A stretch of DNA of 39,289 bases from Chloroflexota bacterium. GTDB lineage: Bacteria; Chloroflexota; UBA6077. Each line of letters starts with the position of its first letter. The first letter of the stretch is position 1. The notes beneath the pieces were generated by a model. That model saw only the letters and a list, made by a program, of their open reading frames with translations, was not told the DNA's origin and ran no database searches. The stretch spans positions 1-39,289 of the forward strand of contig JAJZRD010000009.1 of NCBI GenBank assembly GCA_021845945.1, given 5' to 3'. The position numbers were made by a program, and so were the translations under genes. Shown piece by piece: positions 1 through 39,289 of the stretch.

Positions 1-1004
1 CTGCGATGGGCAGCCACGGCGGCGCCACGGCCGAGGGGCAGCTGGAGCTGATCGCCGAGTACGGCATCACCGACGAGGCGCTGGGCATCCCGATCCACTC
101 CTCCATGGAGACGGTGACCCTGGGTGAGACTCCCTTCGGCGCCAAGGTGCACATGGACAAGAACGCTTACAACGCCGACGGCGTCATAGTGGTCGGCAGG
201 ATCAAGAACCACACCGGCTTTCGAGCCCCTGTTGAGAGTGGTTTATGCAAGATGATGGCGATCGGCCTGGGGAAACAGAAGGGGGCTGAGTCGATCCACG
301 CCCACGGGCTGGCCCAGAACATCCCGGAGGCGGCCAAAACCATGATAGCCACCGGTAAGATAATGCTGGGCGTGGGGACGGTGGAAAATGCCTACCACAA
401 GACCTACAAGGTCATCGCCACACCCCCTGAAAGCATCCATGATACCGATCGGGAATGGTTGCTGGTCGCTAACCGTCTGATGCCCCGGCTGCCTTTCGAT
501 GACTTGGACGTCCTAGTCGTGGATCGGATGGGCAAGAACATCTCTGGCAGCGGAATGGACTTCAACGTCATCGGTATGTGGCGCCGAACTGGGCAACCAC
601 CGTTCACCCCGATGTATCGACGGATAGTGGTGCTCAACGTCACGCCCGAGTCCCACGGCAACTGCGTGGGCCTTGGCATGGCCGACTTCACCACTCGCAG
701 ACTTGTGAGCCAGTTCGACGCTCCCAAGACCCACTGGAATGCACTGACAGGTAACGTACCCCAGGCAGCCAGAATACCGATCACCCTGGAAAGCGATGTG
801 GAGGCAGTCGAGGTAGCCCTCCACTCGGCCAAGCCTGCCGGGGACGAGTTTACGCTGGCAAGGATCCGGAGCACCTTGGCATTGGAAGAGTTCTATGTGA
901 CAGAGCCGCTGCTGGAACAGTTGCATGGGAAGCCTGACTACGAGGTAGTGCGAGGAGTAGCTGCCATGCCAGTGGATAATCAGGGCAACCTACTCTGGAG
1001 GTAA
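1..1004 (+). CDS. LarA-like (DUF2088) protein, 5' truncated by the window edge
   Basis: The frame is open through the first base of the window (an Ala codon precedes the first Met), so the N-terminus lies outside. The visible part starts at the conserved segment AMGSHGGATAEGQ, which occupies the place of the His-containing nickel-site loop in the lactate racemase LarA family. It is followed by a DGVIVVGRIKNHTGF segment and a GLCKMMAIGLGKQKGAESIH segment resembling the family's H-x-G/K-x-x-x-G region. The family includes Ni-pincer-dependent racemases and many members of unknown substrate, so only a racemase/epimerase-like role can be proposed. No larB/C/E accessory genes are visible. It reads toward the minus-strand nth/comB genes and ends 32 bases before an MFS gene remnant. 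Confidence 0.7.
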   Translation, partial: AMGSHGGATAEGQLELIAEYGITDEALGIPIHSSMETVTLGETPFGAKVHMDKNAYNADGVIVVGRIKNHTGFRAPVESGLCKMMAIGLGKQKGAESIHAHGLAQNIPEAAKTMIATGKIMLGVGTVENAYHKTYKVIATPPESIHDTDREWLLVANRLMPRLPFDDLDVLVVDRMGKNISGSGMDFNVIGMWRRTGQPPFTPMYRRIVVLNVTPESHGNCVGLGMADFTTRRLVSQFDAPKTHWNALTGNVPQAARIPITLESDVEAVEVALHSAKPAGDEFTLARIRSTLALEEFYVTEPLLEQLHGKPDYEVVRGVAAMPVDNQGNLLWR

Positions 1005-1036
1005 GTTGAGCCATCCCCTTCGATATGTCCAGTCAC

Positions 1037-1321
1037 TCAGCCCTTGCGGGTAATCGCCATGACAACCAGAACAGCTCCGGCCCCGGCCGCCAGCCCTGCC
1101 ACCACGAAGATAGCCGTTAACCCGAAAGCGTCGCCCAGCACCCTAGTGGAGGCCGGACCGGCGAACATCCCAAGGGCGTAGGTCACCCGAGAAACCCCTG
1201 CGGCGGTCGCACGGTCGGTTTCACCGAGTGGGAGGGTGCCCGCCAGCCCAGCTGTGCCGCCAACCTGATCGAGTTTCAGAGCGATCGGGTGGCCTTGCTG
1301 GAGGTCGCTGGCACCAGCCAC
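1037..1321 (-). pseudogene. C-terminal remnant of an MFS transporter
   Basis: The 94-codon frame has no normal protein start. From about residue 20 it aligns with the C-terminus of the complete MFS transporter at 4462-5625: both contain DRAT, a YALGMF-GPAST-GDA stretch and LTA-FVVAG. The 12-helix protein's other 300 residues are absent, and the segment before DRAT looks internally deleted compared with the intact copy. It is best read as the tail of a decayed or truncated paralogue on the same strand as the intact gene. It could instead be a leftover of a recombination between two MFS copies. Expression is unlikely. Confidence 0.7.
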
Positions 1322-1389
1322 CTCACCTCCATCAGCACATCGGCTTCTCGGTGTAGCTATCCGCGCAGGCCTTCAGCATTCAGAAGCCA

Positions 1390-2124
1390 TCACCACAGCT
1401 CCGATCCTTCCCCTCGGCCTCTCCCCTCTTCGTGGGAAGCGGCGCCAGCCAGGTAATCGCACCGGACGGCCAGGACGCAGTCTTCGCAGCGGGGTCGCTG
1501 AGCCTTGCAGACCCGCCGGCCGTGGGCGATCAGATTCACGTGGAAGGGGAAGACCTCCTCGGGAGGGACCAGCCCCTCCAGGATGCCGTGGGCCTCCTCT
1601 GCCGACGTGGTGGGCGCTATCAACCCCAGCCGGCGGGACACCCGGTGGACGTGGGTGTCTACCGGAAAAGCCGGCCGGTCTAGAGAGAAGAGCAGGACGC
1701 AGGCGGCCGTCTTCGGCCCCACCCCATCCAGTCCCAGCAGGTACTCCCTGGCCTCTTCCAGGGAGCGCTGGCCCAGGAAGTCCAGGTTCAGAACGCCCCG
1801 CTCTGCCGACAGCCGCTGCAGCAGCTCCTTGATCCTGGGGGCTTTGACGCGGGCCAGTCCCCCCGGCCTGATGGCATCGGCTATGGCCGCGGGATCCGCG
1901 TCCCGCACCTCCTCCCACGAGGGGAAACGCGCTCTGAGGCCCTCGAAGGCACGGTCGGAGTTGGCGTCGCTGGTGTGCTGAGAGAGGATCGTCAGGATCA
2001 ACTCGTCCAGCGGCTTCAGCTTTCGTCGAGGCGCAGGCCGTCCGTACTCCTCCTCCAGCAGCCGGCCGATCTCCCGCACCTTGGCCTCCAGTAGCTCTCC
2101 CGATCGCTCCATCACCCCTGCCAC
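1390..2124 (-). CDS. nth: Endonuclease III, DNA glycosylase/AP lyase
   Basis: Base-excision repair enzyme that removes oxidised pyrimidines and cleaves the abasic strand. The 244-residue protein has the helix-hairpin-helix GVGPKTA with the expected catalytic Lys at 138, the catalytic Asp in VDTHVHRVSRRLG at 156, and a complete C-terminal 4Fe-4S loop Cys-x6-Cys-x2-Cys-x5-Cys (206, 213, 216, 222). Length is slightly above the usual 210-220 because of a short charged tail after the cluster. The start is GTG at 2122-2124, preceded by AGGAG eight bases upstream; the internal ATG at 2112 has no such site. It lies 49 bases downstream of comB on the same strand and probably shares its transcript. Confidence 0.93.
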   Translation of the reverse strand: MAGVMERSGELLEAKVREIGRLLEEEYGRPAPRRKLKPLDELILTILSQHTSDANSDRAFEGLRARFPSWEEVRDADPAAIADAIRPGGLARVKAPRIKELLQRLSAERGVLNLDFLGQRSLEEAREYLLGLDGVGPKTAACVLLFSLDRPAFPVDTHVHRVSRRLGLIAPTTSAEEAHGILEGLVPPEEVFPFHVNLIAHGRRVCKAQRPRCEDCVLAVRCDYLAGAASHEEGRGRGEGSELW

Positions 2125-2173
2125 GTCGTTCTCTCCTGTCCGAGGGGACCAAGCCCCACGATCTCTCCTGCTC

Positions 2174-2956
2174 CTACACCAGCACCAGCATGCCCTCTTC
2201 CATCCGAAGCCGCGGCACCTTGCTGCTTATGTCGACCTGGGCGCAATACTCCACGTCCTCGGCCAGCCCTACCCGGCTGAGGACCTCGGCGTTGTGGGAC
2301 TCCCAGAAAGCCCGCAAGATCGCCTCTCGGGGGGGTGCAGCCTCCCGGTCCGAGCCCCCGGCCTCCGGCAGGTACGACCGGTACAGCCTCACGGCTGCCA
2401 CCGCCGATTCCTCCAGGGCCACCTCGGCACCCGCCGACTCCCTCTGAAGCAGCGTCGCCAGATACCCAGCAGTGAAGGCATCGTCTATGGCGAACTTGCT
2501 CCCCAGGTAGTCCCCGGAGCAGATGAAGGCGATGCCCAGCCCCTTCTGCCGGGCCTCTTCCACGGCCACCCGGGCGACCGCCGAGGCATTCAACAGACTG
2601 CCGCCCAGCACCACCGGGGACTGGGTTACCTGCTGCATCGCCCTGGTGCCGTTGGACGTGCAGAAGCACAGATCCCGCCCCTGCACCGTGCCCGCATGGA
2701 ACTCCCGGGGCGAGTTCCCCAGGTCGAAGCCGGCAGGGGGCAGTCCTCCCGACTCGCCGCACACCAGGGGCCGCTCCCCACATCGCTGAGCGTGGGCCAG
2801 CGCGGCCGGGATGCTCTCCGCCAGGGTGACTCGCCTGGTCCCCGCCTCGAACATGGAGACCATGGTCGAGGTCGCCCGGAGCACGTCGATGACGACGCAC
2901 AGCTTCGAAGGCAGATCGGTGGCGATAGGGGGTAGGAAAACTACCTCGACGTTCAT
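2174..2956 (-). CDS. comB: 2-phosphosulfolactate phosphatase family protein (ComB)
   Basis: ComB removes phosphate from 2-phosphosulfolactate in coenzyme M synthesis, but the family is widespread in bacteria that do not make coenzyme M, where its substrate is often unknown. Family blocks seen in order are CVVIDVLRATSTMV, GESGG followed by GFDLGNSPREF, TSNGTRAM, FICSGDYLGSKFAIDD and a C-terminal LAEDVEYCAQVD. A 276-residue frame is open from 3004, but the ATG at 2954-2956 has GGAGGG about 8 bases upstream and gives the normal family N-terminus (MNVEVVF), so the 260-residue form is preferred. No other comA/comC/comDE genes are nearby, so function in this organism is inferred from family only. 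Confidence 0.85.
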   Translation of the reverse strand: MNVEVVFLPPIATDLPSKLCVVIDVLRATSTMVSMFEAGTRRVTLAESIPAALAHAQRCGERPLVCGESGGLPPAGFDLGNSPREFHAGTVQGRDLCFCTSNGTRAMQQVTQSPVVLGGSLLNASAVARVAVEEARQKGLGIAFICSGDYLGSKFAIDDAFTAGYLATLLQRESAGAEVALEESAVAAVRLYRSYLPEAGGSDREAAPPREAILRAFWESHNAEVLSRVGLAEDVEYCAQVDISSKVPRLRMEEGMLVLV

Positions 2957-2994
2957 CCGGTAACCCTCCAAGATTGGGGCGCTTCCAAAGGCGG

Positions 2995-3003
2995 ATTCTA
3001 CCA
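2995..3003 (-). promoter_or_regulatory. Candidate extended -10 promoter for comB-nth
   Basis: On the minus strand the bases read TGGTAGAAT, an extended -10 hexamer about 38 bases before the comB start. There is no good -35 hexamer. It is proposed from sequence only. Confidence 0.3.
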
Positions 3004-3010
3004 CGGGCGC

Positions 3011-3040
3011 TTAGCCGCCTGCCGCAGGCTGTGGTATACT
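3011..3040 (+). promoter_or_regulatory. Candidate promoter for the MFS gene, with a small dyad in the spacer
   Basis: TTAGCC (3011-3016), 18 bases, then TGGTATACT containing an extended -10 TATACT at 3035-3040. The spacer holds the inverted repeat GCCTG-CCG-CAGGC (3017-3029), which could be an operator. The same GTATAC core could serve the opposite strand toward comB. The 5' untranslated region would be about 125 bases. Confidence 0.4.
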
Positions 3041-3172
3041 GCGGGCCGCGTCGGTGACGCAACCCGTCGCGACCTTGGGCCCGGTTGATCCTTGATGCCC
3101 CCTCGGGTCGGCCGGGCTTGTGCATTTGCCGCGAACCCCCTGGGTCAGCACGCAAAGAGGCTTTTCATCGTC

Positions 3173-4465
3173 ATGGACGTCCGTCCCCAGTCCAACCGTC
3201 CGGCAACCGGCGCCACCGCCGGGCCGGCCCCCGCTCCGCCAGACCGCGCGAGCCCTGACTCCCATAAGATCGACGAGGGCCGGTTGCTGGCCACGCTGGT
3301 GGCAGCCATGTTTCTGGTGGTCACCAACATCAACATGATGGCCCCCCTCTTGGTGGACTTCGCCGCCGATTTCCACACCTCGGTCGGGTCCATGGGGCAG
3401 CTGGCCGCGGCCGCGGCCATACCCTGGGCCCTCCTGGCACCATTCATGGGGGCGCTGTCCGATCGCCTCGGACGACGGCCGCTCCTGGCCATGGGGGTCG
3501 CCATCCTGGGGGTGACCACCCTGCTGTCGGCTCAAGCCTGGAGCTACCCCTCCCTCCTGGTCTTGCGGGTTCTGGGAGGGATCGGGGGAGCCTCCACCGG
3601 GCCCAACATCATGTCCAGCGCCGCCGACCACTTCCCGGCCAACCGCCGCGGGCGCGCCCTGGGCATGGTCCTCGCCGCGGTGTCCCTCGCCACGGTGGTC
3701 GGCGTGCCGCTGGTGGCGATGATGGCCGCCTACGCGGGATGGAGGTGGGCCTTTGCCGGACTCGGGTGTCTCCTGCTCGGCCTAGGGGTAATCGTCTACG
3801 TCACCTTCCCACGAGCCAAGCCGCCCGCTTCCCGAGGGGGATACCTCTCAGGCTTCGGGGTGGCGCTGGCGGAGCCCTCGACCAGGCTCCTGCTGCTGGC
3901 CAACGGCCTGGAGAGGGCGGCCTTCACCACGGTATCCACCTACACGGCAGCCTTCCTGATGCAGTCCTACTCCCTGCGGCTGGAGCAGATCGCCCCTGTC
4001 CTGTCCGCCACCGCCGCGGGCACCCTCCTGGGCAGCACCCTGGGAGGGAGGCTCGCCGACAACACCAGCCGTCCGGTCCTGGTGTTCGCCGGCTTTCAGG
4101 CGTTGGCCGCCGCGACGGTCCTTCCCATGTTCGCCACAACCCCGGGCGTCATCCTCACCGCTCTACTGGCCGCCACCTTCGGGCTGGCCAACTCCATGGC
4201 TAGGCCGGCCTGGATGTGGCTCATCAGCCAGGTCCCGGAGGAGCGACGGGGCGCCACCATGGGGTTCACCGCCACCACCAACCAGGTGGGGTTGATGGTC
4301 GGCGCCTCCCTGGGCGGCCTCCTGGTCACAATGGGAGGCTATTCGGGATTGGGACTGCTGGCGGCCTTCGCCTGCCTGGCCGCCGCCACCATCTGTAGCC
4401 TCGCCGTCAGGAAGATGCCGAAGGTGAAGGCACGAAGCACCACTCCCTCGCCCCTTCAGGGCTAG
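3173..4465 (+). CDS. MFS transporter (DHA1-like drug/metabolite exporter)
   Basis: Inner-membrane secondary transporter of the major facilitator superfamily. The sequence shows about 12 hydrophobic helices and the loop 2-3 signature GALSDRLGRRPLL, followed by the proton-antiporter-like RVLGGIGGAST region (motif B/C area). After a central loop with PRAKPPASRGG, a second six-helix half contains GGRLADNTSRPVLV and PEERRGATMGF. Substrate cannot be told. The frame is open from 3092, but the ATG at 3173 is closer to the first helix and has a weak AAGAGG upstream, giving 430 residues with a roughly 45-residue Pro/Ala-rich cytoplasmic tail. It is convergent with a second MFS gene; the two stop codons overlap. 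Confidence 0.85.
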   Translation: MDVRPQSNRPATGATAGPAPAPPDRASPDSHKIDEGRLLATLVAAMFLVVTNINMMAPLLVDFAADFHTSVGSMGQLAAAAAIPWALLAPFMGALSDRLGRRPLLAMGVAILGVTTLLSAQAWSYPSLLVLRVLGGIGGASTGPNIMSSAADHFPANRRGRALGMVLAAVSLATVVGVPLVAMMAAYAGWRWAFAGLGCLLLGLGVIVYVTFPRAKPPASRGGYLSGFGVALAEPSTRLLLLANGLERAAFTTVSTYTAAFLMQSYSLRLEQIAPVLSATAAGTLLGSTLGGRLADNTSRPVLVFAGFQALAAATVLPMFATTPGVILTALLAATFGLANSMARPAWMWLISQVPEERRGATMGFTATTNQVGLMVGASLGGLLVTMGGYSGLGLLAAFACLAAATICSLAVRKMPKVKARSTTPSPLQG

Positions 4466-5625
4466 CCGCTTTTCTCCGGCACGGTGGCGGCCACCACCAC
4501 TATGCCCGCCGCGGCGGCCATCCCCGCCACGACGAAGACGGCGGTGAGCCCTAGTGCGTCACCTATCACCCCCGTAGATGCCGGCCCCACAAACATCCCA
4601 AGGGCGTAAACCGCCTGAAACACCCCCATGGCCGTGGCTCGATCGGCCGGGCGAACCGACCGAATGCTCAGCCCCATCAGGAGAGGATACGCCAGCCCGC
4701 GCCCCGCGCCTCCCAACAGCTGGGTCACCGCAACCATCGGCAGGGTGTGTACGAGAGGCACGATGAAGGCGCTCGCGGCCTGGATGGCCATGCCGGCCAT
4801 CGCCGTGGCCCGCGACCCCGCCCTGTCGCCCATGTAAGCGCTCGCCAGGGTTGCCACCGTGAAGCCCACCTGCATCATCGTCGTCAGCATGCCCAGGTCG
4901 GCGCGACTGGCGCCCAGCCCCGCCGCGTACACCAGCGAGAAGCCGTTTACCGTCGCCCACTGGGTCCAACTTCCCAACATGGCGACGACGGACACAGCCA
5001 CCAGCAGCGGGACCGTCCCGATGCGCCACAGCTCCTGCACCGTAAGCTGCCGCCTGGCCGTCGTCGGCTTCTCCTCCAGCAGTACCGCCGCGGCCACACC
5101 CAGAAGAGCCAGCACCACGGCTACGTAGAAGGGGGCGGTCCATCCCCAGTTCTGGGCGATCAACCCGCCGGCGTAGGTAGACACCATCTGGCCCGTGGCC
5201 GCTATGAAGGTCACCTGACCCATGGCACGGGTAGCCTTTTCCGGCGGATAGTGGCTGGAGAAGAGAACCGTAAAGACCACCCAGGCGGCTGCGCCCACGC
5301 CGGACGTGGCTCGCCAAACCACCAACCAGATGGGATCGGCGGATAGGGCAAGCCCCAGCGCCCCAACGCCGGCAGTTGCCAGTCCGGCAAGAATGAAGGG
5401 CTTCCGCACGCCGATTCGATCGGACCAAATCCCCAGGGGTATGCGGAAGAAGAGCTGAGCCAGGCCATAGGCCCCGACGATGGCTCCCACCAGCCCCATG
5501 GAAGCGCCGAGGTTCTCGGCGTGAACCGACAGAATCGGCAGGTAGAGGTACATCGATGTCCAGTAGAAGAAGGTGGTGATGGAGAAGAGGACGGTGAAGC
5601 GGTTGTTGGCGGGGCTGGAGAGCAC
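4462..5625 (-). CDS. MFS transporter, second copy
   Basis: Twelve-helix major facilitator with the loop 2-3 motif IPLGIWSDRIGVRKPF and a second-half equivalent SAYMGDRAGSRATAM. At roughly 387 residues it has normal length for a compact MFS carrier; the substrate is unknown. The GTG at 5623-5625 is preferred because GGAGG lies six bases before it, whereas the TTG one codon upstream (5628) is only three bases from GGAGG. The C-terminal 75 residues match the broken copy at 1037-1321, so this family has been duplicated locally. It follows tctA on the same strand after 105 bases, which include a GGCCCC/GGGGCC dyad (5650-5676), and may be the last gene of the tct transcript. Its stop codon shares CTAG with the convergent MFS gene. 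Confidence 0.85.
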   Translation of the reverse strand: MLSSPANNRFTVLFSITTFFYWTSMYLYLPILSVHAENLGASMGLVGAIVGAYGLAQLFFRIPLGIWSDRIGVRKPFILAGLATAGVGALGLALSADPIWLVVWRATSGVGAAAWVVFTVLFSSHYPPEKATRAMGQVTFIAATGQMVSTYAGGLIAQNWGWTAPFYVAVVLALLGVAAAVLLEEKPTTARRQLTVQELWRIGTVPLLVAVSVVAMLGSWTQWATVNGFSLVYAAGLGASRADLGMLTTMMQVGFTVATLASAYMGDRAGSRATAMAGMAIQAASAFIVPLVHTLPMVAVTQLLGGAGRGLAYPLLMGLSIRSVRPADRATAMGVFQAVYALGMFVGPASTGVIGDALGLTAVFVVAGMAAAAGIVVVAATVPEKSG

Positions 5626-5730
5626 CAATGACCTCCGAGTCTCCTAGTCGGCCCCATGATAGTGGCACAGGGGGCCATCGCGCAAACCTCGGCAGCCATT
5701 GCCCTTGACACCCCACTCCCTATCCGGCTG

Positions 5731-7263
5731 CTAATGCTCCACCCCAACGGATGCCTCGGCCGGTTGAGGTAGCTCCTGCTGCGTCCGCCTATAGCCTGTC
5801 CAGAAGTAGTACAGCACCGAGGCCACCGCCAGCAGTATGAAGATCCCCGAGGCTGGGCGGGTCAGGAACAGCGTCGGGTCGGAACTGGTCTGCAGGGCGC
5901 GCTTCAGGTTGATCTCGGCTATCGGCTCCAGAAGGAAGCCCAGCACGAAGGGAGGCAGGTCGAAGTCGTGCTTGGTCAGGAAGTAGCCGATCAACCCGAA
6001 GAAGAACAGCACCCAGATGTCGAAGATCCGGTTGTTCAGAACGAAAGCCCCCAGGGCCGACATGACGAAGATCCCAGGCACCAGCACGTTCTTGGGTATC
6101 AGCACCAGCTTGACCAGTATCCTCATCAGCCCCAGCTGGATGATCAGGGTTAGCACCGTGGCGACCAGGTAGGCGCAGATCAGCCCGTAGGCCAGCTTGG
6201 GCTGCGTGCTCATCAGTAGAGGGCCGGGGTTCAGCCCGTGGATCAGCAGGGCCCCCAGCATCACCGCTGTGACCGCATCGCCCGGGATACCCAGCGCCAT
6301 GGTGGGGACCAGGTCCCCCGCCGAGACCGAGTTGTTGCCCGCCTCCGAGGCAATGATCCCCTCGTAGTAGCCGGTCCCGAACTTCTCGGGATGCTTGGAT
6401 ACCTTCTTGGCTTGGTCGTAAGCCAGTACGTTGGCCACCGCCCCTCCGGCCGCGGGCACGATACCGATCCACAGCCCCACAAGGGAGGCCCAGATCATCC
6501 CGACCTTGTTGTTCCAGATGTCCTTCAACACCTGGATCGTTGGGATATGGGTATCGGGGTTCTCTATACGCTCCACCTTCTCTGGAGAGCGCAGCCTCTC
6601 CAGGTCGGTCATCAGTTGGGAGAAGGCGAATAGGCCGATCAGGACGGTTAGGAAATCGAAGCCGGCCTCCACATCAACGAGGCCGAAGGTGAAGCGAGGG
6701 GTCGCCAGCATGGGGTCTATGCCAGACGTCGCCAGCAGCATCCCCAGAAGGCCCGCTATCAGCCCCTTGACCAGCGATTCGCCGGCCAGGCTGGCGATGA
6801 TAGTGAGAGAGAAGGCGATGAGGGAGAAGAACTCCCAGGGGCCGAACTTCAGTCCGATGTCGGCCAGCAGAGGGGTCAGGGTGGCAAGGAAGAACCAGCC
6901 TATGATCCCCCCGAAGAGGGAGGCCCAGGTCCCCAACCCCAGGGCCCTCCCCGGCTCCCCGTTGCGAGCCATGGGGAAACCGTCGAAGGTGGTGGCCACC
7001 GCCGAGGGCTTCCCGGGGATGCCCAGGAGGCAGGAAGAGATCAAGCCTCCCGAGGCTCCACCCACCCAGACGCCCATCATGGTGGTGAGCCCCTCCGCCG
7101 GCAGCATCCCGTAGGTGAAGGGAAGAACCAGGATAACCCCCATGGTGATGGTCAGGCCCGGTATCAGCCCGATGATGATCCCCGCCAGCACTCCGAGGGC
7201 GGTGAACATCAGCATGCCGGGCTCGAAAGCTGTCTGAAACCCCATCAACAGGTAGTCAAACAT
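5731..7263 (-). CDS. tctA: Tripartite tricarboxylate transporter, large permease TctA
   Basis: Large membrane subunit (510 residues, about 12 helices) of a TTT-family secondary transporter that moves carboxylates handed over by the periplasmic TctC. Visible family signatures are GLIPGLTITMG near the N-terminus, the GGASGGLISSCLLGIPG block followed by FDGFPMARNGEPGRALG, and GIVPAAGGAVANVLAYDQAKK continuing into EAGNNSVSAGDLVPTMALG. The ATG at 7261-7263 has GAGG six bases before it and starts 12 bases after the tctB stop, so the genes are co-transcribed. The real substrate may be citrate, another di/tricarboxylate or an aromatic acid; the sequence does not say. Confidence 0.95.
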   Translation of the reverse strand: MFDYLLMGFQTAFEPGMLMFTALGVLAGIIIGLIPGLTITMGVILVLPFTYGMLPAEGLTTMMGVWVGGASGGLISSCLLGIPGKPSAVATTFDGFPMARNGEPGRALGLGTWASLFGGIIGWFFLATLTPLLADIGLKFGPWEFFSLIAFSLTIIASLAGESLVKGLIAGLLGMLLATSGIDPMLATPRFTFGLVDVEAGFDFLTVLIGLFAFSQLMTDLERLRSPEKVERIENPDTHIPTIQVLKDIWNNKVGMIWASLVGLWIGIVPAAGGAVANVLAYDQAKKVSKHPEKFGTGYYEGIIASEAGNNSVSAGDLVPTMALGIPGDAVTAVMLGALLIHGLNPGPLLMSTQPKLAYGLICAYLVATVLTLIIQLGLMRILVKLVLIPKNVLVPGIFVMSALGAFVLNNRIFDIWVLFFFGLIGYFLTKHDFDLPPFVLGFLLEPIAEINLKRALQTSSDPTLFLTRPASGIFILLAVASVLYYFWTGYRRTQQELPQPAEASVGVEH

Positions 7264-7275
7264 ACTGCGCCTCGT

Positions 7276-7746
7276 TTAGAAGAGAGTGCCGGAGGGAAGG
7301 ACGACGTGCAGGTATCCCTCGAACAGGGTGACCAGCCCCCAGGAGAAGACGGCGGAGCCGACCACCGTATAGACCAGCCCGCGACCCCAGCGCGGCTTCA
7401 GCATCAACTGCATCACTATCAGATAGACCACGGTGGAGTAGAGAAAACCCACCAGGTCTATGGCCAGGGCGTAGACCGGGAACAGCAGAAGGCTGAGCAG
7501 CACCTCCCGGTATCGGGTGAAGAGGGCCCGCACGCTGCCCAGCCTCCAGCTGGGCAGCAGCGAGCCCTGTCCCTTCACCAGGAGGATGAAGCTGAAGATC
7601 GCCAGGCCGATCACGATGCCGCGGGGGAAGAACTCCGATCCCATCTGCTCGAACTGAGCGAAGGGCGGTTTCTTGAAGAAGTAGGTCTGCCAGTAGAACA
7701 GACCCGACATCACCAGCAGCACCAGACCGATCAGCCGATCCGACAT
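7276..7746 (-). CDS. tctB: Tripartite tricarboxylate transporter, small permease TctB
   Basis: Small integral membrane subunit, 156 residues with four predicted helices (residues around 5-22, 38-58, 78-118 as two helices, and 125-145), the typical TctB layout. Sequence in this family is poorly conserved, so the call rests on size, topology and position between tctC and tctA. The ATG at 7744-7746 has GGAGGG five bases upstream and lies 12 bases after the tctC stop. It forms a complex with TctA in the cytoplasmic membrane. Confidence 0.9.
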   Translation of the reverse strand: MSDRLIGLVLLVMSGLFYWQTYFFKKPPFAQFEQMGSEFFPRGIVIGLAIFSFILLVKGQGSLLPSWRLGSVRALFTRYREVLLSLLLFPVYALAIDLVGFLYSTVVYLIVMQLMLKPRWGRGLVYTVVGSAVFSWGLVTLFEGYLHVVLPSGTLF

Positions 7747-7758
7747 GTTGACCCTCCC

Positions 7759-8862
7759 CTACTGGGCGCGCGGCTTCATACCGGTTTCCTGGATCACCTT
7801 CTTCATGTCCGCGTCCGTCTTCGCCAGGTACTGGGCATACTGCACGTGGTCCATGAAGTTGATCTTGCTGCCCATCTCGTCCTCGATCTTCTTCTTGAAC
7901 TCCGGGTTCTCGGTCACCTTCTTCAGGGCCGCCTCGACCTTGGCGATGATCGCAGGAGGGGTGCCCTTAGGTGCAACCCATCCCCGGTTGGTGCCCCAGT
8001 TGAAGTTCAGCCCCTGCTCCTTGAAGGTTGGTACGTCGGGCGCCCTGGGATCGCGCTGTTCGTTGGCGTAGCCCAACAGCTTCACCCTCTTCGCCTTGTA
8101 CTGCTCCAGGGCCGAGGAGAGGGGCGAGGCGCCGATGTCGATCTGCTTGCCCAGCAGCGCGGTGATCCGCTGGGCCGTGCCATCGTAGCCCACCGGCTTG
8201 AACTGCACGCCGCCGTTGTACATGATCATCCAGACGAACATCTGCGCGGTGGAGCCGAAGGTGACCCCGGCCGTGATCTGGCCGGGCCGCTTCTTGGCGT
8301 CGGCGATCAGCTCCTTCATGTTGTTCCACGGCTGGCTCGCCTCGGTCATCTGGAACTCGGGCGAGCTAACGATGTGGGCGATAGGCTCGAACGCGTCCCA
8401 ATCGAAGTCGGCCATGCCGGTCCAGCGGGCGACCTGCACGTGGTCGTGGATGGAGAGAAGGGTGTAACCGTCGGGCTTCGCCCCCTTGGCCTGGCGGGTG
8501 CCGGTGACCCCGCTGGCGCCCGAGACGTTCTGAACCACTACGGGCTGGCCCAGCTCCTTGCCCATGAACTCGGCCACGACCCGCATCGGAACGTCGGTGT
8601 CACCGCCGGCCGCCCAGGGGACGACGAGGGTGATAGGCTGCTTGGGCCAGTCGGTGGCGGGCTGAACGGCGGCGGCCGTGGGAGCGGCGGCCTGCTGAGC
8701 AGGGGCAGCAGTCGGCGCAGCAGGGGCCGCAGGGGCGGCGGCCTTAGTGGGCTCCGGGGCCTTGGCTGCCGGTGCCGGCGCGGCGGAGGAACAGGCGACC
8801 GTGACGAAGATTACGAGCAGCAGGGTTGTGGCTGAGAGAACCGTCCTGAAGGCACGAACCAT
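7759..8862 (-). CDS. tctC: Tripartite tricarboxylate transporter, substrate-binding lipoprotein TctC (Bug family)
   Basis: Periplasmic/extracytoplasmic binding protein that delivers a carboxylate to TctAB. A hydrophobic signal ends in a lipobox TVAC with Cys24 as the lipidated residue. This is followed by a Pro/Ala-rich spacer to about residue 66, typical of surface-anchored binding proteins. The mature domain has the Bug-family hallmark ITLVVPWAAGGDTD and then VVVQNVSGASGVTG. Length 367 is slightly long because of the spacer. The ATG at 8860-8862 has a GGGAG site about 10 bases upstream. It is first gene of the tct operon, behind the promoter at 9067-9095. Confidence 0.95.
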   Translation of the reverse strand: MVRAFRTVLSATTLLLVIFVTVACSSAAPAPAAKAPEPTKAAAPAAPAAPTAAPAQQAAAPTAAAVQPATDWPKQPITLVVPWAAGGDTDVPMRVVAEFMGKELGQPVVVQNVSGASGVTGTRQAKGAKPDGYTLLSIHDHVQVARWTGMADFDWDAFEPIAHIVSSPEFQMTEASQPWNNMKELIADAKKRPGQITAGVTFGSTAQMFVWMIMYNGGVQFKPVGYDGTAQRITALLGKQIDIGASPLSSALEQYKAKRVKLLGYANEQRDPRAPDVPTFKEQGLNFNWGTNRGWVAPKGTPPAIIAKVEAALKKVTENPEFKKKIEDEMGSKINFMDHVQYAQYLAKTDADMKKVIQETGMKPRAQ

Positions 8863-9066
8863 GGTCTACTCTCCCTTCTTTGCTCTGGAGCAACGACGCA
8901 CGAGGGGAAGTCTCAATCATCAAGAGGCACCATGGATCCCGGGACAGTGAAGCGCCACAGAATTGTCCTCAGATGAGGCCCCGGCGGCCGGCCCAGGAAG
9001 AAGGTCCCAGACGCCGCAGGGTGAAGGTCACCACCTCCCCCCTCTTCCAGATAGCTGATTGGCCGG

Positions 9067-9095
9067 ATTGTATACGGGCATGCAGGGTCCGTCAA
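9067..9095 (-). promoter_or_regulatory. Sigma70-type promoter for tctCBA
   Basis: On the minus strand: TTGACG (9090-9095), a 17-base spacer, TACAAT (9067-9072). Transcription would start near 9060, leaving a roughly 200-base leader before tctC in which no convincing reading frame or known riboswitch is visible. Confidence 0.6.
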
Positions 9096-9140
9096 GGAGC
9101 GCCTGGGACCGTCCGATTGAGGCAGAGTGAGAAACCGTGG

Positions 9141-9162
9141 CCTGCCACAGGATTCTGGCAGG
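9141..9162. repeat. Inverted repeat upstream of the tct promoter
   Basis: CCTGCCA (9141-9147) and TGGCAGG (9156-9162), perfect 7-base arms around 8 bases, about 45 bases upstream of the tct -35. It is a possible regulator site; the evidence is symmetry and position only. Confidence 0.3.
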
Positions 9163-9214
9163 GGCACTTACAGGGATCGCCCGACGCGGTGAAGGGCAAC
9201 GGCCGGGGCGAACG

Positions 9215-9269
9215 GCAGATTCGTCCCTACATAGCAGATTCGTCCCTACATAGCAGATTCGTCCCTACA
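9215..9269. repeat. Three tandem copies of a 19-bp unit
   Basis: The unit GCAGATTCGTCCCTACATA occurs at 9215-9233, 9234-9252 and, lacking its last two bases, 9253-9269. The minus-strand reading contains TGTAGGGACGAATCTGC; the TGTAGGG core also forms the ends of the palindromic element at 31853-31928. It lies between the end of the aro-kinase operon and the tct promoter. There are no spacers, so it is not a CRISPR array. Confidence 0.9.
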
Positions 9270-9292
9270 CTGTAAAGAAATGTAAACCTATC

Positions 9293-9319
9293 CAGCACCC
9301 GGTTGCCCGCCGGGCGCTG
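9293..9319 (-). terminator. Hairpin terminator after the aro/histidine kinase operon
   Basis: Arms 9293-9302 and 9310-9319 pair over 10 positions (one G-U) with a 7-base loop, directly after the kinase stop codon. On the minus strand the stem is followed by a broken T-rich stretch, so termination strength is uncertain. Confidence 0.5.
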
Positions 9320-9322
9320 CTC

Positions 9323-11104
9323 TCAGGGCTGGCCGTCGCCGGGCACGGGCTCCGACGGCGAACCGACGCCGTCGCCGGACTCGGGCGCGATCCCGACCGG
9401 CTCTGCGGGGATCGAGACCACCACGGCGGTGCCCTTGTCCACCTGGCTCTCCACCGCCACTTCACCGCCCATGGCATCGACCAACTGCTTCACGATAGAG
9501 AGCCCCAGGCCGGTGCCCGGTATGCATCGGGTCTGGCTCATCTCGCCCCGGAAGAAGGGGTCGAACATCCGCTCGAGATCCTCGGGCGGGATCCCGTACC
9601 CGGAATCGCTGACCTCGATCTTCAGCTTCTCTCCACCCACCGACACCCGCACCAGCACCGGCGACGGATCCTGAGAGAAGTTCAGGGCGTTCCGCACCAG
9701 CCTGACGACCACGGACTTCAGCTTGGCTCCATCCACCGTTACCGGCGGCAGCGGTTCCGCGACCTCCAGCAGCACCCGGTGTCCGTGAGTAGGTCCGCAC
9801 GCATCGGCTATGGCCTCTCGAACCACAGCCGAAGTGTCGGACGGCTGGGTAGACAGCACCAACGAACCCGATTGCAGGTCGGCGAACTCGATGATGTCGT
9901 CCACTACCTCGGCCAGCCGCACCGAGCCCTGGTTCACAAGGCCCGCGACCTGGCGAAGCTGGTCCGGCTCGAACAGCCGCTGCATCAGCAGCTCGCTTCC
10001 CGCCTGAACGAAGCTGAGGGGGGTGCGCAGCTCGTGGGAGATGGTGGAGATGACCCGCGACTTGAGCTCGTTCAGATCCCGCAGGGCCGCGGCCTCGCTG
10101 GCCTGCCGGTGTTGGCGCTGGCTCCGGAGGGCCAGCCCAACGATGTCGGCCAACCCCCGCAGCAGATCCACCTCCTTGGCCGTGAAATCCTCGTCCGATC
10201 GAGATCTCACCACCACTATCTGTCCCACCACCTCGCCATCGATCGCAAGGGGCACCAGAGCCACCGACCGTATCTCCACGGAGACCAGATCCGCCTCCGC
10301 CCCCAGCTGATCGTGCTGCAACTCGCCCACCACCACCACATCCAGACCGCTCAGCATGCTGGCTACCGCCGGGATCCGGTCGGGGGAAATGGGGGCCGAG
10401 GTGAATCGCTCCGCTTTCCGGCTTGCCGGGTTGCCCCGCCACTCCGGCTCGAACTCCCCCTTGTCCGGAGCCCACGACCACACGGAGCAGCGATCGCACT
10501 CCAGCAAGGTTGGCACGATCTCGACCATGGATCGGAAGAGACCCGACTGCTCGGTCTCCCTACCCAGGTCCCGGGCGACCTGCAGCAGTGTGCTGGAGGA
10601 CTCGGCTTCCTGCTTCTGCAATCGGTAGCGTTGAGCGGACTCGATGGAGGACGCGGCCCAGTTGGCCAGCATGCTGAGGATCGAGAGGTCTTTCTGGTCG
10701 AAGGCGCCCTGTCGGTAGCTCTGGACGGAGATGAAGCCGAGGACCTTTCCGCCGATGCTCATCGGCGCCCCCATCCACGATAGGGGAATGGTGCCCCGCT
10801 CGAGCTCGAAGTTTCGCACCAGCAGCGGTCTTCCCGTGCGGACGATCACGTCGCTGAGACCATCTCCGAGCTCGCGGGTTTGGGGCACCTGTTTGACCCC
10901 ACGCTCGACCACCATCTCGTAGGTGATCTGGTTGGGACCGGGCCCGCATAGAGCGATCGAGAAGGACTCGACGGGGAGAACCTTCGCCGCCTGCGCCCAG
11001 ATCGCCTCAAAGACCCCGTCTGGTCCTTCTCCCAACTTCCACTCCAACCGGGGGTGTACACACACGTCTAGCAAGAAAGTAGCACTAGGAGCGAGATTCC
11101 ACAA
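9323..11104 (-). CDS. Cytoplasmic GAF-GAF sensor histidine kinase
   Basis: Soluble two-component sensor kinase of 593 residues with no membrane segment. Order: GAF domain about residues 25-158, second GAF about 185-330, a short coiled linker, then a HisKA/HATPase core. Kinase boxes are the H-box ISHELRTPLSF with His357, N-box VVRLVRNALNFS (about 467-477), G1 DSGYGIPPEDL, F-box MFDPFFRG and G2 GTGLGLSIVKQL. The C-terminus carries a Pro/Gly-rich tail. The TTG at 11102-11104 is the longest start and overlaps the aroQ end by 20 bases; downstream GTG codons are possible. It is the last gene of the shikimate operon and has no response regulator beside it. The ligand of the GAF domains is unknown. 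Confidence 0.88.
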   Translation of the reverse strand: MWNLAPSATFLLDVCVHPRLEWKLGEGPDGVFEAIWAQAAKVLPVESFSIALCGPGPNQITYEMVVERGVKQVPQTRELGDGLSDVIVRTGRPLLVRNFELERGTIPLSWMGAPMSIGGKVLGFISVQSYRQGAFDQKDLSILSMLANWAASSIESAQRYRLQKQEAESSSTLLQVARDLGRETEQSGLFRSMVEIVPTLLECDRCSVWSWAPDKGEFEPEWRGNPASRKAERFTSAPISPDRIPAVASMLSGLDVVVVGELQHDQLGAEADLVSVEIRSVALVPLAIDGEVVGQIVVVRSRSDEDFTAKEVDLLRGLADIVGLALRSQRQHRQASEAAALRDLNELKSRVISTISHELRTPLSFVQAGSELLMQRLFEPDQLRQVAGLVNQGSVRLAEVVDDIIEFADLQSGSLVLSTQPSDTSAVVREAIADACGPTHGHRVLLEVAEPLPPVTVDGAKLKSVVVRLVRNALNFSQDPSPVLVRVSVGGEKLKIEVSDSGYGIPPEDLERMFDPFFRGEMSQTRCIPGTGLGLSIVKQLVDAMGGEVAVESQVDKGTAVVVSIPAEPVGIAPESGDGVGSPSEPVPGDGQP

Positions 11105-11525
11105 GGGCTATTAGTCCCTGAAGTGCCAGCGAGTATCCCTGGTGCCCGAGCCCGGATATCTGGCCCGTGACCACCTCCGACGTGATCGAGTGGTGCCGGA
11201 AGGGCTCACGAGTGTAGATGTTGGAGAGGTGCACTTCGATGACGGGAATCGATAGAAATGCCAGGGCGTCCCGCACCGCCACGCTGTAGTGACTGAACGC
11301 CGCCGGGTTGATGATCAGGCCATCCACGACGCCTTCAAGCTCGTGAAGATAGTCAATTATAGCCCCTTCGCTGTTACTCTGGAAGAACTGCAACTGGACA
11401 CCCAGGGATCGGGCCCGCTCCGTTAGTCCAGCTTCGATCTCCGCCAGGGTAGTCGTTCCGTAGATCCCGGGCTGTCTCTTGCCCAGGACGTCCAAGTTGG
11501 GGCCATTAACCACCGCGATCTTCAC
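11085..11525 (-). CDS. aroQ: Type II 3-dehydroquinate dehydratase
   Basis: Third step of the shikimate pathway: dehydrates 3-dehydroquinate to 3-dehydroshikimate. The 146-residue protein is a typical type II enzyme with NGPNLDVLGKRQPGIYG at the N-terminus (Tyr of IYG as the catalytic base, Arg in the lid), QSNSEGAIID, NPAAFSHYSVAVRDAL (catalytic His) and EVHLSNIYTREPFRHHS. The GTG at 11523-11525 has AAGGAG six bases upstream. It follows aroB by 45 bases; its end overlaps the histidine kinase frame. Confidence 0.96.
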   Translation of the reverse strand: MKIAVVNGPNLDVLGKRQPGIYGTTTLAEIEAGLTERARSLGVQLQFFQSNSEGAIIDYLHELEGVVDGLIINPAAFSHYSVAVRDALAFLSIPVIEVHLSNIYTREPFRHHSITSEVVTGQISGLGHQGYSLALQGLIALVESRS

Positions 11526-11570
11526 CTTCCGCTCCTTCGTTCGCGACAGGGAGACAAGGTCGCCTCCCCA

Positions 11571-12659
11571 TCACCCCGCCACCAACATCTCCAGTACCTG
11601 CTTCACCAGTTCGACGGGCACGTCCCGACGGATCACCACCCGGCCGATCCCCTCGGGGAGAACCCACGCCAGCCGTCCCTGGCTCGCCTTCTTGTCCCGC
11701 AGCATGGCCTCCCACACCCGATCCAGGGCGACTTCCGGGCAGCGGGTTGGGAGATCCAGCCCGCTCAGCAGCGTCTCCTGCCGGCCGCCCACGGCGGCAT
11801 CCACCATACCCAGCTCCGTCGTGATCCTGGCCGCGCCCACCATGCCGATGGCTACCGCCTCACCGTGGCGGTAGCGGGAGTATCCGGAGGCGGCCTCCAC
11901 CCCATGGCCGATGGTGTGGCCGTAGTTGAGGATGGCGCGCAGGCCGGATTCCCTCTCGTCCGCCTGAACCACCTGCGCCTTCAGCCGCACGGTTCGGGCT
12001 ACGATCTCCTCCATCGCTTCCGGCTCCGCCCGCAACAATCCCGCCCCCTGGGCCTCCAGTTGCTCGAAGAAAGGGGCATCCATGATGGCCGCCATCTTCA
12101 CCACCTCACCCAGGGCCGCCGACAGCTCCCGAATTGGTAGAGAGGAGAGGGTGCCCGGGTCCGCCACCACCAGGGACGGCGGATAGAAGGAGCCGATCAG
12201 GTTCTTTCCCCGAGGGTGGTTGACGGCCACCTTGCCACCCACGCTGGAATCCACCTGGGCCAGCAGGCTGGTAGGCAGCTGCACCAGCCGCACCCCCCGG
12301 AGCAGGGTGGCGGCGGCGAAGCCCGCCAGGTCCCCCACCACGCCGCCGCCCAGCGCCAGCACCAGGTCGCGCCGCTCGGTGCCCAGGTCGATCATCCAAT
12401 CGTAGAGACGCGCCGCCATCCCCAGCGACTTGCTGGTCTCCCCCGACGGGACCAGGAAGGAGGCGACGGCGAAGCCATCGGCCCGGAGCCTTTCCTCCAG
12501 CTCCGGACCGTAGAGCCGGTGCACCGCCTCGTCCGCCACCAGCCGAACGGCCCCCTCCAGGCCTGACTCTCTCAGCAGCCGGCCGGCGAAGGGGAGCAGC
12601 CCCCGCCCGACCAACACCCGATACCGGCCGGCCGTCGCCTCGATAGGAATAGAGATCAT
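11571..12659 (-). CDS. aroB: 3-dehydroquinate synthase
   Basis: Second pathway step: NAD- and metal-dependent cyclisation of DAHP to 3-dehydroquinate. The 362-residue length is normal. NAD-binding GGGVVGDLAGF at 104-114, PTSLLAQVDSSVGGK at 129-143, then metal and substrate residues in GEVVKMA, NYGHTIGHGVE and YRHGEAVAIGM. The ATG start (12657-12659) overlaps the aroK stop in an ATGA arrangement, indicating translational coupling. Confidence 0.97.
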   Translation of the reverse strand: MISIPIEATAGRYRVLVGRGLLPFAGRLLRESGLEGAVRLVADEAVHRLYGPELEERLRADGFAVASFLVPSGETSKSLGMAARLYDWMIDLGTERRDLVLALGGGVVGDLAGFAAATLLRGVRLVQLPTSLLAQVDSSVGGKVAVNHPRGKNLIGSFYPPSLVVADPGTLSSLPIRELSAALGEVVKMAAIMDAPFFEQLEAQGAGLLRAEPEAMEEIVARTVRLKAQVVQADERESGLRAILNYGHTIGHGVEAASGYSRYRHGEAVAIGMVGAARITTELGMVDAAVGGRQETLLSGLDLPTRCPEVALDRVWEAMLRDKKASQGRLAWVLPEGIGRVVIRRDVPVELVKQVLEMLVAG

Positions 12660-13204
12660 GGCTCCCTCGCTACCCCGGTCGACCGACCGTCCAGCGCCGT
12701 CTCGAGGGCCGCGGCGACCCTTGCGACCGCCCCCTCCGGCTCCATCTCCTCGGTGGACACCGTCAGGTGGGCGGTCTCTCGATAGATGGGATCCCTGACT
12801 GCCTTCAACGCCGCGATCCGCTCCCTGCCCCCCGTCCCCAACATTGGCCGGGGCTCCTCTTCGGCGGCCCGGGCCAGCCTACGGTACAGGGTATCGACCC
12901 CCGCCTCCAGGAGCACCACCAGGTTGCCCTCCCTCACGATCTCGCGGCTGCCCGGATCCACCACGGCCCCGCCACCCACGGCCACGACCCTGCGGGTCCC
13001 TCGGAGCGCCTCCCTCACGGCCTCGCCTTCGAGCTGCCGAAAGGCGGCCTCGCCCTCCCGAGCGAAGATCTCGTGGATCCGCCGACCGGCCTGCCGTTCT
13101 ACCTCGACGTCGGTATCAACGAACTGCCAGCCCAAATGTTGCGCCAGAAGCCGCCCAACCGCCGACTTGCCGCTGCCGCTGAAACCGATCAGCACCACGT
13201 TCAT
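12656..13204 (-). CDS. aroK: Shikimate kinase
   Basis: Fifth step: ATP-dependent phosphorylation of shikimate at the 3-hydroxyl. The 182-residue protein shows the P-loop GFSGSGKS at residues 7-14, the shikimate-binding DTDVEVERQAGRRIHEIF segment with the conserved Asp-x-Asp, the FRQLEGEAV segment and the GGGAVVDP loop near residue 80. The ATG at 13202-13204 has GGAG nine bases upstream, set within the end of aroC six bases away. The stop overlaps the aroB start by four bases. Confidence 0.96.
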   Translation of the reverse strand: MNVVLIGFSGSGKSAVGRLLAQHLGWQFVDTDVEVERQAGRRIHEIFAREGEAAFRQLEGEAVREALRGTRRVVAVGGGAVVDPGSREIVREGNLVVLLEAGVDTLYRRLARAAEEEPRPMLGTGGRERIAALKAVRDPIYRETAHLTVSTEEMEPEGAVARVAAALETALDGRSTGVAREP

Positions 13205-13210
13205 CGTGTA

Positions 13211-14446
13211 CTACTCCGAAAGACACTCGGTTGGGGGCGATCCCGGCGATCGCCCCGAGGCGGCCAGGTATCCCCGATAGTTGCGGTCGATCTCCTCCAC
13301 CGAGTCGCCGCCGAACTTCTCCAGGAAGGCATCGGCCAGCACCAGGGCCACCATGGCCTCGCCCACGACGCCCGCCGCGGGGACCACGCACACGTCGCTC
13401 CGCTCGATGGTCGCTGCCACCGGCCGCTTCGTCACCAGGTCCACCGATGGGAGCGGCTGCATCAGGGTGGGTATCGGCTTGGCCGCGCAGCGCACCACGA
13501 AGGGCTCTCCGTTGCTCGTGCCCCCTTCGATGCCGCCGGCGTTGTTCCCCTGCCGCACCCATCCTTCCTCTGGGTCGTGCCGGATCACGTCGTGGAAGCC
13601 GCTTCCTCGCAGCACAGCGCCGCCGAAGCCGGCCCCCACCTCGAAGCCCTTGACCGAGTTGATGCTCATCAACGCCTCGCCCAGCCGGGCGCTCAGCTTC
13701 CGATCCCACTGCACGTGGCTCCCCAGGCCGGCCGGCACCCCGTAGACCACCACCTGGAAGACCCCACCCAGGGTGTCGCCCGCCCGCCGGGCCTCGTCGA
13801 TTGCCTGCACCATCGCCTCGCCCGCCGCGGGGTCACCGCACCGCACCGGCGATGCCTCCACCGCCTCCCAGTATCGCTCGGCCCTCTCCCCCCAGGCCCC
13901 CCGCCGGTCGGTGCCGACCCACCCAGGTACCTCGGCCGCCACCCCACCGATGGCCACGGTCTCGCTCCGCAGCTCGATGCCGAAGTGGCCGAGCAGCGTC
14001 CGGGCGATGGCCGCCAGGGCAACCCGCGCGGCGGTCTCACGGGCGCTGGCCCTCTCCAGCACGTTCCGCACGTCCTGGTGGCCGTACTTGAGCGCTCCGG
14101 GTAGGTCGGCGTGCCCGGGCCGGAGGCGGGTCACCGCCTCCACCGGCTGCTCCGGGGGCTCCACGCCCATCCGCCCCGTCCAGTTGGCCCAGTCACGGTT
14201 CGGGATCAGAAGGCCTATGGGACTCCCCAGGGTGAGCCCGTGGCGCACGCCGGAGAGCAGCTGCACCCGGTCCTTCTCGATCTTCATCCGCCCGCCGCGG
14301 CCGTGGCCCCCTTGCCGGCGCCGAAGCTGCAGGTCGATCTCCTCGGGCGCCAGGGGCAGCCCGGCAGGCATGCCGTCCAGGATCCCCACCAGCGCCTGCC
14401 CGTGGGACTCCCCAGCCGTGAGCAGCCTCAGCACCCTAAGCATCAT
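13211..14446 (-). CDS. aroC: Chorismate synthase
   Basis: Last step: reduced-FMN-dependent elimination of phosphate from EPSP to give chorismate. Signatures are TAGESHG near the N-terminus, RPGHADLPGALKYGH, the SARETAARVA segment, NNAGGIEGGTSNGEP and the VVPAAGVVGEAM C-terminal region. The frame is open for 75 codons upstream, but the family N-terminus begins at the double ATG (14446 and 14443), with GGAGG four and seven bases before them respectively; the second ATG has the better spacing. At 411 residues it is slightly long. Its start overlaps the aroE end by 11 bases. Confidence 0.95.
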   Translation of the reverse strand: MMLRVLRLLTAGESHGQALVGILDGMPAGLPLAPEEIDLQLRRRQGGHGRGGRMKIEKDRVQLLSGVRHGLTLGSPIGLLIPNRDWANWTGRMGVEPPEQPVEAVTRLRPGHADLPGALKYGHQDVRNVLERASARETAARVALAAIARTLLGHFGIELRSETVAIGGVAAEVPGWVGTDRRGAWGERAERYWEAVEASPVRCGDPAAGEAMVQAIDEARRAGDTLGGVFQVVVYGVPAGLGSHVQWDRKLSARLGEALMSINSVKGFEVGAGFGGAVLRGSGFHDVIRHDPEEGWVRQGNNAGGIEGGTSNGEPFVVRCAAKPIPTLMQPLPSVDLVTKRPVAATIERSDVCVVPAAGVVGEAMVALVLADAFLEKFGGDSVEEIDRNYRGYLAASGRSPGSPPTECLSE

Positions 14447-15383
14447 CGAGCCTCCTTCCCTCGCCCTCAGGGAGAGGCGTGGACCGGCCGGAGGGCAGAT
14501 CCACGGGGTGAGGGTGCCGATGGCTGACGGCCGGCGGCTGATGGCTCTCGACCAGGGCCCGCTCCGCCGCGTCCTGCATGGCCTCCACCGGCGCCTTATG
14601 GCCGGTCCACAGCTCGAAGGCGGCGGCGCCCTGGTAGACCAGCATCGGGAGGCCGTCCAGTGTCCGGGCACCCCGCAGCGCGGCCTCCCGCAGCAGTCGG
14701 GTAGGTCGAGGATTGTAGATCAGATCCACTGCCAATATGCCCTCAGGAATCAATTCGGCAGGAAGCGGCGTTTCGTGAACGGCTAACCCCACCGAGGTTG
14801 CGTTTACCAGCAATCCAGCCCCGGCCAGCCCCATCGCCACCGCCGCCGGGTCCCACGGCTCCACCGCTACCTCGGTGTCCCACTGCCACGCCCGGGCCGA
14901 GGCCGCCAGCCGCTGCGCCCGCTCCCGGTGCCGGTTGTGCAGGCTCACCCTCGCGGCTCCGGCCCGGCAGAGTGCCCACACCACGGCCCGGGCGGCTCCC
15001 CCTGCGCCCAGCACCACTACCTTCCGGCCCCGCGGGTCGAACCGCCCCCGCTCTCGGAGGGCCTGGAGGAAGCCTATCCCGTCGGTATTGTACCCGACCA
15101 GCCGCTCCTGGGAGACCACGATGGTGTTGACCGCGCCGATGGCCTCCGCCTCGGGGGACAGCCCATCCAGTAGCGGGATCACCGCCTCCTTGTGGGGGAC
15201 CGTCACGTTGATGCCCAGCCAGTCTCCGCTCCTGAGGTCCGAGACGAAGGCCGGTAGGCCGGCGGGGACCACCTCACGACGATCGTAGGTCGCCTGGACG
15301 CCGCAGGCCTCCAGGGCAGCCCCGTGGAGGGCCGGAGAGAGGCTGTGAGATATGGGGTAGCCGATCACAGCCAGCTGCTTCAC
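14436..15383 (-). CDS. aroE: Shikimate dehydrogenase with an added C-terminal tail
   Basis: Fourth step: NADPH-dependent reduction of 3-dehydroshikimate. The GTG at 15381-15383 has GGGGAGG six bases upstream and overlaps the aroA stop (GTGA). Motifs in order: SHSLSPALHGAAL substrate site, NVTVPHKEAV with the catalytic Lys, GAVNTIV, YNTDGIGF, Rossmann loop GAGGAARAVVWAL, NRHRERAQ, NATSVGL, DLIYNPRPTRLL and GLPMLVYQGAAAFELWTG. The core ends about 35 residues before the stop. The remaining tail is rich in Pro, His, Ser and Arg (SHRHPHPVDLP, TPLPEGEGR) and is encoded by palindromic sequence, so it looks like readthrough into a repeat. Length is 315 residues against the usual 270-290. Confidence 0.95.
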   Translation of the reverse strand: MKQLAVIGYPISHSLSPALHGAALEACGVQATYDRREVVPAGLPAFVSDLRSGDWLGINVTVPHKEAVIPLLDGLSPEAEAIGAVNTIVVSQERLVGYNTDGIGFLQALRERGRFDPRGRKVVVLGAGGAARAVVWALCRAGAARVSLHNRHRERAQRLAASARAWQWDTEVAVEPWDPAAVAMGLAGAGLLVNATSVGLAVHETPLPAELIPEGILAVDLIYNPRPTRLLREAALRGARTLDGLPMLVYQGAAAFELWTGHKAPVEAMQDAAERALVESHQPPAVSHRHPHPVDLPSGRSTPLPEGEGRRLDDA

Positions 15384-16675
15384 GCCTGACCTCCCCGGGA
15401 GAGGCACTCCAGGTCCTTCCAGAAGCCGGGATAGGAGACCTCCGCCACCTCGGCCCCCTCGATGGCCGTCTCGCCCTGGGCCACCAGTCCGGCCACCGCC
15501 ATGGCCATCGCCATCCGGTGGTCGCCGTAGCTGAGGCAGCGGTCGCCCCGGAGGCTCCGTCCCCCGCGCACCACCAGCCCGTCGGACAGCTCCTGCACGT
15601 CGGCTCCCAGCCTGGCCAGCTCCGTCGACATGGCTCGCACCCGATCGGTCTCCTTCACTCTCAGCTCTGCAGCGTCGCTGAAGCGGGTCTCGCCCTCGGC
15701 GAAGGCCGCCGCCACCGCCAGCACCGGTATCTCGTCGATCAGTCGAGGGATCAGCGCACCTCCGACCTGCGCCCCCCGCAGATGGCTGGATCTGGCCACC
15801 AGGTCGGCCACGGGCTCGCCACCCCGCTCTCCCCTGGGAACCACCTCCAGGTCGGCGCCCATGGCGCGGAGCACCTCCAGAACCCCCGTCCGGCCGGGGT
15901 TGATCCCCACATCCCTGACGGTGATCTCCGCGTCGGGATGGATGGCCGCGGCCACCAGCCAGAAGGCGGCCGAGGAGATGTCCCCCGGCACCTGCACGCT
16001 CAAGACGGTAAGGGGGTCCCCCGGCGTCAGGGTGATGGCGCCGCCGGCCGGGGAGATGCGAGCCCCCTGGGCCGCCAGCATCCGCTCCGTGTGATCGCGC
16101 GAGGGCTGAGGCTCCCGCAGCACCGTGGGGCCCTCGGCGCAGAGGCCGGCCAGCAGCAGGGCCGACTTCAGCTGGGCGCTGGCCACCGGGAGATTGTACT
16201 CTATTCCCTTGAGAAACCCTCCCCGCACGGCTATCGGCGGCAGGGAATCGTCGCGCCGCGCCCACAGCTGGGCTCCCATCCTCCTGAGGGGCTCAATCAC
16301 CCTCCTCATGGGGCGGGAGCGCAGGGAGCTGTCGCCGGTGAGGATGGAGAGAAAGGGCTGTCCGGCAAGCAGCCCCGCCAGGAGCCGCATGGCCGTGCCG
16401 GAGTTCCCCGCATCCAGAAGGTCCTCGGGCTCCCGCAGCCCCTGCAGCCCAACGCCCACGACCCGCAGTGCACCGTCCCCCAGGGTCTCGATGGTGACAC
16501 CCAGGGCCCGCAGGCAGCGAAGGGTGGAGAGGCAGTCGGCGCCGGGGCCCAGGTTCGAGACGGTAGCCTCCCCCTCGGCGATGGCGTTCAGCATCAGGGC
16601 CCGGTGGGAGATAGACTTGTCCCCGGGAACCCGAAGCTCGCCCCGCAGCCGCCGGGCCGGTTTCACCACGATCAT
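15380..16675 (-). CDS. aroA: EPSP synthase (3-phosphoshikimate 1-carboxyvinyltransferase)
   Basis: Sixth step: transfers enolpyruvate from PEP to shikimate-3-phosphate. The ATG at 16673-16675 overlaps the aroF stop (ATGA) and gives the family N-terminus with GDKSISHRA at 18-26. Further blocks: DAGNSGTAMRLL, VASAQLKSALLLAGL, SRDHTERML, IPRLIDEIPVLAVAAA, ELRVKETDRVRAM and SYGDHRMAMAMA. Three of four published class II markers are present (RDHTE, GDKS, SAQLK); the fourth, N-x-T-R, reads NPGR. The 431-residue length is typical. There is little ribosome-site signal, so translation probably depends on coupling to aroF. Confidence 0.96.
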   Translation of the reverse strand: MIVVKPARRLRGELRVPGDKSISHRALMLNAIAEGEATVSNLGPGADCLSTLRCLRALGVTIETLGDGALRVVGVGLQGLREPEDLLDAGNSGTAMRLLAGLLAGQPFLSILTGDSSLRSRPMRRVIEPLRRMGAQLWARRDDSLPPIAVRGGFLKGIEYNLPVASAQLKSALLLAGLCAEGPTVLREPQPSRDHTERMLAAQGARISPAGGAITLTPGDPLTVLSVQVPGDISSAAFWLVAAAIHPDAEITVRDVGINPGRTGVLEVLRAMGADLEVVPRGERGGEPVADLVARSSHLRGAQVGGALIPRLIDEIPVLAVAAAFAEGETRFSDAAELRVKETDRVRAMSTELARLGADVQELSDGLVVRGGRSLRGDRCLSYGDHRMAMAMAVAGLVAQGETAIEGAEVAEVSYPGFWKDLECLSRGGQA

Positions 16676-17721
16676 GCCGGCACCACCGTGGCGCCCACTC
16701 TGTCGGGCAGCTTTCGGCCCACGGCCGACCCCACCACCCGGAGCGAGTCCATCAGCTCGACGAAGTTGGGCAGGTTCAGCGACTGGGGTCCGTCCGAGGC
16801 AGCCGTATCCGGCGAGGGATGAACCTCGACCAGCACCCCGTCGGCGCCCGCGGCCGCCGCCGCCAGGGCCATCGGCTTCACCAGGTACCATTTCCCCGTG
16901 CCGTGGCTGGGGTCCACGATCACCGGCAGGTGACTGAGCCGCTTGACCACCGGCACGGCGCTCAGGTCCAGGGTGTTCCGCACGGCCGTCTCGAAGGTTC
17001 GGATCCCTCGCTCGCACAGGATCACCTCGAAATTGCCGGAGGCCATGACGTACTCCGCCGCCATCAGCCACTCCTCGATGGTGGCCGCCATGCCCCGCTT
17101 CAGCAACACCGGCTTGTCGACCTTGCCCACCTCTCGCAGGAGAGGGAAGTTCTGCATGCTGCGGGTGCCGATCTGGAGGATGTCGGAATGCTCGGCCACG
17201 ACCTGCACCTGGTCCGGCTCCATCACCTCGGTGATTATCTTGAGGCCGGTGCGTTCCCGCACCTCCGCCAGGATCCGCAGCCCCGCTTCCCCCATGCCCT
17301 GGAAGGAGTAGGGCGAGCTGCGCGGCTTGAAGGCACCCCCTCGCAGCACCCTGGCCCCCGCCGCTTTGACGGCCAGAGCCGTCTCCATCATCTGGTCGAG
17401 GCTCTCCACCGAGCAGGGTCCGGCCATCACCACCAGCTCCTGCCCGCCGATCTCCAGGTCGCCCACCCGGATCACGCTGTCGAAGGGCTTGAACTCCCGG
17501 CTGGCCAGCTTGTACGGTTTGCTGATGGGGGTGACCCTCTCCACCCCCGGGAGCATCTCCAACTGCTCCCCCAGTTGTGGCTCGAAGCGTGTGCCGATCA
17601 CCCCTATCACGGTTCGCTCCTCTCCTCCAGACCGGTGGCCTTGCAGCCCCTTACTCTCCAAGCGCGTCAGGACTCCCTGGATCTGCACATCGTCCGCATG
17701 TCTCGACATGATTACGATCAT
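16672..17721 (-). CDS. aroF: DAHP synthase (type I beta), first gene of the shikimate operon
   Basis: Commits PEP and erythrose-4-phosphate to 3-deoxy-7-phosphoheptulonate. The frame opens at 17781, but the ATG at 17719-17721 has a purine-rich GGAGAGGG site and yields the standard MIVIMSRHA start, 349 residues. Residues 1-65 form a ferredoxin-like regulatory domain as in the Thermotoga-type enzyme; the barrel has GPCSVES (101-107), [16 protein letters not shown] (127-142), CERGIRTFE and VDPSHGTGK. In homologues this N-terminal domain mediates feedback inhibition by aromatic amino acids, so enzyme feedback may add to the transcriptional attenuator found in the leader. Confidence 0.96.
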
Positions 17722-17743
17722 GGCGGGTTCCCTCTCCTTTCCG

Positions 17744-17781
17744 GCGGTGTTGCTCGGTGCAAGCGGTGTTGCTCGGTGCAA
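17744..17781. repeat. 19-bp perfect tandem duplication in the aroF leader
   Basis: GCGGTGTTGCTCGGTGCAA is present at 17744-17762 and again at 17763-17781. It sits between the attenuator T-tract and the aroF ribosome site, so it is transcribed only when the terminator is read through. Either a recent slippage duplication or a paired binding site. Confidence 0.9.
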
Positions 17782-17816
17782 AAAGAAGGAGCAGAGGATT
17801 TCTCCTCTGCTCCTTC
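17780..17816 (-). terminator. Attenuator: intrinsic terminator ahead of aroF
   Basis: Perfect 14-bp stem (arms 17803-17816 and 17785-17798) with a GAAA tetraloop when read on the minus strand, followed at once by five T (17784-17780). It stands about 60 bases before the aroF start and inside the transcript from the promoter at 17962-17990, so it must be read through for the operon to be expressed. The 5' arm contains AAGGAGC (17809-17815), complementary to GCTCCTT in the loop of the preceding hairpin. Confidence 0.85.
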
Positions 17817-17867
17817 GGCATGACGGGGTCTGGGGGTTCCTATCGGCTAAGGAGCCCCGTCATGCCG
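17816..17867 (-). promoter_or_regulatory. Leader hairpin next to the attenuator (candidate protector stem)
   Basis: Perfect 13-bp stem, arms 17855-17867 (CGGCATGACGGGG on the minus strand) and 17816-17828, around a 26-base loop. The 5' arm encodes codons 15-19 of the leader peptide and the loop holds its stop codon. The loop bases GCTCCTT (17849-17855) can pair with the terminator 5' arm, and that pairing is topologically exclusive with this stem. The stem also resembles interspersed palindromes seen in genomes of this kind, so it may have been recruited from a repeat. Confidence 0.7.
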
Positions 17868-17909
17868 GCTCTTAAAGTAGTACCAGGCGTACCAGATGGT
17901 GGGTATCAT
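17847..17909 (-). CDS. Aromatic amino-acid leader peptide of the shikimate operon
   Basis: Twenty codons from ATG 17907-17909 to TAG 17847-17849: MIPTIWYAWYYFKSRHDGAP. Codons 6-12 read TGG TAC GCC TGG TAC TAC TTT, so six of seven are for Trp, Tyr or Phe. A GAAGGA ribosome site (17913-17918) stands only three bases before the ATG, which is short. The frame begins about 46 bases after the predicted transcription start, and its stop lies in the loop of a 13-bp hairpin adjoining a terminator. This is the organisation of ribosome-mediated attenuation as known for trpL and pheL: scarcity of a charged aromatic tRNA would stall the ribosome on the block and favour readthrough into aroF. The peptide itself probably has no other job. 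Expression is inferred. Confidence 0.82.
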   Translation of the reverse strand: MIPTIWYAWYYFKSRHDGAP

Positions 17910-17961
17910 CGGTCCTTCAATTGGACGAGCTGCCGGGTTGACCCCGGGCAGGTTAGGTGGC

Positions 17962-17990
17962 AGTATACGGAGGTTCCATGCTCCTGTCAA
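17962..17990 (-). promoter_or_regulatory. Consensus sigma70 promoter of the shikimate operon
   Basis: Minus strand TTGACA (17985-17990), 17-base spacer, TATACT (17962-17967). Predicted start near 17955. It is back to back with the plus-strand promoter at 18024-18053; the 33 bases between the two -35 hexamers contain the arms AGTTG (17992-17996) and CAACT (18017-18021), a possible shared operator. Confidence 0.8.
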
Positions 17991-18023
17991 CAGTTGAACC
18001 TCTCGAGCTGTAGAAACAACTAC

Positions 18024-18053
18024 TTGACGCCTCCCTTCGGCCGATGATATAAA
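18024..18053 (+). promoter_or_regulatory. Promoter for the peptide/D-amino-acid operon
   Basis: TTGACG (18024-18029), 18-base spacer, TATAAA (18048-18053) preceded by TGA, giving an extended -10. The predicted start is near 18060, about 260 bases before the binding-protein gene. Confidence 0.65.
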
Positions 18054-18059
18054 GGCCGG

Positions 18060-18319
18060 AGATTGCCGCTAGCCTCATCCGCCTCCGCGAGGTTGGCTTG
18101 TGCCCCTTCACCGTGATGCCGCTGCTGTAGTGGCCACTCCCGTCTGCACTGTGTCCTGTGGCTCGGGACACGCCGCCCATCCGGTGAGCCTGGAGGTGTG
18201 AGAGGGCATCCAGGGCATTGCCCAGCCACTGCACTACGAGCCCAATTCCCTCGAAATGGTCCGCATGACAGAAGGGTTCTCCCACGGGATACGAGACACC
18301 ATTTTATGGAGGTCGGACA
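18060..18319 (+). other. Long untranslated leader with hairpins, no gene recognised
   Basis: About 260 bases between the predicted start site and the binding-protein gene. It contains two clear hairpins, GTGTCC/GGACAC (18151-18156 with 18166-18171) and CCTGGA/TCCAGG (18189-18194 with 18209-18214), and a GGGC-ATT-GCCC that would compete with the second. No T-tract follows them and no known riboswitch core was recognised. Short frames here lack ribosome sites. Confidence 0.4.
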
Positions 18320-19957
18320 GTGTCATTGGAGAGTGAGAAGTGGCGCATTTCCCGCCGGGCCTTCCTTCGCGTGGCCGCCCTTGCTTCGGGCAGCGTCGCC
18401 CTGTCAGCCTGCGGTGCTCCCAGTACGCCGGCTCCCAGCGCTGCTAGCACGCCCGGTGCTGCTGCCGCACCGGCAGCCGCGGCACCTCAGAAGGGCGGCA
18501 CCCTGCGGGCGGCGATCATCGGCGAACCTCCCTCCCTGGACCCCCACTGGACCACAGCCAACGTGAGCACCGAGGTCGTCTGCCACATCTGCGAAACCCT
18601 CTTCACCCTCGACGAAAAACTGAATGCCACTCCGCTGCTGGCCGAGTCCCTGGAAACCTCCCAGGACGGTCTGACCAACACCGTCAAGCTGCGCAAGGGC
18701 ATCCGTTTCCACAACGGCAAAGAGATGACCGCGGAGGACGTCGAGGCCTCGCTGCTCCGCTGGAGCAAGCTATCCGGCCAGGGGAAGATGCTGTTCCAGC
18801 GGCTGGACAGCTTGACCAAGCCCGACCCGTACACCATGGTCTTCAAGATGAAGACCGCCTACGCCGTCTTCGATTCGGTGCTCAACTTCCGCTCCCAGGC
18901 GGCGGCCATCATGCCGAAGGAAGAGGTGGAGGCGGCGACGGAGAAGAACCAGATCACCAAGCCCATCGGCACCGGCCCCTACAAGTTCGTGGAGTGGCAG
19001 AAGGATCGCTTCGTTCGGCTCGCTCGCTTCGAGAACTACCACAATGGCATCGGGGACAAGCCAAATGGGGCCGGCGGCAAGCGTTCCGTCTACCTGGACG
19101 AAATCAACTTCATGCCGGTGCCAGACCAGTCGGTGCGTGTGGCCGGTATTCAGTCGGGTGACTACGACTACGCCGAAGGCATCAACCCCGACCAGTTCGC
19201 ACTGTTGAAAGACTCCAAGACCGTGACCACGATAGTGGGCATTCCTACCAAGTGCCCTACCCACTACATCAACAAGAAGTCGCCGGTCATGGGAGACGTC
19301 AAGCTGCGGCAGGCCATGATGGCTGTCATCGACCCGGGCGCGGCTCTGAAGGCGGGCTGGGGCTCGACCGACTTCTACCGCGTGAGCGGAGCGTTGATGC
19401 CGAAAGAGGGACCCTGGTATACCGAAGTAGCCACCGACAAGTTCAACGTGAAGAACGTGGATCTGGCCAAGCAGCTGCTGGGTCAATCCAAGTACAAGGG
19501 CGAGACCATCCGCTACCTGACCACCCAGGAGTATCCCAACATGTACCAGGAAGCGGTGGTGTTGAACCAGAGCTTCCAGGCCCTCGGGCTGAACACGAAG
19601 CTCGAGGTGATAGACTGGGCTTCCCTGATATCCCGCAGAGCCAAGCCCGAGGAATGGGAACTGTTCGTGACCTGGAACGGCTACTATACCGACCCTTCCC
19701 TCATGGACTGGATGAACCCGGACTACCCCGGCTGGTGGAGCAACCCCGAGATCGACGCGCTGCGCAACAAGCTATTGCAGACCACCGACCAGAAGACACG
19801 ATTTGCCATCTTCGAGGATGTACAGCGCCTCTTCTACGAGCAGATACCCATACTGAAGCTGGGCGACGTGCGAGACCTGTGGCTCACCAGCCCCAAGTTG
19901 AAAGGGATCGGGACCTATCCGACACCCTACTTCTGGAACGCCTACTTAACCAAGTGA
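18320..19957 (+). CDS. ABC transporter substrate-binding lipoprotein, peptide family 5 (DppA/OppA-like)
   Basis: Extracytoplasmic binding protein for a peptide-type importer. The GTG at 18320 has GGAGG seven bases upstream. The N-terminus carries a twin-Arg-like SRRAFLR (11-17) followed by a hydrophobic stretch and lipobox LSAC with Cys31, then an Ala/Pro/Thr-rich spacer. The family 5 fold begins at KGGTLRAAIIGEPPSLDPHW and contains the hallmark KLRKGIRFHNGKEMTAEDVE and GTGPYKFVEWQKD. Length 545 is normal. Two permease genes follow directly, then three enzymes acting on D-amino acids or amides, which suggests that the ligand is a peptide or N-acyl amino acid. Ligand identity is inferred from context only. 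Confidence 0.9.
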   Translation: MSLESEKWRISRRAFLRVAALASGSVALSACGAPSTPAPSAASTPGAAAAPAAAAPQKGGTLRAAIIGEPPSLDPHWTTANVSTEVVCHICETLFTLDEKLNATPLLAESLETSQDGLTNTVKLRKGIRFHNGKEMTAEDVEASLLRWSKLSGQGKMLFQRLDSLTKPDPYTMVFKMKTAYAVFDSVLNFRSQAAAIMPKEEVEAATEKNQITKPIGTGPYKFVEWQKDRFVRLARFENYHNGIGDKPNGAGGKRSVYLDEINFMPVPDQSVRVAGIQSGDYDYAEGINPDQFALLKDSKTVTTIVGIPTKCPTHYINKKSPVMGDVKLRQAMMAVIDPGAALKAGWGSTDFYRVSGALMPKEGPWYTEVATDKFNVKNVDLAKQLLGQSKYKGETIRYLTTQEYPNMYQEAVVLNQSFQALGLNTKLEVIDWASLISRRAKPEEWELFVTWNGYYTDPSLMDWMNPDYPGWWSNPEIDALRNKLLQTTDQKTRFAIFEDVQRLFYEQIPILKLGDVRDLWLTSPKLKGIGTYPTPYFWNAYLTK

Positions 19958-19977
19958 ATCGGCCCTAAGGAGTAGCT

Positions 19978-20928
19978 GTGGGCACGCAGATACTTCGTCG
20001 TTTGGTAGCACTGGTGCCAGTGCTGGTGGTGGTTGGCATCGTCGTCTTCCTGCTGGTGCACGTGGCCCCGGGTGACCCCGCCGCCGTGATGGCCGGCAAC
20101 GAGGCAACGCCTGAGCGGATAGCGCAGCTGCGCCACGATATGGGCCTCGACCGACCGGTATGGGAACAGTTCGTCTCATGGGTATCAGACGTAGCGCACG
20201 GAGACCTGGGGGAATCCTTCTTCCTGAACCAGCCGGTCTCGGAGTCGCTGGTGCAGCGGATGGAGCCCACGGGTCTCCTTACCCTGTACGCGCTGCTGTT
20301 CTCCATCATCATCGGCCTGCCGGCGGGCATCATCGCCGCCCTGAAGCGAAACTCCTGGATCGACCGGCTGACCATGGTGACGGCGCTGGGAGGGGTCTGC
20401 ATCCCCTCCTTCTGGCTCGGTATCCTGCTCATCCTATCCTTTGCCGTCTGGCTGCGGGTGCTGCCGGCCGCAGGCTACGTCTCCTTCCTGCAGGACCCGC
20501 TGGAGAACTTCCGCTACCTGCTGATGCCGGCTTTTTCCCTGGGTCTGCAGTCGGCCGCGCTCCTCGCTCGAGTCGTGCGTTCCAGCATGCTGGAGGTGCT
20601 GCACGAGGACTACGTGCGCACGGCCAGAGCCAAGGGGCTGCGGGATCGCGTCGTGCTGGTCCGCCACGCCCTCCCCAACGCCATGATTCCGGCGTTGACG
20701 GTCATCGGCAACTCCCTGGGCACACTGCTGGGAGGGGCGGTGGTAACGGAACAGGTGTTCAACACACCGGGGGTAGGCCGGCTGGTAGTGGTGAGCGTGC
20801 TGCGGCGGGACTTTCCCGTCATACAGGGCGCGGTGCTGACCATCGCTGTGGTGTACGTGCTGGTGAACCTGGCAGTAGATATCGCCTACGCCTTCGCCGA
20901 CCCTCGTATTCGAGAGCAAAACCGATGA
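19978..20928 (+). CDS. Peptide-type ABC transporter permease, DppB-like
   Basis: Inner-membrane permease of 316 residues with six predicted helices. The N-terminal MGTQILRRLVALVPVLVVVGIVVF-type helix, the HVAPGDPAAVM segment after it and the cytoplasmic coupling segment ARAKGLRDRVVLVRHALPNAMIP (EAA-type loop) are diagnostic for the DppB/OppB group. The GTG start at 19978 has AAGGAG five bases upstream and lies 20 bases after the binding-protein stop. Its stop overlaps the next permease start (ATGA). No ATPase genes follow, so it must use ATPases encoded elsewhere. Confidence 0.92.
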   Translation: MGTQILRRLVALVPVLVVVGIVVFLLVHVAPGDPAAVMAGNEATPERIAQLRHDMGLDRPVWEQFVSWVSDVAHGDLGESFFLNQPVSESLVQRMEPTGLLTLYALLFSIIIGLPAGIIAALKRNSWIDRLTMVTALGGVCIPSFWLGILLILSFAVWLRVLPAAGYVSFLQDPLENFRYLLMPAFSLGLQSAALLARVVRSSMLEVLHEDYVRTARAKGLRDRVVLVRHALPNAMIPALTVIGNSLGTLLGGAVVTEQVFNTPGVGRLVVVSVLRRDFPVIQGAVLTIAVVYVLVNLAVDIAYAFADPRIREQNR

Positions 20929-21815
20929 TGCAGGCAGATGGTCTGGTCCTCCGCCTCTCTCCATCGTCTTCGTCCCGCTCCTCGCCCTGGCATTGGGTCT
21001 GGCTCCTGTCTCGTGATTCGGGCGCGGTCCTGGGTAGCATCATCCTGGTGTTGATGACCATCCTGGGCCTCGTCGGTCCCTACCTGACGGGCTGGGACGT
21101 CCTCAAAGTGGACCCCATGAACCGTCTGCTTCCGCCGTCGGGCAGCCATTGGCTGGGGACGGACGGCTTCGGACGGGACATGCTCACCCGCGTGCTCTAC
21201 GGGGCGCGCATCTCGCTCCTGGTGGGGTTGGCGACGATGATCGGCTCGACTGTGCTGGGAACCGCCGTCGGCCTCATCGCCGGGTACTTCAAGAGCATCG
21301 ACGGCTTCATCATGCGGGTGATGGACGGCTTCATGGCCTTTCCCAGCATCCTCCTGGCCATCGCCATCATGGCCAGCCTTGGCCCCCGCACAGAGAACGT
21401 GATTGCGGCCCTGACGGTAGTCTACCTACCACGCATTGCCAGACTGGTACGGGGCCAGGTACTGGTGGTGCGGCAGCTGCTGTACGTGGAGGCAGCGCAC
21501 GCTCTGGGAGCGGGCAGTTGGCGCATCCTCCTGCTGCACACGCTGCCCAACTGCGTCTCGCCCCTCATCGTGCAGGGAAGCTTCACATTCGCCTTCGCCG
21601 TCATCAGCGAGGCCTCGTTGTCCTACCTCGGGACCGGCGTACCACCCGAGTTACCCACCTGGGGCAACATGCTGCACGAGGGGGTGCCGCTGATGGCGGC
21701 GGCCTGGTGGATGTCGGTCTTCCCGGGCATCGCCATCGCCGTCACCGTGCTCGGCCTGAACCAACTGGGTGACGGCCTGAGGGACTCCCTCGACCCTCGC
21801 ATCCAGGAGCGCTGA
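20925..21815 (+). CDS. Peptide-type ABC transporter permease, DppC-like
   Basis: Second permease, 296 residues. The frame runs open far upstream inside dppB, but the ATG at 20925 overlaps the dppB stop by four bases and gives a normal DppC N-terminus. A cytoplasmic Ser/Arg-rich tail leads to the first helix, then the family stretch GSHWLGTDGFGRDMLTRVLYGARISL, and the coupling loop VEAAHALGAGSWRILLLHTLPNC with its Gly. ASLSYLGTGVPPELPTWGNML near the C-terminus is also characteristic. It pairs with the DppB-like permease; ATPase partners are absent from the window. Confidence 0.92.
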   Translation: MMQADGLVLRLSPSSSSRSSPWHWVWLLSRDSGAVLGSIILVLMTILGLVGPYLTGWDVLKVDPMNRLLPPSGSHWLGTDGFGRDMLTRVLYGARISLLVGLATMIGSTVLGTAVGLIAGYFKSIDGFIMRVMDGFMAFPSILLAIAIMASLGPRTENVIAALTVVYLPRIARLVRGQVLVVRQLLYVEAAHALGAGSWRILLLHTLPNCVSPLIVQGSFTFAFAVISEASLSYLGTGVPPELPTWGNMLHEGVPLMAAAWWMSVFPGIAIAVTVLGLNQLGDGLRDSLDPRIQER

Positions 21816-21860
21816 CCGTTTCCGCGCTTATCACTACGCATTCTAAGTGGGAGACAACGC

Positions 21861-22964
21861 ATGAACAGCTGTGCAGGCAACGTAGGGCAATCCAAGTGGG
21901 ACTTGGACACCCCGGCGCTGCTGATAGATCTGCCGGCGATGGAGCGCAACATCGCCCGAATGAACGCGTTCTTCGCCGATAAGAAGGCGAAGTTGCGCCC
22001 CCACGCCAAGACGCACAAGTGTCCGACCATATCCCACAAGCAGCTAGAGGCTGGCAACGCGGTGGGGATTACCTGCGCCAAGCTGGGCGAGGCTGAAGTG
22101 CTCGCGGCGGCAGGCATCAAGGACATCCTGATCGCCAACCAGATAGTAGGGCCGCAGAAGACAGCCCGCTTGGTGGGTCTGGCCCACCAGGCCAACGTGA
22201 TGGTAGCCGTGGACGACCCCGTCAACGTGGAGCAGCTGTCGGCGGCAGCGGTGGATGCCGGGGTGCGGCTCCGGGTGCTGGTGGAGGTCAACATAGGCAT
22301 GAACCGCTGCGGCGTGGAGCCGGGCGAGCCGGCCCTGGCACTGGCCCGCAAGGTCGCCGAGGCCAGGGGCCTGCGCTTCATGGGTCTGCAGGGCTACGAG
22401 GGCCACCTGGTCATGCACCCGAACCTGGATGAGCGCCGCCAGCGAACGCTGGCCGCCATGAAGTCGCTGGTGGATACGCGGCGCCTCATCGAGGGAGCAG
22501 GTCTGGAGGTGGCGATCGTCGGCGGTGGGGGCACGGGTACCTACGACATCACCGGCACGGTGGAGGGCGTGGACGAAGTCCAGGCAGGCTCCTACGTCTT
22601 CAACGACGTGACATACCGGTCCGTGGGCGCGCACTTCGACTGCGCGCTGACGGTATTGGCCACGGTCATCAGCCGACCTACCCCAACGCTGGCGATCACG
22701 GACGCCGGGCACAAGGTGCTGACCAGCGAATTCGGTCTGCCGGAGATAAGGGGGATCGAGGGCGCTTCGCTGACTCGCCTCTCGGAGGAGCACGGCAAGG
22801 TGGAGTTCGAGGCGCCGAACCGCGAGCTGCGGCCGGGCGACAAGGTGGAGTTCATCCCCAGCCACGGCTGCACGACCATAAACCTCTTCGACTGCTACCA
22901 CGCCGTCCGCGACGACCGGCTCGAGGCCGTCTGGGACATCGCCGGTCGCGGCAAGTCGCGCTAG
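21861..22964 (+). CDS. PLP- and metal-dependent D-threonine aldolase / D-serine dehydratase-like enzyme
   Basis: Fold III PLP enzyme of the alanine-racemase N-domain family acting on D-hydroxy amino acids. The PLP Lys lies in RPHAKTHK (Lys50). The C-terminal metal site reads SHGCTTINL with His335 and Cys337, the pair seen in zinc-dependent D-serine dehydratases and D-threonine aldolases. The middle contains EVNIGMNRCGV and a glycine-rich GGGGTGTYD phosphate loop. The ATG at 21861 has GGGAG seven bases upstream. Either retro-aldol cleavage to glycine or dehydration to a keto acid is possible; sequence cannot separate the two. The setting with a D-aminoacylase fits use of freed D-amino acids. 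Confidence 0.88.
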   Translation: MNSCAGNVGQSKWDLDTPALLIDLPAMERNIARMNAFFADKKAKLRPHAKTHKCPTISHKQLEAGNAVGITCAKLGEAEVLAAAGIKDILIANQIVGPQKTARLVGLAHQANVMVAVDDPVNVEQLSAAAVDAGVRLRVLVEVNIGMNRCGVEPGEPALALARKVAEARGLRFMGLQGYEGHLVMHPNLDERRQRTLAAMKSLVDTRRLIEGAGLEVAIVGGGGTGTYDITGTVEGVDEVQAGSYVFNDVTYRSVGAHFDCALTVLATVISRPTPTLAITDAGHKVLTSEFGLPEIRGIEGASLTRLSEEHGKVEFEAPNRELRPGDKVEFIPSHGCTTINLFDCYHAVRDDRLEAVWDIAGRGKSR

Positions 22965-23000
22965 ATTGCCGCAGCTTCGATGTTGAAAGGTGACGCCGGC

Positions 23001-23771
23001 ATGGCTCGTGTACTGCGTCTCGGCGAACTCACCCGCGAGGATGTGCGGGAGCTAGCGCCCCGCACCACTATCATTCTTCCGACCGCCTCCACGGAGCAGC
23101 ACGGACCCCATCTGCCGCTCAACACCGACACCGCTCTGGGGGAAGCCGTGGCGATGAGGGCAGCAGAGATGGCCGCGACCGAGGTGCCGGTGGTAGTGGC
23201 GCCGGTGCTGGCCCTGGGCAACTCCGGCCACCACCTCTTTTCCTGTGCCCTCTCCCTCAGGAGCACCACCTACCTGGCCGTCTTGAACGATGTGGCCGAC
23301 AGTCTGGTGGCCGGCGGCTTCAAGCGTATCTTCGTCCTCAACTCTCATGGAGGCAACGCGGAGTGCGTGAAGCTGATGGCGAAGGAGCTGGTACTTCGCC
23401 ACCAGGTTGCTGTAGCCGTCGGTGCCTATTGGGAGCTGGCAGAAGCGGCCATCCTGAAGGCCGGTGGCGAGGAGATCGGCCGGCTCCCGGGACACTCCGG
23501 CGGCTTCGAGACTTCGATGATGATGGCGGTGGCTCCAGAGCTGGTGCGCCGGGACAGGATGCCGTTGAAGGAGGTCCAACCGCCTGCGATATGGGCCCGG
23601 GGCGTGGCCAAGGGACTGGTGGTGCAGAAAAGCGGCGAGTGGGAGCGGATCGGCGGATACACCGACGCTCCCCTGCGGGCCTCATCCGAGGCGGGCAAGA
23701 CACTGCTGGAAGTCATCAGCCGAGCCGTGGCCGACGCCATAGTGGGTTTCCATCGGACAGCTTACAACTGA
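23001..23771 (+). CDS. Creatininase-family amidohydrolase
   Basis: Metal-dependent hydrolase of the creatininase / MftE-like superfamily. Visible metal and active-site blocks are ILPTASTEQHGPHLPLNTD (Glu, His and Asp ligands), FVLNSHGGNAE and GHSGGFETSMMM, which corresponds to the HAGxxETS element of the family. The frame opens at 22980, but the ATG at 23001 has AAAGGTG eight bases upstream and gives a standard 256-residue protein. Members cleave creatinine, other cyclic amides or N-formyl substrates, so the true substrate is open. Placement between a D-amino-acid PLP enzyme and a D-aminoacylase suggests hydrolysis of an amide intermediate. Confidence 0.86.
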   Translation: MARVLRLGELTREDVRELAPRTTIILPTASTEQHGPHLPLNTDTALGEAVAMRAAEMAATEVPVVVAPVLALGNSGHHLFSCALSLRSTTYLAVLNDVADSLVAGGFKRIFVLNSHGGNAECVKLMAKELVLRHQVAVAVGAYWELAEAAILKAGGEEIGRLPGHSGGFETSMMMAVAPELVRRDRMPLKEVQPPAIWARGVAKGLVVQKSGEWERIGGYTDAPLRASSEAGKTLLEVISRAVADAIVGFHRTAYN

Positions 23772-23857
23772 TCCATTCGCCCCAGGGTCCGACGCCACGA
23801 AGACGCCGCCGCCACCGGGCACCACGGTAGCGTACGAGCAATCTTGGAGGGTTATCC

Positions 23858-25462
23858 ATGAGCCTGGACCTCATATTCCGCGGAGGCATGGTGTTCGACG
23901 GGACCGGTACGCCCGGAAGGAAGATGGACGTCGGCCTGAAGGACGGACGGATCGCGGCTGTGGGCGATCGGGCAGCCGGCGAACTGGCCAATCGAGTGGT
24001 GGATGCCGGAGGCCTCGCCCTGGCACCCGGCTTCATAGACATGCACACACACTCCGACCTCACCCTTCCCGCTTTTCCGACTGCCCTACACTCTGTGACC
24101 CGAGGGGTCACGAGCGAGGTGGTCGGGAACTGCGGCTTCTCCCCGGCGCCGGTCTCGGGTGACCCCGCGCTGGCCGCGCAATTGCGCGGTTTCGTGAGCG
24201 GGTTCGGCCCGAATCTCGACTGGAGTTGGACCAGCTTCGGCTCCTTCCTGGATCGGCTGGATGCCGCGCGGCCGGCCGTCAACATCGTGCCCCTGGTCGG
24301 GCATGGGGCGCTGCGGATCGCGGTGATGGGCATGGAGGATCGTAAGGCCACGCAGGCGGAGCAGGACGCGATGCGCGCCGAGCTGGCCGACGCCCTGAAG
24401 GCCGGCGCCTGGGGCATGAGCAGCGGGCTTGCCTACGTGCCCGGCATCTTCGCGGATGTCGACGAGATTGCCCACGTGGCCGCCGCTCTCCAACCGGCCG
24501 ACGGACTCTACGCGACCCACATGCGCGACGAAGGCGATGCCATCCTGCCAGGGATCGATGAGGCACTGGCGGTAGGTGAACGGTTGAACGTCCGGGTGGA
24601 GATTTCGCACTTGAAGGCTGTGGGCCGCCAGAACCACGGCAAGGCCGCGGATGCCCTGGGACGAATCGGGATGGCACGCGATCGCGGAGTGAGGGTCTGG
24701 TGCGATGTCTATCCCTACACAGCCGGCAGCACCTACCTCAGCCAGTTGCTCCCCGCCTGGGCCATGGAGGGTGGGATCGAAGCGATGATCGCTCGGCTGC
24801 GCTCATCGGAAGCCAGGGCTCGCATCCGAACTGAGATGGAGTCGGGGGTACCCGGGTGGAGCGGCCGGCTGAGGGCAGCCGGCGGCTGGCACAACGTCAT
24901 GATCGCCAACGTGGGACACCCGGAGCTGCGATGGGCCGAGGGACGGCGAGTGACAGAGCTCGCCCAGGCGAGAGGAGTGGATCCCGCGGATCTAGCGATC
25001 GATCTGCTGATCCAGGACCGGGGCGCTACCGTCATGATCATCTTCCTGATGGATGAGGCCGACGTGCGGACGATCCTGAGAGACCCGGGATGTGCCATCG
25101 GTTCCGACCAGCTCGGGGTTACGAGCGCCGATAAGCGGGTCCACCCCCGCGCCTACGGCACCTCTGCCCGTTTGCTTGGCTGGGCGGTGCGTGATACCGG
25201 CATCATGCCGATGGAGGAGGCTGTGCGGAAGATGACGGGATTGCCCGCGGAGATCCTGGGAATTTCGGACCGTGGACGTGTGGCCCCAGGCATGGTGGCC
25301 GATCTGGTCGTCTTCGACCCGGCGACGGTGCGCGACGAGGCGACCTACGAGCAGCCCACCCGTCTTGCCTCGGGTATCGAGTACGTCTTGATCGGTGGGG
25401 ATTTCGCCATCGACCGAGGAGTCCCGGCTGATCTCCGTCTCGGCCGCGTGCTGCGCCGCTAG
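23858..25462 (+). CDS. N-acyl-D-amino-acid deacylase (D-aminoacylase, amidohydrolase superfamily)
   Basis: Zinc enzyme that frees D-amino acids from N-acyl derivatives. The 534-residue protein has the N-terminal beta-sandwich motif LIFRGGMVFDGTGTPG, then GFIDMHTHSD with metal His63 and His65. The D-aminoacylase-specific Cys of VVGNCGFSPAP is Cys92. Further blocks are YATHMRDEGDAILPGIDEAL, RVEISHLKAVG and a C-terminal AIGSDQLG in place of the usual SDG. The ATG at 23858 has GGAGGG about 6 bases upstream. It is last gene of the operon. Related enzymes act on N-acyl-D-Glu or N-acyl-D-Asp, and some dihydroorotase-like members have other substrates. Confidence 0.9.
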   Translation: MSLDLIFRGGMVFDGTGTPGRKMDVGLKDGRIAAVGDRAAGELANRVVDAGGLALAPGFIDMHTHSDLTLPAFPTALHSVTRGVTSEVVGNCGFSPAPVSGDPALAAQLRGFVSGFGPNLDWSWTSFGSFLDRLDAARPAVNIVPLVGHGALRIAVMGMEDRKATQAEQDAMRAELADALKAGAWGMSSGLAYVPGIFADVDEIAHVAAALQPADGLYATHMRDEGDAILPGIDEALAVGERLNVRVEISHLKAVGRQNHGKAADALGRIGMARDRGVRVWCDVYPYTAGSTYLSQLLPAWAMEGGIEAMIARLRSSEARARIRTEMESGVPGWSGRLRAAGGWHNVMIANVGHPELRWAEGRRVTELAQARGVDPADLAIDLLIQDRGATVMIIFLMDEADVRTILRDPGCAIGSDQLGVTSADKRVHPRAYGTSARLLGWAVRDTGIMPMEEAVRKMTGLPAEILGISDRGRVAPGMVADLVVFDPATVRDEATYEQPTRLASGIEYVLIGGDFAIDRGVPADLRLGRVLRR

Positions 25463-25471
25463 TGTTATAAT
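25463..25471 (+). promoter_or_regulatory. Extended -10 promoter giving a leaderless regulator transcript
   Basis: TGTTATAAT (25463-25471) is a perfect extended -10. It ends eight bases before the ATG of the response regulator, so transcription should begin at or within a base or two of the start codon. There is no ribosome site in between and no good -35. Confidence 0.65.
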
Positions 25472-25479
25472 CCATAATT

Positions 25480-26178
25480 ATGATGGAAGCCGATACCCGC
25501 TCCGAGAACCGACCGCGCATCCTCGTCGTAGACGACGACCGCAAGATCACGGGGGCCCTCCGGCGAAGTCTCGCCTACGAGGGCTACACCGTCGACGTGG
25601 CCAACAGCGGCGCCGAGGCCCTGACATTAGCCAGGGAAACCCGGCCGCAACTGGTGGTGCTCGACATCATGATGCCGGGCATCGACGGGATGGACGTGTG
25701 CCGCCTCCTGCGCCGGACCGACGACGTCCCCATCCTGATGCTGACGGCCAAGGACGAGGTGTCGGACCGGGTTGCCGGACTGGATGCCGGGGCCGACGAC
25801 TACCTGGTCAAGCCCTTCGCCTTCGAGGAGCTGCTGGCGCGCACTCGGGCACTGCTGCGGCGGCGAGAACCGCGGCACCACACGGAGCTCTGTTTCCAGG
25901 ACCTCTGTCTGGACACCCGTTCCCGAACGGCGCACCGAGCCGATCGCAAGATCGATCTGACCACCACCGAGTACAAGCTGCTGGAGTTCTTCATCAACCG
26001 GCCCGGCGAGGTGGTGTCCAGGCACACCATCCTCGAGAAGGTGTGGGGCTACGATTTCGAGGGCGAATCCAACGTCCTGGAAGTCTACATCCGCTACCTC
26101 CGGACCAAACTGGAGGGCGGCGGCGAGCCTCGCCTGATCCACACCATCCGGGGTGCTGGATACGTCCTGAGGGAGTGA
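25480..26178 (+). CDS. OmpR/PhoB-type response regulator
   Basis: Transcription factor of 232 residues. Receiver domain: acidic pocket at VVDDDRK, phosphoacceptor Asp62 in VVLDIMMPG, the TAKDE switch Thr and the conserved Lys of LVKPF. The C-terminal winged helix contains [22 protein letters not shown] and the recognition region [17 protein letters not shown] segment, then [10 protein letters not shown]. The first ATG (25480) is preceded by an extended -10 eight bases away and no ribosome site, so a leaderless message is likely; a second ATG follows immediately. The partner sensor kinase starts four bases after the stop. Confidence 0.95.
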
Positions 26179-26182
26179 CCTC

Positions 26183-27559
26183 GTGTCCATCCGCCTCCGC
26201 CTGGCCCTGTGGTACACGGGCTTCCTGGCCGTCACGTTCCTTGTCTTTGCCCCCCTGGTGTACTTCACCCTGGAGGGGAAGCTGCTGTCGGAGACCGACC
26301 GCTGGCTCGCCCCTTTCAGCGAACACGTGCTCCACGGTCTGAGCAGCGACCCATCGGCACCCCTATCCGTGCCGGATGGGGCACTGGAGCCCTTCGCTTC
26401 CCCCGGGGTATTCGTGGAGCTGCTGGATCCCAACGGTCGGGCCGTCGCCCGCTCCTCCAACCTGGCGGGTGAGGCCATCCCGGTGCCCGACGGCTCCTTC
26501 GCCTCGGCCTGGTGGGGAACGCCCACCAGCTTCACCGCAACCGTCGGCGGCCGGCGCTATCGGGCCCTGCTGGCCCCGATCCCCGGTGGCAGCGAGCCCA
26601 AGGGCTTCGTTCTGGTGGTTAGCTCCCTGCTGCAGACGGACGACGCCCTGGCCAGGATCAGGGTCCTGCTGCTGGCCGGCAACGGCCTGGGGATGCTGCT
26701 GGCCGTGGGAGTGGGCTGGCTGATCGCCCGCAACGGTCTCCGCCCCATAGAAGAGATCACCGAGACCGCCCGCGCCATCGCCCTCTCCCAGGGACTGGGT
26801 CGACGGCTGAAGGTGGGGAAAGCCCGGGACGAGGTGGGCCGTCTGGCCGTCACTTTGAACGAGATGCTGGCGAGTCTCGACACCGCCTACGAGGCCCAGC
26901 GCCGGTTCGTCTCCGATGCCTCCCACGAGCTGCGCTCCCCGCTAACCTCCATCCGGAGCAACATCGAGTTCCTCAAACGCGCCCTGGATGCCCCCATGGA
27001 GGATCGGGCCGAGGCCCTGGCCGACGTGGCGGCGGAGGTGGAGCGCATGAGCCACCTGACCTCGGACCTCTTGCTGCTGGCGAAGGCCGATGCCGGCCAC
27101 AAGATTGAGATGGACCGGGTTGCCCTGGGGGATCTCCTGGCGGAGACCCACCGCCAGAGACAGGGCACCACGGGCGGCACCGCCCTCGAGTTGGGACCCG
27201 TCGAACCCGTGGCGGTCCTGGGTAACGCCACCTGGCTGAAGCAGCTGCTGCTGATACTCCTGGACAACGCCCAGAAGTACACCCCCCAGGGCGGCCGCAT
27301 CACCATCTCACTGGCGCGACAGGGCGATCTGGCGAGGATCCGGGTCGAGGACACCGGCATCGGCGTCGCTGCCGAGGATCTCCCCCACATCTTCGAGAGG
27401 TTCTACCGAGCCGACAAGGCCCGGGCCCGTGACGAGGGCGGAACCGGCCTGGGGCTGGCCATCGCCCGCTGGATCGTGGAGGAGCACGGCGGAGAGATCG
27501 AGGCTCACAGCGAGCCGGGCGAAGGCACGACCTTCACGGTGCGGCTGCCGGCGATCTAA
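26183..27559 (+). CDS. Membrane sensor histidine kinase
   Basis: Partner of the preceding regulator, 458 residues. Transmembrane helices at about 8-30 and 160-182 flank a 130-residue extracytoplasmic sensing domain with a PAS-like FVELLDPNGRAVARS stretch. HAMP linker about 183-237, H-box SDASHELRSPLTSIRS with His248, N-box LLILLDNAQKYTPQGG, G1 EDTGIGVAAEDL, F-box IFERFYRADK and G2 GGTGLGLAIARWIVEEHGG. The GTG at 26183 has GGGAG seven bases upstream. The signal is unknown; the neighbouring cytochrome c maturation genes are a possible target set. Confidence 0.94.
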   Translation: MSIRLRLALWYTGFLAVTFLVFAPLVYFTLEGKLLSETDRWLAPFSEHVLHGLSSDPSAPLSVPDGALEPFASPGVFVELLDPNGRAVARSSNLAGEAIPVPDGSFASAWWGTPTSFTATVGGRRYRALLAPIPGGSEPKGFVLVVSSLLQTDDALARIRVLLLAGNGLGMLLAVGVGWLIARNGLRPIEEITETARAIALSQGLGRRLKVGKARDEVGRLAVTLNEMLASLDTAYEAQRRFVSDASHELRSPLTSIRSNIEFLKRALDAPMEDRAEALADVAAEVERMSHLTSDLLLLAKADAGHKIEMDRVALGDLLAETHRQRQGTTGGTALELGPVEPVAVLGNATWLKQLLLILLDNAQKYTPQGGRITISLARQGDLARIRVEDTGIGVAAEDLPHIFERFYRADKARARDEGGTGLGLAIARWIVEEHGGEIEAHSEPGEGTTFTVRLPAI

Positions 27560-27646
27560 ACTCTTATCCTCGTCTCATGTTTCCCTCAGCCTGGTCTAAT
27601 CTTCGCCCGCTATGATTGTGAACGCAGACACGAGGTGGATACTGGC

Positions 27647-28051
27647 ATGGAGTTGGTCGTTCTCGCCACCCTGCTCGGCCTCTCCGCGGTGGTAGCGCTC
27701 CTTCTCTTCAGGTCGAAGAGCCGGCGCCGACACCAGGCTCGCCTGGCTTCGGACGGCGTGCAGGAGATGGAGATCGTGGTGTTGGAGTGCTACACCCCTA
27801 ACGTGGCTATCGTCCGCGAGGGCATCCCAGTGAGGCTGAAGTTCACCCGGCTCGAGGACAACGACTGTTCCAGCCGCGTCGTCTTCTCCGACTTCAAGGT
27901 AGATAGACGGCTTCCGCCCTACAGGACCACGGTGGTGGAGTTCCTGCCGCCGGCCAGTGGTGAGTACCTGTTCACCTCGGACATGGGAATGTACCGGGGC
28001 AGACTGATCGTCGAGCCCGCGGCTCGCCGCCCTCGCTGGTTGCCCTGGTAG
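27647..28051 (+). CDS. Membrane-anchored cupredoxin-like protein
   Basis: Small protein of 134 residues with one N-terminal helix (about 3-20) and an extracytoplasmic cupredoxin-like beta domain, ending in GEYLFTSDMGMYRGRLIVEP. Related copper-binding domains usually show F-x-C-x-M-G-M there; here Ser replaces the Cys, while a Cys remains in the earlier NDCSSRVVF and both Met of MGM are kept, so metal binding is doubtful. The ATG at 27647 is chosen over GTG 27635 because GAGGTG stands eight bases before it. It precedes ccmE by 17 bases and is probably co-transcribed. A role in copper or haem delivery for cytochrome assembly is inference. Confidence 0.7.
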   Translation: MELVVLATLLGLSAVVALLLFRSKSRRRHQARLASDGVQEMEIVVLECYTPNVAIVREGIPVRLKFTRLEDNDCSSRVVFSDFKVDRRLPPYRTTVVEFLPPASGEYLFTSDMGMYRGRLIVEPAARRPRWLPW

Positions 28052-28068
28052 TCAGGGGAGAAGTGCCG

Positions 28069-28539
28069 ATGCTGACAGAGGACTCCGTTGGAACCCGCCG
28101 ACCCATCACCCGAGTTGCCGGGCGGCTCGCAGGCCGCCGACGATCCCGGGTCAGGGCTCGGTTCCTGATAGCCGGGCTGGTGATCGTGGCCGCCATCGGC
28201 TACATGATCTACGCCGCCACCCAGAGTGGCTCTGAGTACTTCGTCACCACCAGCGAGCTTACGGCCATGGGGGCGAAGGCGATCGACCAGCCTACCAAGC
28301 TGGGGGGTCGGGTTGTGGAAGGCTCCGTCCAACGGGACAAGGGAGCCAACACCATCGCTTTTAGCGTCACAGACGGCAACCAGACCCTACCCATCAGCTA
28401 CAAGGGGGTCGTGCCCGATAGCTTTCAGGAAGGGGTCGACGTGATAGTGGAGGGCAAACTGGGAGCCGATGGGGGGTTCCAGGCCACATCCCTGATGGCT
28501 AAGTGCGCCTCCAAGTACGTGCCGGCCAACACCCAGTAG
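28069..28539 (+). CDS. ccmE: Cytochrome c maturation haem chaperone CcmE, CxxxY type
   Basis: Periplasmic haem chaperone that receives haem from CcmABCD and passes it to CcmF/H. Structure: cytoplasmic Arg-rich start, one helix (about residues 32-52 from the first GTG frame), then the OB-fold with YFVTTSELTAMG, KLGGRVVEGSV, FSVTDGNQTLPISYKG and VIVEGKLGADGGFQA. The haem-binding residue is Cys in LMAKCASKY instead of the usual His in HDENY; this CxxxY form is known from archaea and some sulfate reducers. The ATG at 28069 has GGGGAG eight bases upstream, giving 156 residues; GTG at 28063 is the longer alternative. It is followed by a hairpin, then ccmF. Confidence 0.92.
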   Translation: MLTEDSVGTRRPITRVAGRLAGRRRSRVRARFLIAGLVIVAAIGYMIYAATQSGSEYFVTTSELTAMGAKAIDQPTKLGGRVVEGSVQRDKGANTIAFSVTDGNQTLPISYKGVVPDSFQEGVDVIVEGKLGADGGFQATSLMAKCASKYVPANTQ

Positions 28540-28559
28540 ACTAGCTGCACCTCCCTCCT

Positions 28560-28596
28560 GGGGCCGCGAACGGCGGGACGAAACCTTCGCGGCCCC
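28560..28596. repeat. Strong hairpin between ccmE and ccmF
   Basis: Arms GGGGCCGCGAA (28560-28570) and TTCGCGGCCCC (28586-28596), perfect 11 bp, 15-base loop. No T-tract follows, so it may be an mRNA-stability element or a partial terminator that lowers expression of ccmF and later genes. Confidence 0.6.
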
Positions 28597-28616
28597 ATCC
28601 AGATTCTGCGTGACAG

Positions 28617-28640
28617 GTAGGAGCCGGCTCCTGCCGGCGA
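28617..28640. repeat. REP-like palindrome upstream of ccmF
   Basis: GTAGGAG, then GCCGGC-TCCT-GCCGGC (28623-28638), then GA. The layout GTAGGAGC followed by a GC-rich short stem resembles repetitive extragenic palindromes of other bacteria, where a tetranucleotide GTAG/GTGG precedes the stem. Copy number in the genome cannot be seen here. Confidence 0.5.
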
Positions 28641-28693
28641 TCAGATCCCGCGCGGCGCTGGCGCGGGCCCGAAAGCGAGGAAAGCTGGACCAC

Positions 28694-30697
28694 ATGGCAG
28701 AAATCGGACGGATTTCCCTGGTTGTCGCCTTCGTCGTCACCGCTTACCTGACTGTGGCTTCGGCCTTCGGCATCGCCCGCCGCCAGGCCGACCTACTGGC
28801 CAGCGCCAGGAACGGCGTATACGCGACTGCCGCTTTGGTCTCCCTGGCATGGGGCACGCTGCTGTACGCCTTCGCCACCCACGACTTCACCCTCCAAAGC
28901 GTCGCCCACTACAACAGTCGCGACATCGACCTGGCCTACAGCCTCTCGGGCGCCTACGCCAGCCAGGAGGGCTCCCTGTTGATGTGGGCCTGGGGGATCG
29001 TCCTGATGATGCTGGTGGTAACCCTCCAGAACCGGGGTCGCCACAAGAGCCTGATGCCCTGGGTCACCGCGGTCATGGGCTTCGTGGCCACCTTCTTCCT
29101 CTCCTTGCTGGTCTTCTTCTCCGATCCCTTCGTCCGCATCCCGGTAGTGCCCGCCGATGGGCAGGGCCTGAACCCACTGCTGCAGAACGTGGGGATGTTG
29201 TTCCACCCTCCCGCCCTCTACCTGGGCTACGTGGCCTTCACCGTCCCCTTCGCCTTCGCCCTGGCTGCCCTGATCACGGGCCAGCTGGGCAACGAATGGC
29301 TCCAGATCACGCGGCGCTGGACCCTCTTCGCCTGGGTCTTCCTCAGCATCGGGAATCTGCTGGGCGCCCAATGGGCCTACGTTGAGCTGGGGTGGGGCGG
29401 CTACTGGGGCTGGGACCCGGTTGAGAACTCCTCCTTTATGCCCTGGCTAACCGGCACGGCTTTCCTCCACTCCGCCATGATCCAGCGGCGACGGGGCATG
29501 CTCAAGGTGTGGAACCTGGCGCTGATCGTCGCCACCTTCCTGCTGACCATCTTCGGGACCTTCCTGACCAGGAGCGACATCCTCTCCTCGGTGCACACCT
29601 TCGGTGAGACCAACATCGGACCGATGTTCGTGGCGATGATGCTGCTGACCATCACCGTCTCGGCCGCCCTCATCTGGGACCGGCTGCCTCTGCTGGAAGG
29701 CGAGAACGAACTGGACTCCCTGGTCTCTCGAGAATCCGGCTTCCTGCTCAACAACTTGCTGCTGGTGGGCGCCGCCTTCGCCGTGCTGTGGGGCACCATG
29801 TTCCCCCTGATCTCCGAGGCGGTCCGAGGGGTGAAGGTCACCGTCAACGCCCCCTTCTTCAACCAGGTGGTGGGGCCGATCCTGCTGGCCACCGTCATCC
29901 TCATGGGCATCTGCCCCATCATCGGATGGCGCAGAGCCTCCATGGAGAACCTGCTCAGGAACTTCCGCATCCCGGTCCTGCTCGCCCTGGTCGCCCTGGT
30001 TGCGGCTTTCCTCCTGAACGCCAGCCAGCCCTACGCCCTGGTGGCCTTCGCTGCCTGCGGGTTCGTCGTGGGGACCGTCGGCATGGAGTTCTTCCGAGGC
30101 GCTCGCGCCGAGGGCCGGATCCTGAAGCGCAACCCTCTGTTCGCCCTGCCCTCCCTGGTGTGGGGGAACAAGCCCCGCTACGGTGGCTACCTGGTGCACC
30201 TTGGGATCATCCTGCTGGCGATCGGCGTCGTGGGCTCCCAGGGTTTCAAGGTCGAGAAAGACGTGACCCTTTCCTCCGGCCAGGAGGCGACTATCGGCAG
30301 CTACCGCGTGGTGTACGGGGGGCTCGCCAGCAGCGTGGAGGGCAGGAAAGAGGTGGTGGCCGGAACCCTCACCGTCTACTCCGGAGACCAACTGCTGGGG
30401 AAGATGACCCCCTCCAAGGAGTTCTACCCGGGCTACGACTCGCCCAATACCGAAGTGGCGATCCGCAGCACGCCCGCGGAGGATCTCTACCTGATCCTCA
30501 ACTCCTGGACCAGCACCAACGCCTCTTTCAAGCTGGTGATCAACCCCCTGGTGTCCTGGATCTGGGTGGGAGGCTACCTGCTTCTGATGGGCGCCCTCAT
30601 CGCCTTCTGGCCCGACGCCAGGGAGAAGCGTCGGGAGGCGGCGAGGCTGGCCGTGGAGCGTCCGAGCGCCGAGATCCTTCAGACTGCCGATGTGTAA
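28694..30697 (+). CDS. ccmF: Haem lyase subunit CcmF
   Basis: Large membrane protein (667 residues, about 15 helices) that joins haem to apocytochrome c. The tryptophan-rich WWD haem-contact segment is visible as GWGGYWGWDPVENSSFMPWL, preceded by SQEGSLLMWAWG and LFHPPALYLGY and followed by FLTRSDILSSVHTFG. The C-terminal extracytoplasmic region contains KEFYPGYDSPNTEVAIRS before the last helix. The frame opens at GTG 28610 within a repeat; the ATG at 28694 gives a family-like N-terminus (MAEIGRISLV) with GAGGAAA upstream. It ends 44 bases before ccmH. Confidence 0.95.
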   Translation: MAEIGRISLVVAFVVTAYLTVASAFGIARRQADLLASARNGVYATAALVSLAWGTLLYAFATHDFTLQSVAHYNSRDIDLAYSLSGAYASQEGSLLMWAWGIVLMMLVVTLQNRGRHKSLMPWVTAVMGFVATFFLSLLVFFSDPFVRIPVVPADGQGLNPLLQNVGMLFHPPALYLGYVAFTVPFAFALAALITGQLGNEWLQITRRWTLFAWVFLSIGNLLGAQWAYVELGWGGYWGWDPVENSSFMPWLTGTAFLHSAMIQRRRGMLKVWNLALIVATFLLTIFGTFLTRSDILSSVHTFGETNIGPMFVAMMLLTITVSAALIWDRLPLLEGENELDSLVSRESGFLLNNLLLVGAAFAVLWGTMFPLISEAVRGVKVTVNAPFFNQVVGPILLATVILMGICPIIGWRRASMENLLRNFRIPVLLALVALVAAFLLNASQPYALVAFAACGFVVGTVGMEFFRGARAEGRILKRNPLFALPSLVWGNKPRYGGYLVHLGIILLAIGVVGSQGFKVEKDVTLSSGQEATIGSYRVVYGGLASSVEGRKEVVAGTLTVYSGDQLLGKMTPSKEFYPGYDSPNTEVAIRSTPAEDLYLILNSWTSTNASFKLVINPLVSWIWVGGYLLLMGALIAFWPDAREKRREAARLAVERPSAEILQTADV

Positions 30698-30741
30698 CCG
30701 CCGTGGATGGCCGGCGATGACGGCGACGAGGAGGAGGCCGT

Positions 30742-31233
30742 TTGAGAACGCTGAAGACGACCCTGCTGGCCGCGCTGCTGGTGGGAGCCGCGACGCTCTG
30801 GTTGGTCTATCCGGCCGCTGCGGGCGACCCGGCGGACGAGCTGATCAACGAGCTAAGATGCCCGTCGGCCACCTACTCGCAGCCGCTGGCCACGGCCGGC
30901 TCCCAGGAGGCGCTCTGGATGCGAGCCTTCATCCGAGCCAAGGTGGCGGAGGGATGGCCCAGGCAGCGCATAGTGGACACCCTGGTGCGGCAGTACGGCG
31001 AGGGGATCCTGCCGGCGCCCACCAAAGAGGGCTTCAGCCTGGCCGCATGGATCACGCCTTTCGCCACCATCTTCGGCGGAGCAGCGCTGATGGGCTACGT
31101 CCTGACGGGATGGCTGCGGGAGCGCAAGTGGCACGACGCCTACCTGAACGCCGAGATGGCGCGAGGCATCGACGAGGGCGACCTGCAGAGGTACGAGGCC
31201 CAGCTGTCTAAGGAACTGGAGCAGTTCGAGTAG
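30742..31233 (+). CDS. ccmH: CcmH-like apocytochrome thiol protein lacking the second cysteine
   Basis: CcmH keeps the CxxCH cysteines of apocytochromes reduced and works with CcmF. The 163-residue protein has a signal-anchor (about 5-27), then DELINELRCPSATYSQPL where the family has LRCPxCQ. The first Cys (Cys40) is kept but the second is replaced (Ser/Ala at the site). The rest is typical: IRAKVAEGWPRQRIVDTLVRQYGEGILPAPTKEGF and a second helix near 105-123. The TTG start at 30742 has GGAGG four bases upstream. No thioredoxin-like CcmG is in the cluster, so the thiol chemistry may be handled differently or elsewhere. Confidence 0.87.
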   Translation: MRTLKTTLLAALLVGAATLWLVYPAAAGDPADELINELRCPSATYSQPLATAGSQEALWMRAFIRAKVAEGWPRQRIVDTLVRQYGEGILPAPTKEGFSLAAWITPFATIFGGAALMGYVLTGWLRERKWHDAYLNAEMARGIDEGDLQRYEAQLSKELEQFE

Positions 31234-31254
31234 CACGGGAGGATAAGAGCCAAG

Positions 31255-31842
31255 ATGTCTTTCCAGTGGACCATGGTGGCCATGCTCGCCATCACCCTTA
31301 CCGCCGCCCTGTACGTAGCATGGCCGCTCCTGTTCGGGCGGACCCGCCCCGAGGAGTTCCTCGGGGGCGAGCCCAGCGAGCCCGTCCTGCAGCGGCTGCT
31401 CTTCCAACGAGACACCGTCTACGCCGCCATGAAGGAGCTGGATTTCGACCTGGCTATGGGGAACCTGTCCCAGGAGGACTTCCAGCAGCTTCAGGATCGA
31501 TACAAGAGAAAGGCGGTCGCGATCCTGAAGCGGATCGACGACGCCAAGGCCGGAAAGCTCCGCCACGGGGACGTCCCGGAGGCTCAGGAGGAGTTCCTGG
31601 CCGATGTCGCCCGTTTGGACCGGTCCGGGGGGAGCCGGGACCCCGAGCACACCGGGCTGGACGTGGAGCAGGAGATCCAGTCCTTCCGGCGAAAAGCCAG
31701 GGAGCAGAACGGGCGGGGGGGCGCCGCCTCGACGGCGAAGGCCTCCCCTGGGGCCGCCTGTCCCAGTTGCGGCCAACGGGTCAGGGACCCGGAGGCTGCC
31801 TTCTGCAGCAAGTGTGGGGCTCCGATCCGCCGAAAGCGGTAG
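31255..31842 (+). CDS. CcmI-like membrane protein with C-terminal zinc ribbon
   Basis: 195 residues. One N-terminal helix (about 8-28), then a cytoplasmic helical segment LLFQRDTVYAAMKELDFDLAMGN with SQEDFQQLQDRYKRKAV after it. This closely resembles the start of CcmI/CycH-type proteins, where the ELDFD motif lies just after the first helix. The C-terminus is a zinc ribbon with two CxxC knuckles (ACPSCGQRV and FCSKCGAP). It lacks the TPR apocytochrome-holding domain of classical CcmI. The ATG at 31255 follows AGGATAAGAG after ccmH by 21 bases. The role is probably structural or regulatory in the maturation complex; function is not established. Confidence 0.75.
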   Translation: MSFQWTMVAMLAITLTAALYVAWPLLFGRTRPEEFLGGEPSEPVLQRLLFQRDTVYAAMKELDFDLAMGNLSQEDFQQLQDRYKRKAVAILKRIDDAKAGKLRHGDVPEAQEEFLADVARLDRSGGSRDPEHTGLDVEQEIQSFRRKAREQNGRGGAASTAKASPGAACPSCGQRVRDPEAAFCSKCGAPIRRKR

Positions 31843-31852
31843 CGCACCAAAA

Positions 31853-31928
31853 TGTAGGGCAGGGGCTTGTCCCCTGCCGCCGGGGTGGCGCCGCCGGCGC
31901 ACGGCGGGGCACAAGACCCCGCCCTACA
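31853..31928. mobile_element. 76-bp MITE-like palindromic element
   Basis: Imperfect terminal inverted repeats of 26 bp: the left end starts at 31853 and the right end finishes at 31928; the outer eight bases TGTAGGGC / GCCCTACA are perfect and 22 of 26 positions match. A GC-rich centre contains GGCGCCGCCGGCGC. There is no coding capacity and no clear target duplication. It sits in the spacer between two genes of the ccm cluster. The TGTAGGG end is shared with the 19-bp repeats at 9215-9269. Confidence 0.7.
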
Positions 31929-31980
31929 GGATGCGATAGATAGAACGTCTGAGAAGAAAAGAGGTCAAGGGGGACCGTAC

Positions 31981-33375
31981 ATGGATAAGATAGCGGGCGC
32001 AGTTCGATTGCTCGCGCTGACAGTGGCACTGATCCTCTTCCTCGGTCTGGCCACCAGCGCCCTGGCCGACGAGGCGAAACCGGCCGCCACACCCGGAGCC
32101 GCGGCACCAAGCGCGGCCACTCCGGCTGCCACAACGGCGCCGGCCGCCAAAGGGAGCATCAAGGGCACCGTAACGAACAACACCAAGGGCGGCGGCAGCG
32201 TCGCCGGTCTGGACGTCAATCTGTACGTCTATCAGGGTCAAACCCAGAGCGGCAAGCAGGCCATCAAAGCCGGTCAGGACGGCAAGTTCAGCTTCGACGG
32301 GGTCGACACAGGCCAGGAGTTCACCTACCTGGTCCACTCCCAGTATCAGGGCGCGGACTACGCCTCGGATCCGATAACCTTCCCCTCCGGATCCACCGAC
32401 CAAACGGTCGACCTGGAGGTCTTCGACGCCACCACTTCCGACGAGAGCATCAAGACGTCGGCCAGACACTATCTGCTTGAGCCGCAGCCCGACGGCCTCT
32501 ACGTGTCGGAGATCGCGATCATCAGCAACAGCGGGGATAAGACCTACGTCGGCTCCAAGGACGTCCATCAGGGGGTCAAGGAAACCCTTCGCTTCACCCT
32601 GCCCCAGGGAGCCCAGAACGTGGAGTACGGCGGCGGCATGATGGGGACGCGCGTATTCCAGGACAACGGCGACCTGGTGGATACCTGGCCCCTCTACCCC
32701 GGCGACTCCCAGCGGATCTTCCGATACGAGATCCCGGTCAGCAACGACGCGGCCGCCTTCATCTCCAAGCTTGCCGTCGACACCGGCAAGGTCAACGCGC
32801 TGATCCCCGACGTCGGAGTGGGCATCACGGTGTCCAACCTGCCCAACAAGAGCAACCAGGACATCCAGGGGGAGAAGTACCTGCTGTTCAGCGGCGACAA
32901 CGTGGCCGCGGGGACTCAGCTGGAGTTCAAGCTGGATCACATGTCCAAGGCCCCGGCCGCCCCGGTGCAGCCCGCTCCGGGGCAGACGGCCCCGGGTTGG
33001 CAGGCGATGCTACCTCTGTTCGCCGGTAGCGGGATCATAGCCGTGGTGGCGATCGCATCCGTCGTGGTGATGCTGGTGCGCCGCCGGCGCGGCGGGGCGA
33101 AGAGAGCCGCCGGGGCGGATGGGGACGAGGAATCCGAAGCCGGCGGGCCGCCGGATGGCAGGGATCTCTCCGAAGCCGAAATGGAAGCCGATGAAGAGAT
33201 CCTGGACGCCCAGAAGAGGGAGTTGGTGGCGGCCATCGCGCGACTGGACGACGACTTCGAGGCTCAGCGGATCGGCGCCGAGGAGTACGGCCGCCTGAGA
33301 GCGGAGAAGAAGCGACGGCTGGTGGAAGTGGTTGACCGCCAGAAGACCCTTGCTGCATCCAGGGGCGATCAGTGA
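31981..33375 (+). CDS. Membrane protein with carboxypeptidase-regulatory-like domain and CcmI-like cytoplasmic tail
   Basis: 464 residues, chosen from the ATG with GGGGGA upstream; the frame itself runs from inside the palindromic element. A cleavable signal (about 1-29, ending SALA) leads to an Ala/Thr/Pro linker (32-57) and a beta-rich domain starting KGSIKGTVTNNTKGG, like peptidase-regulatory/transthyretin-type folds. This continues to about 320. One helix (about 346-366) is followed by an acidic cytoplasmic tail with EILDAQKRELVAAIARLDDDF and EYGRLRAEKKRRL, very similar to the helical motif of the preceding gene. Exact function is unknown. It overlaps ccmA by four bases (GTGA), tying it to cytochrome maturation. 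Confidence 0.75.
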   Translation: MDKIAGAVRLLALTVALILFLGLATSALADEAKPAATPGAAAPSAATPAATTAPAAKGSIKGTVTNNTKGGGSVAGLDVNLYVYQGQTQSGKQAIKAGQDGKFSFDGVDTGQEFTYLVHSQYQGADYASDPITFPSGSTDQTVDLEVFDATTSDESIKTSARHYLLEPQPDGLYVSEIAIISNSGDKTYVGSKDVHQGVKETLRFTLPQGAQNVEYGGGMMGTRVFQDNGDLVDTWPLYPGDSQRIFRYEIPVSNDAAAFISKLAVDTGKVNALIPDVGVGITVSNLPNKSNQDIQGEKYLLFSGDNVAAGTQLEFKLDHMSKAPAAPVQPAPGQTAPGWQAMLPLFAGSGIIAVVAIASVVVMLVRRRRGGAKRAAGADGDEESEAGGPPDGRDLSEAEMEADEEILDAQKRELVAAIARLDDDFEAQRIGAEEYGRLRAEKKRRLVEVVDRQKTLAASRGDQ

Positions 33376-34142
33376 CAGGGGTATCCGAGGTGGCCGAAGC
33401 CTCCGCACCGGCGGCACTGAAAGCCACGGGCATCACGAAGCGCTTCGGCCACCGATTGGTGCTCAAGGGGATCAACTTCTCCCTGGCTCAGGGGGAGAGG
33501 GTGGCGATCTTCGGCCCCAACGGCGCCGGGAAGACCACCCTCATGCGGATACTGGCCACCGTGGCGGCGCCGACCAACGGCCAGGTGGTGGTGGATGGGA
33601 TCGATCCCCAGGATGATCCCCTGGAGGCCCGGCGCAGGATCGGGGTGGTCTCCCACCATCCCTACCTGTACGACGACCTCACCGCCCGGGAGAATCTGCG
33701 CTTCTACGGCCGCATGTACGACGTGCCGGAGCTGGAGCGCAGGATCGCCGAGACCGTCGGGAGGGTGGGACTCTCGGCCAGACTGGACGACAGGGTCGGG
33801 ACCTTCTCCCACGGCATGCAGCAGCGGATCGCCATGGCGCGGGCGGTGCTCCACGATCCGGAGGTGCTGATGCTGGACGAGCCGGAAGCCGGGCTCGACC
33901 AGGATGCCCTCGACCTGCTGAGCGACCTGCTGAAGGAGCCCCAGGAGGGGCGTCGACGGGCCGCCCTGATCGTGACCCACCACCTGGACCTGGGGCTGGC
34001 CCTCAGCGACCGGGTGGCCATCCTGGTCGAGGGTCGCATCGTCCTTCAGACCTCATCCGCGGAGCTGGACCCCGGCAGCGTGCGCCAGCTCTACTCTCGC
34101 CACGCCTCCAAAGGGATCAGAAATGGAGGCGAGAAGAGATGA
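33372..34142 (+). CDS. ccmA: Haem exporter/haem handling ABC ATPase CcmA
   Basis: ATPase of the CcmABCD complex, which uses ATP to release holo-CcmE. Walker A is GPNGAGKTT, the signature segment FSHGMQQRIAMARA replaces LSGGQ in the way common for CcmA, Walker B is VLMLDEPEAGLD, and the switch His is in VTHHLD. The 256-residue length is a little above the usual 200-230 because of the N-terminal addition. The GTG at 33372 overlaps the upstream stop (GTGA); its stop overlaps the ccmB start (ATGA). Confidence 0.93.
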   Translation: MTGVSEVAEASAPAALKATGITKRFGHRLVLKGINFSLAQGERVAIFGPNGAGKTTLMRILATVAAPTNGQVVVDGIDPQDDPLEARRRIGVVSHHPYLYDDLTARENLRFYGRMYDVPELERRIAETVGRVGLSARLDDRVGTFSHGMQQRIAMARAVLHDPEVLMLDEPEAGLDQDALDLLSDLLKEPQEGRRRAALIVTHHLDLGLALSDRVAILVEGRIVLQTSSAELDPGSVRQLYSRHASKGIRNGGEKR

Positions 34143-34813
34143 GCTCATACCTGGACAAGGTGCTGGCCATCGTCGGCAAGGACGTCGCCTCGGAGCTACG
34201 CACGCGAGAGGTGCTCAGCTCCATGTTCGTCTTCGCCCTGCTGGTGATCGTGATCTTCAACTTCGCCTTCGAGCTGAGGGTCGAGAACAGGGAGGCGGTG
34301 GCGCCCGGGGTGCTCTGGGTCGCCATAGTCTTCGCCGGGATGCTGGGCCTGAACCGCTCCTTCATCACCGAGAAGGATCGGGGTTGCATGGAGGGGCTGC
34401 TGCTCTGCCCGGTGGATCGGAGCGCCATCTACGTGGGGAAGATGGCGGGCAACCTGCTGTTCATGGCCACCATGGAAGCCATGGTGCTTCCCATCTACGC
34501 GGCCTTCTTCAACCTGCCGGTCTTCACCCCGAGACTGCTGCTTATCGTCCTGCTGGGCACCATCGGCTTTGCCGCCGTCGGGACCCTGTTTTCGGCGGTG
34601 GCGGTCCACACTCGGACCAGGGAGGTGATGCTCCCGATCCTGCTGCTGCCGGTGGCGGTACCGGTGCTGGTGGCCGCCGTCAAGGCCACGGGAGACGCCC
34701 TGGCCAGCACACCCCCCACGGCCGAGGGGCCGTGGCTCGGGGTCCTGATAGGCTTCGACCTGATCTTCCTGACCGTGGCTTTCTTGACCTTCGAGTACGT
34801 CTTCCAGGAGTAG
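34139..34813 (+). CDS. ccmB: Cytochrome c maturation permease CcmB
   Basis: Six-helix membrane subunit of CcmABCD, 224 residues. After the cytoplasmic start KDVASELRTREVLSSM, helices alternate with the family segment NRSFITEKDRGCMEGLLLCPVDRSAIYVGKM, which is strongly characteristic of CcmB. The ATG overlaps the ccmA stop by four bases and the gene ends six bases before ccmC, so expression is coupled. Confidence 0.94.
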   Translation: MSSYLDKVLAIVGKDVASELRTREVLSSMFVFALLVIVIFNFAFELRVENREAVAPGVLWVAIVFAGMLGLNRSFITEKDRGCMEGLLLCPVDRSAIYVGKMAGNLLFMATMEAMVLPIYAAFFNLPVFTPRLLLIVLLGTIGFAAVGTLFSAVAVHTRTREVMLPILLLPVAVPVLVAAVKATGDALASTPPTAEGPWLGVLIGFDLIFLTVAFLTFEYVFQE

Positions 34814-34819
34814 CTGCCC

Positions 34820-35611
34820 ATGAGCGAAGACTTGAGAGTGCTGAATGGTCCCGAGGATGCGCCGGCTCCCGTCGGTAGGGGCGGGCCGGCGACGCCACCC
34901 CACGCCCCCACCGATCGGTCCCGCCATCGGGCCGGATACCTTCCTCGGACGCTCCTCGGCTGGGCGGTCGCGCCGGCCATGGTGGCCGCGCTCTATGCGG
35001 CCTTCGTCTTCGCCCCCAGGGAGGCCACCATGGGCGACGTGCAGAGGATCTTCTACTTCCACGTGCCCAGCGCGTGGGTCGCCTTCCTCTCTTTCGGGGT
35101 GGTGTTCGTCGCCAGCATTCAATGGCTGCGCACCAAAGCCTACCGATGGGATGCCCTGGCCGTGTCGGCTGCCGAGGTGGGCGTCACGTTCACCACGGTG
35201 GCGCTGATGACCGGCTCCATCTGGGCCAAGCCAACCTGGGGAAGCTGGTGGGACTGGGATCCAAGGCTCACCACCACCCTGATCCTCTGGCTGATCTACG
35301 TGTCCTACATGATGCTGCGCTCGGTGGTGGAGAACCCCGCCAAGAGGGCATCCCTGGCGGCGGTCGTCGGGATAGTCGGTTTCATCGACGTCCCCGTGGT
35401 CTTTATGTCGATCCGATGGTGGCGGACCATCCACCCGGTGGTGATCACCGGCGCCAGCATCGCGCTGGACCCCTCGATGGTCGCCACCCTGCTGGTGTGC
35501 CTGGTGGCCTTCACCCTCTTCTTCGTGCAGCTGCTCCGGCTGCGGGTGAAGCTGGAGCTGCAGCGCGAAGAGGTCTATCGGCTGCGGGAACTGGTGCTGT
35601 ACGAAGAATAA
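34820..35611 (+). CDS. ccmC: Haem-handling membrane protein CcmC
   Basis: Loads haem onto CcmE. Six helices and the tryptophan-rich haem motif GSWWDWDPRLTTTL are present, together with FYFHVPSAWVAF carrying a family His and RWWRTIHP carrying a second His ligand. The N-terminus has an extra Pro/Gly-rich cytoplasmic segment of about 40 residues. 263 residues. The start ATG at 34820 lies six bases after ccmB. It is followed by the small ccmD. Confidence 0.94.
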   Translation: MSEDLRVLNGPEDAPAPVGRGGPATPPHAPTDRSRHRAGYLPRTLLGWAVAPAMVAALYAAFVFAPREATMGDVQRIFYFHVPSAWVAFLSFGVVFVASIQWLRTKAYRWDALAVSAAEVGVTFTTVALMTGSIWAKPTWGSWWDWDPRLTTTLILWLIYVSYMMLRSVVENPAKRASLAAVVGIVGFIDVPVVFMSIRWWRTIHPVVITGASIALDPSMVATLLVCLVAFTLFFVQLLRLRVKLELQREEVYRLRELVLYEE

Positions 35612-35626
35612 GGGAGGACTTTCAAC

Positions 35627-35782
35627 ATGCAGGACTTGACCTATCTGTTCGCGGCCTTCGCCGTCATCTGGCTGGCAGTGCTCCTGTATAGCTACAGCAT
35701 CGAGGCCCGGCAGAAGTCGCTGGAGCGTGAGATAGAGATGCTGAAGGCCATCCTGGCCGAGCGAGAGGCCACCGCGCCCTGA
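35627..35782 (+). CDS. ccmD: Small CcmD-like membrane protein
   Basis: A 51-residue frame after ccmC, with GGGAGG eight bases before its ATG. It has one helix (about residues 5-24, LTYLFAAFAVIWLAVLLYSY) followed by a charged coiled tail SIEARQKSLEREIEMLKAI. This is the size and layout of CcmD, which stabilises CcmC-CcmE contact and haem release. Sequence conservation in CcmD is low, so the call depends on position and topology. It is last gene before a strong terminator. Confidence 0.8.
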   Translation: MQDLTYLFAAFAVIWLAVLLYSYSIEARQKSLEREIEMLKAILAEREATAP

Positions 35783-35816
35783 CGAGCCATCCCCAATTCT
35801 GACCCCCGCCTGACAG

Positions 35817-35852
35817 AAAGCGGCCACCCCGGGTGAACGGGGTGGCCGCTTT
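35817..35852 (+). terminator. Strong intrinsic terminator at the end of the ccm cluster
   Basis: Perfect 15-bp stem AAAGCGGCCACCCCG (35817-35831) with its complement at 35838-35852, six-base loop, ending in TTT then CCTT. The A/T ends of the arms mean it could also work on the opposite strand. It is 34 bases after the ccmD stop. The 218 bases that follow, up to the chemoreceptor gene, hold no other recognised gene. Confidence 0.85.
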
Positions 35853-36070
35853 CCTTCCCACAACAGGTCGAGGGCAACAGCATCGCTGTCCAAGATTACC
35901 CGTTCGGGTACCGAGATCAGCCCATTAGGGGGTTCAGCTTCGTGCCGGAGTGTACGATTATTCTACCAGGAACTCCGTAGGTTCCAGGTCCCCGTGGTGA
36001 CCCTGGAAACGGTGCGCGGTCCAGCCGCCAGGCAGCGGCCAACCGGCGGCAAGAGCAGTAGGAGGGCAGA

Positions 36071-38203
36071 ATGGAGAAAACCACCGCGAGCAGTAGCTTC
36101 CTCGGGTTCGTGCCGTTGCCCAGACCGAGGCTTCACCTCAGTCTCCGCTACCGACTGATCGCCTGGATGACCGTCGCCGTCGCCATACCCCTGGCCGCGC
36201 TGGCGGTGGTGGCGGTGCAGACGGTCGAGCAGGACTCCATGCGGCAGGCCCAGGAGAAGGTCGTGGGCGACCTCAACGTGGCCGGCCACATCCTCAAGAG
36301 CAAGGGGGTGCGGGCCGAGATCGTCGACGGCAAGATGGTCTTGGAGGGCGGCTACACGGTCAATAACAACCCCGAGATCGTCGACACCATCGCCTCCCTG
36401 GTTGGGGGCAACGCGACCGTCTTCCAGGGCGACACCCGGATCTCCACAACCGTGAAGAAGGACGACGGCACTCGGGCCGTAGGGACCCAGGCCGCGGCCA
36501 ACGTGGTGGATCTGGTGCTCAAGCAGGGACAGCGCTACGTGGGGAGGGCCTGGGTCGTCAACGCCTGGTACATCACCGCCTACGACCCCATCAAAGACCC
36601 CAACGGCAAGACCATCGGCATGCTGTTCGTTGGCACCCCGGAGAAGCCCTTCGTGGAGGCGGCCGAGGCTTTCCGCAACCGCACGCTGCTGGTGGGCCTC
36701 CTCGGCCTTCTGCTGGCCCAGGTGATCGCCTTCCTGACGGCCCGCAACTTTGGCGGACCGGTGCGAGCCATGACGAAGGCAGCCGGGGCTCTGGCAGCCG
36801 GGGACGTACAGCACGATGCCCAACTCGATGAGAAGCGAGGCGACGAGCTGGGAGAGATGGCCGTTTGCTTCGGGCAGATGGTCGGCTACGTTCGAGAGAT
36901 GGCCGCGGTCGCCGACGCTATCTCGCAGGGAGACCTCACCCGCGAGGTCCGGCCGCGCTCCGAAAGGGACGCCCTGGGCATAGCCTTCGGCAGCATGATC
37001 GCCAACCTGAGGGAAACGGTAGGGGGCGTCTCCGCCTCGGCCTCAGCCCTGGCTGAGGCCAGCCAGCGGCTAGCCGCTGTGTCCGGCCAGGCCGGCTCGG
37101 CCACCAACCAGATCGCCACCACCATCCAACAGGTGGCCAAGGGCAACCAGGACCAGTCCTCGGCCGTCCAGGAGACCTCTGCCTCGGTGGATCAGCTCGC
37201 TCGAGCCATCGATCAGATCGCCAAGGGCACCCAGGAGCAGACCAGGTCCATCGAGAAGACGGCCGCCTCCGTCGCCCAGCTGAACGGCTCCATCGCCCAG
37301 GTGTCGACTGCATCGAGAGAGCTGGCTTCAGCCGGGGAGCAGGTGGGAGCCGCCGCCACCTCGGGGGCGGAGACGGTGCGCAAATCGGCCCGAGGCATGA
37401 TCGCCATCAAGGCCACCACCAACTCCGCCGCCGCAAAGGTGCAGGAGCTGGGCAAGTTCTCCGAGCAGATCGGCTCCATCGTGGAGGCCATCGACGACAT
37501 CGCCGAGCAGACGAACCTGCTGGCCCTCAATGCCGCCATCGAGGCGGCGAGGGCGGGGGAGCACGGCCGGGGCTTCGCGGTCGTCGCCGACGAGGTCCGC
37601 AAGCTGGCCGAGCGCTCCAGCCGAGAGACCAAACAGATCGCTGAACTGATCACCCAGGTGCAGAAGGGGACCCAGGAGGCCGTCGAGGCAATGAGCCGGG
37701 GGGCCAAGGAGGTGGAGTTGGGGACCAGCTTCGCCGAGGAGGCGGGAGAGGCCCTGAAGAACATCCTCTCTGCGGTCCAGATCACCAACCAGCAGGTCTC
37801 CCACATCGCTTCGGCCGTGGGGCAGATGGAAGCTGCCTCCCAGCAGGTGGTCAACCTGATGGACTCGGTTTCCGCCATCGTGGAGGAGTCCACGGCCGCC
37901 ACCCAGGAGATGGCTTCATCCAGCCAGCAGGTGGCCGGCGCCATGGAGAAGGTGGCCGCCGTCAGCGAGGAGACCAGCGCCGCCGCGGAGGAGGTGAGCG
38001 CGTCCACCGAGGAGATGAGCAGCCAGGTCGAGGAGATGGTTACCCAGACCCAGAGCCTCGCCCAGATGGCCGAGGAACTCAAGGACGCCGTCAGTCACTT
38101 CGAGATCGGGGGCGGGAGTCAAGTCGTCATGAGGCGACGCCAGGACGACTGGGGAAACCTGCCGTCCAGATCCCGATCCCAGGAAGGGAACGCGGTGCAG
38201 TAA
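36071..38203 (+). CDS. Methyl-accepting chemotaxis protein with Cache-type sensor
   Basis: 710-residue chemoreceptor. Cytoplasmic start, helix 1 about 28-50, extracytoplasmic Cache-like domain about 52-200 ([19 protein letters not shown] and [22 protein letters not shown]), helix 2 about 206-224. Two HAMP-like units follow (about 225-283 and 284-337), then the long signalling coil; the hairpin tip [20 protein letters not shown] begins near 474. The C-terminus is a basic tail without the NWETF-type CheR/CheB pentapeptide. The ATG has GGAGGG four bases upstream. A terminator follows at once, so it is a single-gene transcript. The signal is unknown; no che genes are nearby. Confidence 0.95.
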
Positions 38204-38214
38204 CGTGCCCCCTC

Positions 38215-38262
38215 AGGCGGCCATCCTGTCACTCCCCCAGCACACCCAGGATGGCCGCCTTT
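38215..38262 (+). terminator. Terminator after the chemoreceptor gene
   Basis: Stem AGGCGGCCATCCT (38215-38227) with its perfect complement at 38248-38260, a 20-base loop, then TTT (38260-38262) and a C run. The 13-bp stem starts 11 bases after the stop codon. Confidence 0.8.
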
Positions 38263-38274
38263 CCCCCCCACTTC

Positions 38275-38303
38275 GGCAGGGTACCCCTCTTCGACACCCT
38301 GCC
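38275..38303 (-). terminator. Weak hairpin downstream of the oxidoreductase gamma gene
   Basis: GGCAGGGT (38275-38282) and ACCCTGCC (38296-38303), perfect 8-base arms about 115 bases after the minus-strand stop. There is no T-run, so a termination role is only possible. Confidence 0.3.
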
Positions 38304-38419
38304 CCGGCCCGCGCAACCGTCCTCCGCCCTGTCTCGAGGCCAGCGCATCGGCGGTCCAACTCTTCCACAGCCCCACCACCCTGCCATCCGGTTTCGCCCT
38401 CGGTTCGGCTTGGCGAACT

Positions 38420-38986
38420 CTAGCCCACAGGGGCAGAGAGCATCTTCTCCGCCAGTTGCGCCCCTCGCCGCAGTGCCTCCAGGTTGGGTGCGACGAAGCG
38501 CTCCTTCCCAGGGCCCAGCGCCTCGGGCATCACCTCCTCCACTATCTCCATAGGCAGCGCGTTGGTAGCCCGCAGCAGCGCCCCCAGCGCCACCATGTTG
38601 GCCGCCCGATCGCTGCCCGCCTCGACGGCGATCTCGTTGGCAAGAAGCTCCAAGATCCGGATGTCGGCCCGCGCGAAGGGCGCCTTGGCCAGGGAGCGGT
38701 TGATGACGAGGATGCCCCCCGGCTTCACCCTCGGTCCATACTTGGCCAGGGATGGCTCGTTCATCACTATCGCCGCCGAGGGGTGGCTCACGATGGGCGA
38801 CCCGACCTCCTCGTGGGAGAGGATCACCGTGCAGCCTGCGGTGCCACCCCGCATCTCGGGGCCGTAGGAGGGGATCCATGCGACGTTGCGGCCGGCGTGG
38901 AGCGCCGCGTGGGCCAGCACCATCCCGGCGAACAGGACACCCTGGCCGCCGAAACCCGCGATTATCATCTCGTGGTCCTGCTCCAT
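38420..38986 (-). CDS. 2-oxoacid:ferredoxin oxidoreductase, gamma subunit
   Basis: Small subunit (188 residues) of a CoA-acylating 2-oxoacid:ferredoxin oxidoreductase, which makes acyl-CoA and reduced ferredoxin from a keto acid, or runs in reverse in CO2 fixation. Family marks: IIAGFGGQGVLFAGMVLAHA at the N-terminus, YGPEMRGGTAGCTVILSHEEVGSPIV, and NMVALGALLRAT. The ATG at 38984-38986 has GGAGG upstream; the gene follows the beta subunit by 33 bases. The substrate (2-oxoglutarate, branched-chain keto acids or pyruvate) is not decided by this subunit. Confidence 0.92.
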   Translation of the reverse strand: MEQDHEMIIAGFGGQGVLFAGMVLAHAALHAGRNVAWIPSYGPEMRGGTAGCTVILSHEEVGSPIVSHPSAAIVMNEPSLAKYGPRVKPGGILVINRSLAKAPFARADIRILELLANEIAVEAGSDRAANMVALGALLRATNALPMEIVEEVMPEALGPGKERFVAPNLEALRRGAQLAEKMLSAPVG

Positions 38987-39019
38987 GTCGTTTCCTCCTG
39001 TAGCAGGTTGACGGAGCTA

Positions 39020-39289
39020 TTAGAGCGATTCCACCCCCTGGGTGATCTTTATGTCACCCAACGGGTAGTAGGGGATCATCCGCTCCTCCAGCCAGCGCTG
39101 GCTTTCCTTGGGGCTGACACCCCAGTTGGTGGGACAGGGCGAGAGGATCTCCACCAGGGAGAAGCCCAGCCCCGCCACCTGGCACTTGAAAGCGCGCCGG
39201 ACCGCCGCCCCGGCCTTCCGGATCGCCGCGGGGTTGTGGACCGCCACTCGGGTGATGTAGCGGGGACCTTCCAGGGTCGCCAGCATCTC
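39020..39289 (-). CDS. 2-oxoacid:ferredoxin oxidoreductase, beta subunit C-terminus (runs off the window)
   Basis: Only the last 90 or so residues are visible; the frame continues past the window end. The segment VEILSPCPTNWGVSPKESQ followed by WLEERM and PYYPLGD is typical for the C-terminal part of the thiamine-diphosphate beta subunit of the 2-oxoglutarate/2-oxoisovalerate group. It stands just upstream of the gamma subunit gene, and an alpha subunit gene is expected outside the window. Confidence 0.88.
   Translation of the reverse strand, partial: EMLATLEGPRYITRVAVHNPAAIRKAGAAVRRAFKCQVAGLGFSLVEILSPCPTNWGVSPKESQRWLEERMIPYYPLGDIKITQGVESL

Follow-up and report, generated by a model that had tools for sequence, protein, structure and literature searches.

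A candidate aromatic leader-peptide attenuator with a looped-out hairpin upstream of a shikimate operon in Chloroflexota

The 39,289-nt stretch of Chloroflexota DNA analysed here, referred to below as the window, carries on its minus strand seven genes of the shikimate pathway in the order aroF-aroA-aroE-aroC-aroK-aroB-aroQ, with neighbours overlapping or lying no more than about 45 nt apart. The genes were named from NCBIfam models, and the curated cut-off was passed by all except aroK. They encode 3-deoxy-7-phosphoheptulonate synthase (aroF, 16672..17721; NF006421, 493 bits against a cutoff of 335), EPSP synthase (aroA, 15380..16675; TIGR01356), shikimate dehydrogenase (aroE, 14436..15383; TIGR00507, start inferred from the reading frame), chorismate synthase (aroC, 13211..14446; TIGR00033, start inferred), shikimate kinase (aroK, 12656..13204; best models under their own cutoffs), 3-dehydroquinate synthase (aroB, 11571..12659; TIGR01357), and type II 3-dehydroquinate dehydratase (aroQ, 11085..11525; TIGR01088). 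Thus, aroF is followed by six further aro genes, in agreement with the seven genes that a first-pass annotation of this DNA had placed behind the leader. A histidine-kinase-like gene (sensor kinase, 9323-11104) overlaps the end of aroQ, and a gene 60 percent identical to it likewise follows aroQ in L217. Among 14 loci examined, all seven aro genes were found in order in L226 and L229, and all seven were also found in L227 and L230, but with a gap of about 800 nt after aroF; in the other 10 loci, six or fewer aro genes were matched. The closest relative, L217, has no space for aroE between aroA and aroC.

Upstream of aroF, on the same strand, lies a near-consensus promoter with the -35 hexamer TTGACA (17985..17990) and the -10 hexamer TATACT (17962..17967) separated by a 17-nt spacer. 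It is followed by a 20-codon frame, MIPTIWYAWYYFKSRHDGAP (17847..17909), which runs from an ATG at 17909 to a TAG stop codon ending at 17847, and is directly preceded by a probable ribosome-binding site, GAAGGACCG (17910..17918). The frame contains an aromatic block, TGG TAC GCC TGG TAC TAC TTT (17874..17894), to which equivalent blocks exist in relatives. The predicted hairpin termed here stem A (17817..17866) begins 10 nt past the first nucleotide of TTT (17876), the final codon of this block. It pairs GGCATGACGGGG (17866-17855) with CCCCGTCATGCC (17828-17817) over 12 bp, or 13 bp with the C-G closure, and its loop contains the stop codon. Adjoining stem A is an intrinsic terminator, consisting of the 13-14-bp hairpin AAGGAGCAGAGGA-GAAA-TCCTCTGCTCCTT (17786..17815) and a T5 run (17780..17784), and the putative aroF ribosome-binding site, GGAAAGGAGAGGG (17730..17742), then precedes the ATG at 17721. 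The stop codon lies 33 nt before the terminator, the two being 27 and 60 nt, respectively, from the last aromatic codon. The promoter, the 20-codon frame with its aromatic block, the two hairpins, the T5 run, and the aroF ribosome-binding site had been described in the first pass and were found again, as were the 7-mers GCTCCTT (17849..17855) and AAGGAGC (17809..17815, at the base of the terminator 5' arm), which had been proposed to pair with each other as an antiterminator. The leader region folds far better than shuffled sequences (z -6.87; 0 of 200 shuffles equally good), and in a fold of the window RNA alone, stem A coexists stably with the terminator. A search against the Rfam families, including the T-box covariance model, gave no match in the window. 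Two copies of the direct repeat GCACCGAGCAACACCGC occupy positions 17744-17779, between the terminator and the aroF ribosome-binding site.

The comparison covered 137 aroF upstream regions, namely the window and L081-L216, of which 135 were counted, L088 and L101 being left out because their upstream sequence is too short. These are regions, not genomes, and several genomes contribute two; they come from the phylum of L001 or from Chloroflexi-labelled genomes, except for L084, which belongs to a Wildermuthbacteria-labelled bin. As 80 loci were added among the matches listed, the sample leans to closer relatives of the window aroF. The most similar aroF gene in the genome collection, 82 percent identical, is that of Chloroflexi bacterium UBA6077 (L001), and the next, 69 percent identical, belongs to a Chloroflexi bin (L002). 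The aroF gene on the Wildermuthbacteria-labelled contig (L008 and L084) is 61 percent identical to that of the window and has the leader YSFWYFTF, possibly as a result of transfer or of a binning error.

By a search that was blind to codons, the pair of stem A and terminator was detected before aroF in 52 of the 135 regions, and at least three aromatic codons in one open frame within the 36 nt before stem A were found in 45 of these 52. On the controls, the hairpin pair was found on none of the 135 reverse strands and in one of 405 shuffles, the latter lacking the aromatic codons. A separate count of at least four aromatic codons per eight gave 38 of 135 aroF upstream regions versus 4 of 135 reverse strands and 15 of 675 shuffles. 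Relatives that keep the hairpins without the aromatic codons, which the first-pass annotation had named as the observation that would speak against an attenuator, are therefore mostly absent. Seven hairpin pairs fall outside the count: L167, L168, and L169 have zero or one aromatic codon; L176, L189, and L193 have two; and L211 reads YYWW but escaped the codon count. In L211, the stop codon stands 2 nt upstream of stem A. Aromatic-looking frames in L105 and L107, as well as second frames in L147 and L115, were set aside as probably due to chance. The hairpin pair is absent in 83 of the 135 regions, so the control of aroF varies. Nearly the same scan before other operons found the pair in 3 of 30 ilvB regions and 1 of 28 trpE regions, with no obvious codon run; with these low counts, we rejected the design as a general Chloroflexota attenuator.

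Among the 45 loci with the hairpin pair and aromatic codons, Tyr codons are present in all 45, Phe codons in 43, and Trp codons in 15, and 13 have all three. The family of leaders thus appears to read mainly Tyr and Phe, and the window leader would read all three amino acids; the proposal that one switch reads Trp, Tyr, and Phe agrees with the codon block of the window and extends to 13 of the 45 loci in the family. The 45 loci (43 non-identical, 42 with a stop codon) form a structure-first set, which is less biased than a second, hand-picked set of 35 leaders. The latter was obtained from 36 leaders after dropping L110, which has an aromatic frame without stem A; it contains the near-identical pairs L009/L079 and L185/L187, and its stem A hairpins were taken from the predicted fold.

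The leaders of L001, MLIYQFGFYFYSTA, and L002, MFRSAYFYFRSGMTELLRQR, differ in sequence and are both followed by similar paired hairpins, and GGCATGAC at the foot of stem A falls in three different reading frames in the window, L001, and L002. In these three leaders, the RNA stem and the aromatic codons have been kept and the downstream peptide has not. In 17 of the 45 loci, the stem A foot carries the motif GGCATGA, again in three frames across the window, L001, and L002, and its recurrence could reflect a bound factor; otherwise the sequence of stem A varies widely among loci. In the 18 loci where Phe codon usage was compared, TTT makes up 28 of 38 Phe codons in the leader blocks versus 15 of 132 in aroF (p 3e-13), where it is the less used Phe codon, and a less common codon would be expected to sharpen sensing. 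Promoters of the form TTGACA / 16-18 nt / TATAAT-like with at most two mismatches precede the block in 28 of the 45 loci and were found on the reverse strand in 0 of 45. In 14 of the 45 loci, just 34-49 nt separate the end of the best -10 box from stem A (three such promoters have four mismatches), which leaves little room for upstream pairing partners, and in those 14 loci the leader frame would begin at or near the 5' end of the transcript. Leader peptides starting at or near the transcript 5' end are reported for Streptomyces lividans in the sections available of one study (PMC8079986). In L154 and L157, a T run follows stem A, giving two terminator-like hairpins in tandem; an arrangement of tandem terminators was considered and set aside, the T run after stem A being found in these two among the loci listed.

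The positions of the three elements relative to each other are close to fixed. Counted from the start of the last aromatic codon, stem A begins at 8 nt in 19 of the 43 non-identical loci and at 6-10 nt in 35 of them, the remainder being at 1-5 nt (six loci), 11 nt (one locus), and 19 nt (L173). Stem A and the terminator are separated by -2 to 6 nt, with a spacing of 0 nt in 16 of 43. All 42 loci that have a stop codon place it 3-39 nt inside the stem A hairpin, L173 being without a stop, so a ribosome finishing the peptide must as a rule melt stem A. Because stem A begins just past the aromatic codons, a ribosome waiting there would stand directly before it. For a ribosome at the last aromatic codon with stem A and the terminator both formed, the free RNA between the P site and the polymerase active site was estimated at a median of about 20 nt (range 13-35; 21 in the window; under 28 nt in 42 of 43 loci), assuming 8 nt between the terminator foot and the RNA end and excluding helix widths. 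The available text of a study of ribosome-polymerase complexes describes zero intervening mRNA at 28 nt, as well as a substantial fraction of collided complexes at up to 37 nt (PMC11711091).

According to the first-pass annotation, stalling on the aromatic block covers the 5' arm of stem A, so that stem A is prevented, GCTCCTT pairs with AAGGAGC, and the terminator cannot form, as in classical attenuators. We examined such a switch by masking the RNA up to 12 nt ahead of the ribosomal A site and folding the free RNA up to the terminator loop in 42 loci. With the ribosome stalled at the last aromatic codon of the window, stem A keeps 11.2 expected pairs with the 12-nt mask and 4.6 with a 15-nt mask; the hairpin begins 10 nt further on, and most of it survives the 12-nt mask, contrary to the proposed covering of its 5' arm. 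The terminator arm has a pairing of 0.11 (12-nt mask) or 0.36 (15-nt mask) at the stall versus 0.51 at the stop codon, so that in this test an antiterminator pairing with the terminator 5' arm is not predicted to form on stalling in the window. Across the 42 loci, the median of the expected stem A pairs under the 12-nt mask is 6.4 for a ribosome at the last aromatic codon and 0 for one at the stop codon, with fewer than five pairs at the stall in 15 of 42 loci (L143 and L166 among them). Stalling raises the pairing of the arm by more than 0.2 in 1 of 42 loci (L143, 0.39 at the stall versus 0.10 at the stop, +0.29; L166 gains +0.07) and lowers it by more than 0.05 in 29 of 42. The same test detects the classical type, with a rise above 0.2, in pheL, trpL, thrL, and ilvL, as well as in the Clostridia locus L076; with hisL and leuL failing, four of six E. 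coli leaders pass, so the test is informative but imperfect. Both 7-mers do exist, and the window duplex of terminator arm and middle segment, at -12.1 kcal/mol, is borderline (p 0.05); it is the sole one of the 35 hand-picked leaders to reach this value, and over the whole set such duplexes are no better than shuffles (median p 0.49). By comparison, stem A beats shuffles in 30 of the 35, a partly circular result because stem A came from the predicted fold; its pairing of 99 percent across the structure-first loci is circular as well, the search having demanded it. With stem A standing, the GCTCCTT:AAGGAGC pairing would make a pseudoknot that has hardly any linker. A pseudoknot between the stem A loop and the terminator was considered and rejected, as about 1 nt of linker would have to span 12 bp, which is judged impossible. 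A classical switch, which fits L143, L076, and four of the six E. coli leaders, is thus improbable for the window, and the GCTCCTT:AAGGAGC antiterminator is not borne out.

That the frame has no regulatory function, with stem A and the terminator ending a short transcript or insulating aroF and the aromatic codons being incidental, would fit the restriction of the hairpin pair to 52 of the 135 regions. Such an accident is very hard to reconcile with aromatic codons before 45 of the 52 pairs and before none on 135 reverse strands and 405 shuffles, with a preference among Phe codons in the block that is the reverse of the one in aroF, and with a promoter of at most two mismatches before the block in 28 of 45 loci, and we regard it as highly improbable. 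A more serious contender, though still rather unlikely, is a factor or polymerase pause at stem A, whereby melting by the ribosome would free the polymerase or remove a protein and thereby set termination. Hairpin 1:2 of trpL is described as a pause hairpin that is released by the ribosome in the portion available of an earlier study (PMC1183508), and the recurrence of GGCATGA at the stem A foot (17 of the 45 loci), where the window, L001, and L002 each read it in a different frame, hints at a conserved RNA element. Against it, no known RNA family was matched in the window, stem A varies widely in sequence, GGCATGA is absent from this place in 28 of 45 loci, and a pause or factor alone does not account for the spacing before and after stem A.

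Judged from its arrangement and conservation, the aro leader is very probably a transcription attenuator of the aromatic leader-peptide class. The specific reading that we favor, at about even odds, is that the stalled ribosome leaves stem A standing and that stem A blocks the adjoining terminator. In its boldest form, with a probability of about 0.4, this would be a new design of attenuator in Chloroflexota: the codon-sensing ribosome itself would act as the antiterminator, a looped-out hairpin with near-fixed spacing bringing it up to the terminator, so that the window leader would read Trp, Tyr, and Phe for the whole shikimate pathway with no base-paired antiterminator. When the amino acids are in supply, the ribosome would enter and melt stem A, and the terminator would form. 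When charged Trp, Tyr, or Phe tRNA is scarce, the ribosome would stall on the aromatic block just before stem A, which would stay standing and remove about 45-80 nt as a loop. RNA polymerase, the terminator, stem A, and the waiting ribosome would then be crowded against one another and leave too little RNA free; at about 20 nt of free RNA, the terminator foot presumably cannot close, and the polymerase would read on into the seven aro genes. Given the spacing, Tyr10, Tyr11, and Phe12 of the window leader would be expected to weigh more than Trp6. Stem A would thus occupy the usual place of an antiterminator and act by position, not by pairing with the terminator. Starvation should raise expression, and stem A is the main difference between the two ribosome positions, from which we infer that a standing stem A favors readthrough; stem A has no bases in common with the terminator beyond the foot, and since the two are stable together when folded alone, the blocking would have to be purely steric.

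The predicted output step, in which a standing stem A blocks the adjoining terminator by packing, can draw on the E. coli pyrL leader of pyrBI, where coupling of a ribosome keeps the terminator from folding, as in our proposal (PMC10135430, PMC5021804, from the sections available). In the former study, the text at hand gives a reduction of intrinsic termination by the ribosome from 21.5 to 9.9 percent, as well as suppression of this effect by tetracycline and fusidic acid, so a merely stalled ribosome may not push (PMC10135430). A polyproline stall upstream of the pyrL terminator is described to have raised termination in efp mutants in the accessible part of the latter (PMC5021804). Because of these stall and drug results and the 15 of 42 loci that keep fewer than five stem A pairs, we hold the chances of the output step to be evenly balanced. 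Unlike the window with its stem A, pyrL has no looped-out hairpin in the descriptions available (PMC10135430, PMC5021804). In pyrL, it is UTP that is sensed, by way of the speed of the polymerase and with the ribosome in motion, whereas the window leader would read codons with a ribosome stalled upstream of the looped-out hairpin.

The locus shares with E. coli pheL and trpL a leader frame rich in codons for the end products, an intrinsic terminator before the first gene, and a cognate biosynthetic operon. In pheL, the antiterminator begins about 10 nt past the last Phe codon, as stem A does past the last aromatic codon in the window. However, the antiterminators of pheL and trpL share the terminator 5' arm (pairing at stall/stop 0.67/0.18 and 0.56/0.01, respectively), whereas stem A adjoins the terminator without sharing it, and the window block consists of codons for three amino acids, unlike those of pheL and trpL. 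In leaders of the pyrL type, the frame runs through or up to the terminator, and the window frame stops 33 nt before it. T-box elements also couple tRNA charging to the expression of amino acid genes by means of a terminator, and their RNA binds one tRNA directly; the window aro leader differs in matching no Rfam family. Of 11 loci scanned, 5 (L250, L251, L265, L270, L278) have an Rfam T-box beside ilvB or trpE; these belong to the related genomes G001, G031, G034, and G064, where aroF has an aromatic leader (L081, L097, L096, and L145). That each T-box reads a single tRNA may explain why a multi-codon leader has been kept for the common pathway.

The nearest described system is aroR of Corynebacterium glutamicum, a Phe-Tyr-Phe leader before aroF (PMC11802643, PMC4046766), which we liken to the window by its leader codons and downstream gene on the basis of the published descriptions available to us. 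Both have a Phe/Tyr leader before a DAHP synthase gene, and Phe limitation raises transcription through aroR in these accounts; aroR differs in belonging to another phylum, in being reported as unresponsive to Tyr, and in that the sections at hand mention no Trp codons, and the window has the whole aro operon behind its leader. The claim of the first-pass annotation that no system of such form had been described is thus qualified by the aroR-aroF leader, and holds for Chloroflexota in so far as our search of the open-licence literature found no leader-peptide attenuator in Chloroflexi, Chloroflexus, or Chloroflexota, and no aroF, shikimate, or aromatic leader like that of the window. Naville and Gautheret (2010), in the part of their text available, state that systems of the leader peptide kind had until then been demonstrated in no groups but Proteobacteria and Actinobacteria, and add a Firmicutes case (PMC2965389). 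The sensing principle is known, and what appears to be new is an aro leader of Chloroflexota, as well as the absence of a paired antiterminator. If the favored reading is true, a single RNA switch combines the signals from the several end products of a branched pathway to control seven genes, and termination is controlled by ribosome-polymerase spacing, not by competing helices.

Other aromatic leaders were noted along the way. Trp-rich leaders such as WFWWWRW, FFWRWWH, and YFWCWWC, together with a terminator, precede aroF-type DAHP synthase genes in nine loci (L042, L045, L046, L060, L070, L071, L072, L077, and L078) labelled as Desulfobacteraceae, Desulfosarcina, Syntrophobacteraceae, or Deltaproteobacteria. 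In L076, from a Clostridia bin, the leader MKNFNASYAYFYFKGFYFESPCFGMRG stands before aroF, and a classical antiterminator shares the 5' arm of the terminator.
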